64,000 nucleotides of DNA, from assembly GCF_000507245.1 (NCBI RefSeq), contig NC_023035.1, positions 62,001-126,000 on the forward strand. Direction: 5' to 3'. Shown here piece by piece: positions 1 to 64,000 of the stretch. This DNA comes from Salinispira pacifica (GTDB lineage: Bacteria > Spirochaetota > Spirochaetia > DSM-27196 > Salinispiraceae). A program made the translations under genes and the position numbers. How positions within the stretch are numbered: position 1 is the first letter of the stretch; each line of letters starts with the position of its first letter. The notes under the pieces are model-generated. The model saw only the letters and a list, made by a program, of their open reading frames with translations. It had not been told where the DNA came from and did not search any database.

Positions 1-2
1 CC

Positions 3-461
3 CTGGTGCTCAGCGATGCCAGTTACCTGCTTGTGGCCGCAGCCGCTTCCGCCATTGTGTACCTTCTTTATGAGCGGATAGAGACCCTGCAGTATCCCCT
101 GCGTATTCTTGATGCGGTGGGGCTGGGTATTTTCACCGTGCTGGGTTCACGGCTGGCCCTTGATTACGGTTTGCCGCTGTACTCAGCCGTGATGATCGGC
201 ATGATCAGCGGTACCGGCGGGGGGATGATTCGGGATCTGCTGGCACGGGAGGTGCCTCTGGTGCTCCAGCGGGGAATCTATGCCATGGCTGCGTTTATCG
301 GAGGTTCCGGGTACGTGCTGATTGTCCGTGTTCTTGAGCCCTCTGAACAGCTGGAGCCCTGGATTGCTCTGGCTATTGCGTTTTTTATTGCAATTTTCAG
401 AATTCTTTCGGTATACAAAGACTGGCATATGCCCAGGGCGTATCACCGTCATGGAGGGTGA
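3..461 (+). CDS. UPF0126/TRIC-type membrane protein, 5' end cut by window
   Basis: The reading frame is open to the left edge, so the N terminus is missing. The visible 150 or so residues are hydrophobic, with about four to five membrane segments. They contain the glycine-rich signature SGTGGGMIRDLL, followed by VPLVLQRGIYAMAAFIGG, which matches the second half-repeat of the UPF0126 (YicG/YadS) family. Full members have about 200 residues in two three-helix repeats and resemble TRIC-type cation channels. An internal GTG near position 6 is unlikely to be the true start, because half the fold would then be absent. The gene ends convergently with lgt, 46 bases away. The substrate cannot be told from the sequence. 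Confidence 0.75.
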   Translation: MVLSDASYLLVAAAASAIVYLLYERIETLQYPLRILDAVGLGIFTVLGSRLALDYGLPLYSAVMIGMISGTGGGMIRDLLAREVPLVLQRGIYAMAAFIGGSGYVLIVRVLEPSEQLEPWIALAIAFFIAIFRILSVYKDWHMPRAYHRHGG

Positions 462-507
462 TACGGCGGAGGCGCGATGTTGTGACCATCCTCCCCGGGA
501 CGGCTGA

Positions 508-1434
508 TCAGCTGTCGAAGGTTTCCACCTTCGGGCGCCGTTTGTAGCGAAAATAGAGCACTGCCATTAATGCTGTACCTCCCAGCACCGAGGCCAGGCT
601 GAACAGCTGTCCCAGGCTGAGATTCAGCGGAGTGTAAAAATCAAAGCCGGGATCGAGCTCCCGGAAAAATTCAATAATAAAGCGGGCCGTTCCGTATCCT
701 ATGAGATACACCGCCACACTGAATCCGTGAAACGGTTTGCGGGGTCGTACCACGAACCACAGCAGCAGCCAGAGAATGATTCCCTCTCCAAGAGCCTCAT
801 AGAGTTGGCTGGGATGACGGGGAAGGTTCACGGCAACCTGATCCGGGGATACAGGAAATTCAAGCTGCTCTATGATCCGGCCCGCAAGCGGATCCTTCAC
901 GCTCACTCTCCTGGCCGCAGGAAATATCATTCCCAGGGGGGAAGCGGTTATCCGGCCGTATAATTCACCGTTTATGAAGTTACCCAATCTGCCGAAGGTA
1001 TAGCCCAGTGGGAAGGCATGCACGATTACATCCCCCCAGAGCAGGATGTTTTTTTTATATTTCCGTGCCCACAGCAGCATCCCCGCCACCGCTCCCAGCA
1101 GGCCGCCGAAATAACTCATCCCCTGGAAACCGGTGAAGTTCATATTCGCATCGAAGGGCCAAAAAATGAGCCAGGGTCTGCGTAGATACTTGCCTGTGGG
1201 ATCGTATACGGTGGTGGCAAAGATCCGGGCCACCAGCAAAGCTGCGATCATGATCCAGATAAGCATGGTCAAAACATCGTCTGAATTGCTGTCGAGCCGC
1301 TGCTTCTTTACCTGACGGATCACCAGCAGATAGGTGATCAGCAGGGCGACGAGATACATAATGCTGTACCATCTGAAAGGCAGCCCGGGAATTACCTCCG
1401 GGCGCAGCCATGCGGGGTATTGCAGTAACATCAT
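508..1434 (-). CDS. lgt: Prolipoprotein diacylglyceryl transferase
   Basis: A 308-residue polytopic membrane protein of normal family length. It transfers a diacylglyceryl group from phosphatidylglycerol to the lipobox cysteine of prolipoproteins at the cytoplasmic membrane. The Lgt signature GRLGNFINGELYG is near residue 150, with the catalytic arginine region and the HPSQLYEALGEG motif near 205. There are about seven membrane helices. The start is an ATG at 1434, eight bases downstream of the DUF342 gene stop, so the two are probably cotranscribed. Several proteins in this window carry lipoboxes and are likely substrates (those starting at 35396, 44374, 57636, 57832 and 59669). Confidence 0.95.
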   Translation of the reverse strand: MMLLQYPAWLRPEVIPGLPFRWYSIMYLVALLITYLLVIRQVKKQRLDSNSDDVLTMLIWIMIAALLVARIFATTVYDPTGKYLRRPWLIFWPFDANMNFTGFQGMSYFGGLLGAVAGMLLWARKYKKNILLWGDVIVHAFPLGYTFGRLGNFINGELYGRITASPLGMIFPAARRVSVKDPLAGRIIEQLEFPVSPDQVAVNLPRHPSQLYEALGEGIILWLLLWFVVRPRKPFHGFSVAVYLIGYGTARFIIEFFRELDPGFDFYTPLNLSLGQLFSLASVLGGTALMAVLYFRYKRRPKVETFDS

Positions 1435-1441
1435 AACGTAT

Positions 1442-4399
1442 TTACTCCGAGCTGTTCTCTTCTATATTGATCCGGCCCAGGCCGGTGTCGAATTGAATGA
1501 TCACATTCTTTTTTTCTTCAATTATTTCCATTTCCCGTCCGTGGCTTTCCAGCACAACTCCATTGTGAAGGCTGCCCCGGACTATTAGTCTGGATTCAAA
1601 ATGCTGCTCGAACCGTTCTTTCAAATTAAAGAGATGGAGATTTCGCTTTTCCATCATCTTCAGCAGTTTGGTCTTCTTATTAAAAACTTCCTTGAGTTTC
1701 TGTTGATTGCGCTCTTTTGCAAGGCGTTTCATGGTTGCATCCGCCTCTGCAATCTGTATCTGTATTTTTTTTATTTCCTTTTCCTGAACGTGAATCTGGT
1801 CTTCAACCAGATAATCCTGGCCGAAGTGAATTCTGGTTTGAATTCCCCGTTCAGATCCCAGATTATGGACATCCAGACCCTCTTTCACTTTCACCACACC
1901 GCCGATAATGCTGCTTTTATCTCCCATCATCAGTTTACCGTTGCATTTCACATTTGAACGGAACACGCTTTTCTGTATTTTCATATCCTTCACAGAAAGG
2001 ATGGTGGCCTGCTCCACAAATGCGGCCAGGATGTTCTGCTTGGAACGGAGAAGGGATTTGCCGCCGCCTTTGATACCGCCCTGTATCAAAATATCTCCGC
2101 CGGCGGATAATAGGGCCCTGTCAACAGCTCCCATGATCTTGATATCATCATTGGACATCACATAAAAACCGCTTTCCACATTTCCTGCCACCTGCACGGT
2201 TCCCGGAAATTTGATGTTTCCGGTTTCCATTCCCACATTTCCCTGAACCGTGTGAACCTCCAGAAGATCCAGCTTGCCCTTTTCGTTCAGAAGTTCTCCG
2301 TCAACTGTGGCATAGAGGATGACGGTACCGTCCTCCTGATCTTCCCGGCGGAATTTATCACTGATCTCCAGGGTCGATCCCGACCCATCGTCCGCATCCA
2401 GGGTTCTGCCGTATACATCCCAGCCGGGGACGGCTTCGGTTTTCGGCGGGGTGATGCGGGCGACTGCCTGATCCCGGCTTACCCGTGTCATGGTATTTCG
2501 GGTTTTAAAATCGGCGCTGCCGTCCTCCCTGATTGTTACTTTTTCATTATCAGCAAGGGAGATGAGAAAATTCACGGTCTCGCTGTCTCCTTCTCTGGGA
2601 GGCAGCCCCCGGGCGAACACCTGATCCTGGATCTTCTCCCCCTGGAGCGAGCGGGCAATCAGATCCTCCAGGAGCTTCTCATCAATCCCTTTGACTACTC
2701 CATAGGCCTCTATGCTGTCCCGTATCATTTGTTCTGTAAGGACAGCCCCGCTGCCTTCACCGGGATCGATGCTTATGAAAGCTTCCATTGCGCTATCATT
2801 CGCTTCTATGGAAATTCTGCTGTCTCTTCGGGGACGTACCCTGAGGTGATACACGTTTTCCACAATGGCGCGTTCAAGCAGTCCGGATCTCAGGGTAATA
2901 ATGATATTATCTTTCCGGTCAACTGAATCGTGGAGTACAAAATCAACACTCTTTCCCGGCAATCCTTCAATGGGTTTGCCGTACACATCCATACCGGGTT
3001 CGCCTTTTTGCGCCTGCCCCATGGTGACTATGCGTTGTTCATTCTCAACATACGCAAGGGCATCAATTGCATCCAGGGGAAAGGAACTGCCGTCTTCATC
3101 GGTTTGGAGCGCTTCCCGGTTCTCTTCAATTTCCTTTTTCAAATCCAGGTATTCTTTTTCATCAAGGAAACGGGCGGACCAGTCAACAGGCTGCTCCGCA
3201 CCCTCCTTGGGCGGCTTTCCTTCGGCAAGCAGGTAATTGTGAAGTTCCAGTTCCGGAGAGTTATAGTAATCCAGAATATCCTGTTTCAGCTGTGCCCGGT
3301 CTGCTATTGAAACCCCGCTTGCATTAATGGCCTTGCCCAGCTCTTTAAGCACCAGGGGGCGACCGTCTCCCCTGCCTTTCCGCACCTGGAGTTCCGCACG
3401 GAGTCCGTCATCACTGACCATTATTTCAAAATGCGCATCCTGGCTGTCGCTGATGGCTTTGTCCTTAATGGGTGTCTGGTGTTCAAGAGCGTGTTCCAGG
3501 AGGTTGGCGATTTCCCCTTCCGGCATGATGGTGTCCATGGGATATTCCAGTTGCTCAATCCTGTTGCGGATTTCATCATATGCCGGGAGGGGGATGAGCT
3601 TGTCGCCTGGAGAAAAATCCAGGAGGCAGGTTGCCTTATCCTCACTGAGGCGGATTTCCCATTCATGATTACTGAAGGGAATCACATCAGTCCAGTTTGT
3701 TCCCTGGCGTACAATTCCGCTGAGGTCGGCCCGAATATCGCTGCCGGTACGGGTGGTATTTTCACCGTTATAGAAGTACGGGTCGGGAAGACTTTTCGGT
3801 TGAATAATATCGCCGAAAATATCCTTGCCGGGAACCCCGGGGGTTACCGGGTGCACCTGGGCGATCAGCTGACCCCCGATCACATAGGAATAGGATTCCA
3901 CTGTGGGATCAACATACACCTTTTCAAAGCTCACCTCTTCTTCCGTATAGGATACCACTTCTTCTTTGGCGGGCATGAATGGAATGGGTGACTTTTTCTG
4001 CACGGTCTTCTGTTTTTTCACTTTATTCACATTCTTTTTTTGAATGTCGGGTGAACTGCTCAGCTGCAGTTTTTCAGAAATGGGACCGGCGAGTTCTTCG
4101 GGTATTTCCAGACTGGCGTATTCAGGCTCCTCCGCCCTCATATCGGTGGCAGGATCCCCTTTGACGGCTATGAAACTGACTTCCTTGTCGCTTTTTTCTC
4201 CGGCAATTTTTATCTGCTCGGAGATATCATCCTCTTTAAATCCGTAGCGGATCCCTTCCTCTTTCAGAAGTGCGACAATTTTTTCACCGTTCCAGTCGGC
4301 ACCTTCGGAGCTTTTGGTAAACTGGATCCTGGCCTGGAGTTTGTTATCATCAATAATGAGTTGGGGGGAACCCTGTATTCTTCTCTCTTTTTTGGCCAT
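1442..4399 (-). CDS. Large DUF342 (FapA-like) protein
   Basis: A 985-residue soluble protein. The DUF342 hallmark PGxDxxG occurs three times (PGKDIFGD near residue 190, PGMDVYGK near 470, PGWDVYGR near 665), which suggests three repeated modules. A beta-rich, glycine-rich C-terminal half (VQGNVGMETGNIKFPGTVQV) resembles the right-handed beta-solenoid of DUF342/bactofilin-like proteins. A charged coiled coil spans about 855-925. DUF342 proteins include flagellar assembly protein A (FapA), which affects localisation of the flagellar ATPase machinery; a flagellar or polarity role here is inference. The MinD-like gene lies upstream on the same strand. The leader contains a heptamer repeat tract, and the Shine-Dalgarno before the ATG is weak. 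Confidence 0.8.
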   Translation of the reverse strand: MAKKERRIQGSPQLIIDDNKLQARIQFTKSSEGADWNGEKIVALLKEEGIRYGFKEDDISEQIKIAGEKSDKEVSFIAVKGDPATDMRAEEPEYASLEIPEELAGPISEKLQLSSSPDIQKKNVNKVKKQKTVQKKSPIPFMPAKEEVVSYTEEEVSFEKVYVDPTVESYSYVIGGQLIAQVHPVTPGVPGKDIFGDIIQPKSLPDPYFYNGENTTRTGSDIRADLSGIVRQGTNWTDVIPFSNHEWEIRLSEDKATCLLDFSPGDKLIPLPAYDEIRNRIEQLEYPMDTIMPEGEIANLLEHALEHQTPIKDKAISDSQDAHFEIMVSDDGLRAELQVRKGRGDGRPLVLKELGKAINASGVSIADRAQLKQDILDYYNSPELELHNYLLAEGKPPKEGAEQPVDWSARFLDEKEYLDLKKEIEENREALQTDEDGSSFPLDAIDALAYVENEQRIVTMGQAQKGEPGMDVYGKPIEGLPGKSVDFVLHDSVDRKDNIIITLRSGLLERAIVENVYHLRVRPRRDSRISIEANDSAMEAFISIDPGEGSGAVLTEQMIRDSIEAYGVVKGIDEKLLEDLIARSLQGEKIQDQVFARGLPPREGDSETVNFLISLADNEKVTIREDGSADFKTRNTMTRVSRDQAVARITPPKTEAVPGWDVYGRTLDADDGSGSTLEISDKFRREDQEDGTVILYATVDGELLNEKGKLDLLEVHTVQGNVGMETGNIKFPGTVQVAGNVESGFYVMSNDDIKIMGAVDRALLSAGGDILIQGGIKGGGKSLLRSKQNILAAFVEQATILSVKDMKIQKSVFRSNVKCNGKLMMGDKSSIIGGVVKVKEGLDVHNLGSERGIQTRIHFGQDYLVEDQIHVQEKEIKKIQIQIAEADATMKRLAKERNQQKLKEVFNKKTKLLKMMEKRNLHLFNLKERFEQHFESRLIVRGSLHNGVVLESHGREMEIIEEKKNVIIQFDTGLGRINIEENSSE

Positions 4400-4463
4400 G
4401 TTCCGTCGTTACGGTCCTCTTTTTTATAAATTCCTGAACGGACTATCCATTCCTCGGCAACTG

Positions 4464-4532
4464 GCAACCTGCAACCTGCAACCTGCAACCTGCAACCTGC
4501 AACCTGCAACCTGCAACCTGCAACCTGCAACC
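4464..4532. repeat. Heptanucleotide tandem repeat (GCAACCT)n
   Basis: Nine perfect head-to-tail copies of GCAACCT (4464-4526) plus a six-base partial copy (4527-4532). They lie in the 157-base gap between the MinD-like gene and the DUF342 gene, so on the coding strand the tract is AGGTTGC repeated, about 65 bases upstream of the DUF342 start. It is open in frame on the minus strand, which makes a spurious repetitive peptide. Such tracts are prone to slipped-strand copy-number change. Any effect on DUF342 expression is inference. Confidence 0.97.
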
Positions 4533-4556
4533 GCAGCATTCCGGGGTTTTATGAAT

Positions 4557-5702
4557 CTATACGTCGTACCCCTGATCCGCAGCTTGTATGAGTTTTTTCT
4601 TCAAAAGGGTGTTTTCCCGCCGAAGAGCATTAATTTCCAGCTGCTGTGACTTCACTGTTTCTACCAGATCACCGGTAGTCAGCGTACCGCTGTGGAGCAA
4701 TTCCTCAATATACTCAATTCTGGATTCGTAATCTATTTGTGCTTCATTTTCGGCATTTTCATATGAATCGTCGTAGTCATCGAAGCTTATCAGCTCTTCA
4801 TCTTCCATGTCTTCATATTGGAGAAGCTTGTCTGCAATACGGGTTATTGCCTGGGAAAGGACCGACCTGGGTTTGTAAATAATGATCGGCAGCCTGCTGC
4901 TCAGGGCGATATCCTGCACATCATCACGGTACATCACTCCCAGGTGTTCCATGTCCATTCCCAGATACTGCTGAATGGAACGCCGAAGTTTCTGCACCTT
5001 CTCGGCATCCTTGGGGTCTTCCAGCATGTTCAGTACCAGACGGGGAAGAAATTTGCCGGTTTTTTCCCGAAAAGTATCGTAGCACTCGGGGTCGATATCC
5101 TGCAGCTTTCGCAGTAAATCCATAATGTAAATGCGCTGCATGTTGTCGGCGTCTTTCTGAATACTTTTCAGATAACGTTCTCCCGGGGAATTCCTCGCTG
5201 CAGCCTTGTTCAGCAGATGAAACACGGTACTTTTTATAAAAAGGTAGGCATTCACCAGCGCAGTGGGTGTGGGGTTGGTTACGATGATCCCGTGCCGGGA
5301 CGCAAGGAAGAACTCGATGGTATTGGTGTGGGTTCCCGCACCCAGATCCAGCAGGACATAGTCCGCATCGAGTTTTCCAAGCTGCCTGATGATGCGGTTT
5401 TTTTGTGCGGCGGTGATATTTGCAAGGCCGGGAACTTCTGCATCACCGGGTATGAATCTGAGACCGTCATATCCGCTGTCCACCAGCAGTTCGTCAAGCT
5501 TCATTCTCCCGTTGTTGAGAAAGTGACCGATACTCAGTTTGTACCTGCGTATCCCCAGAATAAGGTGGAGGTTCGAACCGCCAAGATCCAGATCGATGAG
5601 GATAACCCGTTTGCCTGCCTTGGCCAGTGCGATGCCCAGATTGGCTGTGAAAAGTGACTTTCCAACCCCGCCTTTTCCACTGGCTATTGGTACTATATGC
5701 AT
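4557..5702 (-). CDS. MinD/ParA-family ATPase with C-terminal coiled coil
   Basis: A 381-residue P-loop ATPase of the SIMIBI class. The deviant Walker A GKGGVGKS is at about residues 9-16, followed by the switch region IDLDLGGSNLHLILG and the Walker B-like DYVLLDLGAGTHTNT. Family members dimerise on ATP and position cell machineries at membranes (MinD, FlhG/YlxH). The C-terminal third is acidic and ends in a predicted coiled coil (EYIEELL...RRENTLLKKKL) that MinD lacks, perhaps a partner-binding tail. The ATG at 5702 is preferred because AGGAG sits eight bases upstream. A TTG at 5708 would be only two bases from it. It follows the membrane-protein gene directly and precedes the DUF342 gene. 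Confidence 0.85.
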   Translation of the reverse strand: MHIVPIASGKGGVGKSLFTANLGIALAKAGKRVILIDLDLGGSNLHLILGIRRYKLSIGHFLNNGRMKLDELLVDSGYDGLRFIPGDAEVPGLANITAAQKNRIIRQLGKLDADYVLLDLGAGTHTNTIEFFLASRHGIIVTNPTPTALVNAYLFIKSTVFHLLNKAAARNSPGERYLKSIQKDADNMQRIYIMDLLRKLQDIDPECYDTFREKTGKFLPRLVLNMLEDPKDAEKVQKLRRSIQQYLGMDMEHLGVMYRDDVQDIALSSRLPIIIYKPRSVLSQAITRIADKLLQYEDMEDEELISFDDYDDSYENAENEAQIDYESRIEYIEELLHSGTLTTGDLVETVKSQQLEINALRRENTLLKKKLIQAADQGYDV

Positions 5703-5704
5703 GT

Positions 5705-6145
5705 TCAAATCTCCTGCTCGGGCTGTTTTCGCCTGTAGGCAAGAGCCATTATACAGAAAACCAGATCAAATAGCATGATCATACTGAGCCTGAGAATCAT
5801 TTGGAGTTCACTGAAATCGCTGAATGCACTGCCTGTCTGCCGCATATTACCGAGTACAATAATAATAAGCGCTGCCAACCCTGGTACGAGACTGAGACTT
5901 TTCACCACCAGGCTTATGTGCTTCAGAAGTGTATCGCCGGTGAACCCCAGCGCCACTGCGCCAAGGTAGCTGGGGATAATAAGCTGGGGTGCAGCCAGCC
6001 ACAGAAGTAACCGATAGTTGGAAGAAGGGTTATCTACAATAGAAAAGGATGTTGCAAATGCGGGGAGGAGGAAAATACCGAGTATTCCGAACCGCAAAAT
6101 ATCCCACAAAAAGAGAAAGAATGCGTAGTAGTTTATCTGCTTCAT
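5705..6145 (-). CDS. Small four-helix membrane protein, unknown
   Basis: A 146-residue hydrophobic protein with four predicted membrane segments (about residues 10-30, 42-65, 80-100 and 118-136) and a charged C terminus. I do not recognise the family. It is the first gene of a minus-strand cluster with the MinD-like ATPase, whose preferred start lies two bases beyond this gene's stop. Cotranscription is therefore likely, and a role as membrane anchor or receptor for that ATPase is possible but only inferred. No convincing Shine-Dalgarno precedes the ATG. Confidence 0.7.
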   Translation of the reverse strand: MKQINYYAFFLFLWDILRFGILGIFLLPAFATSFSIVDNPSSNYRLLLWLAAPQLIIPSYLGAVALGFTGDTLLKHISLVVKSLSLVPGLAALIIIVLGNMRQTGSAFSDFSELQMILRLSMIMLFDLVFCIMALAYRRKQPEQEI

Positions 6146-6247
6146 TAGTATGAAGTGTAGGTGCGTGACAAGCGGCAGTCAAGAATGTAAGAATGATCTC
6201 TTCTATCTTTTGTGGTATCTTAGAATGGAATAATAACAGGTGGTTTC

Positions 6248-7735
6248 ATGAAAATTCTTTCACGGGAAAAAATGTATTGGTTTTTTACTGCGGTGGCCGG
6301 TCTTTCAGTGACGGCTCTTCTGTTTTTTTCACCCGCCGTATACGGGCAGGATATGAGCAGTTTTCAGGAAGAACGGCTTCTGCGTACATTCCGACAGGTT
6401 TTTGACTTTGTTCAGGATAATTATGTGGAAGAGGTTGATCCTGATGTGCTTATTGAAGGGGCGATGAAAGGGATGTTCGAGAGTCTGGACGATCCGTATT
6501 CCGCCTATCTTGACACCGAAGATATGAGAAGCCTCACCGATACCACCAGCGGTGAATTCGGCGGGGTAGGGCTGTATATCAACAAGGTGAGGCCTGACGA
6601 AGACCGTCCCCAGCTTCAGGAATGGGTGGAAGTGGTCAGTCCAATTGAGGGAACTCCTGCGTACCGGGCCGGAATGCGCCCCAGAGACCTGATAATCGAA
6701 ATTGAAGGGGAATCCACCATCGAAATGAGCATAGATGAAGTGGTGGACAGATTAAGGGGAGAACCCGGATCTGTGGTGGAGATCACTATTCTCAGGAATA
6801 TGAAAAATGAGCTGAACATTGAACTTGAACGGGCCATCATTGAAATTCCCACCGTGCGCCATGCAGCAATCGACGATGATATTGCATACCTGAGAATTAT
6901 TCAGTTCACACCAAGGACGGCGGAGAAGGTGGAGGAAGCCCTTCGGGAATTGAAGGAAAGCGGTCACAGGGAGTTTATCCTGGACCTGCGAACCAATCCC
7001 GGCGGATTGCTCACCTCGGCTGTTGACACCGCAGACTTGTTTTTTGATGACGGACTGGTCGTGGGTACCGCCGGACGTGTCGCCGGGGAAAATCAGGCGT
7101 TTTATGCCCGCCAGGGCACCGTATTGGACGACACCTCGAAACTAATTGTTGTTATCAATGAAGGGACGGCCAGTGCTGCGGAAATTCTTGCCGGCGCTCT
7201 CAGAGACCGGGATCGTGCGGTGGTGGTGGGAACCACCAGTTACGGTAAAGGTTCGGTTCAGCAGGTGCGCAGTCTTGGTGACGGAGGATTTCGCCTCACC
7301 ATGGCCAGGTACTACACTCCCGATGAAACGTTTATCGATAAAGTGGGAATCGAACCCGATATCACCGTGGAAGAACCGGAGCTGACCGAAAAGGAAAGTG
7401 AAGATCTCATCACCATACAACAGGAAGACCGCATACAGGAATTTCTGAACCAGGCTGGTAATAATCCCGGAGAGAACCGGATTCGTCAGTTTTTCAACGG
7501 CCTTCGGAATGAAGGCTTTGAAGTGAATGAACGGCTGGTACGCCGGCTGATCACCCTGGAACTGGAAATGCGAACAAATGAGAGTGCGCCATACGACCTG
7601 GATTATGATCTGGTTCTTCAGGAGGCGGTGAGGATTCTCCGGGAGAATGAAACCCGGCGGATTATCAATTCCCGGGAAGAATCCAATTCCATGTCATCCC
7701 GTGGTAACGCCCTTCCGGAACCGGCGCTTCAGTAA
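6248..7735 (+). CDS. S41 carboxyl-terminal processing peptidase (CtpA-like)
   Basis: A 495-residue exported serine protease. An N-terminal membrane segment at about 7-28 would anchor it with the catalytic part in the periplasm. A PDZ domain follows at about 85-190 (GLYINKV...GTPAYRAGMRPRDLI). The S41 core has the catalytic serine in EGTASAAEILAGAL (near 310) and the lysine in GTTSYGKGSVQ (near 335), the usual Ser-Lys dyad. Family members trim protein C termini in the envelope, for example cell-wall hydrolases and photosystem D1. About 110 residues after the protease core are acidic and poorly conserved. The Shine-Dalgarno AGGTGG precedes the ATG. rsmE follows after 23 bases. Confidence 0.93.
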   Translation: MKILSREKMYWFFTAVAGLSVTALLFFSPAVYGQDMSSFQEERLLRTFRQVFDFVQDNYVEEVDPDVLIEGAMKGMFESLDDPYSAYLDTEDMRSLTDTTSGEFGGVGLYINKVRPDEDRPQLQEWVEVVSPIEGTPAYRAGMRPRDLIIEIEGESTIEMSIDEVVDRLRGEPGSVVEITILRNMKNELNIELERAIIEIPTVRHAAIDDDIAYLRIIQFTPRTAEKVEEALRELKESGHREFILDLRTNPGGLLTSAVDTADLFFDDGLVVGTAGRVAGENQAFYARQGTVLDDTSKLIVVINEGTASAAEILAGALRDRDRAVVVGTTSYGKGSVQQVRSLGDGGFRLTMARYYTPDETFIDKVGIEPDITVEEPELTEKESEDLITIQQEDRIQEFLNQAGNNPGENRIRQFFNGLRNEGFEVNERLVRRLITLELEMRTNESAPYDLDYDLVLQEAVRILRENETRRIINSREESNSMSSRGNALPEPALQ

Positions 7736-7758
7736 GGCTCAGATACCCACAGACAGTT

Positions 7759-8631
7759 ATGAAACAATTTATTGTTCCACAGTCATTAACCGCCCTCCAG
7801 CCGGAAGACACAATCCGTCTGGAGGGTGAAGATTTTCACTACCTCATACGAGTCAGGCGGCTTGAGCCGGGAGCGAAAATTCAGATCAGGGATTCAGCCG
7901 GCTCGGCGGCTTTGGCTGAAATGCACTCTGTAGCCCGGGACAGCCTGAAACTGCGCATTCTGGAGTTCACAGCTGAAACGGGGCCGGGAGAGAGCCGGCA
8001 TCGGGACGGCAACAAAGACAGAAGCGTAACCGGTATTCCAGATCTCCATCTGATTCTGGGAATGCCGAAGGGCAAGAAGACCGATCTGATTCTCAGACAG
8101 GCCGGGGAACTGGGGGTATCCGGAATCACCCTGGTTCCCAGCCGGAATTCACAGGTAAAAATGACAGAAGCTGAATTCGGCAAAAAGGCAGAGCGCTGGG
8201 AGAAAATCCTCAGGGAGGCGGTGCAGCAATCCAATGCGCCACGGCTGCCCCTCCTGAATTATGTCGGCGACATGAATCAGGCCTGCAGCCGCGTCCGGGA
8301 GGCGGACGACCGGGTGGCTCTGGGACTGTTTCTTCACCAGGTCCCTCTGGGCATAGAAAGTCTTCATAATCTGCTATCGGATTATTCCCGGATTGCTTCC
8401 CCTTCAGCCCCGCCCCGGCATATCTACCTTGCGGTGGGACCGGAAGGAGGGTTCAGCACAGATGAATGTGAAGAAATGCAGAAGATGGCTTTTCACCCGG
8501 TATTTCTTGGTGATACCATTCTACGAACCGAGACCGCAGCCCTGTATGCCCTTGCCGCGGTACGCACGATTTTACTGGAGGGATATTCTTGGCAACTGAA
8601 AGAACCGTCAGCGGCAGATCAGGATTGGTAA
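7759..8631 (+). CDS. rsmE: 16S rRNA m3U1498 methyltransferase RsmE
   Basis: A 290-residue SPOUT-class methyltransferase that methylates N3 of U1498 in 16S rRNA using S-adenosylmethionine. An N-terminal PUA-like domain (FHYLIRVRRLEPGAKI) covers about 20-75. The SPOUT knot holds the conserved VGPEGGFSTDE (near 228) and LRTETAALYALAAV (near 258). Length is slightly above the family norm of about 245, because of insertions near 75-90 and in the middle. Its last 43 bases overlap the start of the glycosyltransferase gene, suggesting translational coupling. Confidence 0.93.
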   Translation: MKQFIVPQSLTALQPEDTIRLEGEDFHYLIRVRRLEPGAKIQIRDSAGSAALAEMHSVARDSLKLRILEFTAETGPGESRHRDGNKDRSVTGIPDLHLILGMPKGKKTDLILRQAGELGVSGITLVPSRNSQVKMTEAEFGKKAERWEKILREAVQQSNAPRLPLLNYVGDMNQACSRVREADDRVALGLFLHQVPLGIESLHNLLSDYSRIASPSAPPRHIYLAVGPEGGFSTDECEEMQKMAFHPVFLGDTILRTETAALYALAAVRTILLEGYSWQLKEPSAADQDW

Positions 8632-9362
8632 AACGGGTATATATCAACCGTGTACCGGTGGATATTGTGGAACCCCGGAATCTCATGATCGTATTATCCG
8701 GACTTCTCGGGGAGGGGAAAACCAAGGCCTCTCAGGTAATGTTTGTAAGAAGCTGGGATATTATCCGGGCACATCACAGCCCCATGCTTCTCAGAACCAT
8801 GCAGGAGGCTGCTCTGGTGCTGCCGGTTTCCAGGGCCATATCGGGAATGGCCAGGTTTCTCGGTCACCCCCGTCTGCATTGCTATTACCCGTTTCAAACG
8901 ATTATCAAAATTCTCACCTGGCTGGAATCCATGGGGGGAAGTCTGTTTCTGCTGGGCTCGGGAAAGCAGGATATCGTCTCGGTGGAGCAGAATGTCCGGC
9001 AGACATTCCCGCACATCAGGTTTCTTGGAAAATACCCCGGAGTGTTTCCGAAGCATATGTCCGAATCGGTTGCCATGGCGGTTCATAAGGCCAATCCTCA
9101 TCTTCTTATCGCAGGCTCCGGTTTGAAGGGCAGGGATCGATGGCTGCATGTTCGAAGAAATGTTCTGAACAGCGGCATTATGATCTGGAGCGGCGAGTGG
9201 TTTGATTTTATCATTCAGAAACGCCGGAGACCGGGAAAAGTAGCCGTCCGCAAAGGTCATGAATGGATTTGGGAATTATACAGCCACCCCGGGAAGCTTT
9301 TCAGGGTGCCGGTATTTCTTCTATTCTGGCTTCGTCTGGTTCTGCACCGTCTGTTCCGCTGA
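8589..9362 (+). CDS. WecG/TagA/CpsF-family glycosyltransferase
   Basis: A 257-residue GT26-type enzyme. Family members add ManNAc or ManNAcA to lipid-linked GlcNAc in enterobacterial common antigen or teichoic-acid linkage synthesis. The actual substrate here is unknown. Family features include VLPVSRAISGMARFLG (near 78), LFLLGSGKQD (near 118), and LLIAGSGLKGRDRWLHVRR (near 172), the counterpart of the VGLGSPKQExW motif. The C terminus is basic and hydrophobic, as in membrane-associated members. The TTG start at 8589 is chosen because GGAGGG lies seven bases upstream. It overlaps rsmE by 43 bases in another frame. Confidence 0.85.
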   Translation: MATERTVSGRSGLVKRVYINRVPVDIVEPRNLMIVLSGLLGEGKTKASQVMFVRSWDIIRAHHSPMLLRTMQEAALVLPVSRAISGMARFLGHPRLHCYYPFQTIIKILTWLESMGGSLFLLGSGKQDIVSVEQNVRQTFPHIRFLGKYPGVFPKHMSESVAMAVHKANPHLLIAGSGLKGRDRWLHVRRNVLNSGIMIWSGEWFDFIIQKRRRPGKVAVRKGHEWIWELYSHPGKLFRVPVFLLFWLRLVLHRLFR

Positions 9363-9364
9363 GT

Positions 9365-9817
9365 CTAATCCTCCGAGGCTCTCTGGAAGCTGTAGAGATC
9401 CTGAAACCCGCTTTCCCAGCGGCGATAGATTATTTTTCCCGCTGCCGTTCTAAATGGCGGAATGTACAACAGAAAACCGATACACGAACTTCCCAGACCC
9501 GGAAGGGCCATAAGAACCAGACCCGGCAGCAGTGCGGATATATGAATAAACTCCCGGCGGGGGTATATTCCCGCCGAAATTTTGGATCTCAATTTTATAC
9601 TGTAGCGATGATAGCTGCTCCCGCCGATAAGGGCTCCCAGAAGGGCTGCGGACACTGTCAGCGTCAGGGAGCTGACCCCTCCCATGACCGATGCACATTG
9701 AAGAAGGGTGTATCCGTCGACAAGAAACATAAGACCGAGAAGCATAAGCCGGTTGATGAAAGAACTGAGCCCCTTGAACTCAAGGGTTCCATACAGGAAA
9801 GAGAACAGAGGTTTCAT
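9365..9817 (-). CDS. FxsA-like membrane protein
   Basis: About 150 residues with three to four membrane segments. The pattern fits the FxsA family: an N-terminal hydrophobic pair around GYTLLQ, a glycine/alanine-rich helix AALLGALIGG, then ALLPGLVLMALPGLGSS and GFLLYIPPFR, which parallels the family's LLLLPGFLTD...LLLLPPVR. E. coli FxsA eases F exclusion of phage T7, and most homologues have no known role. The frame is open upstream, but ATG at 9817 gives the expected N terminus. GTG and TTG codons 12-27 bases upstream are alternatives, and none has a good Shine-Dalgarno. It converges with the glycosyltransferase gene two bases away. Confidence 0.55.
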   Translation of the reverse strand: MKPLFSFLYGTLEFKGLSSFINRLMLLGLMFLVDGYTLLQCASVMGGVSSLTLTVSAALLGALIGGSSYHRYSIKLRSKISAGIYPRREFIHISALLPGLVLMALPGLGSSCIGFLLYIPPFRTAAGKIIYRRWESGFQDLYSFQRASED

Positions 9818-9878
9818 GCCCGGACGCAACGCCGTTGTATGCACAGAAGGAAGTAAGGATGCATCTTTTCTAATCCTT

Positions 9879-10379
9879 CTATTCAAGATTTCTGAAGATG
9901 TGAGCAATGAATACCGGAATGATTGAGCCGTCGGGCATCTCCAGAATATCGTAGTATTCGGCAACCGCCATTCCCCGGCTGTTTTTTTCTATGATGTTTT
10001 CCGGGGGATTTCTGGGGCTGCGCTGAGGCAGCCGGGATACAAATGACGGATCAAGGAACACCAGAAGTGAATCATAGGATCGGATCTCCTCCTGACCGAT
10101 CCAGCGGGCGGAGCTGAACTCCACCTCCGAGTAGAATGTTTCCGGATTGGGATCCAGGGTGGATATGGAAGTAACTGTTCCCGGAATCAGATAGTATCTG
10201 TCTGAGGGTATCTCCTCGCCGTTTTCTATGAACTCATACAGTTCAACGAGACTGGTGTTCAAATCGATGTAGTTCTCCAGTTCATCAATGCCGATGAGGC
10301 CGGAATCCTGCGCCTCCAGCACTGCAGATAGAGAAAAAACCACCACAAATGAGAAAAGAGTTCTTGCAATCCGGATCAT
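9879..10379 (-). CDS. Exported hypothetical protein
   Basis: 166 residues starting with a clear signal peptide (MIRIARTLFSFVVVFSLSAV, cleavage likely near LEAQ-D). The mature part is acidic and mostly beta-rich with no family I recognise. The ATG at 10379 is chosen over one 54 bases upstream because GGAGG sits eight bases before it and the signal peptide then begins properly. The likely partner in a two-gene minus-strand unit is the FxsA-like gene 61 bases downstream. The protein is probably periplasmic. Confidence 0.7.
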   Translation of the reverse strand: MIRIARTLFSFVVVFSLSAVLEAQDSGLIGIDELENYIDLNTSLVELYEFIENGEEIPSDRYYLIPGTVTSISTLDPNPETFYSEVEFSSARWIGQEEIRSYDSLLVFLDPSFVSRLPQRSPRNPPENIIEKNSRGMAVAEYYDILEMPDGSIIPVFIAHIFRNLE

Positions 10380-10461
10380 AGCTACTACCTCCGTTTCCAT
10401 GATAAGATTGCCGTTGACGGCAGTCAAGAACACAGGAGATAACAGGACCGAAGGAATAGGA

Positions 10462-11187
10462 ATGAATGATCACGGGTGTCTGATAATAGGTGCCACCGGA
10501 GGGATCGGCAGAAGCCTGGCCGCACGGCTGGCTGCCAGGGGGTGCAGGCTCTACATTCACGGGCGGGATTCAAAACGTCTGGAAACTGCCGCTTCCGAGC
10601 TCCGCAGGGCAGGTGCCTCCCAGGTTTACACGCTGGAACAGGAGCTTTCCGGGAGGGATGATATCCATGAACTCATATCAAAAATCAAACCCCACCGGGA
10701 AATGATAGACGGTCTGGTAATCAGCTACGGTCCCATTCGGGAGTCGTCCTTGAGCAGGGAAAACCTTGAAGATTCTTCATTTATTCTGGATATGAATGTT
10801 CTTCTCCCCTTGGGGCTTATTCAGTTTCTGGGACCTGTGATGGCTTCCAACGGATTCGGAAGAATTGTTGTAATGGGGGGGACAGCCTCGGACCATAACC
10901 GTGCGTACCGGAAAATCCCCGTATACGGGGCGGCAAAATACGCCCTCAACAGTATTGTGCGTTCCGCATCTGCAGAATTCGCTGCTTCCGGGGTAACAGT
11001 GAATGCCGTGCTTCCCGGATACGTGAAAACCGAGTATTATTCTAAAAAATCTCTCGATACTCTGAAAAAATCAGGTAAATTGCTTGAACCTGAAAAAATT
11101 TCTGATATTATTGAATATCTGATGTCCTTCCGCTCCTCGGCTGTAAATGGATCTATAATTAATGCCGGAGCAGGACTTGAGTGGTAA
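10462..11187 (+). CDS. Short-chain dehydrogenase/reductase
   Basis: A 241-residue Rossmann-fold oxidoreductase of classical SDR length. The nucleotide-binding TGxxGxG-like motif appears as GATGGIG (residues 9-15). The NNAG-equivalent region is VISYGPI. The catalytic set is present with Ser in MGGTAS and YxxxK in YGAAKYALNS. The C terminus INAGAGLEW matches the family's INVDGG-type end. This resembles FabG-like 3-oxoacyl reductases, but the substrate is not determinable. Start ATG at 10462 follows AAGGAATAGG. It is divergent from the exported hypothetical and is the last gene before the STAS promoter. Confidence 0.9.
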   Translation: MNDHGCLIIGATGGIGRSLAARLAARGCRLYIHGRDSKRLETAASELRRAGASQVYTLEQELSGRDDIHELISKIKPHREMIDGLVISYGPIRESSLSRENLEDSSFILDMNVLLPLGLIQFLGPVMASNGFGRIVVMGGTASDHNRAYRKIPVYGAAKYALNSIVRSASAEFAASGVTVNAVLPGYVKTEYYSKKSLDTLKKSGKLLEPEKISDIIEYLMSFRSSAVNGSIINAGAGLEW

Positions 11188-11203
11188 AAATAGTCCGATT
11201 TAT

Positions 11204-11232
11204 TTGACAAAAAATTTAGGGCTGAATACAAT
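11204..11232 (+). promoter_or_regulatory. Sigma-70 type promoter of STAS-YbjN-PspA genes
   Basis: A perfect -35 TTGACA (11204-11209), a 17-base spacer and a near-perfect -10 TACAAT (11227-11232), 50 bases upstream of the STAS-protein ATG. It lies in the only sizable gap before this three-gene group. Confidence 0.85.
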
Positions 11233-11281
11233 TAAAACAGCTTAAAATACTAACAGTGGACTGCAAAGTCTTAGGGGAACC

Positions 11282-11833
11282 ATGAGTAATAACGACATCG
11301 TACCTGGATTTGACGAAGAAAAGGATGAGAGCCTCAAAATTCGGCTTCAAAAGATTGATGGTACTGAAGGCTGTCTGGTGCTCTACCTGACTGGATATAT
11401 TGATACCTATAATTCCAATTTTTTCCAGAAACGGGTAAACCGGGCAATAGAGGCCGGATACACAAAGCTCATATTCCACTGCAGCGGTCTGAACTATGTA
11501 TCGAGTACGGGTATCGGTTCCTTTACCGCATTCCTGAAGGCGGTAAAACCAAGAAGCGGCGATCTGGTTCTCCTTGAAATACAGCCCAAGGTGTATGAAG
11601 TATTCCAGCTTCTGGGATTCGCGCAATTTTTTAATATCAAGGATAATCTGGATGAAGCGGTGGAATTCTTTTCCAAAGGTTCCGCATCCAGCGATACCGA
11701 CATTTTCCCCAAGATTTTCAAATGTCCGATCTGTTCAACCCGCCTGCGGGCCTCAAAACCCGGACGGTTCAGATGTTCAAACTGTAAAACCATACTTGCG
11801 ATTGATAACTCCGGACAGATTTTCCTCGGCTAA
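11282..11833 (+). CDS. STAS-domain protein with C-terminal zinc ribbon
   Basis: 183 residues in two parts. Residues about 12-125 form a STAS (anti-sigma antagonist) domain: the CLVLYLTGYIDTYNS strand, then the SSTGIGSF loop whose serine is where SpoIIAA-type antagonists are phosphorylated. Residues about 140-183 hold a two-CxxC zinc ribbon (CPICSTRL...CSNCK). STAS antagonists free sigma factors or other partners by binding anti-sigma kinases. The ribbon could bind nucleic acid or protein; both roles here are inference. It is the first gene after a strong promoter, followed by the YbjN-like and PspA genes. Confidence 0.82.
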   Translation: MSNNDIVPGFDEEKDESLKIRLQKIDGTEGCLVLYLTGYIDTYNSNFFQKRVNRAIEAGYTKLIFHCSGLNYVSSTGIGSFTAFLKAVKPRSGDLVLLEIQPKVYEVFQLLGFAQFFNIKDNLDEAVEFFSKGSASSDTDIFPKIFKCPICSTRLRASKPGRFRCSNCKTILAIDNSGQIFLG

Positions 11834-11875
11834 AATCCAATTCCCTTCAGCAGGGATCCACACGGGGACAAATAT

Positions 11876-12280
11876 ATGAATGTAGAACGAATAGAACGCT
11901 ATCTGCTTGCTCTTGCGGTGACCTATGAGAAGGTCAGTGAGGATGTCTGGATAATCAATGATCCGGATAAGGGACTGAATCAGATCGTCCTTTTTGTGGA
12001 TGAATCGCTTTTGACGGTCCGTACCAAGGTGATGAATTATCCGGTAACTGATGACAAAAAAAGCCTCCGGCTGTTTCGTGAGCTGCTTCAATTGAACCGT
12101 GATCTGGTACACGGAGCCTATGCAATTGAGGATGATTATATTATTCTCATGGATACGTTGGAGCTTGAAACAATGGACCGGGAGGAGCTTCAGGCCAGTC
12201 TTGATGCAATCGGTCTGGGTCTGGCAGAACATTATGATCGACTGAAGCAGTTTCTGCCGGGACATGAACAGGAAGCCTGA
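11876..12280 (+). CDS. YbjN-like small acidic protein
   Basis: 134 acidic residues with an alternating beta-alpha pattern like the YbjN/type III secretion chaperone fold: an N-terminal helix VERIERYL, a strand with DVWIIND, a central VRTKVMNYPV strand and a helical LFRELLQLNRDL, then AIEDDYIILMDTLEL. E. coli YbjN is a multicopy regulator of stress and motility with no known biochemical activity. Family assignment rests on pattern, not a catalytic motif. It sits 42 bases after the STAS gene and 47 before pspA, so all three are probably one envelope-stress unit. A weak hairpin (arms 12272-12277 and 12284-12289) lies at its end. Confidence 0.55.
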   Translation: MNVERIERYLLALAVTYEKVSEDVWIINDPDKGLNQIVLFVDESLLTVRTKVMNYPVTDDKKSLRLFRELLQLNRDLVHGAYAIEDDYIILMDTLELETMDREELQASLDAIGLGLAEHYDRLKQFLPGHEQEA

Positions 12281-12327
12281 AGAGGCTTCGCATTTTAGTT
12301 TGAAAACAGCAAATGGAGGCCCGAGCT

Positions 12328-13134
12328 ATGGGGATCTTTGACAGATTTAGACGGGTTGTAAAATCGAATCTCAACCAGATGATCAGTAAGGCCGAGGATC
12401 CTGAAAAGATGCTCAATCAGCTGATTGTGGATATGAATGAGCAATTGGTTGAATCCAAGAAGAGCGTAGCCAGTGCAATAGCCGATGAAAAGCGGCTGGA
12501 GCGTCAGGCAAATGAACACCGACGTAAATCCGAAGAGTGGGAAAAACGTGCGGTTTTAGCACTGAAGGCCGCAGACAAAGAACCTGAACGAAAAAGTCAT
12601 TATGAGGATCTGGCCAAAAAAGCGCTTGCCCAGAAAAAAGAATGCGATGTAACCGCTGAAAAATATAATGAACAGTACGAAGCCCAGCATGATTCGGTGG
12701 AAAAACTGAAGGGTGCATTGCAGGGGCTTCAGCAGCGCATTGAGGAAGCCCAGCGGAAAAAGAACCTGCTTATTGCCCGGGCCCGGAGAGCGGAAGCGCA
12801 AAAAAAGATTCAGGATCAGATATCCGGACTGAGCGATACTTCAGCCTTTGATGCCTTCGAGAAGATGGCCAGCAGGGTGGATCAGATTGAAGCCGAAGCA
12901 GACGCCATCGGGGAAATAGAAGGACCTGATTCCAGCAGTATTGAGAATGAATTTGCAAAACTGGAATCCGGCGGTTCCGACGATGCCATGCTGGAAGATC
13001 TTCGGAAAAAGATGGCTTTGGAGGATCAACGCCCGGGGAACGCATCCAAAAAAGGTGATTCATCCAAGGCTTCACCTGCAGATCCCGAGGTGGATTCCAT
13101 GATGGAAGAGCTGAAAAAGAAGCTGAATGAGTAA
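12328..13134 (+). CDS. PspA/IM30-family membrane-stress protein
   Basis: 268 residues, almost entirely coiled-coil helix. It begins MGIFDRFRRVVKSNLNQMI, the amphipathic membrane-binding helix of PspA/Vipp1 proteins, and continues with the family's EDPEKMLNQLI and long heptads. PspA/IM30 proteins are bacterial ESCRT-III-like polymers that stabilise stressed membranes. The C-terminal 50 residues are polar, then helical. ATG at 12328 is chosen because GGAGG lies eight bases upstream and the canonical MGIF start results. An ATG 15 bases earlier overlaps the Shine-Dalgarno. Transcription ends at the hairpin 30 bases downstream. Confidence 0.93.
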   Translation: MGIFDRFRRVVKSNLNQMISKAEDPEKMLNQLIVDMNEQLVESKKSVASAIADEKRLERQANEHRRKSEEWEKRAVLALKAADKEPERKSHYEDLAKKALAQKKECDVTAEKYNEQYEAQHDSVEKLKGALQGLQQRIEEAQRKKNLLIARARRAEAQKKIQDQISGLSDTSAFDAFEKMASRVDQIEAEADAIGEIEGPDSSSIENEFAKLESGGSDDAMLEDLRKKMALEDQRPGNASKKGDSSKASPADPEVDSMMEELKKKLNE

Positions 13135-13163
13135 GAAACGGAACCGTATCAGTGCAACAGACA

Positions 13164-13191
13164 AAGCCGGGGAGCGACCCCGGCTTTTTTT
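13164..13191 (+). terminator. Rho-independent terminator of pspA unit
   Basis: A nine-base-pair GC-rich stem (AAGCCGGGG at 13164-13172 with CCCCGGCTT at 13178-13186), five-base loop, then seven T (13185-13191). Confidence 0.95.
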
Positions 13192-13431
13192 GTGCATAAC
13201 TTGTGGATAACATTGGGGTAAATTAAAAGAGCTATAGATTTGTTGAGTTGTTTCCGCCGGAAAAGATATAAAAACGGTAAAAATCATATTGACACGTTAT
13301 AAAGTCTTGTTGATTAGGAAGTTAGCGAATTAATAGGCGCTGGTTTGCAAGCAACGGGACCGACGGATGTAAAATCGGGCCAATGTTCAGCAAAATTATC
13401 GGAAAACATCTTGTGGACAACTTGTGGGAAA
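13191..13431. other. Intergenic region with DnaA-box-like 9-mers
   Basis: The 324 bases between pspA and the ybjQ-like gene contain no gene. Two pairs of DnaA-box-like 9-mers lie in the same orientation, each pair spaced 11 bases start to start: TGTGCATAA (13191) with TGTGGATAA (13202, exact inverse of TTATCCACA), and TGTGGACAA (13412, one mismatch) with TGTGGGAAA (13423, two mismatches). About 200 AT-rich bases separate the pairs. This could be a DnaA-binding regulatory site or an origin-like element. No dnaA, dnaN or gidA is nearby, so oriC is not established. Confidence 0.4.
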
Positions 13432-13458
13432 ACTGCCTTCTGAATATCGATATATGGG

Positions 13459-13773
13459 TTATTCAACCAAAACGGCCGTTCCGTATACGAGAATCTCAGC
13501 CGCTCCCTGCATCATGGAGGTGGTGGAGAATTTTATGCCGATGACTGCATTGGCGCCTAATTCAGCTGCGCTGTCCATAAGACGGTCAAGACTCTGTTCT
13601 CTGGATTCGGCAAGCATTTTTGTATAATCAGCAATCTCTCCGCCCGCCATCATTTTAAAAACCGCAGCAATATCTCTTCCGATATTTCTTGCCCGGATCG
13701 TGTTGCCGTATACGAGTCCATAGTGCTTAATGATTTTTTTATCGGGGATTGAATCCGTTGTGGAGAGCATCAT
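13459..13773 (-). CDS. YbjQ (UPF0145) family protein
   Basis: 104 residues matching UPF0145/YbjQ in length and in its landmarks: KIIKHYGLVYGNTIRARNI, the SREQSLDRLMDSAAELGANAVIGI helix and the terminal VYGTAVLVE strand. Members form pentameric rings. Biochemical function is unsettled, although some annotations suggest metal binding. The start overlaps the stop of the preceding anti-sigma gene by four bases, so it is the third gene of a sigma/anti-sigma/ybjQ unit. Confidence 0.9.
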   Translation of the reverse strand: MMLSTTDSIPDKKIIKHYGLVYGNTIRARNIGRDIAAVFKMMAGGEIADYTKMLAESREQSLDRLMDSAAELGANAVIGIKFSTTSMMQGAAEILVYGTAVLVE

Positions 13774-14240
13774 CGTATAATATCCTTGTAGTTGCGGTCA
13801 TCCCGCATTTCTTTTCGTCTGCTTGCATAGGTATGAACTAAAAAGGAAACTACAGTTCCTCCCAGGGAGATTACGGCGCCGATGCGAACCCAATGCGGTA
13901 TTCCGCGATCCATGAGCGCAAACCCTCCCATAATCAAAGAGCTTATAATGTATACTACAGCAAATATTGTTCCCAGTACCAGAGCCCGCTTGTAGCGGGG
14001 TTTTTTCTCAAATTCCTCATACCATTCCCGCCTGAGTTCAAGCTTCGGAAGTTTGCTCAGTTCCCGTTTCAGTCTGAGCAGTCTGATATATTCATCCCTC
14101 AGTCTGTGGTTATTCTCGATTTCCGCTATGACGGTATCTATTTCATCTCCGGGAATTTCATTATCCACCAGGGCCTGAACCCTCATGAGCAATTCCCGGT
14201 CATGGTCTGACAGTGAAGGGGTGGTGTTTTTACTTGTCAT
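13770..14240 (-). CDS. Probable membrane anti-sigma factor
   Basis: 156 residues. A cytoplasmic N-terminal helical part (about 1-85, HDRELLMRVQALVDNEIP...LLRLKRELSKLP) is followed by two membrane segments (about 88-110 and 120-142) and a short basic tail. The gene overlaps the ECF sigma gene stop by four bases, the usual place for a cognate anti-sigma factor. The helical VQALVDNE-type start recalls the anti-sigma domain, but the HxxxCxxC zinc motif of ZAS proteins is absent. Function is therefore inferred from position and topology. Confidence 0.7.
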   Translation of the reverse strand: MTSKNTTPSLSDHDRELLMRVQALVDNEIPGDEIDTVIAEIENNHRLRDEYIRLLRLKRELSKLPKLELRREWYEEFEKKPRYKRALVLGTIFAVVYIISSLIMGGFALMDRGIPHWVRIGAVISLGGTVVSFLVHTYASRRKEMRDDRNYKDIIR

Positions 14241-14737
14241 TCCTGACTCTCCAATGCAGCCTGAAGCTGCTTTCGGGCATAATACAGACGGGACATAACC
14301 GTTCCCCGGGGAATGGATAGTATCTCGCTGATTTCGTTATAGGAGCACTCCTGAAAATGCTTTAATTCAATAATCTGCCGATGTTCCGGTGACAGCTCTT
14401 CCAGTGCTTTGTACAGGGATCTGATCTCCTCTCTCTTGATGGCACTGAGTTCTGGATTACTGCTGTGTATTTCCGGGATATCAAGCGGCACTTCTGCGCT
14501 GCTTTCCCGGCTGTTTCGTCTGCTGAGAAAGTTCCGGGCCAGATTTCGACCTATGGTCAGCAGCCAGGGATAAAACGGACGGCTGCTGTCATATCGGGAA
14601 ATATTTGTGTACGCCCGCATCACCGCCTCCTGAATAATATCCTCCGCATCTGTGGCATTCCGTACCATGGACAGGATGCTTCTGTATAACCTGGGGATGT
14701 AGGGAGTGATAAAGCTGTTGAATTCCTGCTGATTCAG
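14237..14737 (-). CDS. ECF RNA polymerase sigma factor (probable CTG start)
   Basis: A sigma-70 family group 4 factor. Region 2 has DAEDIIQEAVMRAYTNI and the FYPWLLTIGRNLARNFLSR helix for -10 recognition. Region 4 has LSPEHRQIIELKHF and the SYNEISEILSIPRGTVMSRL helix-turn-helix. The first ATG (14668) would give only 143 residues and cut into region 2.1. The frame stays open upstream to a TAA and contains no ATG, GTG or TTG there. A CTG at 14737 has AGGAG six bases upstream and restores LNQQEFNSFITPYIPRLYRS, the expected N-terminal helix (166 residues). It heads the anti-sigma and ybjQ genes. Confidence 0.88.
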   Translation of the reverse strand: MNQQEFNSFITPYIPRLYRSILSMVRNATDAEDIIQEAVMRAYTNISRYDSSRPFYPWLLTIGRNLARNFLSRRNSRESSAEVPLDIPEIHSSNPELSAIKREEIRSLYKALEELSPEHRQIIELKHFQECSYNEISEILSIPRGTVMSRLYYARKQLQAALESQE

Positions 14738-14749
14738 TGTTCTCTCCTC
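14735..14749 (-). promoter_or_regulatory. Ribosome binding site before a CTG start
   Basis: On the minus strand GAGGAG (14749-14744) is followed after six bases by CTG (14737-14735). It is the only plausible initiation site for a full-length ECF sigma factor. The next in-frame ATG, 69 bases inside, has no comparable Shine-Dalgarno. Confidence 0.6.
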
Positions 14750-14877
14750 GGTCTTGTTCCACAGCGGGTGTTTCGTCCTTTAAGTACTTACAACCCGGAA
14801 AATTATTCGAAAAATTACGAATTCATTATGATCTTTCTTCGTTGCATTCTCCAACCCCACATGCTAACATTTATTAA

Positions 14878-15933
14878 GTGAAAGCTGCACTGGTAATTCC
14901 GCTTCGTTATATTCTCATTCTGTTATTGCTCACCGGTCTCATTATCGGTTATTCGGTACTTCTTGGAGCAGCCGAGTTTCAACGCATGGACGGTGGAGAT
15001 AGAAGTACCCTCACATTGCTGTATTTGGTACGGGGGATGAAGAGCGGTCTCTACCTTGGCGGGATTCTTGCGGTAATTATCTGTATCCGCTCGGTACTTT
15101 CACTGCGGTCAGCAAGATCTCTGGCTCTGATGCTTCTTTTTATTGTCGCCATGCCCACGTTCTTTTTCGGGTACTACGGAGTTCGTCAGCTGGAGAATTC
15201 TGCGTTGTCTCCGGATTATGTGCACCTTACGGGTCTCAGCCCGGCGGTCATCCATCAGTTTTCCGGGGGTGGTGTGTATCACCGGGAAACCAACACAAAT
15301 TTGCTTTTGGATGTGGTTCTGTATCATCACAGCACGCCGGTGTATCCCGGGCCTGAAGATCTGAAGGAGGGGGTTCACCTTGTTCCTGTTGAATCTGAAA
15401 TTCCCCGGCTCAGCAGTCTTGAATCCGTAGTGTACAACAGCTCTGCAGAAGAAATCATTGTGAATCAGCGAAGCAATGCCACCCCGGATTCCCGGGCACT
15501 GGTAATTCCGGTGGATGAAATTTCCAACAGCAGGGCCGCACTGTTCCACCGAAGCGGTATAATCGGCGATATCGACACCACGGTGGGTCTGCTCTTTGAA
15601 ACCCTGGATGAATACGCTGATGACATGTCATACCGATATGCGGCACTTATATTCAGCCTCATGCTGTTTCTGTTCAGTACGTTTGTATTTATGCGGCTGA
15701 CCCGATGGCCGCTGATCAATTTTATCCTTGCTGTGATTGTGAATATTGCAGGTCTGATGCTCACCCGGGTACATGAACTGTTTTTTATCAGAGATATTGC
15801 CGGCAGTTTTCTGAGAGAACGGGCAATGGGGTACATCGCTCCGGGATTACTCAGTTTTATCGCAATCATTTTTATTATCATGAATGTATTTCTCCCCAGC
15901 ATTAAGGAGTGGTCCCGGGAGGTGGGAGAATGA
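14878..15933 (+). CDS. Polytopic membrane protein, unknown
   Basis: 351 residues with about six membrane segments: three in the first 105 residues, then an approximately 140-residue extracytoplasmic domain, then three at about 255-275, 282-300 and 318-342. No family is recognised. The GTG start has no visible Shine-Dalgarno. Its stop overlaps the start of the next gene by four bases, so it forms a unit with the TPR-like membrane protein and the DnaJ-domain protein. It is divergent from the ECF sigma operon across about 140 bases and could be a target of that sigma factor, though I cannot identify a matching promoter. Confidence 0.75.
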   Translation: MKAALVIPLRYILILLLLTGLIIGYSVLLGAAEFQRMDGGDRSTLTLLYLVRGMKSGLYLGGILAVIICIRSVLSLRSARSLALMLLFIVAMPTFFFGYYGVRQLENSALSPDYVHLTGLSPAVIHQFSGGGVYHRETNTNLLLDVVLYHHSTPVYPGPEDLKEGVHLVPVESEIPRLSSLESVVYNSSAEEIIVNQRSNATPDSRALVIPVDEISNSRAALFHRSGIIGDIDTTVGLLFETLDEYADDMSYRYAALIFSLMLFLFSTFVFMRLTRWPLINFILAVIVNIAGLMLTRVHELFFIRDIAGSFLRERAMGYIAPGLLSFIAIIFIIMNVFLPSIKEWSREVGE

Positions 15934-17693
15934 ATTCTCTGAACAGGAAAATGCTTCTCATTCAGCTGATCACTCATGTTTCCGCAATGCTGACTATTGT
16001 GGTGTTAACCATTGTGTTCATACCCGCCAATTTTGAAAGCTATTTCTCAGGTCAATGGATTTTTTCATCTTCCGTTGTTCACTATCTGGACTATTTTATC
16101 CCCATTGTTTCGGTGGGGTTTGTCATCTGTTTTTCCATGGCTGCGGGTCATGATGATATTCAGGGCGGCCGGAGTAAAGGCTCGTTCTTCGCAGTAATTC
16201 AGGGAGCTCTGGTTTTTCTGCTGTCGGCTGTGATTGTGTATACTCTGTTGCTTCTCCTGCTTTTGCCTGTAGCCGAACAGAACCGTCTGGATGCGGAATA
16301 CCGGTCTGATTTTATCGCAGACCGGGTGGAGGAAGGGCAGGCTGCTCTGGAACGGCAGGATTATGCAACTGCAGAAGAAGCTGCCAACGCAATTCTTGAT
16401 CTGGTTCCCCGGCATAATGAGGGCCGGGAAATTTTCCGGCAGGTGCAGGAACGGCGGCCCCGGTCAAGCTCAGACTCAGGGGGTGAGGAGCCCGAGCCCA
16501 GGCTTCCCTTGGATCTCAGCTACGGTGAAATTCTTGATCGGGCCAGGCAATACTATGCCGAAGAGGATTATTTTTCCGCAGTTTTCTACAGCCGGCTGGC
16601 CCTTGGTCCCGACGAAAGCCGTGATGAGCCTGAAGCCAGACGAATCCTCTCCGACAGTCTGCGCCAGATATCCCGCCTGAACCTGGATGACCGTGAGAGC
16701 GACGCACAGGAGCTGTATTCACAAAAAACACGGGGGGCAAAGGAATATAATGAAGGAAATTATCTGGATTCATATTATACATTTCAGGCAATACTTCAAA
16801 GCCACCCCGGTGATCCTGATGCAGCCACCTATCTTGAATATTTAGAGCCGGAAGTACGGGAAATCAGTTTTTTTATTGATGAAATTGCACGGGCGGCACA
16901 GGGTGACCTGCGCCGACATGTATTTTTGCAGGTACCCGGGGAAGCGGGGGACGATCCGGATACATTGAATCCCCGGGATTACCGGCGTTTTATCGCAGCT
17001 GAGCAAATGATGCGATCAACCACCGGAATGTACTTTATTAATCTGGAATATCTGGTTGTTGACCGGGACGGCGGAGTAAAAGAGCATCTGAAAGCTCCCA
17101 GGGCAAAGCTCAGGGGCAACTACCTGATCACTCATGCAATTGACAGAGAGAATCCCCAACGCTCCTACAAACCCCGGTACATTGTCCGGGGCGACGTGAT
17201 TTTCCGGAGTCCCGCCGGTTCCGATGCGAATGTGGACGAGCATGTAATCCGTATGGCTTTGGATAATGATGAATTATGGTCAGTATCGCCGGGCACGGCG
17301 TTTTATGATGATGTAAACCTGTTTCAGCTGTTCGCTTTATCGCGGATCTATCCCGAATACGGACGAAACCCCGATTTTCCCAGGGCGGAAATACTGGACA
17401 GAATTCTTCTGCCTTTCAGTCTGATTAACCTTTCCATCCTGGTGATAATCATGTCCTGGCGGGGGCGCAGCCGCTATCTCAGCGGTCCTCCCGTGTATAC
17501 CTGGATATTCGTTCCGGTTATTCCGGTGTTCTCTCTGGGACTCTTCGAGCTCTATCGACTGGTATTCAGAAACATGCTGAACTCCGTTCTTATTCTTTTC
17601 GGCTTTATTCCGGCCATGATTTCGTTGGTGGTTCTCCAGACACTCCTGTTCATTCTCATTCTGTTTTTCATTGCAGGTCAGCGTCTGGAATGA
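15930..17693 (+). CDS. Membrane protein with central TPR-like repeats
   Basis: 587 residues. Three membrane segments at the N terminus (about 9-33, 46-70, 85-115) and three at the C terminus (about 500-520, 530-552, 558-585) flank a large soluble region. That region starts with helical repeats of TPR character (ALERQDYATAEEAANAILDL, YYAEEDYFSAVFYSRLAL, AKEYNEGNYLDSYYTFQAIL). A beta-rich part follows (LRGNYLITHAI...YIVRGDVIFRS). The ATG at 15930 is preceded by GGAGGTGGGAG and overlaps the upstream stop as ATGA. Topology echoes the preceding gene, so the two may form one complex. No function can be named. Confidence 0.75.
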   Translation: MNSLNRKMLLIQLITHVSAMLTIVVLTIVFIPANFESYFSGQWIFSSSVVHYLDYFIPIVSVGFVICFSMAAGHDDIQGGRSKGSFFAVIQGALVFLLSAVIVYTLLLLLLLPVAEQNRLDAEYRSDFIADRVEEGQAALERQDYATAEEAANAILDLVPRHNEGREIFRQVQERRPRSSSDSGGEEPEPRLPLDLSYGEILDRARQYYAEEDYFSAVFYSRLALGPDESRDEPEARRILSDSLRQISRLNLDDRESDAQELYSQKTRGAKEYNEGNYLDSYYTFQAILQSHPGDPDAATYLEYLEPEVREISFFIDEIARAAQGDLRRHVFLQVPGEAGDDPDTLNPRDYRRFIAAEQMMRSTTGMYFINLEYLVVDRDGGVKEHLKAPRAKLRGNYLITHAIDRENPQRSYKPRYIVRGDVIFRSPAGSDANVDEHVIRMALDNDELWSVSPGTAFYDDVNLFQLFALSRIYPEYGRNPDFPRAEILDRILLPFSLINLSILVIIMSWRGRSRYLSGPPVYTWIFVPVIPVFSLGLFELYRLVFRNMLNSVLILFGFIPAMISLVVLQTLLFILILFFIAGQRLE

Positions 17694-18553
17694 TGATTCG
17701 AGCCAAGATCGCCGGCGCCATTCTGGGATTTCCGTTTGGTATTCCGGGTGTGGTGTTCGGGGTGATCGTGGGTACGCTGGTTGATCAGCTTCTGGCCCTC
17801 CAAAGAAATACCCGTGACCTTGAAGCCTTTTTCACCCGGGGAGTGTTTATTTCCCGGATGAAGCGTCTTGCCCGGCCAGCCGCTGCAATCGCACTTTCTG
17901 TGAAAATGATCTCCATTGATCAGGCCTATGAAGACAGGTTGAAAGAACTGGTTATCTCGTCGGTACGGAAGTTTTTTTCTATTCGCAGTCTGGATGAGAA
18001 ACATCTTGAGGATTTCTGGAATGCCGCGGTACGGCATGAGGCGGGGCTGAATATTCAATGGCTTGTTCGGGTCTACGGGATCAGCCCTCCGGAATTTATC
18101 GAGCTTTCCCAGATGTACAGTTACGGAGGGGAAACCGAGAGGGATTTTCTGTTCAACCTCATGCACCGCCTGGCGGGAATGGATGAACGGGGCCTGAGCA
18201 GGGAAGAATATGCACTGATGCAGGAAATTTTTGAACCAATGGGACTTGGAATCCGGGAAATTCGCCAGCGTCTCAGATCCATGCCCTATCTGGATGCCCG
18301 GCATCTTTCACTTCTCGATCTTGAACAGGGCTGCAGCGAAGCAGATGTGAAAGCCCGCTACCGACAGATGGCGGCCAGGCTGCATCCGGATATTCAAGTT
18401 CAAATCGGGTATGATGAAAATGCCTCCCCGTCTGACGGGGAGGAACGAAAGCGTGAGGAATTCAGCCGTCTCCAGGAAGCATATTCGAACCTGCTTTGGC
18501 AGTTTCGCCTGTATACCCCGGCTGACGGGAGGGAAGGGGGAGAAGAAATATAA
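17690..18553 (+). CDS. DjlA-like protein with TerB-like region and C-terminal J domain
   Basis: 287 residues. A glycine-rich N-terminal hydrophobic stretch (GAILGFPFGIPGVVFGVIVG) resembles the DjlA membrane anchor. A helical middle part (about 45-195) fits a TerB-like fold. The last 80 or so residues form a J domain with the HPD tripeptide in MAARLHPDI, which stimulates DnaK ATPase. DjlA proteins recruit DnaK to the membrane. An acidic insertion (DENASPSDGEERKREE) follows HPD. The start overlaps the previous stop by four bases, so this chaperone probably serves the two membrane proteins encoded upstream (inference). Confidence 0.82.
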   Translation: MMIRAKIAGAILGFPFGIPGVVFGVIVGTLVDQLLALQRNTRDLEAFFTRGVFISRMKRLARPAAAIALSVKMISIDQAYEDRLKELVISSVRKFFSIRSLDEKHLEDFWNAAVRHEAGLNIQWLVRVYGISPPEFIELSQMYSYGGETERDFLFNLMHRLAGMDERGLSREEYALMQEIFEPMGLGIREIRQRLRSMPYLDARHLSLLDLEQGCSEADVKARYRQMAARLHPDIQVQIGYDENASPSDGEERKREEFSRLQEAYSNLLWQFRLYTPADGREGGEEI

Positions 18554-18585
18554 CCCTCCCCGCCCTCCCGGAGTATCCTGTTTTT
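18526..18585 (+). terminator. Possible terminator after the J-domain gene
   Basis: CGGGAGGG (18526-18533) pairs with CCCTCCCG (18563-18570). An inner GGGGAG/CTCCCC helix is also possible. Five T lie ten bases further on (18581-18585). The arm overlaps the coding 3' end, and the T-run is farther from the stem than usual. Confidence 0.4.
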
Positions 18586-18592
18586 AATGGGA

Positions 18593-18658
18593 ATGTACCC
18601 GGTTGAATGTACCGAGTCTAATATGCCCGGTCGAATGTATCCGCTGGAAGGTGCCGAG
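18593..18658. repeat. Pair of imperfect 24-base direct repeats
   Basis: ATGTACCCGGTTGAATGTAC... at 18593-18616 recurs 42 bases later at 18635-18658 with 19 of 24 positions matching. Both lie in the gap between the J-domain gene and murA. An ORF crosses it but runs antisense into murA, so I do not call a gene. Confidence 0.5.
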
Positions 18659-18676
18659 CCCGACGTATTGTCAATG

Positions 18677-19960
18677 CTAAGCTTCTTCCCGGGAAATCAC
18701 TGCACCCAGGCTGCTGAGCTTGTCAGCAAGACCTTCGTAGCCCCGTTCTATCTGATAAATGTTCTGAATAGTGCTTGAGCCTTCCGCCGCCAATGCAGCG
18801 ATTACCATGGCCATGCCTGCCCGCACATCCGGACTCACCAGCTGTGAGCCGCTGAGGCGCGACGGGCCGGAGATTACCGCTCGGTGAGGGTCGCAGAGTA
18901 CAATCTTTGCACCCATTCCGATCAGTTTATCTACGAAAAACATCCGGCTCTCAAACATCTTCTCGTGAATGAGAATGGTTCCCTCCACCTGGGTTGCTAC
19001 AGTGAGAATGATGCTCAGCAGATCCGGTGGAAAACCCGGCCATGGTGCATCGTCAATTTTGGGGATCATTCCTCCCAGGTCTGAAACAACCTTCATGGGT
19101 TGGACCGGGGAGATATGGATGCTGTCACCCTGGGTCTCCCAATGAATCCCCAATTTGGCAAATCCCATTTTCACCATTCTCAGATGGTGGGGGTCGGCTT
19201 TGGTGATGGTAAGGTCGCCGCCGGTAACGGCTGCCAGTCCTATGTAAGAGCCCACTTCCATGAAATCGGCGCCGATTGAAAATTCTGTTCCATGGAGCTT
19301 TTTAACGCCCTGAATGGTGAGAATGTTGCTTCCGATTCCGGAGATCTTCCCACCCATGGAGTTGATCATGTTGCACAGGTCCTGCACATGGGGCTCGGAT
19401 GCCACATTCCGGAGAATGGTTGTTCCTTCGGCCAGGGCAGCTGCCATGATGGCATTCTCTGTCGCCGTAACAGATGCTTCATCCAGAAAAATATCATCAC
19501 CCTTAAGCTTGTTGGCGCTGAAAGATATTTGTCCATCGATGTCGATCTGCGCCCCCAGACCCTTGAGTACCAGCATATGGGTATCCAGCCGTCTTCTGCC
19601 GATCACATCGCCGCCGGGGGGTGATAGCACTACCTTCCCGCTCCGTGCGAGCATGGGACCTGCCAGCAGGATGGATGCCCTGATCTTTTTGGCCAGTTCC
19701 GGGGGAACGTCATGGGTATTAATGCTGCCCATGGTTATTTTGAACTCACCCCGGTTTCCGGTTTCCTGAACGCTTCCTCCCAGCTCCCGGAGAATGTCGA
19801 ACAGAACATAGACATCTTCTATAAGGGGGATATTCTTGAGGACCACTTCTTCTTCACTGAGTATTGCGGCGGTAATGCAGGGTAGCGCGGCATTCTTGTT
19901 TCCGCTTGCCTTGATTGTACCCTTGAGCGGGTATCCGCCTTCTATTCTATATTGATGCAT
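18677..19960 (-). CDS. murA: UDP-GlcNAc 1-carboxyvinyltransferase, Asp-type active site
   Basis: 427 residues, normal MurA length. It transfers enolpyruvate from PEP to UDP-GlcNAc in the first committed step of peptidoglycan synthesis. The substrate lysine and asparagine are in SGNKNAALPC (Lys22, Asn23), and the C-terminal VRAGMAMVIAALAAEG region is intact. The active-site loop reads PPGGDVIGRRRLDTH, so Asp118 (codon 19607-19609) replaces the cysteine equivalent to E. coli Cys115. The same change in Mycobacterium, Chlamydia and Borrelia MurA keeps activity but prevents covalent inactivation by fosfomycin. A monocistronic gene convergent with the J-domain gene. Confidence 0.95.
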   Translation of the reverse strand: MHQYRIEGGYPLKGTIKASGNKNAALPCITAAILSEEEVVLKNIPLIEDVYVLFDILRELGGSVQETGNRGEFKITMGSINTHDVPPELAKKIRASILLAGPMLARSGKVVLSPPGGDVIGRRRLDTHMLVLKGLGAQIDIDGQISFSANKLKGDDIFLDEASVTATENAIMAAALAEGTTILRNVASEPHVQDLCNMINSMGGKISGIGSNILTIQGVKKLHGTEFSIGADFMEVGSYIGLAAVTGGDLTITKADPHHLRMVKMGFAKLGIHWETQGDSIHISPVQPMKVVSDLGGMIPKIDDAPWPGFPPDLLSIILTVATQVEGTILIHEKMFESRMFFVDKLIGMGAKIVLCDPHRAVISGPSRLSGSQLVSPDVRAGMAMVIAALAAEGSSTIQNIYQIERGYEGLADKLSSLGAVISREEA

Positions 19961-20113
19961 GAGCCGAGTTTCCCTGTTTTGTCCCCATATGTCAATTATT
20001 CCGTTACTGTTGGTGGGAAAGTATGTTGCTCTTCCCGGCCCCCCTGTGAAAAAGCCGTATGTTTATGCAAATATCTATTCCGTTTTGTATTTTTTTTGAT
20101 ATAGTAGGCAATT

Positions 20114-21502
20114 ATGAAAGTGATGAAATTCGGCGGCAGCTCTGTACGGGATGCCGACCACATTCGCCGTGCTGTTGATATTTTCTCTGCATCTCCCGAT
20201 ACCCGTGCTGTGATATGCTCTGCAATGAAGGGAATCACCAATGATCTGATTGACGGAGCAAACCGTGCCGCAGCCGGAGATGAAAGCTATCGTGACCTGA
20301 TATCTGCAATCCGGATCAGAAAACTGGAGGCGATTCAGGAGCTGTTTTCTGATATCCGCGCCGCCGAAGAAATGAAACAGGCCATTGAGGCCGAGCTGGA
20401 GGAACTGAATAATATCTGTCACGGGGTTTTCCTTGTGAGGGAGTGCAGCCCCCGGAGCTTGGATCTCATTATGAGTTTCGGCGAACGAATGAGCAACCGG
20501 ATTATCGCAGCATATGCTGCCTCCAGAGGCGAGGAAGTGTTTTTTGTGGACGCCCGGGAATTGGTGCTCACCGATGACTCCCACGGGGAAGCGGAGGTGC
20601 TGTTCGCCGAAAGCTATGAGCGAATCCGCAGCCGCTTTCACAGCCGGGAGGGAACGGGCATAGTGACCGGTTTCATCGCATCGTCCCCCAGGGGAATCAC
20701 CACAACCCTGGGAAGAAACGGCAGTGATTACAGCGCAGCTATTTTCGGAGCCGCCCTTTCGGCCGATGATATCGAGATCTGGACCGATGTGGACGGGGTT
20801 CTCCAGGCTGACCCCAGAGTTGTACCGGGCGCCGGAGTTATCCGGGATTTAAGCGTGGAAGAAGCCATGGAGCTCAGCTATTTCGGCGCCGAGGTCCTGC
20901 ATCCTTCCACCATGATTCCTGCTGTGGAGGCGGGAATCCCGGTGTGGATAAAAAACACCCTGAATCCTGATGTGCGGGGAACCAGGATAGCTCGGAATGT
21001 AAGTTCCGGCCCCGGATTGATTACCGGAATAGCCAGCATCCCCGGTGTGAGTCTGATTAATGTGATCGGCGGGGGAATGGTCGGCAGTAAAGGAACGGCA
21101 ATGAAGGTGTTTTCCGCATTTGCCCGTGCAGGTGCCAATGCCATAATGATCAGTCAGGCTTCAAGCGAACACAGTATTTGCGTTGTGGTTCGAAGCTCCG
21201 AGGCTGCACGGGCGGTCAGGTATTTACGGGAAGCATTGGAGCATGAAATTCGTCACAAGATTATTCAGGAGATCCAGGAGATTGACGGTCTGGAAGTTGT
21301 GGCGGTGATCGGAGGCAACATGAGGGGCAAGCCGGGGGTATCAGGACAGCTGTTCCATGCTCTCGGCGGTAAAAATATCAATGTGCTTGCCATTGCTCAG
21401 GGATCATCTGAAATGAATATCTCCTTCGTTATCGATGAGAAGGACCATTCAACCTGTCTTAACTGCATTCATACAGCGTTTTTTCCCCAATCACAGGAGT
21501 AG
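20114..21502 (+). CDS. Aspartate kinase with ACT domains
   Basis: 462 residues. It phosphorylates aspartate, the first step towards threonine, methionine, lysine and diaminopimelate. The kinase domain has KFGGSSV (residues 5-11), the TTLGRNGSDYSAA loop (near 200) and WTDVDGVLQADPR (near 225). Two ACT units follow (VIGGGMVGSKGTAMKVFSAF near 320, VIGGNMRGKPGVSGQLFHAL near 400), as in feedback-regulated enzymes. Sequence resembles the kinase half of ThrA-type bifunctional enzymes, but no homoserine dehydrogenase domain is present. thrC follows after three bases, which suggests threonine control, although no leader attenuator is visible. Confidence 0.93.
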   Translation: MKVMKFGGSSVRDADHIRRAVDIFSASPDTRAVICSAMKGITNDLIDGANRAAAGDESYRDLISAIRIRKLEAIQELFSDIRAAEEMKQAIEAELEELNNICHGVFLVRECSPRSLDLIMSFGERMSNRIIAAYAASRGEEVFFVDARELVLTDDSHGEAEVLFAESYERIRSRFHSREGTGIVTGFIASSPRGITTTLGRNGSDYSAAIFGAALSADDIEIWTDVDGVLQADPRVVPGAGVIRDLSVEEAMELSYFGAEVLHPSTMIPAVEAGIPVWIKNTLNPDVRGTRIARNVSSGPGLITGIASIPGVSLINVIGGGMVGSKGTAMKVFSAFARAGANAIMISQASSEHSICVVVRSSEAARAVRYLREALEHEIRHKIIQEIQEIDGLEVVAVIGGNMRGKPGVSGQLFHALGGKNINVLAIAQGSSEMNISFVIDEKDHSTCLNCIHTAFFPQSQE

Positions 21503-21505
21503 TCC

Positions 21506-22819
21506 ATGAAATTTGCATCAACACGTAATCAGAATACAGAGGTCAGCTTCGAACATGCCGTATTTCAGGGACTGGCACCGGACGGCGGACTGTATCACCC
21601 GGTGGAGCATGCAGATCTTTCTGAATTGTTTCAGGCGTTCGATGCAGCCACGCCGTTTACTGAGATCGCATCCCGGATTACATCGGCTCTTTTTCCCGGG
21701 GAAATTCCGCCGGCGGATGCTCAAAGAATTGCGGAATCCGCTTTTCCCTTTTCACCGGGACTGATAGATATTGAAGATTCAATTTCTCTTCTAGAGCTGT
21801 ATCATGGTCCCAGCTGTGCGTTCAAGGATTTTGGTGCTTCGTATCTGGCAACGGTGATGGAATATTTCCTCAAAGGCAAGAGCCGGCGGGCGGTAATTCT
21901 TACCGCCACCAGCGGCGATACGGGTTCGGCAGTTGCCCAGGCATTTTACGGGAGGGAGCAGATTGATGTGGTAATCCTCTACCCCAGCGGCCGAGTGAGT
22001 CCCAGCCAGGAGAAACAGCTCACCACCCTTGGGGGGAATATTCATGCCCTGGAAATTGAAGGCAGCTTTGATGATTGCCAGCGGATGGTGAAGGAAGCGT
22101 TTACCGATCCGGTTCTTCAGAAGGAACTGCCTCTTACCAGCGCCAACAGCATTAACCTGGGCAGACTGATCCCCCAGAGTTTTTACTATGTGTATGCCTA
22201 TGCCCGCATGCGGGAACGGCTGGAAGGCAAGCTGTATTTCACCGTGCCCAGCGGAAATTTCGGCAACCTCACAGCAGGTGCGTTCGCCTGGCGCTGGGGG
22301 CTGCCTGTGGATCGGTTTATTGCAGCGACCAACCTGAACGATGTGGTTCCGGAATATCTTCAGACGGGTGTTTTCAAGCCCAGGGCTTCATTACACACCT
22401 ATGCCAATGCCATGGACGTAGGTAACCCCAGCAACTTTGAACGACTTCAGGCTCTCTTCCGTGACGGACATGGGGAGATGGATCGAATGGTGCGGGGCTT
22501 GGCTGTGGATGACGGGGAAATTCTTTCCACAATGAAGCGGTTTCATGACGATAAGGAAATTTTTCTCTGTCCTCACAGCGCAACGGGAATTCTTGCCTCA
22601 GAGCGCTTTCTGAAAGAGCAGGGTACTGAGCCCGGGCATGTTATCAGTCTGGGTACGGCGCACCCGGCGAAATTCTCGGAAGTCAGCAGGAAAGCCTGCG
22701 GCGAAGAGCCTCCCATGCCTTCCAGGCTGGCCGAGTCCCTTAAAAAAGAGAAAAAAGCGGATGTTCTGGGGAATACTCTGGAAGAGCTTTCCGGATATCT
22801 CCGCTCAAAACTGGTCTGA
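21506..22819 (+). CDS. thrC: Threonine synthase
   Basis: 437 residues of the PLP fold II family. It converts O-phosphohomoserine to threonine. The PLP lysine is in SCAFKDFGASY (near 106), the phosphate-binding motif in TATSGDTGSAVAQAFYG, and the SGNFGNLTAG loop near 250. Length and N terminus (KFASTRNQN...FQGLAPDGGLY) match the longer type of ThrC. It is cotranscribed with the aspartate kinase, and its last 15 bases overlap the convergent HD-domain gene. Confidence 0.95.
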   Translation: MKFASTRNQNTEVSFEHAVFQGLAPDGGLYHPVEHADLSELFQAFDAATPFTEIASRITSALFPGEIPPADAQRIAESAFPFSPGLIDIEDSISLLELYHGPSCAFKDFGASYLATVMEYFLKGKSRRAVILTATSGDTGSAVAQAFYGREQIDVVILYPSGRVSPSQEKQLTTLGGNIHALEIEGSFDDCQRMVKEAFTDPVLQKELPLTSANSINLGRLIPQSFYYVYAYARMRERLEGKLYFTVPSGNFGNLTAGAFAWRWGLPVDRFIAATNLNDVVPEYLQTGVFKPRASLHTYANAMDVGNPSNFERLQALFRDGHGEMDRMVRGLAVDDGEILSTMKRFHDDKEIFLCPHSATGILASERFLKEQGTEPGHVISLGTAHPAKFSEVSRKACGEEPPMPSRLAESLKKEKKADVLGNTLEELSGYLRSKLV

Positions 22820-24115
22820 GAGCGTCTCTCCCCTCCATTTCCCCAGTCCCCGGTCTTTCCGGTATCGGTTATAAATATCGCATGCCTGATAATAGCGCTG
22901 GGGTCCGGAAAAACTCGCGCTGATGTCGCAACGGTACAGTTCCAGCAAAAGGGGGAAACGAGGGTCAGCCATTACCGGATCCCTCATTCTGTCCGGCAGC
23001 CTGGAAAGAGCCGGCGGATACATATGGTGTTCAATGAGCCACACCGTATCTTCGATTGTCTGCTGATCCACGCCGATTTCTGCCAACAGCTTTTTTGCAA
23101 TATCTCCGCCCAGCTGGGCATGGTTATGGAAACGTTTTCCGTTTTTGGGTCTGGCGTCCGGCTTTCCTGCGTCATGAAGCAGAAGAGCGTAGGCAAGCCG
23201 GAGATCCGGAGTTTTACGGTATTTCATGCTTTCAAGACTGTGACGCCACACATTGCCTTCGGGATGGTGATCCTTGGCCTGCTCTGTGGCGTCCATATCT
23301 GCAAGGGCGGGAAATAGCATGGAAAACACCCCCGCACAGTGGAGCAGATCAAGTCCCAGGTCCGCCGCGGGTCCGCTGAGGATCAATTCCATGCAGACTC
23401 TCATGTATTCAGGGGACAGCCTGCCTGCTTCCGACTCCAGAGATTGAATATACTCCTGCTTTTCCCCCGAATCCCCAATATCAGGGCAGGAGAGGGAGTC
23501 TGCAAGAGGCCTTTTGGAGGAGAAACGGGCGGCTCCTGTTCCGTATCTGGACAAGATGATGGCTGCAGAGAACAGAACCCTCAGTTCAGGAGGTGTAGAA
23601 CTCATAGGGCTGTGCAGTTCAGCGAGCCTGCTGCGAATCGCCGATACAAATGAACGGTCCTTGATCCAGTGATAGTTTCCGGGAAAATGGAAATGACGGG
23701 GCCGGTGCAGTGCATTCAGAATTCCCGGTACTTCTCCAGGGAACCCGAACAGAGCTTCTATTGCCTGACTGGCATCTTCAGGCATTTCGCGGATGTTTTC
23801 CTCAGCCTCGGTGAATATAAACCAGCTTCTTCCGCGGCCGTTCCATGCTGCGGCATCCACACCTTCAATGCCGGGAAATTCAAGGGGGATTCCTGTCTTC
23901 GCCAGATCAGGAAGATCGCCGTGAACCAGAATTGTTTCATGGGGAATGCTCCGGGGCACCTGTCCAAAAGAGGTGGCCCGGTTTCTGCCCCGGTAATATC
24001 TGTCCAGTGCGCTGAATGCGACCCAGCTCCAGGAAATATTCGAGGAATCCAGAAGCGATGAAATGTCCTGATCGGGTGCTGCCGGAGAAGTTTCCATAGG
24101 GGGTAAAGTATCCAA
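22805..24115 (-). CDS. HD-domain protein related to CCA-adding enzymes
   Basis: 436 residues. The C-terminal half resembles the RNA-binding and HD parts of the poly(A) polymerase/CCA nucleotidyltransferase family: EYMRVCMELILSGPAADLGLDLL, the metal-binding DHHPEGNVWRHSLESMKY, and LLLHDAGKPDAR with NHAQLGG. The N-terminal 160 residues sit where the nucleotidyltransferase domain would be, but I see no GGxVRD or DxD motif. Catalytic nucleotide addition is therefore doubtful, while HD phosphohydrolase activity is plausible. Starts considered are TTG at 24115 and ATG at 24097, neither with a clear Shine-Dalgarno. The gene follows a small ORF and the DUF4954 gene. Confidence 0.75.
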   Translation of the reverse strand: MDTLPPMETSPAAPDQDISSLLDSSNISWSWVAFSALDRYYRGRNRATSFGQVPRSIPHETILVHGDLPDLAKTGIPLEFPGIEGVDAAAWNGRGRSWFIFTEAEENIREMPEDASQAIEALFGFPGEVPGILNALHRPRHFHFPGNYHWIKDRSFVSAIRSRLAELHSPMSSTPPELRVLFSAAIILSRYGTGAARFSSKRPLADSLSCPDIGDSGEKQEYIQSLESEAGRLSPEYMRVCMELILSGPAADLGLDLLHCAGVFSMLFPALADMDATEQAKDHHPEGNVWRHSLESMKYRKTPDLRLAYALLLHDAGKPDARPKNGKRFHNHAQLGGDIAKKLLAEIGVDQQTIEDTVWLIEHHMYPPALSRLPDRMRDPVMADPRFPLLLELYRCDISASFSGPQRYYQACDIYNRYRKDRGLGKWRGETLSDQF

Positions 24116-24159
24116 TAACGGAGCGTATGCAAAGCAGAATCAGGATATTCAGCAGGGTA

Positions 24160-24384
24160 TCATGTGCCGTTGATGAGTTGAATGGCCTTGTCGGTTCGCT
24201 CCAGCTCCTCTTCAATTTCTCTGCGGACCTGGAGCACAAAACCATCTTCAGAGACCGCAGGATGAGTCTGCGGATAATCCGGGATAATGTCCGAGCCGCG
24301 GCTGATATCCCTGGAGCGGGATGTTTCGGTTCGCCTGAGAATATCCGGAAGCATATCCTTCAGTCTCTGCATTCTCAGCATCAT
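24160..24384 (-). CDS. Small hypothetical protein coupled to DUF4954 gene
   Basis: 74 residues, charged and helical at both ends (MQRLKDMLPDILRR and LQVRREIEEELERTDKAIQL) with no family I know. Its ATGATG overlaps the DUF4954 stop (24381-24383), and GAAGGA immediately precedes it. Translational coupling is therefore likely and supports a real gene. It lies between DUF4954 and the HD-domain gene on the same strand, 45 bases from the latter. Confidence 0.55.
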   Translation of the reverse strand: MMLRMQRLKDMLPDILRRTETSRSRDISRGSDIIPDYPQTHPAVSEDGFVLQVRREIEEELERTDKAIQLINGT

Positions 24385-26030
24385 TCCTTCCCAGTCCTGT
24401 TCCGGGCAGCGGCACCCCCGCTGCCTGAACCGGCTGCGAGAATCGTTTCGCGTTCTTCACGGAAGGCAACCAGATCCAGAAAGAATCGGTAGGCTTCAAT
24501 GGCTTTAAGACGGTTCTCGTCGGTGAGCATGTTTTTCCCGATTCCGGGAATATCGCCCGGAAGATATATGGTTTTCCGTTCCCGGATATTTTCCAGCATT
24601 CCCACCGCATCCCGCATATATTCCAGGATTTCCGGACGAAAGACCCTCAGGTCAAACCGGTTCCGCCTTGCTTTGTTCCGCTTGTAGTATTTGGCTTCAT
24701 TTCTCTTGAGTGAGTAGAGGTTCGCCGACAGGCCCCAGGCGGGAATCAGGTTGTTGAATCCCGGCGGTACTTCCAGAAAGTATCCCACCGGTTCGTTTAT
24801 AAGGCTGAAAGGATATTCAAGTTTCTGGGGCAGCGTGGTAACCCCTGCGGCAACTATGGAGTAGGGGGCTTTGCGGAAATTCGCCGGATACTTAACCGCA
24901 CAGCTGAGACCGAAGAACATGCCTTCTCCCGGCCAGCACTCCTGGTCGGGCATACGGGAAGTGTGATTGCTCCCCACATTTGCGCCGTACCCCACATTTC
25001 CCCGTCCGCCGGGCCAGAACGCGGCGATGAGCAGACTCTGGTGATGAAATCCCACGAAAGGACCCAGGAAACAGCTGGTGATCTCCCCTTTGCTCACGCC
25101 GGAGTTTGGGCCGATGATGGAATCCACAATTTTCCCGTGATGCTCGGCGTGACTGTGCTCGAACAGCATGGAGTTCTGGATGATTGATGCATCGCTCACC
25201 TCCACTCCGTCCTGAAGAATTGAATTGCGGATAATGCTGCTGTTGGTAACCACGCTGGGATCGCTGCTGGTGGAAAATATGCTGCTGTTGGAAATCTCAT
25301 CGGCTCCCAGAACCCGGCTGTAGGGGCCGATATAGGAATTCACAATAGAGCGGCAGTCCAGAATCCGGGAATGTTTATCGATGATGGTCCAGTTGAATCT
25401 GATGCGTTCAAGATATTCGGACAAATGGGTTCCATACGCATCTTCCACGGCAGCTGAACCGGGGTGCATGAGCACGTACTCGGCAAGTTCCAGACTCAAA
25501 TCCGAGTACAGGGATATTTCACGGCCGCCGGTCTCGATTCCCACGGGAATATTCACACCGTTCCCGTACAGGGTTCCCCGGGAACCTGCGGTGAGTCCGG
25601 TGCTGGAGTTACTCAGAAGGCTGTCACGCACTACCAGTGTGGCGAAAATTCTGGGACAGTTATGTACCGCACTTCCGCTGGCAATGTGACTGCTTTCAAT
25701 GGTGCTGCGGTGAATACCTGAGGGGAGTGAGCCCGCACTTTCCTGATTGCAGATCATCCGTCCGTCAAAATACCCAAGAACCACATCGCCAATGAATAGA
25801 TTCTGGGTGATGAAGGCTGCTGAAAAATCCTCTACCACCCGGATTCTCGACCAGTCATGGCATACGTTACCCTGTCTTTCCAGGCTCTGTACTTCGTCAT
25901 GTGAAAGGGTACGAAGAGGCCGCCCCTTGAGAACCGGACTTTCGGATTCCGGGACGGCCTTCAGTTTTTCTATGCGGTAGGTGAAGTGGGAGTAATTGAT
26001 GTTCTCCAGAAGCTCATCGATTTTATTCAA
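24381..26030 (-). CDS. DUF4954 family protein (left-handed beta-helix-like)
   Basis: 549 residues. The middle region carries many short hydrophobic-turn repeats (SNSSIFSTSS, NSSIIRNSIL, DASIIQNSML, HGKIVDSIIG), typical of the left-handed parallel beta-helix of hexapeptide transferases. Start and end match DUF4954 proteins of spirochaetes and Bacteroidetes. Those are sometimes labelled sugar-nucleotide-related, but no activity is established. A TTG start at 26030 is the only candidate that retains the N terminus, and its Shine-Dalgarno is weak. Three degenerate repeats lie just upstream. Confidence 0.75.
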   Translation of the reverse strand: MNKIDELLENINYSHFTYRIEKLKAVPESESPVLKGRPLRTLSHDEVQSLERQGNVCHDWSRIRVVEDFSAAFITQNLFIGDVVLGYFDGRMICNQESAGSLPSGIHRSTIESSHIASGSAVHNCPRIFATLVVRDSLLSNSSTGLTAGSRGTLYGNGVNIPVGIETGGREISLYSDLSLELAEYVLMHPGSAAVEDAYGTHLSEYLERIRFNWTIIDKHSRILDCRSIVNSYIGPYSRVLGADEISNSSIFSTSSDPSVVTNSSIIRNSILQDGVEVSDASIIQNSMLFEHSHAEHHGKIVDSIIGPNSGVSKGEITSCFLGPFVGFHHQSLLIAAFWPGGRGNVGYGANVGSNHTSRMPDQECWPGEGMFFGLSCAVKYPANFRKAPYSIVAAGVTTLPQKLEYPFSLINEPVGYFLEVPPGFNNLIPAWGLSANLYSLKRNEAKYYKRNKARRNRFDLRVFRPEILEYMRDAVGMLENIRERKTIYLPGDIPGIGKNMLTDENRLKAIEAYRFFLDLVAFREERETILAAGSGSGGAAARNRTGKE

Positions 26031-26051
26031 AAGAGGTATTTCCCCACCTTG

Positions 26052-26120
26052 TGTTGCCGCTGCGACATCGTCTGTTGCCGCATGATGATCTGCTGCCGCC
26101 GCATTATCGTCTGCCGCCGA
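26052..26120. repeat. Degenerate 18-21 base tandem repeats
   Basis: Three units beginning TGTTGCCGC or TGCTGCCGC and ending in ATC or ATCGTC (26052-26072, 26073-26090, 26091-26111) plus a partial fourth (from 26112). They span the gap before the DUF4954 gene and run into the last codons of the Bax-inhibitor gene, whose C-terminal residues GGRR are written by the last unit. Confidence 0.65.
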
Positions 26121-26805
26121 AAATTCTCAGCAGAAAGAGAAACATGTTGATAAAATCCAGGTAGAGCTTTAATGCCCCCATGATGCTCAGCCTGATATAA
26201 TCGGGCTCGCTCATGTTCTCTCCCATGGCATCGCTCATTCGCTTGATCCTCTGGGTGTCGTATGCTGTGAGCCCCATAAAAAGCAGAACACCCACATAAC
26301 TGATGATATAGCTGAGTGCCTGACTATTCAGGAAAAAATTCACCAAGGATGCAATGATTACACCGATGAGGGCCATAAACAGGTAGGAGCCCCAGCCGGA
26401 TAGATCTTTACGGGTTACAAAGGCGAAAATGCTCATGGCCCCGAACATTCCCGCTGTAATGAAAAATGTTGTGGCAATGGACTGCTGGGTGTATGCAAGG
26501 AAGATAAACGAGATAGTAACCCCGTTGAGGGCCGAATATCCGGCAAAGGTAAGGGTTGCCGTCATGGGGGACATCTGCATAATCCGTGCAGAGATGAAGA
26601 ACACCAGGCCCACTTCCACAAGCATGAGGATGAGAAAGCCGTTATTCTGAGCCAGCGTGCGCACCAATTGGGTGTTCTGGGCAGTTCCCCAGGCAACCAC
26701 ACCGGTAAGCGCCAGACCAAGGGTCATCCAAATATACACATTACGCATCAGATTCCTGGACATTACTGCCGAGGAGCTGAAAGTCATTGAGTTTTCTCTA
26801 TTCAT
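26104..26805 (-). CDS. Bax inhibitor-1/YccA family membrane protein
   Basis: 233 residues with seven membrane segments. Family hallmarks include the start NVYIWMTLGLALTGVVAW, a central helix pair around GYSALNGVTISF, and the last helices with FMGLTAYDTQRIKRM followed by GALKLYLDFINMFLFLLR. TMBIM proteins are membrane channels or regulators; bacterial YetJ is a pH-sensitive calcium leak channel, and YccA modulates FtsH. GGAGG lies five bases before the ATG. Divergent from pyrC, with only 29 bases between the starts. Confidence 0.92.
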   Translation of the reverse strand: MNRENSMTFSSSAVMSRNLMRNVYIWMTLGLALTGVVAWGTAQNTQLVRTLAQNNGFLILMLVEVGLVFFISARIMQMSPMTATLTFAGYSALNGVTISFIFLAYTQQSIATTFFITAGMFGAMSIFAFVTRKDLSGWGSYLFMALIGVIIASLVNFFLNSQALSYIISYVGVLLFMGLTAYDTQRIKRMSDAMGENMSEPDYIRLSIMGALKLYLDFINMFLFLLRIFGGRR

Positions 26806-26834
26806 AAAGCCTCCGTTTCTAATAATATAGTGCC

Positions 26835-27851
26835 ATGATTCGCATTCGAAAACCAGACGATTTTCATATTCATTTGCGCCAGGGCCCCAATCTGCCGGCC
26901 TATCTTGCAGATGCCGCAGGAAGTTTCGCCCGGGCGCTCATTATGCCCAATACGCTTCCACCGGTAAACAACCCCGCCAGGCTCAGGGAGTATCAGCAGG
27001 AAATCAGCCGGGCAGGCGAAGATCTCCCGGACTTTCAGCCTCTCTATACGTTTAAGATCTCCGGTGATATTACCGGAGAGGAGCTGGAAGAGATGTTCCG
27101 TCGCGGGGTGACCGCGGGAAAGTATTACCCTCTGGGAGCCACAACCAATGCCGAGGACGGCGTGGCGGATCACAGAAACATATTCCCTGTACTTGATGAG
27201 ATGCAGAACCGGGATCTGGTACTGTGCATTCACGGAGAGAAGCCGGACTCCTTTGTTCTGGACCGTGAAAAGGATTTTCTTCCTGTACTCAGGGATATCC
27301 GCAGCAACTTTCCACGGCTGAGAATTGTCCTTGAGCATATCAGCACTGAAGCGGGAATCCAGGCGGTACAGGAGCTCGGGGACAGAACTGCCGGAACCCT
27401 GACGGTTCATCACCTGATGCGCAATCTGGACCATCTTCTGGGGGGGATGCTGAACCCCCATCTTTTCTGCAAACCGGTGCTGAAAACACCCGGTGATCAG
27501 AAAGCGCTTGTGGATGCCGCATTTTCCGGAAGTCACCGCTTTTTCCTGGGAACCGACAGCGCGCCTCACAAGCGGGGGGACAAGGAATGCGACTGCGGCT
27601 GCGCAGGAACCTATACCGCGCCTGTGGCAATCCCTGCCTTGTTCCAGTTTTTTCTGGAACAGGGCGCAATTGATAAAGAGAATACCCGGCTCTTTCAGGA
27701 CTTCACTTCAGCACACGGCGCCGACTTCTACGGTCTGGAGAAAAACCGGGGTGAACTCATTCTGGAAAATGCCCCCTGGAAGGTTCCGGCGGAGTACCAC
27801 GGGGTGGTACCATTCCTTGCCAACAGCGAACTACAATGGAGGGTACTATGA
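26835..27851 (+). CDS. pyrC: Dihydroorotase, class II
   Basis: 338 residues of the homodimeric PyrC type. It cyclises carbamoyl aspartate to dihydroorotate in pyrimidine synthesis. Zinc ligands are visible as DFHIHLRQG (HxH, near residue 12), the carboxylated lysine in GKYYPLGATTN (near 100), CIHGE (near 138), LEHIST (near 178), and the catalytic Asp in LGTDSAPH (near 250). The stop overlaps the hisA start as ATGA, so pyrimidine and histidine genes are translationally coupled. Confidence 0.95.
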   Translation: MIRIRKPDDFHIHLRQGPNLPAYLADAAGSFARALIMPNTLPPVNNPARLREYQQEISRAGEDLPDFQPLYTFKISGDITGEELEEMFRRGVTAGKYYPLGATTNAEDGVADHRNIFPVLDEMQNRDLVLCIHGEKPDSFVLDREKDFLPVLRDIRSNFPRLRIVLEHISTEAGIQAVQELGDRTAGTLTVHHLMRNLDHLLGGMLNPHLFCKPVLKTPGDQKALVDAAFSGSHRFFLGTDSAPHKRGDKECDCGCAGTYTAPVAIPALFQFFLEQGAIDKENTRLFQDFTSAHGADFYGLEKNRGELILENAPWKVPAEYHGVVPFLANSELQWRVL

Positions 27852-28630
27852 ATATTATACCGGCTATCGACCTTCTGAACGGTGAAGCCGTCAGATTGTA
27901 TCAGGGATCCTATGATCAGGTGAAAAGCTACTCCCGGGATCCGGTGGAGACCGCCCTGAAATTCCAGTCGGAGGGTGCCAGGCATCTCCATGTGGTGGAT
28001 CTGGATGCCGCCCGCTGGAAGGGCGGAGATCCTTCCGGAAAAAAGCATAACCGGGAGCAGATCCGCCGCATTGCCGAAGCAACAGAGATGACTCTGGAAG
28101 TGGGCGGTGGCATCAGAAGTGATGAGGATATCCGGGAGCTGATGGATGCAGGCATCCGGCGCCTGGTGGTGGGTACCCTGCTTGTGAAAAACCCGGGAAT
28201 GGTGCGCAGCTGGATTGAGCGTTACGACGCCGACTTTATCGCCGGTATAGACGCCAGGGACGGTGAAGTAAAAATCGCCGGCTGGGAGGACGGGTCCAGT
28301 GTGAAGGATGATGTTCTGGCTTCCTCCATGGCAGACCTGGGGGTGAAAGGAATCATTTATACCAATATCAGCCTGGATGGTACCCTCAAGGGACCTGATA
28401 TTCAGAGGGCCCTCCACATTGCCGAGGCATCCGGCCTTCCTGTAACGGTATCCGGCGGGATGGGAAGTATGAGCGACTGTCGTGATGTGGCCGAAGCAGC
28501 CGCAGCGAATCCCGGTGCGGAAAATATCCCAATGATAGAAGGGGTGATTATCGGCAAGGCGCTGTATGAAGGCAGTATTTCCCTGGCCGAAGCAATTATG
28601 CTGTATCAGAATGGGGGGGAAGATGTTTAA
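27848..28630 (+). CDS. hisA: ProFAR isomerase HisA
   Basis: 260 residues of (beta-alpha)8 barrel. It isomerises ProFAR to PRFAR in histidine synthesis. IIPAIDLLNGEAVRLYQGSY at the N terminus holds the first catalytic Asp, and the second half has YTNISLDGTLKGPD with the second catalytic Asp, then VSGGMGS phosphate binding. ATG at 27848 is chosen for GGAGGG four bases upstream and the canonical start. It overlaps pyrC by four bases and the HisE-like gene by eight. Confidence 0.95.
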   Translation: MNIIPAIDLLNGEAVRLYQGSYDQVKSYSRDPVETALKFQSEGARHLHVVDLDAARWKGGDPSGKKHNREQIRRIAEATEMTLEVGGGIRSDEDIRELMDAGIRRLVVGTLLVKNPGMVRSWIERYDADFIAGIDARDGEVKIAGWEDGSSVKDDVLASSMADLGVKGIIYTNISLDGTLKGPDIQRALHIAEASGLPVTVSGGMGSMSDCRDVAEAAAANPGAENIPMIEGVIIGKALYEGSISLAEAIMLYQNGGEDV

Positions 28631-29300
28631 TCCCAAAGACGGTGAAATTCTGCCGGTACTCATCCGGAATTCCCGGGGAGAGCTGATGGGCACAGGGATC
28701 AGCAATGAAAAAGGATTCCGAAAGAGCATAGAGCGGCAGGAAGCATGGCTTCTGGACGGAAAAACCGGAAGGCTGTTACCGGCTCCCCGCATCCGGGGTT
28801 TTCAGGAAATCCGGCACAGGGACGGCTACTACGAAATTATTTCCCGGGAAATATCAGCTGATACTGATCCTGCTCCCGCCGACGCCGCTCAGAAGACGCC
28901 GGGGGAAGGGACGGAAACGGCTGAAATGACAGACGCCGGGGATGTGCAGGGTTCCGGAGAAAACGAGCCCGTTACCGGCTCTGCAGCGGGAGCTGAAAAA
29001 GACCCGGAAGACCCATCGTACGGGGAATACGGAATGTTTCTCCGCAGACTGGAAGAGACAATCCGGCGTCGCCGTGAGGAGATGCCTCCGGGATCCTACA
29101 CCACCCACCTCTTTGAGAAGGGGGAAGAGAAGATCCGGAAAAAAACCGGCGAAGAAGCGGTGGAGCTGCTTCTGGCCCGTGACAATCAGGAGCTTGCCTC
29201 CGAGGCGGCTGACCTGATGTATCATATGATGGTGCTTTTTGTTCAGCGGGGAATGAAATTCGGGGACGCCGTGGAGGTGCTTCGCAGCCGCCACAGCTGA
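28623..29300 (+). CDS. hisE: Phosphoribosyl-ATP pyrophosphatase with degenerate HisI-like N terminus
   Basis: 225 residues. The C-terminal 90 are a clear HisE domain: FLRRLEETIRRRR, then SYTTHLFEKGEEKIRKKTGEEAVELLLA and LYHMMVLF-type helix (LMYHMMVLFVQRGM). It hydrolyses PR-ATP to PR-AMP. The first 70 or so residues align loosely with the beginning of HisI (ILPVLIRNSRGELMGTGISN...KSIERQEAWLLD). They lack the zinc cysteines and the DxDxD segment, and a low-complexity acidic linker (about 75-130) follows. PR-AMP cyclohydrolase activity from this protein is unlikely. It overlaps hisA by eight bases. Confidence 0.88.
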   Translation: MFNPKDGEILPVLIRNSRGELMGTGISNEKGFRKSIERQEAWLLDGKTGRLLPAPRIRGFQEIRHRDGYYEIISREISADTDPAPADAAQKTPGEGTETAEMTDAGDVQGSGENEPVTGSAAGAEKDPEDPSYGEYGMFLRRLEETIRRRREEMPPGSYTTHLFEKGEEKIRKKTGEEAVELLLARDNQELASEAADLMYHMMVLFVQRGMKFGDAVEVLRSRHS

Positions 29301-29311
29301 CCCCGCCGGCC

Positions 29312-30391
29312 TTACAGGGCGGCCAGAATTTTGTCGCCCATTTCGGCGGTTCCGATCCGGGTGCAGCCCTTGCTCATAATATCGCCTGTACGGAATCCCT
29401 GATCAAGAACCTTACTGATTGCGGCGAAAATGCGGCTGTAGGCTTCGTTCATTCCGAAGCTGTATTTCAGCATCATGCCCATGCTGAGAATCTGGGCAAT
29501 GGGATTTGCAATGCCCTGTCCCGCAATATCCGGCGCACTTCCTCCGGATGGTTCGTAGAGCCCGAAGCTTCCGTCCGCAAGGCTGGCACTGGGGAGCATT
29601 CCCAGTGAGCCGGTAATCATGCTTGCTTCATCGCTGATAATATCTCCGAACATATTGCCGCAGAGTATTACATCGAACTGACCGGGATTTTTCACCAGCT
29701 GCATGGCTGCGTTATCCACATACATGTGAGATACGCTTACGTCGGGATAATCCCCGGCCATTTCGTTCACCACCTCCCTCCACATCACCATTGATGTGAG
29801 TACATTGGCTTTATCGATTGAGCAGAGCTTCCGATTCCGTTTCATTGCTGTTTCAAAGCCCACTCTGGCAATGCGCCGTATTTCATCCTTGGTGTATACC
29901 AGGGTGTCGAATGCCCTGTCGTTCTCTCTGCCTTTGGGCTCTCCGAAATAGATTCCCCCGGTGAGCTCCCGCACCACCAGCAGGTCGAAATTCGTACCGA
30001 TAACCTCGTTTTTCAGGGGAGATGCGTCCTGGAGTTGGGGAAAAATTACGGCCGGACGGAGATTGGCATAGAGACCAAAGGTTTTCCGCAGCGGAAGCAG
30101 GGCTGCGCGCTCGGGCTGCTGTTCCGGAGGAAGACCTTCCCATTTGGGGCCCCCCACACTTCCGAACAAAATGGCCTGTGAATTCCGGCAGATATCCAGA
30201 GTGGACCCGGGCAGTGCCGAACCGTGATTATCTATGGCTATTCCGCCCACATCACCGTGGATAAGCTCATACGTTTTTCCATCATCATCCATGATTTTTG
30301 AAAGGATCTTTTCCGCCTCCGCCATCACTTCGGGACCTATACCATCCCCGGGCAGAACGGCAATTCGTATTGTACTCTTGTCCTGATTCAT
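29312..30391 (-). CDS. leuB: 3-isopropylmalate dehydrogenase
   Basis: 359 residues of the metal-dependent beta-decarboxylating dehydrogenase family, third step of leucine synthesis. Features are [10 protein letters not shown] at the start, [14 protein letters not shown] with the substrate arginine, [14 protein letters not shown] (LeuB rather than isocitrate type), [17 protein letters not shown] with the metal aspartates, and [15 protein letters not shown] near the end. AAAGGAGAATAA precedes the ATG. It stands alone here, without leuA, leuC or leuD, and converges with the hisE-like gene. Confidence 0.95.
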
Positions 30392-30460
30392 TTATTCTCC
30401 TTTACAGGTGCGTGTAAAATTAAGCTGGTGTATTTTCCGCAGGAAAGTTTTCTCCATCAG

Positions 30461-30490
30461 TTAACAACCTGTTGAAAGATACGCTATTCT
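30461..30490 (+). promoter_or_regulatory. Candidate promoter of tkt
   Basis: TTAACA (30461-30466), 18-base spacer and TATTCT (30485-30490), about 160 bases upstream of the transketolase ATG, in the 260-base leuB-tkt gap. The match is partial. Confidence 0.35.
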
Positions 30491-30584
30491 TAGACTCTTT
30501 TAATATCTGTTGGAACAGAGTCACAGAAAACGGGCGAAATCAGGATCATACCTGCTGGAGGTAATCACAATTCCATCGTCCCAG

Positions 30585-30614
30585 CAATTTCAAAATCTTT
30601 GATTTTGGAAATTG
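30585..30614 (+). promoter_or_regulatory. Inverted repeat in the tkt leader
   Basis: CAATTTCAAAATC (30585-30597) can pair with GATTTTGGAAATTG (30601-30614) with one bulged base, giving an AT-rich 13-pair hairpin 38 bases before the transketolase start. No T-run follows, so it is not a terminator. An operator or leader RNA element is possible. Confidence 0.4.
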
Positions 30615-30651
30615 TATCACCATAAAAAGCATTTTTTTACGGAGGATATGC

Positions 30652-32670
30652 ATGAATATACAGAGTCTTGAAAAAATTGCAAAGACTGTCCGGGCGCTTT
30701 CTGCGGATGCGGTTGAAAAAGCCAGCAGCGGACACCCGGGGCTGCCCCTGGGAATGGCGGAATTCGGAGCCTGGTTGTTCGGAGAGCGGATGAATCATAA
30801 TCCCGGGAATTCCTCCTGGATGAACAGAGACCGTTTTGTTCTTTCTGCGGGACACGGTTCCATGTTTTTGTATTCCCTTCTCCATCTCAGCGGATACAAA
30901 CTTCCCCTGGAAGAGCTGAAAAATTTCCGTCAGCTGAATTCCCTCACTCCCGGTCATCCTGAATTCGGACATACCGACGGTGTTGAAACCACTACCGGTC
31001 CCCTGGGACAGGGCTTTGCAAATGCCGTGGGAATGGCCATGGCTCAGGCTCACAGCATGGAGAAGTTCAACACTCCGGAACACCGGATTATTGACCATTA
31101 TGTGTACACCCTATTGGGCGACGGCTGCATGATGGAGGGAATATCCACTGAAGCTGCCAGTCTCGCCGGTCATTTGGGGCTTGGACGGCTCGTTGCGTTT
31201 TATGACAGCAATAAAATATCAATTGAGGGAGACACCGAGCTTGCCTATTCAGAGGACAGCGCCGGAAAATTCAAGGCACTGGGCTGGCATGTGCAGGAAA
31301 TCGATGCATATGATTTTTCAGCCATGGATAAGGCTCTTGATGCAGCTCAGAAAGAGGAAGGAAAACCCAGTCTGATTATCCTGAACTCTACCATCGGAAA
31401 AGGGGCTCCCAATAAGGCGGGTACCGCCGGAGTGCACGGCGCAGCCCTTGGCGCAGATGAGCGAACGGCATTCCGGAAAAATATCGGTCTGCCCGATGAG
31501 GATTTTCACATCGTCCCGGGAGTCGAGGAGTATTTTGCGGAAAAACGGAAGAGCTGGCAGAAGGCTGAGGCCGACTGGAATGAGCTTTTCGCCGCCTGGG
31601 CCTCGGCGAACCCCGAACTTGCTGCGGAATGGGAACAGTGGCACAGTGAAATTCACGAAGATGATCTGAAAGATATCAGCTTTGCCCAGTACGAGGTGGG
31701 CGATTCGGAAGCCAGCAGGAAATCCAGCGGTTCCGCCATACAGAGTCTGGCGGCCCGGTTTACCAATCTCATTGGCGGCTCTGCTGACCTGGCGCCTTCG
31801 AATAATACGCTGATCAAGGATGAAGGTGATTTCGGCCCCCATGCATTTCTGGGACGAAATCTCCATTTCGGTGTTCGCGAACATGCCATGGGCGCTGTGG
31901 CAAACGGAATGGCTCTTTATGGCGGTTTGAGAGTATACGCTGCCACCTTTCTGGTTTTCAGCGATTACATGCGGCCGGCCATCCGCCTTGCCGCATTAAT
32001 GAATCTTCCGGTCATTTACGTGTTCACCCACGATTCGGTGTTTGTGGGAGAAGACGGGCCCACCCATCAGCCGGTGGAACAGGCCACTGCGCTGAGAACC
32101 ATTCCCAACCTTCAGCTGTACCGTCCTGCGGACGCCCAGGAGACCATCGCTGCATGGAAGGAAGCTCTTCTTCGCCTGGACGGTCCCACGGCTCTTTCCC
32201 TCACCAGACAGGGGCTTACGGTTTTTCCCAAGCCTGAGGACTGGGAGAAGGATTTCAGGCGGGGAGCCTATGTGGCCCACCAGTCTGAAGGCTTTGATTC
32301 GGCTCTGGAAAAGGCTGCCGACGGCCATCCTGCTCCTGCGGTGATCGTGGCCACTGGTTCAGAGGTGAACCTGGCCGTGGACGCAGCCAAAACGTATGAA
32401 GGCCAGGGATTTCAGGTGCGTGTTGTCTCCATGCCCTGCAGGGAGCGTTTTTATGAGCAGGATGATAAATTCCGTGAACGCATAGTTCCCGAGGCCGGGA
32501 GAGTTTTTGCCGTGGAAGCCGGGGTTTCCATGGGATGGGAAGGGCTCACAGGAAGCAGGAAACGAATCCTGGCTATCGACGGATTCGGAACCAGTGCCCC
32601 GGGAGGAGAAGCTGCTCAGGCGCTGGGGCTGAATTCCCGGTCCCTGCTGGAAATGTTGAAGAACAACTGA
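30652..32670 (+). CDS. tkt: Transketolase
   Basis: 672 residues, full-length thiamine-diphosphate enzyme of the pentose phosphate pathway. It begins with the KASSGHPGLPLGMAEF region. The ThDP-binding motif is GDGCMMEGIS...AFYDSNKISIEGD (near 160-185). The pyrimidine domain has FGVREHAMGAVANGMALYGG (near 405) and HDSVFVGEDGPTHQPVEQ (near 462), which carry the catalytic Glu and His. GGAGG lies six bases before the ATG. It is monocistronic, with a hairpin just past the stop. Confidence 0.96.
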   Translation: MNIQSLEKIAKTVRALSADAVEKASSGHPGLPLGMAEFGAWLFGERMNHNPGNSSWMNRDRFVLSAGHGSMFLYSLLHLSGYKLPLEELKNFRQLNSLTPGHPEFGHTDGVETTTGPLGQGFANAVGMAMAQAHSMEKFNTPEHRIIDHYVYTLLGDGCMMEGISTEAASLAGHLGLGRLVAFYDSNKISIEGDTELAYSEDSAGKFKALGWHVQEIDAYDFSAMDKALDAAQKEEGKPSLIILNSTIGKGAPNKAGTAGVHGAALGADERTAFRKNIGLPDEDFHIVPGVEEYFAEKRKSWQKAEADWNELFAAWASANPELAAEWEQWHSEIHEDDLKDISFAQYEVGDSEASRKSSGSAIQSLAARFTNLIGGSADLAPSNNTLIKDEGDFGPHAFLGRNLHFGVREHAMGAVANGMALYGGLRVYAATFLVFSDYMRPAIRLAALMNLPVIYVFTHDSVFVGEDGPTHQPVEQATALRTIPNLQLYRPADAQETIAAWKEALLRLDGPTALSLTRQGLTVFPKPEDWEKDFRRGAYVAHQSEGFDSALEKAADGHPAPAVIVATGSEVNLAVDAAKTYEGQGFQVRVVSMPCRERFYEQDDKFRERIVPEAGRVFAVEAGVSMGWEGLTGSRKRILAIDGFGTSAPGGEAAQALGLNSRSLLEMLKNN

Positions 32671-32686
32671 TTGTCCGTCATCCTGT

Positions 32687-32715
32687 CTGAACCGCCCGCA
32701 CGGCGGGTGGTTCAG
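32687..32715. terminator. Hairpin between convergent tkt and phosphatase genes
   Basis: CTGAACCGCCCG (32687-32698) pairs with CGGGTGGTTCAG (32704-32715) with one G-U pair and a five-base loop. It sits 17 bases after the tkt stop and overlaps the stop of the convergent gene. No T-run is present, so termination strength is uncertain. Confidence 0.5.
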
Positions 32716-33398
32716 TACGGGAGGTGGTTAATTCTGACCCATTCGGAATAATACCCCGGCCCCTGGGTGCTTTCATCACCGGGAACCGGGGTCACAGCAA
32801 GATGATAAATGCCGCAGTTGCCGGTTCTGATGACCGGAAGCCAGTTTTCCCAGCGATCGGAGAAGCTCAGCTTGTAGATCCACTGAATCAGCCCTCCGTG
32901 GGAGACGCTGAGAATTCTTCTGTTTCCCCGATTTGCCAGTTCAATCATTTCATTCCACACCGAAAATCCCCGTTCCATTAATTGATGAAGCCGCTCTGCC
33001 GATGGTACCGCTTCCCAGCTGTGATGCTGAAACGAGTTCCATTCCTCCGGATACTGTGATTGAATCTCATCAAAGGTGAGTCCGGAGAAAATGCCCGTAT
33101 CCAATTCTTTCAGGGCATCCCGCCTGATAATATTCCCGGCATCCACATTATTGTGGCCTGCAACGATTTCAGCGGTTTCCAGTGCTCTGGAAAGGGGGCT
33201 CGATAAGATGGCATCCAGGCCTTTTTCCTGAAAATAGAGCCCGGCGGAACGGGCATGATCTCTTCCCAGGGAAGTAAGGGGCAGATCCACATGCCCCTGA
33301 ATCATCCGTTTGCGGTTGCCCTCGCTTTCACCGTGGCGGAGAAAATAAAAATGAGTCTTTTCCTTGATGGATTCGAATGGTATGGGATTTCTATGCAT
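32712..33398 (-). CDS. Histidine phosphatase family protein
   Basis: 228 residues of the phosphoglycerate mutase-like fold. The phosphoacceptor motif is FLRHGESEGN (His near 20), with QGHVDLPLTSLGRDHA following, a second arginine in SSPLSRALETAEI, acid GIFSGLTFDEIQ and the second histidine in SVSHGGLIQWIY. This is the broad-specificity or cofactor-dependent mutase-type phosphatase, and the substrate is unknown. AGGAG precedes the ATG. Confidence 0.9.
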   Translation of the reverse strand: MHRNPIPFESIKEKTHFYFLRHGESEGNRKRMIQGHVDLPLTSLGRDHARSAGLYFQEKGLDAILSSPLSRALETAEIVAGHNNVDAGNIIRRDALKELDTGIFSGLTFDEIQSQYPEEWNSFQHHSWEAVPSAERLHQLMERGFSVWNEMIELANRGNRRILSVSHGGLIQWIYKLSFSDRWENWLPVIRTGNCGIYHLAVTPVPGDESTQGPGYYSEWVRINHLPY

Positions 33399-33484
33399 GT
33401 CGGGTTCTCCTGTGGTTTCACAATGAATTGGGCACCTTCCCGCCGGTCCTCAGACAGACGGGAGAATGTGTTTGCTGATATAAT

Positions 33485-35329
33485 CTACTGATAAAAAAGC
33501 CTGATAGTTTGATTCGGATCGTCATCGAAAAACTTAATCATCAGCGTGTTGCTGTCAGCATTGTAATAACGGCCTTTGCTGTAAATTTCGAAGTCCGGCG
33601 CATTTCTCCAGATTATTCCAAACAGTTCCATTCCGTTCAGAGGATCGATGCCGGGAATGCCCCGGAAGAACATGAAATGGGTACGGTTGGGCGTATTATC
33701 GAAGTTGATGGTGAATTCGCCGGGCTGACTGATAATTTCATAGTCGTTCATGATGGTATATGCCCAGGCTCCGTTGCCGAAATACTGGGCAAGACTGATA
33801 TGCCGGGGATAATACGGGTTGTCGGAAATAATCGGATAGATCTCTTCCGGGTTTGTCGTGCCCTGGGTTGCGGAAATAGCTCCGGCAGTGAGTTCTATCT
33901 GTGAGGGCAGAAATCCCATCTGATCTCCGAGTCTGAGTACCGACAGCACCATGTTTCTACCCAGGCTGATGAACTGCTCATTACCCTTCTCCTGGCCGGC
34001 AGCGATGAGAGTTTGACCGGTAAGAATGGTGTAGTAGCTGTTGGCAATTCCCGGTTCGGTGACAAAAAAGAACCCCTCATCCACTTTCACAATTTCCGGC
34101 ATGATGTTTTCTTCGAGAATGCCTTCGAAACGGCTGAGAATCTGGCGAACCTCATTATCGGGAAAGTCCCCCAGATAGTAGTTCATGGCCAGCCCCAATG
34201 CCTCCAGCGGAGCCAGAGTTGCCGGTGCAAGGCTCTCGGTGAACGCCACAAGGTTGGGAAGCAGATTGTCAGAGCCTCTGTCGGTTGCGTAGCGGAACAG
34301 GTTGGGGGTGAGGTACACCATTGCATTGCCCTGATTGATCATGTTTCTGATCCGGATGCTTTCCTGGCGATCGGCGGCATCAAGATCGTTGGTGATTTTC
34401 CGCAGATTTCCCAGGAAGACCGATGAACGGTAGCTGAGTTCCAGGGGGAAGATATCTGCTGCACTGCGCATCTCATTGTAGACTCGTGTATATTCTTCCC
34501 GTTCCCAGGCCTCAGCCAGAACATTCACCAGTATTTCTTCCGAGAAGCGGGGACTGCCCTCACGCATATCCCAGGTGCCCTGGGTGGAATTGTAGCGATT
34601 GCTCTTCCAGGCAAGATATACCCGGTCTATGTAGTCGTTCAGTTCAGTCTGATACAGATCCTGCGGGATATTTTCCATCTGGTTTTCAAACCACAGTTCA
34701 AATACATTTTCATTACCCGCAGCCCTGCGGGTGTACCGGATGTTTCGGTTCAGGCCGTCCCCCGGAATATTGAGCAGGTTCTGCTCCTGATTGATGTAGG
34801 AGCGGGGAGGAAGGGCGAGAATGTAGCGCTCCCCTCCGTTGTTGACATCCAGGCCGGGAAAATTCTCTGTTGGATTACCCGATGCTCCGGTTCTCAGCAT
34901 AAACGGAATGCGCAGACTCATGAGACTGCTGTATCGGGAGGGGATTGAAGTATTGATGCTTAGCTGATCCCCCTCCTCATCATGCTGGAATATCAGCTCT
35001 GTACCGTTGTCAAAAAACACCGTCAGGCCTTCATCCTGATTCCGGTAGCCGGAAACACGTGTTTCCTCTCTGGTGTTCTGTCGAGTTTCAAGTATGAGGG
35101 GGTTATCGCTGTCAAAGGCGAACTGAATGCCTTCAAATTCCACGATAACAGAGGCCAGCTCGCCTTGTTCGGCATCATTTTCCAGGTTCAGGGTTCCGCT
35201 GAGCATGATTCTGCCGAAATTTTCGGTAAAAATGCTTCCGCCGGAGAACTGGAGGAACACAAGCCCGGCGATAATGCCCAGATAAAGCACAGGTGCAAAA
35301 AAGGCACCCATATGCAGTTGTCTCTTCAT
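33485..35329 (-). CDS. Large membrane-anchored exported protein, unknown
   Basis: 614 residues. One hydrophobic segment (about 10-32) acts as an uncleaved anchor or signal. The rest is an extracytoplasmic protein, beta-rich over about 40-230 and helical over about 230-480. The start ATG at 35329 lacks a clear Shine-Dalgarno. I do not recognise the family. It is divergently arranged with a TPR lipoprotein gene, 66 bases between starts, so both probably act in the envelope and may share a control region. Confidence 0.75.
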   Translation of the reverse strand: MKRQLHMGAFFAPVLYLGIIAGLVFLQFSGGSIFTENFGRIMLSGTLNLENDAEQGELASVIVEFEGIQFAFDSDNPLILETRQNTREETRVSGYRNQDEGLTVFFDNGTELIFQHDEEGDQLSINTSIPSRYSSLMSLRIPFMLRTGASGNPTENFPGLDVNNGGERYILALPPRSYINQEQNLLNIPGDGLNRNIRYTRRAAGNENVFELWFENQMENIPQDLYQTELNDYIDRVYLAWKSNRYNSTQGTWDMREGSPRFSEEILVNVLAEAWEREEYTRVYNEMRSAADIFPLELSYRSSVFLGNLRKITNDLDAADRQESIRIRNMINQGNAMVYLTPNLFRYATDRGSDNLLPNLVAFTESLAPATLAPLEALGLAMNYYLGDFPDNEVRQILSRFEGILEENIMPEIVKVDEGFFFVTEPGIANSYYTILTGQTLIAAGQEKGNEQFISLGRNMVLSVLRLGDQMGFLPSQIELTAGAISATQGTTNPEEIYPIISDNPYYPRHISLAQYFGNGAWAYTIMNDYEIISQPGEFTINFDNTPNRTHFMFFRGIPGIDPLNGMELFGIIWRNAPDFEIYSKGRYYNADSNTLMIKFFDDDPNQTIRLFYQ

Positions 35330-35395
35330 AGAGGGGAGTGTATCAGCCTGCCCCCCCTAAATCAAGAAATCTTGCCTAAACAGGACTTGGGCAGT

Positions 35396-36865
35396 ATGAT
35401 ACCACAGATGAAATTTCAACCAGTGATTCGCGGAGGAATAATCCTCCTCTCAAGTCTGTTTTTACTGTCCTGTGCAACCGTGCCTCAAGGCGGTTCCTCT
35501 GAACAAAAGTCCCCCGGGGCCGAGGACGGATTCGAAGATGATATAGAAGTGTATGACCGCATGAGCGCAGCCATTCTTCTGGGGGATCCCCGGGAGGCCA
35601 TTCAGGCATACGAGCAGGCAAAACTGGATGACCCGGATGATCCTGCAAGCCGGATCCTTCTTGCCCGTCTGCAGATTGCAGCAGGTGAACTGGATACCGC
35701 GGAAACCATGCTCAGGGAGCTGCTGAATGGTAGCGGTGATACTGATTCCGCCGAAGGTGCATCAGCAGAAAATTCGTCCACCCGGGAACTCTCCGACGAA
35801 GACAGGGCGGATGCCCTTGTCAGCCTTTCTCTCATTGAACGGGCCAGGGGCAGACGTGAAGCGGAAGAGGACCTTCTGGTTCGGGCTCTCCAGGCCGATG
35901 AAACCAATGTGCAGGCCAACACCGGAATTGGTGAAATCCTGCTTGAGAAGGAACAGTATGACCGGGCTGAACAGCGGTTTCAAAAAGCCCTGGAAACTGA
36001 AGACGACAATTTTGTGGCCCTTCAGGGGCTGGGCAACAGCTATTTGAGAAACGGAAAAAGCCAGGATGCAATATCGGCCTTCAGCCGGGCCATCGACGTG
36101 GATCCTGATTACAGCTATAGCTATGTGGACCGTTCCCGGGCTTTTGTGGAACAGGGGTATTACGACAGAGCTATCGCAGATATGACCCGGGCTATTGATC
36201 TTGATGAGCAAAACGGATGGAACTATCTGGACAGGGGCAGAATGAATGCCCGAAGCGGAAATTTTGAAGCAGCAGAGCAGGATTTCAGCCGTGCAATCCA
36301 GCGTATCCCCGGGGTTTTCCTCAATTACGCCTACAGAGGACAGGTTCGGGCATTTCTCGGTGAATATGAAGATGCAGCAGCCGACTATGAACAGGCCCTG
36401 GAAATCCGCCCGGATTATTATCCTGCCTACAGCTATCTGGGAGCCCTTGAATATATTCGCGGAAATCACCAGAATTCAGGCAGACTCCTGGATGAGGCGT
36501 GGAAGGAGGAGAAGGCAAGAGGTTCGCTGATTCTGTTTTCCGCCGCCGCCGGATTTGCCCAGTCACCAGGTGCCGGACGAAGCTATCTTGAGGACAGGCT
36601 CGGCGAATTTTCCAGGGATGATCTTTTCTACTTTGTGGGAAGGTTTTTCATCGATGGTGTGGATACCCGCCTTCTCCGTCAGATCCAGCAGGAGGAAGAT
36701 ATGCAGACAAAGGCTCTTGCCCAGTTTTTCACGGCACTCCGATACGCTCAGCGCGGGCAGATCAGTACCGCTCTTGCGCTTTTGAATTCCCAGGAACAGG
36801 AACGGCTGGAAGGCACACCCGAAGGCGTGGTGCGTACATGGTTAATCGATGAATTATCTCAATAA
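35396..36865 (+). CDS. TPR-repeat lipoprotein
   Basis: 489 residues. A signal peptide with lipobox LLSC (Cys26) marks an lgt substrate. About nine tetratricopeptide units follow, for example YDRAEQRFQKALETEDDN, SQDAISAFSRAIDVDPDY and YEDAAADYEQALEIRPDY. It is probably a periplasmic-face scaffold. An acidic linker (near 95-110) splits the first repeats. ATG at 35396 is chosen, with ATG at 35408 as an alternative that also leaves an intact signal peptide. Its last 17 bases overlap the DHH gene. Confidence 0.85.
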   Translation: MIPQMKFQPVIRGGIILLSSLFLLSCATVPQGGSSEQKSPGAEDGFEDDIEVYDRMSAAILLGDPREAIQAYEQAKLDDPDDPASRILLARLQIAAGELDTAETMLRELLNGSGDTDSAEGASAENSSTRELSDEDRADALVSLSLIERARGRREAEEDLLVRALQADETNVQANTGIGEILLEKEQYDRAEQRFQKALETEDDNFVALQGLGNSYLRNGKSQDAISAFSRAIDVDPDYSYSYVDRSRAFVEQGYYDRAIADMTRAIDLDEQNGWNYLDRGRMNARSGNFEAAEQDFSRAIQRIPGVFLNYAYRGQVRAFLGEYEDAAADYEQALEIRPDYYPAYSYLGALEYIRGNHQNSGRLLDEAWKEEKARGSLILFSAAAGFAQSPGAGRSYLEDRLGEFSRDDLFYFVGRFFIDGVDTRLLRQIQQEEDMQTKALAQFFTALRYAQRGQISTALALLNSQEQERLEGTPEGVVRTWLIDELSQ

Positions 36866-37841
36866 ACTTGTATCAAGCCTGGATCCTTCCAGGCGGGTGG
36901 TGATTCAGGTTCATGATTTCCCTGATCATGATGCGGTAGCCAGCGGATTCGGCCTCATGCGTCTGCTGGAACCCAGGGATTTCAGAGTGGAACTCTGCTA
37001 TACCGGGAGAATTGAGAGCAATTCCCTTTCATCTGCAGTGGAGCAGCTGGAAATCCCTCTGGTACCCAGCGGTGACATAGAAATATCCGATCATGATCAG
37101 CTGATCATAGTAGACGGTTTTGTTGGCAACCGGAACGTGAGTGAACTTCCCGGCGAAATTATCGGTCTTATTGATCATCACAGTCCTCCGGAAAAGCCGA
37201 CCACCCCGTTTTTTGATATCCGGGAAGAGATCGGTTCCTGCTCCACCATCATTTATGACTATTACCATGAATCCGGGCTCAGCTTTGAGCGGAATGTGGC
37301 CACGGCTTTGCTCATGGGGCTCATGATGGATACTGCCTTTATGACTCGGGGCGTTACAAGGCCGGATATGAAAGCCTTTTCCGAACTCTTTTTTCTGGGC
37401 GACTGGGAAACCGGCAGCAGATTATTGAGAAACAGCCTGAGCCTTCAGGATTTGCAGGTATTCCGGGAAGCCATCAATTCCTGTGAGGTGGCTGATGACT
37501 TTGCCTTTGTACCGGTGGAAAAGGAATGCAGCCCGGAAGTTATGGCCATAACCGCAGATTTTTTCCTCGGGCTTCAGGAGATCCGCTTCGTGGTTGTCCT
37601 GGTTCCCGACCGGGATGAGTACCGGATCTCTGTGCGCAGCGAGGATCTGATGCGTCCCTCCGACCTGATAATCAGAAAAGCATTGCGGGGTGTGGGTTAC
37701 GGCGGCGGACATGTCCACATGGGGGGCGGAAATATCCCCAGAGACCTCTTTCCCGGACAAAAAACCCTTCGAAACAGATTTATTGAAGCCATGGGGCAGC
37801 AGATAGAAGTGGGAGAACCCGAAAAACCCGGCCAGGAATGA
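36849..37841 (+). CDS. DHH/DHHA1 phosphoesterase (NrnA-like)
   Basis: 330 residues. The DHH domain holds metal motifs FPDHDAVASG (DHD, near 20), IIVDGF (near 85) and IDHHSPP (DHH, near 110). The DHHA1 domain ends with GVGYGGGHVHMGGG. Family members such as NrnA degrade nanoRNA or pAp. Its length fits that group, but the substrate is inferred. It overlaps the TPR lipoprotein gene by 17 bases, which suggests coupled translation although the products act in different compartments. Confidence 0.85.
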   Translation: MNYLNKLVSSLDPSRRVVIQVHDFPDHDAVASGFGLMRLLEPRDFRVELCYTGRIESNSLSSAVEQLEIPLVPSGDIEISDHDQLIIVDGFVGNRNVSELPGEIIGLIDHHSPPEKPTTPFFDIREEIGSCSTIIYDYYHESGLSFERNVATALLMGLMMDTAFMTRGVTRPDMKAFSELFFLGDWETGSRLLRNSLSLQDLQVFREAINSCEVADDFAFVPVEKECSPEVMAITADFFLGLQEIRFVVVLVPDRDEYRISVRSEDLMRPSDLIIRKALRGVGYGGGHVHMGGGNIPRDLFPGQKTLRNRFIEAMGQQIEVGEPEKPGQE

Positions 37842-37929
37842 ACGCCGGGCATATGAGTATACTTTTCAATGCCGATATGCTACAAATTCCTGCCGGAAAA
37901 AACAGAAAACAGAAAAAAGCAGAACATAC

Positions 37930-39236
37930 ATGAAAACAGCCCATAAAACGAAGATACAGAACTCAGAAAACACTCATGAACCGGAGGCATCTGTTGAAGA
38001 CGATGCCGTTACCAGGGATCCCCGGGTTGTCGAAAATGGAGATACCATCACACGGATCTCCACCAGCCGGGGCGAACTGGTAATTCTGGGAACTGCACAC
38101 GTATCAGAAGACAGCGCCAGAGAAGTTGATCAGACCATCCGGGATGAAAATCCTGAAGCAGTGTGCATTGAGCTGGATCAAAACCGCTATAAATCCCTGA
38201 ATCAGGAAAACAGCTGGAAAAACCTGGATATCTTTCAGATTATCAGACAGAAAAAGACGTTTCTCCTTCTGAGTAATCTGGTGCTGTCAGCATACCAGAA
38301 ACGTCTGGGACTCAATCTGGGAACCAAACCCGGCGATGAAATGCGTGCTGCTGTTGCGGCGGCGGATGAGTTGGGTATAACGAAATTCATGATTGACCGG
38401 GACATTCAGATGACCCTCTCCCGGGCATGGAGAAAGACCGGTTTCTGGGGAAAGAACAAGATTCTTGCCGTCCTGATCGGATCGGCATTTTCCAGAGAAG
38501 AACTCGATGAGGACGCCATTGAGAGTCTGAAACAGCGCAGTGCCCTGGATGACATGATGAAGGAAATGGCGGAGTTTCTCCCTTCGGTTAAGCAGGTGCT
38601 CATCGATGAACGGGATCATTATCTGGCCATCAACAGCTGGAAAAAAATGAACGGCCGGGAAAAAGTTCTCTCTGTTGTGGGAGCAGGACATGTACCGGGA
38701 ATGGTCCGGAAGATCCTTGAGCTGGATGATCTGGAGAAGCAGGAAAACACATCTTCCGGAGAAAGCTCAGAGGCGGAGTTGAAAGAGATTTCCAAGGTGC
38801 CTCCCCGGGGGATAATCAGTAAGAGCCTCCCCTGGCTGCTGGTGGCTGCAATAGCCGGTTTGATTATATCCGGGTTTATCACCAAAGGATGGGAAGGGGG
38901 CTTCAGAGTCTCCTTCGCTGGATTCTTGTGAACGGCACTCTTTCCGCTCTGGGTGCGGCCCTGGCTCTGGGGCATCCGGTTACCGTGATCTCCTCGTTTC
39001 TTGCCGCTCCGGTCACCAGTATGAACCCCACCATCGGCGTGGGGTTTGTAACGGGCATGCTTGAAGCTCTGCTGAGAAAACCCAGAGTACAGGATTTTGA
39101 ACAGCTGGGTGATGATATTACCACTTTCAGGGGTTTTTTCCGGAACAGGATTACCCGTGTTCTCCTGGTGTTTTTCTTCTCATCCCTGGGTTCATCCATC
39201 GGGACATTCATCGCACTGCCCCTGCTTTTTCCCTGA
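37930..39236 (+). pseudogene. TraB-family membrane protein, split by frameshift
   Basis: The first frame (37930-38931) encodes the TraB/PrgY N-terminal domain: LVILGTAHVSEDSA, AVCIELDQNRY and VVGAGHVPGM, then one membrane helix. The second frame (from 38889 to 39236) supplies the conserved C-terminal membrane part: WILVNGTLSALGAALALGHP, SMNPTIGVG and FFSSLGSSIGTFIALP. Inserting one G in the run of five at 38896-38900 would join them into a 435-residue protein of normal family length. Enterococcal TraB reduces pheromone production; most homologues are uncharacterised. The lesion is a real deletion, a sequencing error, or less likely recoding. Confidence 0.8.
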
Positions 39237-39319
39237 TCCATTTCTGAGGGCGGCAGCTTCCCGGCGTACTCAGCTGCTCCCCAAGACAGCCTTTACGGAT
39301 TCTGATATGGATTTCACCC

Positions 39320-40675
39320 TTACAACCGGTGCTTCACGGCTTCTCGCCCTATCATCCGGCGCCGCATCCGGCGATTGTTTCTGGAGGCGTCCCGGGTGGG
39401 GGCGACTATCCGGCCGTACCCCAGTTCCCCGGCTTGCTGAATCCTTCTGCGAAGATGACTGATGCTTCTCACCTGTCCGGATAAGCTGATTTCCCCGCAA
39501 AAGGCCGTTGCCGCCGGCAGGGGCATACCGGTTCTGGCTGAGTAGAGGGCCATGGCCAGCCCGAGTTCGGTGCCTACATCCTGAATGCGGATACCGCCTG
39601 CAACATTTACGTACACGTCCTGGTCGGAAAACCTGAGGTTTGCATGCTTTTCAAGTACTGCGGCAACACGGTTCACTCTGCGCTGATCTATCATATCCGA
39701 GTATACTCTGCCGAAACCGCCCTTCCCGGGGACGGTTAATGCCTGAATCTCCACCATAAGAATTCTGCTTCCTTCATACACAGGGACAATGGCGGTTCCT
39801 GCCGGCAGCTCTTCAGCTTCACTGAGAAAAAGGCGGCCGGGATCACCCACTTCCTGCAGCCCCTGGGCATCCATTGTGAAAATACCGATCTCGTCACTGG
39901 AGCCGAAGCGGTTCTTGCTCGCCCGGAGGAACCTGAGTTCGCCCTGGGAGTGATCAAAGTAAAGTACCGCATCCACCAGATGCTCAACCAGTTTGGGGCC
40001 TGCAATGGCTCCTTCCTTGGTAACATGGGCGATAAAAAATACGCAGGCATTTACTTCCCGGGCTGCCTCGCTGATAATCTGTACCGAATGCTTTACCTGA
40101 TTCGGGCTGCCCGGGGAAGACGAGGATTCTTCGGTGCCCAGAGTCTGTATGGAGTCTACGATTACCACTCCGGGCCGGTGGGAATGAATCGCCTGACTGC
40201 ATAATTCCGCCGATGATTCCGAAAGAAGGCTGATACGGTCGCCTTGAATACCCAGTCTGGAAGCCCGCATTTTAATTTGAGACTGGGCCTCTTCCCCTGA
40301 GATGTAGAGAACTGATCCGCCCCGGGAATATGCACCGGCAGCCTGGAGCATGAGGGTTGATTTGCCGATTCCCGGTTCTCCCCCCAAAAGAACGGATGAA
40401 CCGCCCATTACGCCTCCTCCCAGAACACGGTCCAGCTCACTCATTCCCGATGAGATTCGTCTTCCCTCACCGCTTTCCACATCCGAGAGTTTTACCGGTG
40501 CCGGAGCGGCGGTTTTCCCTCCGCCCATGCTTCCTCCGCCGGATGTCTGACTCCGGGGCGGCTGTTTCTCAACAAAACTGTTCCATTCACCGCAGGAAGT
40601 GCAGCGACCGCTCCATTTTGGTTCGCGATGTCCGCAGCTGCTGCATTCGAAATATTTGACTGCCTTTTTTGCCAT
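39320..40675 (-). CDS. radA: DNA repair protein RadA
   Basis: 451 residues. It has an N-terminal zinc finger (CSSCGHREPKWSGRCTSC), a RecA-like ATPase with Walker A GGEPGIGKST, the RadA-specific KNRFG motif (ASKNRFGSSDEIG) and a C-terminal Lon-like domain (YVNVAGGIRIQDVGTELGLA). RadA drives branch migration in recombination and repair. Divergent from the cyclase gene across 51 bases. Confidence 0.96.
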   Translation of the reverse strand: MAKKAVKYFECSSCGHREPKWSGRCTSCGEWNSFVEKQPPRSQTSGGGSMGGGKTAAPAPVKLSDVESGEGRRISSGMSELDRVLGGGVMGGSSVLLGGEPGIGKSTLMLQAAGAYSRGGSVLYISGEEAQSQIKMRASRLGIQGDRISLLSESSAELCSQAIHSHRPGVVIVDSIQTLGTEESSSSPGSPNQVKHSVQIISEAAREVNACVFFIAHVTKEGAIAGPKLVEHLVDAVLYFDHSQGELRFLRASKNRFGSSDEIGIFTMDAQGLQEVGDPGRLFLSEAEELPAGTAIVPVYEGSRILMVEIQALTVPGKGGFGRVYSDMIDQRRVNRVAAVLEKHANLRFSDQDVYVNVAGGIRIQDVGTELGLAMALYSARTGMPLPAATAFCGEISLSGQVRSISHLRRRIQQAGELGYGRIVAPTRDASRNNRRMRRRMIGREAVKHRL

Positions 40676-40726
40676 ATCTGCCGCCTTTGGTTGACTAAGC
40701 CTTGATCAATACTTACCATCTTTTGT

Positions 40727-43021
40727 ATGAACCCGAAAGAGTACCGTCTTGCAGCCATCATGTTTACCGACATTGTCGGATTCAGCAGGATGATGGAGAA
40801 GAACGAAAAAGAAACCCTTGAACTCCTTGAGTATCATAATGAGATTGTCAGGAAACATACAGAAGATCTCCGTGGTTCCATAATAAAGACCATCGGCGAT
40901 GCGTTCCTGATTGACTTTCCCAATACCGTTAACGCGGTAAATTGCGCTATCCGCATTCAGCAGGATCTTGAAACACGGAACAGGGAAAATCCCGACTTCA
41001 CCATTATCCTCAGGATCGGTGTCCACCTTGGGGATATATATTTCTATGAAAACGATGCCCTGGGCGAAGGTATCAACATTGCAAGCCGTCTTCAAAGTAT
41101 TTGTAACCCCGGGCGTATCTGTATTTCCCAGGATGTTTTTAATCTGGTGAACAACAAAATCGATGAAATTCCCATAAAAGAGCTTGGGGCGGTAAAGCTG
41201 AAAAATATCAGCAGAGAGATCCGAGCCTATGAAATCGCAACCAATGGAGATGCCCGTCCCAAGTCCGAAACCGGCAAAGATGCAGCCTCCCAGGGGACCG
41301 GAGCAGGCGAAACCGGTGCACCGGAGCAGGCAGTGTCACAAGCAGGGGAAGAGCATCCCCGAAAACCCGCTGCTTTCAGAGAGAACGCTCCGGCGGAAAC
41401 GCCTTCCATAGGTGAAAAAGAGGTGAAAGACCTGGTGATGGCCCAGATTAAACAGGCGGGCAGAAGACTCACCGTGGACGAGGTGCGTACAAACCTGGGC
41501 TACAGTGGCAGAAAAATTGATGACATGCTGGACTCCATGGTACGGAAAGGTTTTCTGGCTAAATCAACAGGCTCACAGCCTGCGTCTCCGGGAAACCGAC
41601 CGGGATCAGCAGCCGGCAGCGGAACTTCACCCTACGAATCCCCCGATCCCAGTGAGTTCCCCTATAATCTTCGAAGAGCTGCGGGAGAATTCGGACGGGC
41701 CGGCAGAGAAATGGCCCATGAACTCGGCCGGGAATTTGAGCGGGGCCGCGGACGGAGCCGTCAGGAGCCTATGGGTCGGGAATATCCCGATTCCTCCTAC
41801 GGGAGGCGTCATGGTGTGGTGATCCCTGAAGGCAGGGGCTCAAGTGAAGATGAAAAACGTGACCGGGAACTTGAACAGGCCTGGGACCGGGTGTTGGATA
41901 CTCCATATGACAGCTGGCAGGATCAGCAGCTGATACAGGAATACCGAGCCCAGACCAACAAGAGTCTGAAAAAAATGGAATCGGAATTCCGCGGCCACCT
42001 GGGATCCTATCTTTCGGTGAACGGAGGGCTCATCGCTATCTGGGCGTTCACCGGGGCCGCATTTCCCTGGTTCTTTTTTCCCGCGGGAGGGTGGGGAATC
42101 GGTCTTCTGACCCACTGGAGCGGTCTGCGAAGGAAGCGTCAGGAAGCCAGGGAGCTTCAGGCTCTTCCTGCTTTGAACAAGCAGCAGCTGAAAAAGCTGA
42201 GGAAGCTCCACCGAAACCGGAACAAATTCGGCGGACATCTTATGTCCACCCTTGCAACGTCCCTGTTTCTGGCCGGGATAAATATTATCACCAGTCCCAT
42301 GGTGCCATGGTCTCTGATTCCCATTGCCGCCATGTCAATCGGTGTGTTCAGTCATCTTCCTGCAGCCAAACACAGGGAGAAGGAAACCCTGGAGGAACTG
42401 GCTGCGCTGAATGTGCCCGTCTCCCAGCTGAAAAACGCGAAACGGCTTAAACTCAGTCATGAAAGTCAGATTGCCACCAGTTTTCAAAGTCCCATGGAAG
42501 CGGAGGCCGAGAATCTGAAAGCTGCCGTCCTGGCTCAGATTTCCGGGATGAAAGACCGGAGTCATCTGGGAGAGGATTTTGAACAGGTTCTGGAAGGATA
42601 TGTAAGCCAGGTGGTTGAGCTCAGCCGCAAGGATCAGGAGATAAATAAGACCCTGGAAGCCATACCCATGACCAATCTGGAGGGTGAACTGCTTGATCTG
42701 CAGAAACAGCATGAGGCAACCGGCAATCCCGATCTGAAGGTTGAACTTGAAAAGTCCATAGAATCAGTAAAGAAACAGCAGAACTCCTATTATGAACTGG
42801 AGAAGCAGCAACAGATGCTGAAGGCGAAACTCAGCAGTGCCATAAACTCTCTGCGTCAGCTCCAGCTGGACTTGGTACGTATGAGACGTACCCCCGAACT
42901 TCAGGAGCTGCCTCCGGTTGATGCCCTTCGGAATCAGACAGGGGAGATCAACCACTATCTGAGTGATCTTGAGCGGGAGTATCGAATGCTTGAGGAAAAG
43001 GAAAAGGAGCTGAACGGCTGA
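40727..43021 (+). CDS. Class III nucleotide cyclase fused to winged helix, two 2TM modules and coiled coil
   Basis: 764 residues. Residues 1-170 form a class III cyclase domain: AAIMFTDIVGFSRMM with the first metal Asp, TIGDAFLIDF with the second, GVHLGDIYFYENDALGEGIN and ASRLQS. A proline/alanine-rich linker leads to a winged-helix-like segment near 225-280 (RRLTVDEVRTNLGYSGRKID). Two 2TM-type membrane pairs follow (about 425-465 and 505-540), each after a basic helix and resembling PF13239. The last 200 residues are coiled coil. The canonical substrate-specifying Lys and Asp are not clear to me, so cAMP or cGMP output is undecided. The 3' end overlaps the pseudopilin gene by 74 bases. Confidence 0.85.
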   Translation: MNPKEYRLAAIMFTDIVGFSRMMEKNEKETLELLEYHNEIVRKHTEDLRGSIIKTIGDAFLIDFPNTVNAVNCAIRIQQDLETRNRENPDFTIILRIGVHLGDIYFYENDALGEGINIASRLQSICNPGRICISQDVFNLVNNKIDEIPIKELGAVKLKNISREIRAYEIATNGDARPKSETGKDAASQGTGAGETGAPEQAVSQAGEEHPRKPAAFRENAPAETPSIGEKEVKDLVMAQIKQAGRRLTVDEVRTNLGYSGRKIDDMLDSMVRKGFLAKSTGSQPASPGNRPGSAAGSGTSPYESPDPSEFPYNLRRAAGEFGRAGREMAHELGREFERGRGRSRQEPMGREYPDSSYGRRHGVVIPEGRGSSEDEKRDRELEQAWDRVLDTPYDSWQDQQLIQEYRAQTNKSLKKMESEFRGHLGSYLSVNGGLIAIWAFTGAAFPWFFFPAGGWGIGLLTHWSGLRRKRQEARELQALPALNKQQLKKLRKLHRNRNKFGGHLMSTLATSLFLAGINIITSPMVPWSLIPIAAMSIGVFSHLPAAKHREKETLEELAALNVPVSQLKNAKRLKLSHESQIATSFQSPMEAEAENLKAAVLAQISGMKDRSHLGEDFEQVLEGYVSQVVELSRKDQEINKTLEAIPMTNLEGELLDLQKQHEATGNPDLKVELEKSIESVKKQQNSYYELEKQQQMLKAKLSSAINSLRQLQLDLVRMRRTPELQELPPVDALRNQTGEINHYLSDLEREYRMLEEKEKELNG

Positions 43022-43202
43022 CGGAGCGCTTCTCTTCATGCCGGAGCTGTTTCAGCCTCTGCTCCGCTTCTATGAGCTGATTCAGAAGCTCCGCAGCAGT
43101 GCCTAAAATCAGGGTGAATATCAGCAGCAGTACCAGGGCTTCCAGCAGGGCAAATCCTGAATTGCAATCGCCGCCTGTTCTCGGTTTTCCTGTTATTCCC
43201 AT
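42948..43202 (-). CDS. Pseudopilin-like protein, last gene of secretion operon
   Basis: 84 residues with a type IV prepilin N terminus: a short leader ending in Gly, then FALLEALVLLLIFTLILG with the Glu at +5 expected for assembly. The helix continues as LLNQLIEAEQRLKQLRHEE and then a polar tail. Minor pseudopilins GspI or GspH are longer, so this may be a reduced form. The start overlaps gspG by ten bases. The last 74 bases lie antisense over the cyclase gene, so the tail sequence is constrained by two genes. Confidence 0.65.
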   Translation of the reverse strand: MGITGKPRTGGDCNSGFALLEALVLLLIFTLILGTAAELLNQLIEAEQRLKQLRHEEKRSVSRSAPFPFPQAFDTPAQDHSDSG

Positions 43203-43642
43203 GACAAAATATCCGTATTTTCGCCCTCTCCCCCCTCTTTGCCGTCGGCACCGGTGCAGATAATGATAAAGGGCAGATTGTAGCGATTCGCTCTGCGGTA
43301 AATGAACTCATGGCCCCAGGGGTCCTCCCCCGGCTTTCTTTCAAGATAGGGTCCTGACCAGGATTCGGGTACCGGGTAGAGATAAGGCTTTTCCCAGAGC
43401 GCATCCAGCCCCTGTTCATCACTGGGGTACGTCCCGCAGTCAAAATGGTATTTACTCAAGGCCAGTCTGTAGGTCTCGATCTGATTTCGTGCGCTCACTC
43501 TTCGTGCGGAGTGGATAAAACCCCTGGAACTGACGCTGATTCCACCGCCGAGTATCAGCATGATCGCCAGTACGACGATCAGTTCGATGTAGCTGAATCC
43601 CCTCTGATATTCGGGGTTCCGCATAACTGATATGTGTTTCAC
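43193..43642 (-). CDS. gspG: Type II secretion major pseudopilin GspG
   Basis: 149 residues. The leader ends QRG-FSYIELIVVLAIMLIL, matching the prepilin peptidase site with Glu+5. The globular part has the GspG pattern IETYRLALSKYHFDCGTYP(S/T)xxQGL, WEKPYLYPVPESWSGPYLE and DPWGHEFIYR, and the terminal acidic loop of the calcium-binding type (GADGKEGGEGENTDI). GspG subunits form the periplasmic pseudopilus piston. The GTG start at 43642 is supported by AAAGGAGG seven bases upstream. Confidence 0.92.
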   Translation of the reverse strand: MKHISVMRNPEYQRGFSYIELIVVLAIMLILGGGISVSSRGFIHSARRVSARNQIETYRLALSKYHFDCGTYPSDEQGLDALWEKPYLYPVPESWSGPYLERKPGEDPWGHEFIYRRANRYNLPFIIICTGADGKEGGEGENTDILSWE

Positions 43643-43675
43643 CGGGAAACCTCCTTTAGATCATTCGTTACCGGT

Positions 43676-44374
43676 TTATTGTGCCTGGAGAATCCGGTCG
43701 ACAGCTGCCTTGAACGCACTCAGTTCATCACAGGAAACTTCCACCGAAGACGCCCACAGCTGAGCCTGTTGGTAATTTTCTGAGCCCAGCTGAAGCAGGG
43801 CGAGAAAATAGCGTTCCCTGGGAGAGAGCCGGTAATGGGGCGCGAACCGAGGGATCGCCGGAGCATCCTGCGGGTTTTCGGCAGGGGACAGATCTCCCTG
43901 TTCTTCCTCCTGCCTGTAGAGCCGGCGCACCCGATCGCTGATCCGTTCAAGTGTAATGAACACCGCACTGCAGTCTGTACTACCGGGATTGGGAATCATT
44001 TCCGGATGATCGACGAAATCCGGGTGTCGGATCAGAATCTTGAGCTTCGGTCCCGCCGATGCACCCGGAAGCTCTCCCCTTCCGTAACAGTCGCTTCGGC
44101 CGATCACAGTACTGCGGCGCTCTGTGATCAGGATGATTTCCGCATCGGTTACCGGATTGTGCCGTTCATCGCTGATTCTTATGCAGACGGTTCCAATCGA
44201 ACCGTTTCCTACGGTTGTACAGCCCCCGATAATCAGAAGCAGTGCGGGTATTGCAACCCAGCAGATATGCAGCAGGCTGGAAAAGGAGTCTTTTTCTGTA
44301 CAAACCATGCCCCTGTCATGGTGATAGGCACCGGCCTGCCGACTTGCAGTAATTTTTTCATTCTGTCGCTTCAT
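43676..44374 (-). CDS. Lipoprotein in the secretion operon
   Basis: 232 residues. About 38 polar residues precede the hydrophobic segment VAIPALLLIIGGC, whose C is a plausible lipobox cysteine, though such a long n-region is unusual for a lipoprotein. The mature part has a beta-sandwich-like start (IGTVCIRISDERHNPVTDAEIILITE, which resembles a carboxypeptidase-regulatory or Ig-like fold) and a C-terminal helical pair YFLALLQLGSENYQQAQLWA, as in TPR units. ATG at 44374 has GGGAGG five bases upstream. Position between the assembly protein and gspG suggests a pilotin-like or secretin-associated role (inference). Confidence 0.6.
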   Translation of the reverse strand: MKRQNEKITASRQAGAYHHDRGMVCTEKDSFSSLLHICWVAIPALLLIIGGCTTVGNGSIGTVCIRISDERHNPVTDAEIILITERRSTVIGRSDCYGRGELPGASAGPKLKILIRHPDFVDHPEMIPNPGSTDCSAVFITLERISDRVRRLYRQEEEQGDLSPAENPQDAPAIPRFAPHYRLSPRERYFLALLQLGSENYQQAQLWASSVEVSCDELSAFKAAVDRILQAQ

Positions 44375-44406
44375 CACAACCTCCCGTGTGTATCTGCCGG
44401 TCCGAT

Positions 44407-46293
44407 TCAGTTTCCGACCGGCTGCCGAACGATCGGATTCCATGACCGGAGATGCGATTTTGGAATGTCTCGGGGGCATTCCCATTCCTTGTACCGTTCT
44501 CCCGGAGCCAGAATTACGGGGCTGGATGTTCTCCCGTCGGTAAAGACCATGAAGGTTCCCAGGGAATCCCGTATAACTCCGTTGAATTCCAGATGCTCAG
44601 GCAAAGGGGACGGGGTGGCGGATGCAGGGGATTTTTCCTGTGGATTTTCCCGGGGATTCGAAGTGGACGGCAATTCTGCGCTGTAAGCCGACGGGACGGT
44701 TTGCGGTTCCGGCAGCAGACAGCTGTGTAAAATATCATGAAGACGCTCAGGTCCTCCCCTCTCACCGGTCAACGGGGTTTCGGGAACCTCCGGGGGGTAG
44801 TGAACTCTCCGAAAAAATGTACTGCTTTTCCCCAACTCCCCGATATACGCATTCAGAGCATCCTCAAAACGGATAGCCATGGCGATCTCTATACCCCGGT
44901 TTTCCGAATCCAGGTTTGCTGGATTCTGGTATGCTGGACCCACGGTTGCCGGAGCTGATGAAATACCGGTGAGTGACAACGAATCAAATGGAACAGATAC
45001 TGCGTCCAGGCCGGCCAGAAGCCTCAGTCCATGGAAATCCTGATCCGGTGGTATTCGGATTCTGACAGTATTATTATCCGGGTCGAAGCCGAATTCTCCA
45101 TACCTGCTGAAACCCCTGAGCCAACGGAACACCCGGGCAGAAAGCTGGTTTTGCCGGACATTGTATTGTTCCCCCGGGATGCTGACGCCCGGAACAGTCA
45201 GATGATCCGGCAGCGAGGTACGAAGAGTGATATCTTCCCTGCTGCTGAAATATCCGTGAACGGCAGCCTGGAGAAACAGCCGACTTTCATGCCGTGGAAT
45301 GGAATCGCCGGTCCAGGCCGTGTCCCCGACCAGTCCCATCCCCGGCTGAGAATCGCCAAACACAAGCTGAGCTTTTGCCTCACCGCCATTAATTTCCAAC
45401 GAATTCAGTCGGATGTCACCAAAGGATGTTTGAAGATCGTCAAGAAGGAATTCCAGAGAATCGAGAGCCGAAAAGCGGAGATGGGAACCTGATGAGCTTC
45501 CCGCTGCCGAAGAATGCCGGGAAGGCAGAGTGGTTGCCGTTCCCGCCGTATTTCCCTCACCGGGACTCTGAAAAAATCTGGGCAGAAGAAAAACGGCAGT
45601 AAGGACCAGTGCACAGAGGATCATGATCTGCACAGGAGCCGACGGTATATTTCTGCGAAGGGTCACGGCAAGGCGGCTGAGCTTACCGGGAAAGGTTCTG
45701 CCGCTGTAGGCCTTGAGAAGCTTTTCCACTGGAAGAGCAGCGTCGGTGCTCGGATTGGAACCAGGGGTGCCGCCAAGGGAAAGCTGAACGTTCTTCCAGG
45801 ATGCATAGGCTCTGGCAGCCATTCCCCGGGTGATGGTCAGCGCAGCCGCATTCGGCGGGGCTGTCTCTCCGGGAGGCGTTCTATTGCTCACGCTCAGAAT
45901 AAAATGAGGGAGATGATCGGCTTTGTTCCAGCTTTCTTTGCCGGCGCGACCGTAATTGAACTCGTGGGCTGTGAATGTCCCGTCATCTATGATCAGAGAT
46001 TCCCATGCCTTGCGACCAAGTACGCTGTAACGGCCGTCTTGAAATCCAGCTGCAAACATCATCAGTAGAATTCCCGGGAGGAGCTCATTTCTGCCGGCTG
46101 CCACCCCTGGCCTGCGTTCCCTGATGTAATGCCACAATTCATTTTTCCCCAGGTTCACGCCGAATGCCTGATCCGATTCGGTGAACCGGGGAAGGGTCTG
46201 GGTTCTATGGCCTTCTGCACATATATGGCTGATTGTTTCTCCCGGGAGAGAAAACCGGAGGTCCCGTTGAAAATTGCAGATGAATGTTTTCAT
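44407..46293 (-). CDS. Large bitopic assembly protein of secretion/pilus operon
   Basis: 628 residues with a single membrane segment at about 220-240. The first 215 residues are cytoplasmic and the rest periplasmic. This topology suits GspL (actin-like cytoplasmic domain plus periplasmic ferredoxin-like domain). The last 60 residues (FNGVIRDSLGTFMVFTDGRTSSPVI) resemble the small beta domain of PilP/GspC that contacts the secretin. The region between has two alpha/beta units like PilN/PilO. It may fuse functions usually split among GspC, GspL and GspM; this is inference. It starts immediately after the gspF stop. Confidence 0.6.
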   Translation of the reverse strand: MKTFICNFQRDLRFSLPGETISHICAEGHRTQTLPRFTESDQAFGVNLGKNELWHYIRERRPGVAAGRNELLPGILLMMFAAGFQDGRYSVLGRKAWESLIIDDGTFTAHEFNYGRAGKESWNKADHLPHFILSVSNRTPPGETAPPNAAALTITRGMAARAYASWKNVQLSLGGTPGSNPSTDAALPVEKLLKAYSGRTFPGKLSRLAVTLRRNIPSAPVQIMILCALVLTAVFLLPRFFQSPGEGNTAGTATTLPSRHSSAAGSSSGSHLRFSALDSLEFLLDDLQTSFGDIRLNSLEINGGEAKAQLVFGDSQPGMGLVGDTAWTGDSIPRHESRLFLQAAVHGYFSSREDITLRTSLPDHLTVPGVSIPGEQYNVRQNQLSARVFRWLRGFSRYGEFGFDPDNNTVRIRIPPDQDFHGLRLLAGLDAVSVPFDSLSLTGISSAPATVGPAYQNPANLDSENRGIEIAMAIRFEDALNAYIGELGKSSTFFRRVHYPPEVPETPLTGERGGPERLHDILHSCLLPEPQTVPSAYSAELPSTSNPRENPQEKSPASATPSPLPEHLEFNGVIRDSLGTFMVFTDGRTSSPVILAPGERYKEWECPRDIPKSHLRSWNPIVRQPVGN

Positions 46294-47310
46294 TTATAGT
46301 CCTCCGGTGATTTCCAGAATCCGTCCGTGATATGAGGAGATGATTCTGCTGCTCAGCAGGAGTACCGAAATACCCGCCAGGGAGATTGCAAGGGGCTGGA
46401 GTACAGAGCATGCCCGGGCAATGTTTTGTTGAAGCCGGATGCTGAGGAGGTTCCAGCTGTTTCGAATTATCTCCGGCGAATCCTGTCCGGAGATAATTGA
46501 ACGGCACATGCTGTGTAATTCATGAAAATTTCTCAGAGCACCGGTTTCAGCAATCCTGCTTGGGAGCCGGTTCCAGTCCCCGGATATCCTGGCATCTGCA
46601 CATGCCGATAGAACTCCCGCTTCCGGTAGTCCTCTCAACAGCCGGGCCATTTCCTCCAGCTGATCCTGCAAAGGAACCCCGGCCGTCTTTCCGACGGACA
46701 GCTGTGCGCAGATGCGAACCCAGCTGCTGAGCTGCTGCAGATGGAGTAAAAAGGGAATCCTGTCCAGAACAGTTCTGATCCAAAAGGGCTTATCCGGCAT
46801 ACAGGCAAATCTGAGCCCGGCGGCCCATAACAGCAGAGATTCGGTGATCAGAATTGGAAAGATGATGTTCAACCAATCTGCGGGACTGCCGGCCAATCCG
46901 CTCATTTTCCCCAGGGGTCCCAGGGAGTAGGCCAGGGCAAAAACCAGGGTGAGAAAAAGGACCCAGACCGGATATACCAGAGAGGAGGATAAACGCCGAT
47001 CCAGTTCAATCTCTTTATCCAGCTGCTTCTCAAGAACTGAGCATACCCGGACCACTGTGGTTCCGGAGTTCGCCTGTGAAAGCAGCTGCAGGGATGAATT
47101 TTCCGGGCAGTAACGTTCAAAGGTCTCCTGCCAGCCTGCACCGTCCTCCAGATCGGCGGTGATATCACGGAGAAATTCCTTCATCTGTTTTTCTCCGATT
47201 TCTCGGTGGATTCGGCACAGACTGTCTCGTAGCGTGTACCCATGCTCGAGATAAATTCTGAGACTTCGGCAGAAATCCCTGCTCACCTTTTTTCCCGGAC
47301 AGCTTTTCAT
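46294..47310 (-). CDS. gspF: Type II secretion inner-membrane protein GspF
   Basis: About 338 residues. It has two GspF/PilC-type helical domains: SLRIYLEHGYTLRDSLCRIH...LEDGAGWQETFERY and a second copy around CAQLSVGKTAGVPLQDQLEEM. Membrane helices are at about 115-135, 155-175 and 315-333. It forms the platform around the GspE ATPase. The native start is ATG 47310, which in the uninterrupted operon would overlap the gspE stop as ATGA. The inserted IS now lies 13 bases upstream. An in-frame ATG at 47322 gains AGGAGG from the IS end, so translation may continue. Confidence 0.85.
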   Translation of the reverse strand: MKSCPGKKVSRDFCRSLRIYLEHGYTLRDSLCRIHREIGEKQMKEFLRDITADLEDGAGWQETFERYCPENSSLQLLSQANSGTTVVRVCSVLEKQLDKEIELDRRLSSSLVYPVWVLFLTLVFALAYSLGPLGKMSGLAGSPADWLNIIFPILITESLLLWAAGLRFACMPDKPFWIRTVLDRIPFLLHLQQLSSWVRICAQLSVGKTAGVPLQDQLEEMARLLRGLPEAGVLSACADARISGDWNRLPSRIAETGALRNFHELHSMCRSIISGQDSPEIIRNSWNLLSIRLQQNIARACSVLQPLAISLAGISVLLLSSRIISSYHGRILEITGGL

Positions 47311-47323
47311 TGTACCGTACATA

Positions 47324-47341
47324 GGGCCTCCTGAAAAAACC
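47324..47341 (+). repeat. Left terminal inverted repeat of the IS
   Basis: Eighteen bases identical to the reverse complement of 48924-48941. Read towards gspF from the other end, the repeat contains AGGAGG, a full Shine-Dalgarno. Confidence 0.95.
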
Positions 47342-48813
47342 CTATGCTGCCATATTACCATACCCCAATACCACGGGGAAATGAGACTTCGTAATTTTTC
47401 GGCTGCGTAGCATAGCTATGATAAAGACGTAAAAAAGATCCTTCCGAATCTTTTCCAGGTTCATCACCAGCATGATCATGGCCACCTGCGATTCACTGGT
47501 CTCAGCAAGCTTTGTCATTAATCGACCCATTGAGTACCGTCGTTTTGCTCTGCCAAATGTCCCTTCGACAGCTATTCTATCCAGCTCATCCTGACGGGCC
47601 AGCTTCTTTCGTTCTCGATTTTCTCCACGATCTTTCGGTGGACGACCAAGCGGCGGACCGGATAATCTGATTCCCCGTTCCTTGCACCAATTCCGGTTGC
47701 CCCTGGTGCGGTAAATCTGATCGGCGTGTATTGATTCCGGATACACGCCATATCTGTGCCTGTACTTTTCAGCCTGCATGACTAAATCACCAGACTCGTT
47801 GTATGGATCCCATGAACAGCGATCGATGAACATGTACCCGTCAATATTGGCGGATGAAATCTTCATGCCGAACTCAACCGGGGTACCGGCTTTTCCCCTG
47901 ACGATGGGTCGAATATGGGGTTGGGAGATACTCACAATCCGGCCCGATATTCGATGATCTTTGGATTCATACATCAGTGCCTGCTGGCGAAAGACTTCCG
48001 AGATAACCAACAGATTCCGGTACTGCTGCCGAGACAGGCTATTCAAGCCGACTACCGTCGCTAATTGCTCTATATGCCGGAGATTACGGCGTATGTACCC
48101 CAGCTGCTTGCGTATTGCTTTGCGAATCTTGTTCTTGCTTGCTCTGCGCTTTTTGATGACCACTAAAAAATCCTTTCGCGCTTTCTGCCGGTAGGTTCGG
48201 GGTTTTGTCGCCCCCTTGGCCCGTTCTGCGTGAAGAACGTCTATGATGGTTTCCAGTTTTTCCCGGCTCTCGTTTAAAATCGAAAGATCGGTGGGATATC
48301 GAATATCACCGGGTACGCAGGTGGCATCAATCAGCAGCTTTCCGCTGTTTTCTACCTCAGAATTTTCTTCTTTTTCAGCTTCCGTATCATCTTCAGTTTT
48401 TTTTTACGTTCTTCGGCAATAATCAATTCATTTGCGTGAGTGATCATGTCCATGCTGATTCGCTTTCTGAAATGGACCATCATTGATGGATCAAAGGGAG
48501 CCTCATCCTGGTACCCCTGCATTCCGATGAGATATTGCAGGTAAGGCGTCTCACGAATCTGCTCCACGGTTTCCTCATCTGTAATTCCTAATTTTTCCTT
48601 TATAATCAGGGCACCCAATGCTGTACGGAAACGGATCGCCGGAGCGCCTTGCCCGCTTTCGATAGCAAACTGTGAGGCATATTCTGCTTCTAAATCCTCC
48701 CAGGGAATTAAATCAGCAAGCTGTACCCAGCGGTTATTGGGGTTCAGTTTGCCTCCAAATGGGAGATAGAAATCTTCAAATGAAAGCTGCGTTTTGTCCT
48801 CAGTTCTATACAT
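47342..48813 (-). CDS. IS transposase, two frames joined at an A9 tract
   Basis: The first frame runs from ATG 48813 (GGAGGG upstream) to a stop at 48352: QLSFEDFYLPFGGKLNP and FDPSMMVHFRKRI. The catalytic part is in the -1 frame: LLIDATCVPGDIRYPTDL with the first Asp, SIHADQIYRTRGN with the second and VEGTFGRAKRRYSMGRL with the third acid (DDE). The frames meet at nine A on the coding strand (48397-48405). A -1 shift or one extra A there gives an intact 490-residue transposase. This arrangement is usual for recoded IS enzymes, so the element may be active. Confidence 0.85.
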
Positions 48814-48930
48814 AATCCCTCCCGCCAAGAAAACAGGTGCAAGGGTTTTTGCCTGGTTTTCGCAAAAACCGTGCACTTCATGCACAAATTCTAGCAGTAT
48901 TTCATTTATATGTATAGGGTTAAGGTTTTT

Positions 48931-50436
48931 TCAGGAGGCCCTACATAATTCTTCTCCTGGCTGAATGGCTCCCGAACTACAGGAGGGAGGGATATGGAGA
49001 TTTTCCTCCAGTTCAACGGTTCCATCCTGATGATGGATCAGGCGCTGGCCGACCACGGCTTTGAGAACCTGCAGTCTGAACCGGTCTCTGATTCCCAGGC
49101 TCTTCAGTCTGTGGGATGCAGTCTCAGCAGAGGGTGCGTGTATGGTGCTCAGTACCAGGTGACCGCTCAATCCTGCATCAAGGGCAAGTTCAGCAGTGGT
49201 ACGGTCGCGAATCTCTCCGATTATCAATACATCAGGTTTACGGCGCAGGGCTGCCGGCAGGAACGCCGGGTAATCCAGTCCTGCCAGGCTGTTCGCTTCT
49301 ATCTGTTCCACACCCGGAAGAATTATTTCCACCGGTTCTTCTATGCTGATAACTTTCCTGCCCAGCTTAACCGCCTCACCGGCAAGGCCATACATACTGG
49401 TGGTTTTACCGCAGCCTGTGGGACCGGAGAAGAGGATCAGGCCATGGGATGAACTCAGGCTGTATCGGAAAAACCTGAGAGTTGTTTCGCTGAATCCCAG
49501 CTGTTCCGGAGACGGGAAGTCTTTTCCCGGATTCAGGATACGGATGCTGGCCGATGGTCCCTGCATGGTTGAGAGAACTGACAATCGCATTCGCACATTC
49601 CGGAGTCCTGTTTTCAAGGTAAAGGAGCCGTCCTGGGGTGCTCCGTGGGAAAAGATTTCCAGTGCGGCCAGTACGCGGAGGCTGTTAACAAGAATGGAAC
49701 ACATTTGAGGACTGATCTTCCGCATCACCTGCAATTCCCCGTGTACATTAACTCTGATTCCGGCTTCACCGGAATCATCCGTTCCCATGGCATGGCCGTT
49801 GGTGCACGGCTCCTGCGATCCGGGCTCAAAATGAATATCGGTGGCTTGTCGTTTTACTGCCTCCAGGAGAATCGACCGGAGCATCCGCTGTCCCGGCCCC
49901 TGACTCAAAGGACCGGTTTGGGCATGAAGCTGAGCATCTGCCCTGTTTCCTTCCCCGCCGCTCAGACGCGTCAGGTGTATTTCCACATCGATGTCCGAGC
50001 AGGGAAGAAACATCACCCTGGAGTTTTCCCGCCATCGGTGGTAATTGGTGAGAAAGCTCCGCGTCTTTTCCCTGCATCTGCCGCTCACCGCTATCCAGGC
50101 AATATTTTCCGAATCCTGCCGGGTTGTCCCGAGAAACAGTGCTCTCTGGGTTTCAATAAACTCCATTGAATACTGCTGCTCTCCGCCGGGCAGGGGATAA
50201 AAATCGGCAATTTCCCCAGTTGTTGCTCCGACTCTTTTATCATGTACGGGCGAGTGTTTAGCATCCCTCCTCTGAGCGGGTATCTCTTGGGCCGGCGCAC
50301 CGTGAGACGTCGCACTATGAGACGAGTTACCGTGAGCCGTCGCCCCGTGAGCCGCAGTCCGGCATGAAATTTCTGGAGTTTCATGGAACGGCTGCTCTGC
50401 TGCACATGAATGATCATAATGAGGAGAATTTCTCAT
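48931..50436 (-). CDS. gspE: Secretion ATPase GspE, C terminus altered by IS
   Basis: 501 residues. The N terminus is low-complexity and His/Ala-rich. The GspE/PilB core has ATDIHFEP (near 205), Walker A GPTGCGKTTSMY (near 340), the Asp box ISIEEPVEI, Walker B DVLIIGEIRDRTTAE and the His box LSTIHAPSA. The tetracysteine zinc motif of many GspE proteins is absent. The ATG overlaps the secretin stop. The last three codons and stop now come from the IS right end. Before insertion the frame would have ended a few residues later at a TGA overlapping the gspF ATG. This change is probably harmless. Confidence 0.9.
   Translation of the reverse strand: MRNSPHYDHSCAAEQPFHETPEISCRTAAHGATAHGNSSHSATSHGAPAQEIPAQRRDAKHSPVHDKRVGATTGEIADFYPLPGGEQQYSMEFIETQRALFLGTTRQDSENIAWIAVSGRCREKTRSFLTNYHRWRENSRVMFLPCSDIDVEIHLTRLSGGEGNRADAQLHAQTGPLSQGPGQRMLRSILLEAVKRQATDIHFEPGSQEPCTNGHAMGTDDSGEAGIRVNVHGELQVMRKISPQMCSILVNSLRVLAALEIFSHGAPQDGSFTLKTGLRNVRMRLSVLSTMQGPSASIRILNPGKDFPSPEQLGFSETTLRFFRYSLSSSHGLILFSGPTGCGKTTSMYGLAGEAVKLGRKVISIEEPVEIILPGVEQIEANSLAGLDYPAFLPAALRRKPDVLIIGEIRDRTTAELALDAGLSGHLVLSTIHAPSAETASHRLKSLGIRDRFRLQVLKAVVGQRLIHHQDGTVELEENLHIPPSCSSGAIQPGEELCRAS
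50299..50358. repeat. Four 15-base tandem repeats inside gspE
   Basis: Four imperfect units of 15 bases (starting 50299, 50314, 50329 and 50344) encode the pentapeptide series TAAHG, ATAHG, NSSHS, ATSHG in the N-terminal extension of GspE. Being a multiple of three, copy change would keep frame. Confidence 0.8.
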
Positions 50437-52630
50437 TTCTGCGGCTCCCGGAAGAAGCGGGAATGTAGGGCGGGGATTCCCGGAAGCCCGGCTTCCACTG
50501 AAGAGGGCCGGTTCCTGATTACCGGCCGGATGTAGAGAATAAATTCGCTGAGCTCCCTGCGGCGCTCTAGCGAACCCAGAGGCAGTATTCCGCCCCCGGA
50601 TCGGCCTTCCTCGCTGACCAGACTTCCGGCCACCCGGAGTACCTCCCCGGAACGGCAGCAGGCCCTGGTGCGGATTTTCCGCTGATTGGTGGGGGGCGGA
50701 TTTCCCGCACCGCTGTCCACACCCCGCCTGCTCAGTTCAACACTGATGTTCATATCCACATCAGCTGGGCGGAATTCTTTGAATGCTCAGCGGCCGAACC
50801 GAGAATTTCTCCGGTTATACTGATGGTCAGACCGCTGGTGATCTCCCGGGTTACGGCGGTTTCTCCGCTGCTGTCCCGGTAGCGGTAGGTTGAGGTGTTC
50901 TCCAGCCTTGCTTCCTGACGGGAAATGCCTGCAATCATGCTGTCGGCCACGATGCGGGCGGATGAGCGGCTGAGATCCGCTTCCAGCTTCAGGGCAAAAC
51001 TGTAACCCAGGGTGGTGAGTACATCGAAATTCAGGCCTACAACTCTGCCCAGATCGGAAGAAACTGAGTGCCTGCTCTGTTCCGTAAGGGTTTCTCCTCC
51101 CAGCGAAGCACTGTATGCCCGGCGTTTGCTTTTCTGTACCTGCAGAGCCAGAATATGATATTCAAGTGCAGGCCGGGGCTGATCTTCCCGGCGAACCCAG
51201 TCCCTGAACTCCCGGGCGAATCGGGGTGTCCCTTTGAACCGGATGGTTCCCGGCGTACTTCCCCGGATAATCCCGCCGGAGGCAAACTCAGCGGGAATAT
51301 GTTCCATAATCTCTTCGGCATTACGGTGTCGGAGATGGATTGTGTGAAACACCGGTGGAATATCCAGGGTATGCAGATATTCCTTAAGCTCTTCATGATT
51401 CTCCGGGTCAAGAAGTGCATACACCCCATTCCCCGTCGGACCGGCGGTGAACAGTGCGTCTCCCAGGGCCGGGGGGAGTACACTCTTCAGTTCCCCAAGA
51501 CTGATGAAATCAAGGTGAATGCGCTCAGGTTCGATTCCGTATGAAGAATCCAGCTGTGCAAGAAAATCTGCAATACGAATGCTCTGCTCTTTGTTTCCCC
51601 GGATAATCAGGGTTGCGCCGTTCTCCCGGGGCTCTATGCTGCAGCCTGCGGCAAGTGAAGGGGGAATGCAGTTTTTCAGATACTCCATGCTCCGGTTTCG
51701 GGGAGTATAGGAACTGATGCACAGGGTTTCCTGCTGAATGGCGGGGTATTCCTGTTTGCCGGGATCGGGAAAAACCGAAAAAACCCCCTGGTGTTCAATG
51801 CACCGCAGCCCTCCCTGGACGGAAAGAAACTCCAGGGCTTCATGGAAGCTGCGGCTGCGGATATCCATTGCGGAAACCTGGTGTGTTCCCTGGGTGAAAA
51901 ACCGGTATTCAGCTTCCTGCAGGCGGAACAGCTTTTCCAGGGCGGTCCTTGCCGACCCGCCGTCTCCCCAAACACGGTAGATTCGGGGATTTTTCCCGGT
52001 AATTTCCACATTGAGCTCGGGGAGGGAGTGCCCTGAGCGGGAGTCCCTGAGTCCATTGCGGATAACATACGCTCCTGCCCGTTTCTCCAGCCGGTATTCG
52101 GGGTAGGGGAGGAGAAGGGTTGCAAGAGTATCTGCCAGGCTCCGGTTCTCACAATGAAGGGTCTGAGGCTCTGCGGGCAGGGAGCTGTGTCTGATTGCAA
52201 TTCCGCAGAGTTCGCTCAGGCGGTTCAGAATGCTTTCCATGGGAACATCCACTGCATGAGTGGTGAACAGTTCCCTGTCATCCGAAATATCTATTCGCAT
52301 TCGGGAAGCTATCCAGATGTTTCCTTTCTCGTGGAGATACAGGCTGTTTGCACTGAGTATCTCGGATAAAACCTGATCCAGCCGGATATCCCGGAAATAA
52401 TAGCTTCTCAGTTCATCCAGTCCCGGATCGGGCAGCAGAGGGATATTGCCGAAGCGGGCAAGGGACAGAAGAATTTCCCCGAGAGGTCTGCTGATAAATT
52501 CCATTTCTCTGATGACGGTCTCATTGGGAGGAAGGTTTTCTCCGAAGGTCTGCTGCTGAAGGGCCGTACAACTGAGCAGCACTGTGCAAAGCAGGATCCG
52601 GAGCATGGGGAATGGGGGGCGTATATCCAT
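50433..52630 (-). pseudogene. gspD: Secretin GspD, frameshifted near C terminus
   Basis: The first frame (52630 to 50750) holds a signal peptide, an N0-like STN region (MEFISRPLGEILLSLARFGNIPLL), repeated N-type modules (SRSFHEALEFLSVQGGL, RNAEEIMEHIPAEFA) and most of the secretin domain. It ends soon after EITSGLTISITGEIL. The missing end continues in the next frame to 50433: ADVDMNISVELSRRG and SGEVLRVAGSLVSEEG...SEFILYIRP. One extra A at 50778-50780 would restore a 732-residue secretin. GGAG precedes the ATG. It is the first gene of the operon, and the true C-terminal stop overlaps gspE. Confidence 0.78.
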
Positions 52631-52719
52631 AGAAATCTCCGTAATCTATACCGGAGAATTCCATCTGCTGCTTGATGAATGAGTGAATCGGCTGCTGTGA
52701 ATTGTAAAAAATGCTGGTA

Positions 52720-52746
52720 ATCAAATGCTCCGGATCAAATGCTCCG
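52720..52746. repeat. Two 13-base direct repeats and nearby hairpin
   Basis: ATCAAATGCTCCG occurs at 52720-52732 and 52734-52746. A related GAGCAT follows at 52756. ATGCTC and GAGCAT can pair, forming a possible terminator for the minus-strand PTS gene in the 124-base gap upstream of gspD. Confidence 0.45.
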
Positions 52747-52754
52747 AGTCCCGG

Positions 52755-53579
52755 TCAGAGCATTTTCATGCTGCCTTTGTACATGGAAACATCCAGTGAA
52801 AACAGCATGGCGCCCTGTTTTTTATCCAGGTCTCCCAGGAGATCTTCAATGCTCTGCACCAGTTCCGCTTCCATGTCTTCGGGCACCATTGCCAGAATTG
52901 TCTTCGAATGATTTTTCTTTTCCTGCATAAACCCGATGAAGGTGGCGAAGATGGGAACGTTGCTGATATATTCTCCCATTCCGAAACTGTCGATAACCGT
53001 GGCTCCATCTATGCCCCGCTGAAGATAGAGTTCCAGAACATCGTAGACGTATTCTTCGAGAAACAGAATGAGCACCAGCAGTCTGCTCTTGGGCTTTTCC
53101 TTTTTTCCTTCAACCAGCCCCTCGGCGTTCCGGAGAAAGGCTTCGTATACCGCTTCATTGCCCTGGGCTGCAAGAATCTCCTTCTTGGCGTTTGTGCGGG
53201 TAAGTGCCCGGGAAACCGCAGCAAGAAGTTTCAGATGGTCGTTCACCCGTTCTTCCGGTCCAAGAATGACGAAAAAGAGGCGTACGCGCTTCCGGTCCAG
53301 GGCGTCAAAATCCACTCCGTCAGGATGAACCCCCACCGCAAGAACAAAGTCATCCATGTTGTCCAGCCGTGCATGAGGTATGGCGATCCCCCCGCCGAAG
53401 CCGGTGGATCCCTGGGATTCCCGTTTTTCCAGCGCAGCGCTCACTTCTTCAATCCTGCTCTCATCCAGGTGTCTGCTCCGGCAGGCAAGGGTGGCCAGTT
53501 CCTGGATGACCTCCCGCCTGGTTTTTCCCCGCAGCCCGATTCTGCAGCATTGTTTTTCCAGAAAAGAGTATAGTTCCAT
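52755..53579 (-). CDS. PTS IIA (type 2)-domain protein with extra C-terminal domain
   Basis: 274 residues. Residues about 5-150 are an EIIA fructose/nitrogen-type domain: the phosphoacceptor histidine is His69 in GGGIAIPHARLD, with VDFDALDRKRVRLFFVILGPEE following. The last 100 residues look like an alpha/beta (PII/CutA-like) sensor domain: LLVLILFLEEYVYDVLELYLQRGIDGATVID. GGAGGAATAAGCC precedes the ATG, and the gene starts three bases after the antiporter stop. EIIA probably signals phospho-relay state to the transporter; that link is inferred. Confidence 0.85.
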   Translation of the reverse strand: MELYSFLEKQCCRIGLRGKTRREVIQELATLACRSRHLDESRIEEVSAALEKRESQGSTGFGGGIAIPHARLDNMDDFVLAVGVHPDGVDFDALDRKRVRLFFVILGPEERVNDHLKLLAAVSRALTRTNAKKEILAAQGNEAVYEAFLRNAEGLVEGKKEKPKSRLLVLILFLEEYVYDVLELYLQRGIDGATVIDSFGMGEYISNVPIFATFIGFMQEKKNHSKTILAMVPEDMEAELVQSIEDLLGDLDKKQGAMLFSLDVSMYKGSMKML

Positions 53580-53582
53580 GGC

Positions 53583-54899
53583 TTATTCCTCCAGTTCCAG
53601 TCCCCGTACCAGGGCGAATTTCGACAGCGGCGGCCCGAACAGCTCATTAATAAAAACGGAAATGAGAACAATGTTGATCATATCGCTGAGTATGGCGGGA
53701 TTATGCGCCATGAGCTGCTGACCAAGGGGCGAAGCCTGAACCATAAGGGTGAGGCCGATTGCCACACCGGCCTGGGGGAGCATACAGAGCCCCAGGTATT
53801 CACTGATTCCCCGGGGTGAACGGGCGATTTTGGCTCCCACCCACACTCCGCCGTATTTACCGAGAGCACGGAAGAGAATATATACACTGCCGAGAAGCAC
53901 TACTCTGGGATCTCCCAGAATGGAGAGATCCAGCTCGCTTCCTGCCAGCACAAAAAAGAGGGCGTAGATGGGAGGGGTGAGAGGTTCAAGAATATGAAAA
54001 ATCCGATGATTTCTTGCCCCCAGATTGATAATAACTGCTCCCGCAGCCATGTTTGTGAGCAGAGGAGAAAGGTTGAAGGCGACTGCCAATCCTATGGTGA
54101 AAAAAACTACTCCCAGGGAGATAATCATAATCTCATTGGGCTTACGCTTTTTTCTCACCAGAAGATGGAGAATATAGCCCGCAAGAGCGCCGGTGCCCAC
54201 GCTCATTACCACTTCCATCAGGGCGTGAAGGATCACCCTTCCCGTGCCGTGGCCCCCGCCATGGGCCGCTTCCGATGCGGACTGAACCACACCCTGAGCT
54301 GCCTGGGGATCGATAATGCCCCCCACAAGGGCGAAGACCACTCCGAACACGATTACCGCTCCGGCATCATCAAGAGCCACCACACCGTAGAGATAGTCCA
54401 CAAATTTACCCGAAGCATTCAGGCTTTGGACAATGGCCACCGTGGCCGCAGGAGCGGTGGCCGTGGCAATGGCCCCGAGAATCATGGCATAGGGCAGTTC
54501 CATATTGAACAGGTAAAGTCCCAGCGTAGTACTGATAAAGGCCGCGAAGATCTGTATCAGCGTAATGATCACCACCCCGGGCCCCATGCTTTTCAGCTTT
54601 ACCCAGTAGAATTCCCCACCGATGGTGAGGGCAATCAGACCAAGGGCAACCTCGGTAACCAGCGACATATCCGAACTTACGTGATGGGGTACGAATCCGA
54701 GAATGCTTTCACCCATCACCAATCCGGCAATAATAAACCCGGTCACCTCCGGGAGTTTTACCCTGGAGGCGAGCCGGGCCAAAAAATATCCGCTGAGCAG
54801 CAGCAGTCCCACACTCATGAGCATGTGGTGAGTGAAGAACAGCTGGATGTTCTCAAATGTTTCCCGGGCCAGGGTCAGAAATTCCGCACCTTCATCCAT
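53583..54899 (-). CDS. CPA2-family cation/proton antiporter
   Basis: 438 residues with about 12 to 13 membrane segments. Family features are GYFLARLASRVKLPEVTGFIIAG, the ion-binding region IATATAPAATVAIVQSL, and VVALDDAGAVIVFGVVFAL with the Asp pair typical of NapA/KefB-like exchangers. No RCK/TrkA-N domain is present, unlike Kef proteins; the downstream IIA protein may replace that control. Probable Na+/H+ or K+/H+ exchange, ion not determinable. Confidence 0.88.
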   Translation of the reverse strand: MDEGAEFLTLARETFENIQLFFTHHMLMSVGLLLLSGYFLARLASRVKLPEVTGFIIAGLVMGESILGFVPHHVSSDMSLVTEVALGLIALTIGGEFYWVKLKSMGPGVVIITLIQIFAAFISTTLGLYLFNMELPYAMILGAIATATAPAATVAIVQSLNASGKFVDYLYGVVALDDAGAVIVFGVVFALVGGIIDPQAAQGVVQSASEAAHGGGHGTGRVILHALMEVVMSVGTGALAGYILHLLVRKKRKPNEIMIISLGVVFFTIGLAVAFNLSPLLTNMAAGAVIINLGARNHRIFHILEPLTPPIYALFFVLAGSELDLSILGDPRVVLLGSVYILFRALGKYGGVWVGAKIARSPRGISEYLGLCMLPQAGVAIGLTLMVQASPLGQQLMAHNPAILSDMINIVLISVFINELFGPPLSKFALVRGLELEE

Positions 54900-54939
54900 G
54901 TTCCCAGTATGGCCCCATCCTCAGGGAAAAATCAAACCC

Positions 54940-57636
54940 TCAACGAAACTCACCGTTCTGAATTATCTTCTGCAGATAATTCTGTTCCTCCATTGCAGGG
55001 AAATCCCTCATGGAATCCTTTTCAGGATCTCTGAACTCCAGTGAGTTGAGTACGGAAGGAAATGCGGGATATACCACGGTCCAGTCTGAGGTATCATCTT
55101 CCCGAATGCTGAGTTCAGCCCCTCCGTCAATCCGGTAGCTGTTTGTCACCCAGCCCCGGTTGCTGTCGTAGATGCTCATTGCCAGATTGTAGTCCCGTTG
55201 GGAGCCGTTTTGAACGTCGTAGATGGTATTTCCGTTTTCTTCCCGTACCGCCCGGAGATTCAGGTATTCGCCGTTTCCGAAGGCCAGCCGTGCGGAAAGC
55301 TCTTCCCCCGGCGGAAGGATCTCCTCTCCGATCCGGGGTGACAGATGGAGGGTGTTATCCAGCAGCCGGGGACGGAATCCCACCAGATCCTGGAGGAGAA
55401 CCCGGGCGTACTCGCTGACGCTCCAAGCCTGGGAGAATGTACCTGACGGAATGGGGCGTCCGTTTTCATCGGGAAGGGCGTCCAGGAGTTCGCTCATGCT
55501 TCCTGCTGTGCCCATATTGATAATCTGGTCCGCCAGGTTCAATATCAGTTTTGAACTGATTTCATCGTCCCCGATTTTCAGAAGAGCGGTGAGGGCGGGG
55601 CCGGCGTTCCATCCCCAGACCGTGCCGTTATGATATGCTGCGTCTTTGTGAAACATGCCGGTTTGATCGTGGTGGGGGTGAAAATAGGGATGTTCCGGAT
55701 TCAGGCTTGCGATTCCGTAGGGGTACAGAAGCCCGTTCACGGTATTCTGTACTGCCGCCGCTTCCTGCTCAGGGGTGAGAAAACTCCGGTCATCCAATTC
55801 GCCCAGAAATGGTACTGAAATTGCCATGAGCTGGTTGGGTCTGAGCTTGGTATCAACGCTTCCGTCGGGTCTGATTCTGTCTGCCAGTGCTTCACCGTCC
55901 CAGAATTGTTCCACGAATGCCTGCTGGGTCCGGCTGGCCATTCTTTCCCATTCTCCCGCCAGTTCCGCATCTCCGCTGAGACGGGCAATTTCCGCCGAAG
56001 ACTTCAAAGCCGTGTACCACAGCGCCTGAATTTCCACCGCTTTGCTGCCCCGGGCTGACCAGGGTTCATTCCCGGCGATACGGGCGTCCATCCATGTGTC
56101 CGCGTCATCGTGATGCAGCAGTCCGTCCTCACCCAGATAGTTTTTTTCCGCACCCAGGATGTAGTGCCGGGCGGTTTCCAGTATTTCCGGTGCAAAGCCG
56201 GTATCGCCGCTGTAGTGAATATATTCCAGTGCTTCCCGGAGAAGCCAGGGCGTACCGTCGGTGGTGTTGTAGATAATATCATCGGGATTATTCACCCGGT
56301 TTGGGACCCGGCCGTAATTCACATCCTCTTCATCCCGGTTCTGAAAGCGGGTGAAATTGTGAAGCACCGCCCTGGCATCGTCAAACCTGCCGTTCACCAG
56401 GAGAATACCCGGCAGAGCAATAAAGGTATCTCTGCCCCAATTCTGGCGGAACCATGGCAGCCCGGCCCAGATACCGGTGCCGTACTGACGGGTGACCATG
56501 CTGTAGCCTGAATAGAGACTCCAGTAGAGGGATGAATCCAGCATGGGATTTCCCGAGCGAATATTGGAAGAGAGGGTGATATCGAAAATTTCCTTCACAT
56601 GATCTTCCAGACCACGTGACCGGGCATGACGGGCTGCCTCAAGGGCCTGATCCCGGTCCATTCCGAAGCTGATATACAGACCCGCGGAATGTACTTTTTC
56701 CACCGTGGTGAAACTCAGAAGGGGTGAGTGGTCGGAAATCTTCAGGGCGTTTCGCACATCCCGTTCGGATTGCTCTAGTTCTTCCGCACCCAGCTCCTGA
56801 AGTCTCACCGGGACTGCCTCCCCGGCACCGGCATCTCCGGATTCCTGTAGAAAAACGGAGGTTTCCAGGGGTTCCCGTCCAAGGGATGCCCGGAGATTTT
56901 CCCCCAGCGTTACCGGGACATCCGATGAAATTGCGATCACCGACGGATGATCGTCGCTGAGGCGGTGGGGAATGAGCAAAAACACGTCATCCTCCACCTC
57001 CACATTGTAGCGGCTCAGGCTGGTCTTGAAAGCCGGGAAAAAGCTGATAATTGCGGCATCCCCGTCATCCGGCGATACAACGTTCAGCGCCATGCTGTGG
57101 CTCTCGGCAAAGAGTGAGAGGGTTTCATGAGCCCGGTCATATTCATGCCTGATAAACCCGGGGTAGAGCACAGCTTTGCCGGCATCTATTCTGCGGTTCA
57201 GCAGACTGCCGTTGCGGGCTGCAGCCACATCGGCGACCACGGTACTCTCGGCTATCTGATAGCCGTTTCCCCGGCGGTATGAGTGGGTGAACAATTCCAG
57301 GTATCCGGAAATGTTGTCTCCGAATACATACTGCCGCCGTTCACCCGGAGGAATTTCAATGGCCGCTGTGCCCATAAAATGTTCAACGTCCTCCATCGTT
57401 GCTCCGGCGGGCAGGCTTTCCCGGGGCAGGCCATCGGAATGAAAACTGACAGACGGATAATTCATTGTGCTGTCTCCTTTTTGAAATGCGAGAGAAGCAA
57501 TTCTCACCGGTTCAGGCTCTTCTTCAACTGCGGTTGCGCAGGAAACCGCTGCGAGAGAAATCAGAAGCGGTAGAATTAATATCAATATTCCACGAAAAAT
57601 CGATGGAACCTGAACGGATCCGGTTTTATGTACCAT
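54940..57636 (-). CDS. Amylo-alpha-1,6-glucosidase-like lipoprotein (GH133 type)
   Basis: 898 residues. The signal peptide ends in AAVSC (Cys33), a lipobox. The first 330 residues form a beta-sandwich N-domain. The rest is an (alpha/alpha)6 barrel of the glycogen-debranching C domain: GLPWFRQNWGRDTFIALPG, WLLREALEYIHYSGD, DADTWMDARIAG, KAVEIQALWYTAL and HNGTVWGWNAGP. It likely hydrolyses alpha-1,6 branches of alpha-glucans at the cell surface or periplasm. GAGGAG lies six bases before the ATG. Divergent from the GH13 gene; a LacI-type operator lies in its promoter. Confidence 0.85.
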   Translation of the reverse strand: MVHKTGSVQVPSIFRGILILILPLLISLAAVSCATAVEEEPEPVRIASLAFQKGDSTMNYPSVSFHSDGLPRESLPAGATMEDVEHFMGTAAIEIPPGERRQYVFGDNISGYLELFTHSYRRGNGYQIAESTVVADVAAARNGSLLNRRIDAGKAVLYPGFIRHEYDRAHETLSLFAESHSMALNVVSPDDGDAAIISFFPAFKTSLSRYNVEVEDDVFLLIPHRLSDDHPSVIAISSDVPVTLGENLRASLGREPLETSVFLQESGDAGAGEAVPVRLQELGAEELEQSERDVRNALKISDHSPLLSFTTVEKVHSAGLYISFGMDRDQALEAARHARSRGLEDHVKEIFDITLSSNIRSGNPMLDSSLYWSLYSGYSMVTRQYGTGIWAGLPWFRQNWGRDTFIALPGILLVNGRFDDARAVLHNFTRFQNRDEEDVNYGRVPNRVNNPDDIIYNTTDGTPWLLREALEYIHYSGDTGFAPEILETARHYILGAEKNYLGEDGLLHHDDADTWMDARIAGNEPWSARGSKAVEIQALWYTALKSSAEIARLSGDAELAGEWERMASRTQQAFVEQFWDGEALADRIRPDGSVDTKLRPNQLMAISVPFLGELDDRSFLTPEQEAAAVQNTVNGLLYPYGIASLNPEHPYFHPHHDQTGMFHKDAAYHNGTVWGWNAGPALTALLKIGDDEISSKLILNLADQIINMGTAGSMSELLDALPDENGRPIPSGTFSQAWSVSEYARVLLQDLVGFRPRLLDNTLHLSPRIGEEILPPGEELSARLAFGNGEYLNLRAVREENGNTIYDVQNGSQRDYNLAMSIYDSNRGWVTNSYRIDGGAELSIREDDTSDWTVVYPAFPSVLNSLEFRDPEKDSMRDFPAMEEQNYLQKIIQNGEFR

Positions 57637-57662
57637 AGTGCTCTCCTCGTTAATTGGAGATT

Positions 57663-57691
57663 ATTATACTGGGAACGTTTCCACTTTTCGA
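57663..57691 (-). promoter_or_regulatory. Promoter of the debranching gene with LacI-type operator
   Basis: On the minus strand TCGAAA (57691-57686) and TATAAT (57668-57663) are 17 bases apart, 27 bases before the start. Between them, GGGAACGTTTCC (57671-57682) is an imperfect palindrome one base off GGAAACGTTTCC. A repressor bound there would block this promoter. Confidence 0.65.
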
Positions 57692-57735
57692 GACTTTTCG
57701 CTGCTTTTTTATTCTCCCCTTACGTACCCGGACAT

Positions 57736-57765
57736 TTGGGGCTATACTGTTTGCAAAGGTAAAAT
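57736..57765 (+). promoter_or_regulatory. Candidate promoter of the GH13 gene
   Basis: TTGGGG (57736-57741), 18-base spacer, TAAAAT (57760-57765), 67 bases before the GH13 ATG. Partial consensus only. Confidence 0.3.
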
Positions 57766-57831
57766 AGAATCTGGCGGAATCTTTTCGGACAATGGGAACC
57801 GAATATCCGCCTGTATGCATGAGGGGTTTAT

Positions 57832-59577
57832 ATGCAAAGTTGGGGAAAACTCATACGACGGAACTGGGTTCCCGTGCTATCGGGAATCTTTATTATGATG
57901 ATGCTGGCAGCCTGTGCGACCCAGGAAGCTCTGCCTCCGCCGCCTCAGGTGGACAGAACTCCGCCCATGGATGAAGTGGCGGATTTCACCGGGGATTATG
58001 ATTCTGCGGTGTTTCAGGACTGGAATGACCGAACGTATTATCAGATCTTCGTCCGGTCGTTCAACGATTCCGATGGCGACGGTATCGGGGACCTTCAGGG
58101 AATAATCGAGAAGCTGGACTATCTCAACGACGGGGATCCTGAGACAGACAGCGATCTGGGAATTTCCGGTATCTGGCTGATGCCGATTAACGAAAGCCCA
58201 AGCTATCACGGATATGATGTGGTTGATTATTATTCCATCGAATCGGATTACGGAACCATGGAGGATTTTGAACTCCTTCTGGAGGAGGCCGAGGCCCGGG
58301 GCATCAAAATAATCATGGACCTGGTTCTTAACCATTCCAGCAGTCAGCATCCCTGGTTCATTGCCAGCAAACGGGGTGACCCGGAGTTCAAGGATTATTA
58401 TGTCTGGTCGGATACCGATCCCGGCATTGAAGGCCCCTGGGGGCAGCAGGTCTGGCATAACGGCGGAAACGGCGAATATTACTACGGAGTGTTCTGGGGC
58501 GGAATGCCTGACCTGAACTATTACAATCAGGAAGTGAACAGCAAAGTCAACGATATCATCCGCTTCTGGCTGGAAGACGTGGGGGTTCACGGTTTCAGAC
58601 TTGATGCAATTATGTATCTGAAAGAAGAAGGCAACCTTCTCATGAACACATTCAGCAATCATGAATGGTTCCAGGAATTTCATGACTTTTATAAAGGAAT
58701 CAACCCGGATGCGTTCACAATAGGCGAGGTATGGACCAATACCGAAGAGGTTGTAAAGTATATCGGCAATGAAGTTGATACTGCATTTGAGTTTGACCTT
58801 GCAACGGCCATGCTGAATTCCGTGCGGGGCGGTCAGAATTCCGATATTACCGCCCAGCAGGAAAAGGTGAACGAGATGTATCCTGAGGGTCAGTATGGAC
58901 GCTTTCTTGCAAACCATGACCAGACCCGCAGCGCAACGGTTCTCTCGGGAGATCTTGAGAAGCAGAAAATCGCCGCATCCCTGCTGCTCACCGGCCCCGG
59001 CATACCGTTCCTGTATTATGGTGAAGAAGTGGGGGTGGAGGGAAGCAAACCCGATGAACATCTCCGCCGGCCCATGCACTGGACACCCCGGGGCGGTTTT
59101 ACAGAAGGGGATCCCTGGCAGGATTATGCCGCCAAACTGGAAACCCGGAATGTGGAAACCATGGAAGATGAGCCGGGGTCTCTTCTCAACCGCTACCGCA
59201 GTCTCATCCAGCTGAGGAACGATTCGCCTGCCCTCCGACGGGGTACGCTGGAACATATTCCCAGCTCCACCCGCCGTGTGTATGCGTATTTTCGCTACAC
59301 ACCCGAGGAGAGTCTGCTGGTGGTAAATAATCTGGGTACTCTCCAGGAAGACTACGGCCTTTTCCTGAAGCAGTCACCCTGGGCGGAGGGGTTTGCTCTT
59401 GAACCCGTGTATGCGGCAACTGCCGAGGATATTTTCCGGGGTGAGGATGCCCGGGAGTATCTTGACGGAAAAATTTCCCAGCCTGTGGTGAATGACCAGG
59501 GCGGCTTTGAGGATTTCAAAGTTCTGGGAAGTCTGGAAGCCCGTGCAACATATATCTTCCGGGTAATTCCGGAGTAA
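57832..59577 (+). CDS. GH13 alpha-amylase-family lipoprotein
   Basis: 581 residues. Lipobox LAAC (Cys28). The (beta/alpha)8 barrel starts YYQIFVRSFNDSDGDGIGDL. Conserved regions are MDLVLNHSS, GFRLDAI with nucleophile Asp258, IGEVW with acid/base Glu299, and ANHDQTR with Asp363. The MPINESPSYHGYDVVDYYSI region matches neopullulanase/oligo-1,6-glucosidase-like amylases. It likely cleaves maltodextrins in the periplasm. GAGGGG lies five bases before the ATG. Upstream is the debranching gene, downstream an IPT lipoprotein with a perfect operator. Confidence 0.92.
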   Translation: MQSWGKLIRRNWVPVLSGIFIMMMLAACATQEALPPPPQVDRTPPMDEVADFTGDYDSAVFQDWNDRTYYQIFVRSFNDSDGDGIGDLQGIIEKLDYLNDGDPETDSDLGISGIWLMPINESPSYHGYDVVDYYSIESDYGTMEDFELLLEEAEARGIKIIMDLVLNHSSSQHPWFIASKRGDPEFKDYYVWSDTDPGIEGPWGQQVWHNGGNGEYYYGVFWGGMPDLNYYNQEVNSKVNDIIRFWLEDVGVHGFRLDAIMYLKEEGNLLMNTFSNHEWFQEFHDFYKGINPDAFTIGEVWTNTEEVVKYIGNEVDTAFEFDLATAMLNSVRGGQNSDITAQQEKVNEMYPEGQYGRFLANHDQTRSATVLSGDLEKQKIAASLLLTGPGIPFLYYGEEVGVEGSKPDEHLRRPMHWTPRGGFTEGDPWQDYAAKLETRNVETMEDEPGSLLNRYRSLIQLRNDSPALRRGTLEHIPSSTRRVYAYFRYTPEESLLVVNNLGTLQEDYGLFLKQSPWAEGFALEPVYAATAEDIFRGEDAREYLDGKISQPVVNDQGGFEDFKVLGSLEARATYIFRVIPE

Positions 59578-59591
59578 TGGAGCGTATCCAT

Positions 59592-59620
59592 TTGACAGCT
59601 GAAAATTCAAGTTTTATAAT
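59592..59620 (+). promoter_or_regulatory. Consensus sigma-70 promoter of the IPT lipoprotein gene
   Basis: Perfect TTGACA (59592-59597), 17-base spacer, perfect TATAAT (59615-59620), 15 bases after the GH13 stop. Such a strong promoter fits an abundant product that needs tight repression. Confidence 0.9.
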
Positions 59621-59630
59621 CAGGTGAATT

Positions 59631-59650
59631 ATCTGGAAACGTTTCCAGAT
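59631..59650. promoter_or_regulatory. Perfect 20-base LacI-family operator
   Basis: A perfect palindrome with arms ATCTGGAAAC and GTTTCCAGAT, centred on CG, lies 10 bases after the -10 box, near the transcription start. This is the placement of a repressor operator. The core GGAAACGTTTCC is typical of LacI/CcpA-like regulators and recurs at 57671 with one difference. Confidence 0.88.
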
Positions 59651-59668
59651 CGCACATATGGAGGTAGT

Positions 59669-60517
59669 ATGCGTAAAAACGTTCTTCGTTTTCTTGGCGT
59701 TGGGCTCATTCTGATGGCTGTGCTGTTCAGCGGCTGTAGCGGTATGAGCAAGTATGTTATTAAGGGAACTCCCGAAGCGGACCTTTCCGCGGCAGAGGTG
59801 TACGGACTGTATCCCCTGAATGTTCTCCCGGGAACCATGGTTTCCATTAAGGGTGAAGGTTTCGGCGATGTGCCCGGTCTTATTTATCTTAACGGCCAGC
59901 CGGTAAATGAATTCTTCGGCTGGGACGACAGCACCATCTGGTTCAGGGTTCCTGAAGAGCCTGCAGAACAGATCGAGGTTCAGGTGGGAACATCCATCGC
60001 CGAAGATTATCTGTATCTTGCTCCCGAAGGAAGCATCACCGTACGATGGACTGTGGATGCAGGTGCCGTACAGGAATTCGCCGATGCCAACTACGGTGAT
60101 TTTGGTCTTGATTTTGCTCCCGAATGGATGGAGCCTCTGTACCTGAAGGGTCAGTGGGTGAAATCCGGCGAAAGCTTCGGCGCAAAAAGCGCTGGCTGGG
60201 ACACAGGATCCAAAACTATCATGTGGAACATGCCTGAAACAAATACATGGATTTCCGAAACAGTTTTCACCCCGGAAAACCAGGACAGTTTCAAGCCCGG
60301 TGTAATGCTTTTCGCATTCGAAGACGGTGACGATGAAACCCGTAACCTCTCTGCCTTCGAGAGTGACATGGCATTTATTCTCAAGCAGGAATGGGCGGCA
60401 GCTGATCCCTACGGTGATGTAAGCTCAGATCCCGCAGTGCGGATCGGGGACAGCAGCAAGTTCTACGACGAGAAAACCAACACCATTGAGTTGACATATC
60501 CCGTTGCAGCGGAATAA
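59669..60517 (+). CDS. IPT/TIG-domain lipoprotein
   Basis: 282 residues. Lipobox LFSGC (Cys23). An IPT/TIG domain (about 45-115) shows VLPGTMVSIKGEGFG, GLIYLNGQPV and WDDSTIWFRVPE. The C-terminal 165 residues are beta-rich and unknown (DAGAVQEFADANYGDFGLDF...NTWISETVF) and could be a carbohydrate-binding domain. GGAGG four bases before the ATG decides the start; an earlier in-frame ATG would lie within the operator region. Its own consensus promoter and operator put it in the alpha-glucan regulon. A surface glucan-binding role is inferred. Confidence 0.8.
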   Translation: MRKNVLRFLGVGLILMAVLFSGCSGMSKYVIKGTPEADLSAAEVYGLYPLNVLPGTMVSIKGEGFGDVPGLIYLNGQPVNEFFGWDDSTIWFRVPEEPAEQIEVQVGTSIAEDYLYLAPEGSITVRWTVDAGAVQEFADANYGDFGLDFAPEWMEPLYLKGQWVKSGESFGAKSAGWDTGSKTIMWNMPETNTWISETVFTPENQDSFKPGVMLFAFEDGDDETRNLSAFESDMAFILKQEWAAADPYGDVSSDPAVRIGDSSKFYDEKTNTIELTYPVAAE

Positions 60518-60568
60518 TTCTGTTCTCTCCGCTTAGGAGATACAGACAGCTGGCAATACCAATAGGAG

Positions 60569-60601
60569 GCCGTCTGATTGTTTCAATCAGGCGGCTTTTT
60601 T
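60569..60601 (+). terminator. Rho-independent terminator of the IPT gene
   Basis: GCCGTCTGATTG (60569-60580) pairs with CAATCAGGCGGC (60584-60595), one G-U pair, three-base loop, then six T (60596-60601). The group II intron begins at the end of the T-run. Confidence 0.95.
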
Positions 60602-61367
60602 GTATGCCCAGCGAAGCGCAGGCATACCCGACCGGTTGGAAGATACCGGTGTCGCCTCGTTCAGGAGGAAGACAATCCGAATTGCAAGGGCGCAGCTGGC
60701 AACGGTTGGGTCTGAAGGAAGCAATAGGAAGTGAACAGCACATAGCGAAAGCGAACCTGATACGGCACAACAGGGGTGGTAAGCGTGCAAAATAGCGCGA
60801 AGCCCGAAACCTGAACAGACCTGTAGTGTGTTTGAGGATGGCGTTGTTTACAGGGACTGCGCACAGTATCTGGGGAAACCTGTTGAAATCCCAGCAAAGG
60901 GTAGGGAACGACAAGCAGAAATGCAAGTCAGATCGAAGTTTCAGCAGGTGGCAGATGAGTCCGTAGTAGTGAGTAAGTTCCGGCCAGTGAAAGCCAGTAA
61001 TGGTGTGGAGGAGAAAACCGGAATGACCTCGTCCCCGGTGACGAGGACTGCATTCAGGCCAAAAGCCGGATGCGGATGCGAAGGGACGAAGTTTTTAGTA
61101 AATCTTGTTTCGATGAAAAGGCTGGTCGGCAGCTACGCTGCCTGCTCGCCTATGCAACCGAAGGAGCGTGAAGCCTAAACAGAAAGTTGCTGGAAAGTGA
61201 GCAGAGTATGTGGCCACGGCCGACTGGGGAACCAGGAAGCTGAGCCAGAATACCGTTGACCTGAGTATCTTTTTGACCAGCTGAATATTGCCGGAAAATG
61301 GCTAAGAGACAGCTGCAGAGGAGAGAATGAGCAGGAGTTTCACCGCCGAGGTTTCAAACGAAAGAAG

Positions 61368-62657
61368 ATGCAGACACAAGGAAATCGTAAAATCTGGTAC
61401 AGCCTCTACGGCAGGATGCTCGAGAGACCACGGCTGGAGGCCGCTTTCAGGAAGGTGAAGGCAGCGAACGGAGCCCCCGGAGTAGACGGAGTGAGCGTCA
61501 AAGCCTTTGCCGACCGTCTGGCGGAGCAACTCGATGTACTTGTGAAGGAATTGAAGGACAAGAGCTACCGACCGCTTCCAGTCTTGAGGGTGGAAATACC
61601 CAAAGACGGGGGAGGAGTAAGGAAACTCGGGATACCTTCGGTTCGCGACCGGGTAGTCCAGCAAGCCTTACTGGACATTCTAAACCCAATATTTGACCCG
61701 GACTTTCATCCGTCCAGTTACGGATACCGACCGGGCAGAAGCGCACATCAGGCAATTGATAAGGCATCTACGTTCATGCGCAGGTATGAATTGGAATGGG
61801 TAGTGGATATGGACTTGTCGAAGTGTTTTGACACACTGAAGCATGACTTTTTACTGACTCAAGTACGAAAACGAGTTGCCGATGGAAGCCTCTTGAATCT
61901 CATACGCCTCTTTCTTGAAAGTGGTGTGATGACGGATGCTGGTGAAGAGAACACTGAAGAAGGGAGTCCCCAGGGCGGGGTGATTAGTCCGCTTCTCGCG
62001 AACATCTACCTCGACTTCTTTGACCAGTGGAGCATGGCACGAGGGTATCGCATAGTTCGCTATGCCGACGATATCCTCATCTTTGCTTCATCACAAAAAG
62101 GTGCGGAACGTCGGCTTGCAGCTGCAACGCATTTTCTGGAAGAAGAAATGGGACTGGCTGTGAATCGTGAGAAAACTCACATTACAAACCTGTATAAGGG
62201 GGTGCGCTACCTTGGAGTAGTAATCTCTCGTCACCACACCCGGATTCAGGAAAAGAAGGTGAAAGCCTTCAAGGACAAGGTCAGGAAACTGACCCGACGC
62301 AACAGCGGGAGACCGCTGGGATCGACAATTTACGAACTCAATCCAGTACTACGCGGGTTTGCTAACTATTTCAGGATAGCAAATTGTACGAAGGTATTCA
62401 GGGAGCTGATGAGCTGGGTACGCAGGCGATTGCGGGCTATTCAGTTGCGACTTTGGAAACGCTCTTCCCGGCTGCACCGCCGATTGCGGCAGCTGGGATT
62501 TCAAGGCGAATTCAAACACATCAAGATGAGTTCGTGGAGATCGGCTAAAAGTCCGCTTGCAGCCATGGCGCTGCAAAACAAGCACTTTGAAGAGATGAAT
62601 CTGTTTTCTCTCGACAAGGTACAGGTCGCAATTTCTGTCCGGCAGCTTGCTGGATAA
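61368..62657 (+). CDS. ltrA: Group II intron reverse transcriptase/maturase
   Basis: 429 residues. RT blocks are in order: GAPGVDGVSV, VEIPKDGGGVRKLGIPSV, SSYGYRPGRSAHQAI, WVVDMDLSKCFDTL, EGSPQGGVISPLLANIYL and the catalytic VRYADDILIF. Then NREKTHITNLYKGVRYLGVV and a basic domain X (RGFANYFRIA...SWVRRRLRAIQLRLW) used for splicing. No C-terminal HNH endonuclease is present. The protein binds its intron RNA, aids splicing and copies it into DNA. All catalytic residues seem intact. Confidence 0.93.
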   Translation: MQTQGNRKIWYSLYGRMLERPRLEAAFRKVKAANGAPGVDGVSVKAFADRLAEQLDVLVKELKDKSYRPLPVLRVEIPKDGGGVRKLGIPSVRDRVVQQALLDILNPIFDPDFHPSSYGYRPGRSAHQAIDKASTFMRRYELEWVVDMDLSKCFDTLKHDFLLTQVRKRVADGSLLNLIRLFLESGVMTDAGEENTEEGSPQGGVISPLLANIYLDFFDQWSMARGYRIVRYADDILIFASSQKGAERRLAAATHFLEEEMGLAVNREKTHITNLYKGVRYLGVVISRHHTRIQEKKVKAFKDKVRKLTRRNSGRPLGSTIYELNPVLRGFANYFRIANCTKVFRELMSWVRRRLRAIQLRLWKRSSRLHRRLRQLGFQGEFKHIKMSSWRSAKSPLAAMALQNKHFEEMNLFSLDKVQVAISVRQLAG

Positions 62658-62667
62658 CTGAAGACAG

Positions 62668-62698
62668 GAGCCGTATACGAGGTCCGTACGTACGGTTC
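62668..62698 (+). ncRNA. Group II intron domain V
   Basis: 31 bases starting GAGCCGTATACGAGG and ending CGTACGGTTC fold as the conserved catalytic hairpin. The usual length is 34, and the shorter distal stem would fit class C introns. A perfect 12-pair hairpin follows (62710-62721 with 62727-62738) in the domain VI place, with no evident bulged branch-point A. Confidence 0.88.
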
Positions 62699-62786
62699 TG
62701 TGAGAGGGACAATAAAGGAGGTCATTCCTCCTTTATTGCCCTACTCGATCTATCTGCAGATGGTTCAGGCTGCCCCTGCCCGGGTA

Positions 62787-63410
62787 TCAGTACCGGTATC
62801 TGAAGCTGATCTGAGGGTAGAGTTCCACGGCAAATTGATTCTGCAGGGAACCGGCAGTGGGGAGCCATGTGAGACCGTATCCCACTTCTATGGGAATGGA
62901 AAAATGGCTGAAGCCGATCAGTTCCATCCCTATTCCGAAACCTGCGGTGAATTGGGGCGTATACGAACCTGAGTAGGGCGGCACTTCAACATAGGTTTCA
63001 CTCTCCTCATCATAATAGGAGTCATCCACCCAGGGGATGTATCCCCGGTGCATAATCGAAGTGAAAATGTAGAGATTTCCTCCCAGAATGTCCTTCCACT
63101 GACTGCTGAACACCCGCCAATGATGTGAAAACCCCAGGCTGTAATCCAGAAGATTGCCGTAAAACTGAATTTCCGGAGAATAGAGTGCTCCGGCCACAAT
63201 CTGCCACCCTTTGCTGCCGTATGTTTTGTGATAGGTAAGGCCTGTGCCGGTCATGGGACCTGCGGAAAATCCCAGGGCTTCATCGTACACCTCTGCAATG
63301 GGGGTATGATGAGCTTCGCTGTTTTCCGACTCAATGGAAAACGCCGGTGTGAGCACCAGGAACAGCAATGCCCCGAAACAAAGCAGAGTTTTATTATAGA
63401 TTGTTTTCAT
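62787..63410 (-). CDS. Probable outer-membrane beta-barrel protein
   Basis: 207 residues. A signal peptide (KTLLCFGALLFLVLTPAFS) is followed by alternating amphipathic strands rich in aromatic residues and ending in SFRYRY, an aromatic C terminus as in barrels inserted by the BAM complex. No named family. ATG at 63410 is chosen for GGGGGAGG six bases upstream; an earlier in-frame ATG at 63434 has none. Downstream, on the other strand, is the group II intron. Confidence 0.7.
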   Translation of the reverse strand: MKTIYNKTLLCFGALLFLVLTPAFSIESENSEAHHTPIAEVYDEALGFSAGPMTGTGLTYHKTYGSKGWQIVAGALYSPEIQFYGNLLDYSLGFSHHWRVFSSQWKDILGGNLYIFTSIMHRGYIPWVDDSYYDEESETYVEVPPYSGSYTPQFTAGFGIGMELIGFSHFSIPIEVGYGLTWLPTAGSLQNQFAVELYPQISFRYRY

Positions 63411-63424
63411 GGTAATCCTCCCCC

Positions 63425-63443
63425 GGATTCCCATGGGGAATCC
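63425..63443 (-). promoter_or_regulatory. Hairpin in the leader of the barrel gene
   Basis: GGATTCCC (63425-63432) and GGGAATCC (63436-63443) form a compact eight-pair hairpin a few bases upstream of the Shine-Dalgarno. It could modulate translation or mRNA stability. Confidence 0.4.
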
Positions 63444-63514
63444 GTATCCAGGAGTATAAATGTATACCCTGTAAAAGATGTTTACCAGATTCTGACCGGT
63501 AAAAGGGGAAGCTT

Positions 63515-63547
63515 AAAAAAGGGATGGCAGAAGAACTCCGCCATCCC
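63515..63547 (-). terminator. Terminator of the minus-strand gene at the window end
   Basis: On the minus strand GGGATGGC (63547-63540) pairs with GCCATCCC (63528-63521), followed by six T (63520-63515). It lies 27 bases after the stop of the partial gene. Confidence 0.92.
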
Positions 63548-63573
63548 CCTGGATGTTTAATGTGCCTAGAACA

Positions 63574-64000
63574 TCAGTTCACAGGAATGAGCAGCATTGA
63601 ACGGATGAGGGCCCGATTGACCTCCCCGTCCATGTTCCGGTTCTCCGGCAGATAGCGGAGCTGAAATGTATGGCTTCCCTGTTCAAGATTCATGAAGAGT
63701 CCTGAAGAGAGGCCGAAATCATCCCATTTTCGTTCGCCCCTCTGGGGCAGAATAATCGCTCCCTGCCGCTGTTCATCGGCAAACAGGGTACGGATTGCGG
63801 TTTTGTTATTGGTATTGATGGGACCTGATCCGTTTGCATATTCAAAAACGATGTAGAACCGGCCGTCCTCTTCTACATCTGTGCTGAACTCAAGAATCTG
63901 TTCGGGATCAGGAACAATCTCCACCGCTTCGTCGCCGGCGGGTGTTCTCAAAACCGAATCCGGATCGTAGGTCCAGCGGCTGAGATTGGAATGGAGTGTA
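63574..64000 (-). CDS. C-terminal part of an exported carbohydrate-active-like protein, 5' end beyond window
   Basis: The frame is open to the right edge, so only the last 142 or so residues are seen. They form one beta-sandwich-like domain: ILEFSTDVEEDGRFYIVFEYANGSG, NTNNKTAIRTLF, IILPQRGERKWDDFGLS, and NMDGEVNRALIRSMLLIPV. The pattern resembles C-terminal carbohydrate-binding (CBM6/35-like) domains of bacterial glycoside hydrolases. The catalytic part would lie outside the window, and the assignment is tentative. Confidence 0.5.
   Translation of the reverse strand, partial: TLHSNLSRWTYDPDSVLRTPAGDEAVEIVPDPEQILEFSTDVEEDGRFYIVFEYANGSGPINTNNKTAIRTLFADEQRQGAIILPQRGERKWDDFGLSSGLFMNLEQGSHTFQLRYLPENRNMDGEVNRALIRSMLLIPVN

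Follow-up and report, generated by a model that had tools for sequence, protein, structure and literature searches.

A spirochaete protein family with an N-terminal class III cyclase on a tandem 2TM and helical scaffold, in which the cyclase has repeatedly decayed or been lost

The gene at positions 40727..43021 (+) of the analysed window (a 64,000-nucleotide stretch of the Salinispira pacifica genome, NC_023035.1, positions 62,001 to 126,000) codes for a protein of 764 aa in which a class III cyclase homology domain is followed by a tri-helical HTH-like domain, two 2TM hairpins and a C-terminal helical region. This order is conserved across the class Spirochaetia and therefore belongs to a lineage family rather than to a one-off, and in several lineages of the family the cyclase has decayed or disappeared while the membrane part was kept. 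We read the S. pacifica protein, with a probability of roughly 55%, as an inner-membrane class III adenylyl cyclase mounted on a 2TM-2TM-helical scaffold that would control the assembly of the cyclase dimer. As far as our literature searches go (they were made without most subscription journals), neither the order nor its conservation nor the decay series has been described, while each of the domains is known by itself. No relevant paper came up in searches on PF13239, on 2TM with cyclase and winged helix, or on cyclase with winged helix, coiled coil and spirochetes.

The open reading frame, located where the first-pass annotation had placed it, runs from an ATG at 40727 to a stop at 43021 (764 codons), and the start call is supported by the orthologues, which share the start residue (M-D-x-K-D-Y-R-L). 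The full protein was modelled with AlphaFold from a 13-member alignment of the family; with a pTM of 0.36, the model does not predict how the domains are placed relative to one another. The cyclase domain (residues 5-172, 40739..41242 (+), delimited by Pfam, the PDB fold match and the residue table) is modelled confidently (pLDDT about 90) and matches Guanylate_cyc (PF00211) over residues 3-166 with 58.7 bits against a cut-off of 21.9, bearing out the N-terminal cyclase that had been proposed from the sequence. In a fold search with the whole model, which tested the cyclase part only, the best PDB match was 3mr7 of Silicibacter pomeroyi (Z 26.2, rmsd 1.9 over 170 residues). All six catalytic residues are kept, i.e., the metal-binding D15 and D58, the base-selecting K54 and D110 and the transition-state N117 and R121. 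A K-D base-selecting pair is typical of ATP-using class III enzymes. With the six residues in place the S. pacifica copy is expected to be active and of the ATP type, and the gene product is probably a cAMP-making adenylyl cyclase. A guanylyl cyclase, or a cyclase using another nucleotide, on the same 2TM-helical scaffold seems very improbable to us: the canonical residue pair is not always decisive for base choice in class III enzymes, but K54 and D110 are invariant across the catalytically intact members of the family, and the nearest structures belong either to bacterial adenylyl cyclases or to enzymes with an adenylate/guanylate cyclase annotation.

The N-terminal position of the enzyme is less exceptional than first thought. 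The first-pass annotation held that class III cyclases are usually C-terminal, which is too strong, since the same genome has a second family with an N-terminal cyclase (see below), and other class III enzymes are known with an N-terminal cyclase joined to TPR, AAA or HTH domains. The S. pacifica protein resembles such N-terminal cyclases (3mr7 being the closest structure) in catalytic fold, catalytic residues and placement, but adds to them the HTH-like domain, the two 2TM hairpins and the C-terminal helices, and we have found no description of a fusion of all these parts.

Between the cyclase and the membrane part lies a small domain flanked by two linkers with pLDDT mostly below 50. The first linker (residues 173-229, 41243..41413 (+)) is flexible and poorly conserved, with pLDDT below 50 at 175-227 and a mean identity of 0.17; the second (residues 282-385, 41570..41881 (+)), also of low conservation, has mostly low pLDDT. 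The domain itself (residues 230-281, 41414..41569 (+), defined by the models, the PDB matches and the charge of its third helix) forms three helices in the full model (pLDDT about 84). Modelled alone it gives helices H7-21, H27-34 and H39-51 (mean pLDDT 78) with a tri-helical HTH core. This much of the winged helix proposed earlier has stood; as for the wing, both models contain isolated bridge residues only and no strand of three or more, with no clear two-strand wing. The best Pfam winged-helix score is below the curated threshold (TrmB, 14.3 bits against 25.6, residues 247-283).

These features bear on the possibility that the protein is a membrane-tethered one-component transcription regulator, in which the winged helix would bind DNA near the membrane and the cyclase would be a second output. 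Along these lines, the predicted tri-helical core finds its best PDB matches mostly among wHTH domains (Zalpha, MarR, ArsR-type, DtxR, FtsK gamma), albeit with Z of at most 5.3, and three of 37 family members match MarR_2 at E up to 0.01. The third helix is the DNA reader in winged-helix domains, and here its net charge averages -1.4 over 31 members, of which most have an acidic helix and only two a positive one, the S. pacifica protein (+1) being one of the two. The domain is, moreover, missing from one cyclase-bearing subgroup (L091, L092 and L104). Spirochaetota show an enrichment of membrane-bound transcription regulators (PMC10269533), which speaks for a regulator of this kind, and the S. 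pacifica protein shares with the transmembrane regulators of that study an HTH-like domain and TM segments in one chain, but it differs from them by its cyclase and in that DNA binding is unsupported. Taken together, the lack of a clear wing, the acidic third helix, the sub-threshold Pfam score and the absence from one subgroup make DNA binding unlikely and the one-component regulator an improbable reading. Of the DNA- or protein-binding module that had been suggested, the DNA version is thus the doubtful one; the domain appears to be degenerate, and a protein-interaction surface is more likely than a DNA reader.

The two 2TM modules announced for the membrane part are both found. PF13239 (2TM) matches two stretches at 68 bits against a cut-off of 24.8, and by Pfam and hydropathy the first hairpin covers residues 421-470 (41987..42136 (+)) and the second residues 501-547 (42227..42367 (+)); the model shows helical hairpins at 396-442/450-479 and 485-522/530-560. 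Membrane insertion is predicted, from hydropathy and charge only. The hydropathy peaks of the hairpins are 1.56 and 1.57, no charged residue occurs in the hairpin turns or membrane segments, and the stretch 467-500 has 13 K/R against 2 D/E. According to the positive-inside rule, the strongly basic loop that joins the hairpins (residues 471-500, 42137..42226 (+)) is predicted to be cytoplasmic, and the cyclase and the C-terminal helices with it, from which we infer an N-in/C-in topology in the inner membrane. Tethering to the membrane is in this way supported, as a prediction. The C-terminal region (residues 589-763, 42491..43015 (+)), kept in all family members, had been described as a long coiled coil; it is helical indeed, but as a series of helices (589-606, 618-645, 648-664, 668-720 and 731-763), the longest of which has 53 residues (668-720). 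We know of no established function for PF13239.

Contrary to the initial impression of an architecture with no known parallel, the order characterizes a conserved Spirochaetota family. Full-length homologues with 45-51% identity are present in all four genomes of the host family, and a cyclase plus the 2TM-helix module in one frame was found in seven further genomes of the order (G006, G012, G022, G039, G040, G043 and G044). With the same domain order recurring in many more genomes of the class, a chance origin of the arrangement is excluded. The module profile was matched in 35 of the 393 phylum genomes sampled, mostly of the same class, some of the weakest matches covering the 2TM part only; many of the 35 genomes have the cyclase as well, and one locus (L100) belongs to another Spirochaetota class. 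The named relatives are Spirochaetaceae, Spirochaetales or Spirochaetes metagenome-assembled genomes. They were retrieved with the module alignment as query, a contig search with the single protein having given no match. The plasmid collection contained no match to the module. Outside Spirochaetota the search consisted of one single pattern, and a wider spread of the full order is possible.

A conserved locus allows the fate of the cyclase to be followed among these relatives. The S. pacifica gene diverges from radA (39320..40675 (-), TIGR00416 at 452 bits), a housekeeping gene, with 51 bp (40676-40726) between the start codons. No clear Shine-Dalgarno sequence precedes the ATG of the cyclase gene. 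The block TPR / DHH / TraB / radA / cyclase-scaffold gene recurs in relatives with the cyclase (L060, L061), with a decayed cyclase (L066) and without any (L068, L070, L072), while in part of the order (L062, L063, L073) radA is absent from the flank examined. We take radA as a neighbour only and claim no functional link with the cyclase gene. The cyclase-free genes start close to radA, and thus the cyclase is truly gone there. Contig truncation as the cause of its absence was rejected, as there is no room for the domain when the gene starts within ~110 bp of the divergent radA start; this argument covers L067, L068, L070, L071 and L072, with L047, L048 and L102 outside it.

The 2TM and C-terminal helical module is present in every member of the family and the cyclase is not; nine relatives on the module tree are without it. 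Among the 31 aligned cyclase-bearing members, 23 (S. pacifica included) keep the six catalytic residues and eight do not. The changes are N117 to S, T, G or V, R121 to Q, N or G, and D58 to G; two of the decayed cyclases are wrecked, and several decayed ones have lost N117 or R121 and retain the residues that bind metal and base. On the module tree the label "intact" needs seven changes, at least five of them forced by well-supported branches. The cyclases tested (the two wrecked ones were left out of the cyclase tree) cluster together in 95% of bootstrap trees, for which the most likely explanation is a single fusion that was then undone several times. A late gain of the cyclase by some members was ruled out on account of this single group and of the cyclase-free members at the radA locus. 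That the enzyme decayed or went in several lineages while the membrane part stayed points to the latter as the probable core of the protein.

The same pattern could be taken to mean that the protein is mainly a structural or envelope scaffold, even in S. pacifica, with a minor or nucleotide-binding role for the cyclase and catalytic output beside the point. The retention of the scaffold at the radA locus after repeated loss or decay of the cyclase would fit, and so would the decayed cyclases in which the metal and base residues persist, as if nucleotide binding had outlived catalysis. Against it stand the 23 members that keep all six residues, S. pacifica among them, in which the cyclase is far better conserved than any other part of the protein. 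Among intact members the mean pairwise identity is 0.65 for the cyclase, 0.38 for the 2TM part and 0.37 for the C-terminal region; where the residues are broken the corresponding values are 0.36, 0.42 and 0.40, and the contrast between intact and broken members persists at matched divergence (0.59 vs 0.30 in the lowest bin). Since the cyclase is the best conserved part only where its catalytic residues are intact, catalysis is under selection where it is kept, and we consider a mainly structural protein unlikely in S. pacifica. The reversal in the broken members is the mark of relaxed selection after catalytic loss, the decayed domains evolving faster.

For the cyclase on a membrane scaffold, our preferred reading, a mechanism can be outlined. 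The two hairpins and the C-terminal helices would constitute a conserved core scaffold, with both ends of the protein and the basic loop in the cytoplasm. This scaffold most likely detects either membrane state or a partner docked on its helices, and it would form oligomers. Oligomerisation would bring two cyclase domains together at the inner face of the membrane, so that the active dimer is made or broken, and the active dimer would convert ATP to cAMP for some of the cNMP-binding proteins of the cell. The two long flexible linkers point to control by tethering and local concentration rather than through a rigid signalling helix, and the HTH-like domain would more likely serve protein interaction than the reading of DNA. 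Genome-wide there are 14 matches to cyclase domains and 13 to cNMP-binding domains; effectors would thus exist, none being tied to the cyclase-scaffold protein. The lineages that have kept the scaffold with a decayed cyclase or none make it probable that the scaffold has a role independent of catalysis. The family offers a natural series on one membrane scaffold and at one locus (intact cyclase, catalytic residues lost, no cyclase), which opens a way to study the role of the orphan 2TM domain and the coupling of cyclase activity to a membrane module without HAMP, PAS or another known sensor. To our knowledge, cAMP signalling in free-living spirochaetes has been little studied.

Parts of the scaffold are found with other enzymes in other phyla. 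The C-terminal helices, taken without the 2TM part, match the Gemmatimonadota sequences L079 (34.5 bits, shuffles reaching at most 5) and L078 (38.7 bits), and profile-profile comparison of the spirochaete and Gemmatimonadota helices gives a probability of 98%. L079 (3771-5762(+)) begins with a Ser/Thr kinase, followed by a 2TM-like segment that is weak in Pfam (13.6 bits) and then by these homologous helices. A Ser/Thr kinase in Anaerolineae (L074) and a histidine kinase in Bacteroidota (L075) are each followed by a 2TM domain without the C-terminal helices. In these three loci, from which the kinase version is judged, the catalytic domain is N-terminal to the 2TM hairpin as in the S. pacifica protein, which differs from them in having a cyclase for its enzyme, two hairpins in tandem and an HTH-like domain. 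We regard it as an even bet that the 2TM and C-terminal helices are a cross-phylum platform with exchangeable enzymes (a cyclase in Spirochaetota, a Ser/Thr kinase in Gemmatimonadota) and a core function independent of catalysis; for the latter, the argument is the repeated pseudo-cyclase decay and complete loss with the platform staying at the radA locus.

The second N-terminal-cyclase family of the S. pacifica genome, here called family B, is likewise conserved (G000:C1:792095-793639, i.e., L013:1501-3045 +, and also L049-L054) and has an N-terminal cyclase followed by a single TM hairpin, with an HTH-like domain at the C-terminus. The cyclases of family B are sister to those described above, and both families combine an N-terminal cyclase, a membrane hairpin and an HTH-like domain, but in family B the domain order is another one, the single hairpin has no PF13239 match and there is no C-terminal helical region.

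Elsewhere in the window, a PspA/IM30 gene lies at 12313-13134(+) (PF04012, 180.6 bits), and on the opposite strand near it an ORF at 14237-14668 resembles, by eye, an ECF sigma factor, of which the ORF at 13770-14240 may, also by eye, be the membrane anti-sigma partner. A link of the cyclase gene with the PspA system was dropped, as PspA is about 27 kb away and a survey of PSP systems (PMC11237479) mentions no cyclase. The stretch 43193-52630(-) holds genes for type II secretion, namely T2SSG, a Secretin_N protein and, identified by eye, a GspF-like protein; an IS transposase ORF (DDE_Tnp_1_2, 47342-48163) lies between them, and a group II intron reverse transcriptase/maturase ORF (RVT_1, GIIM) is located at 61368-62657(+).
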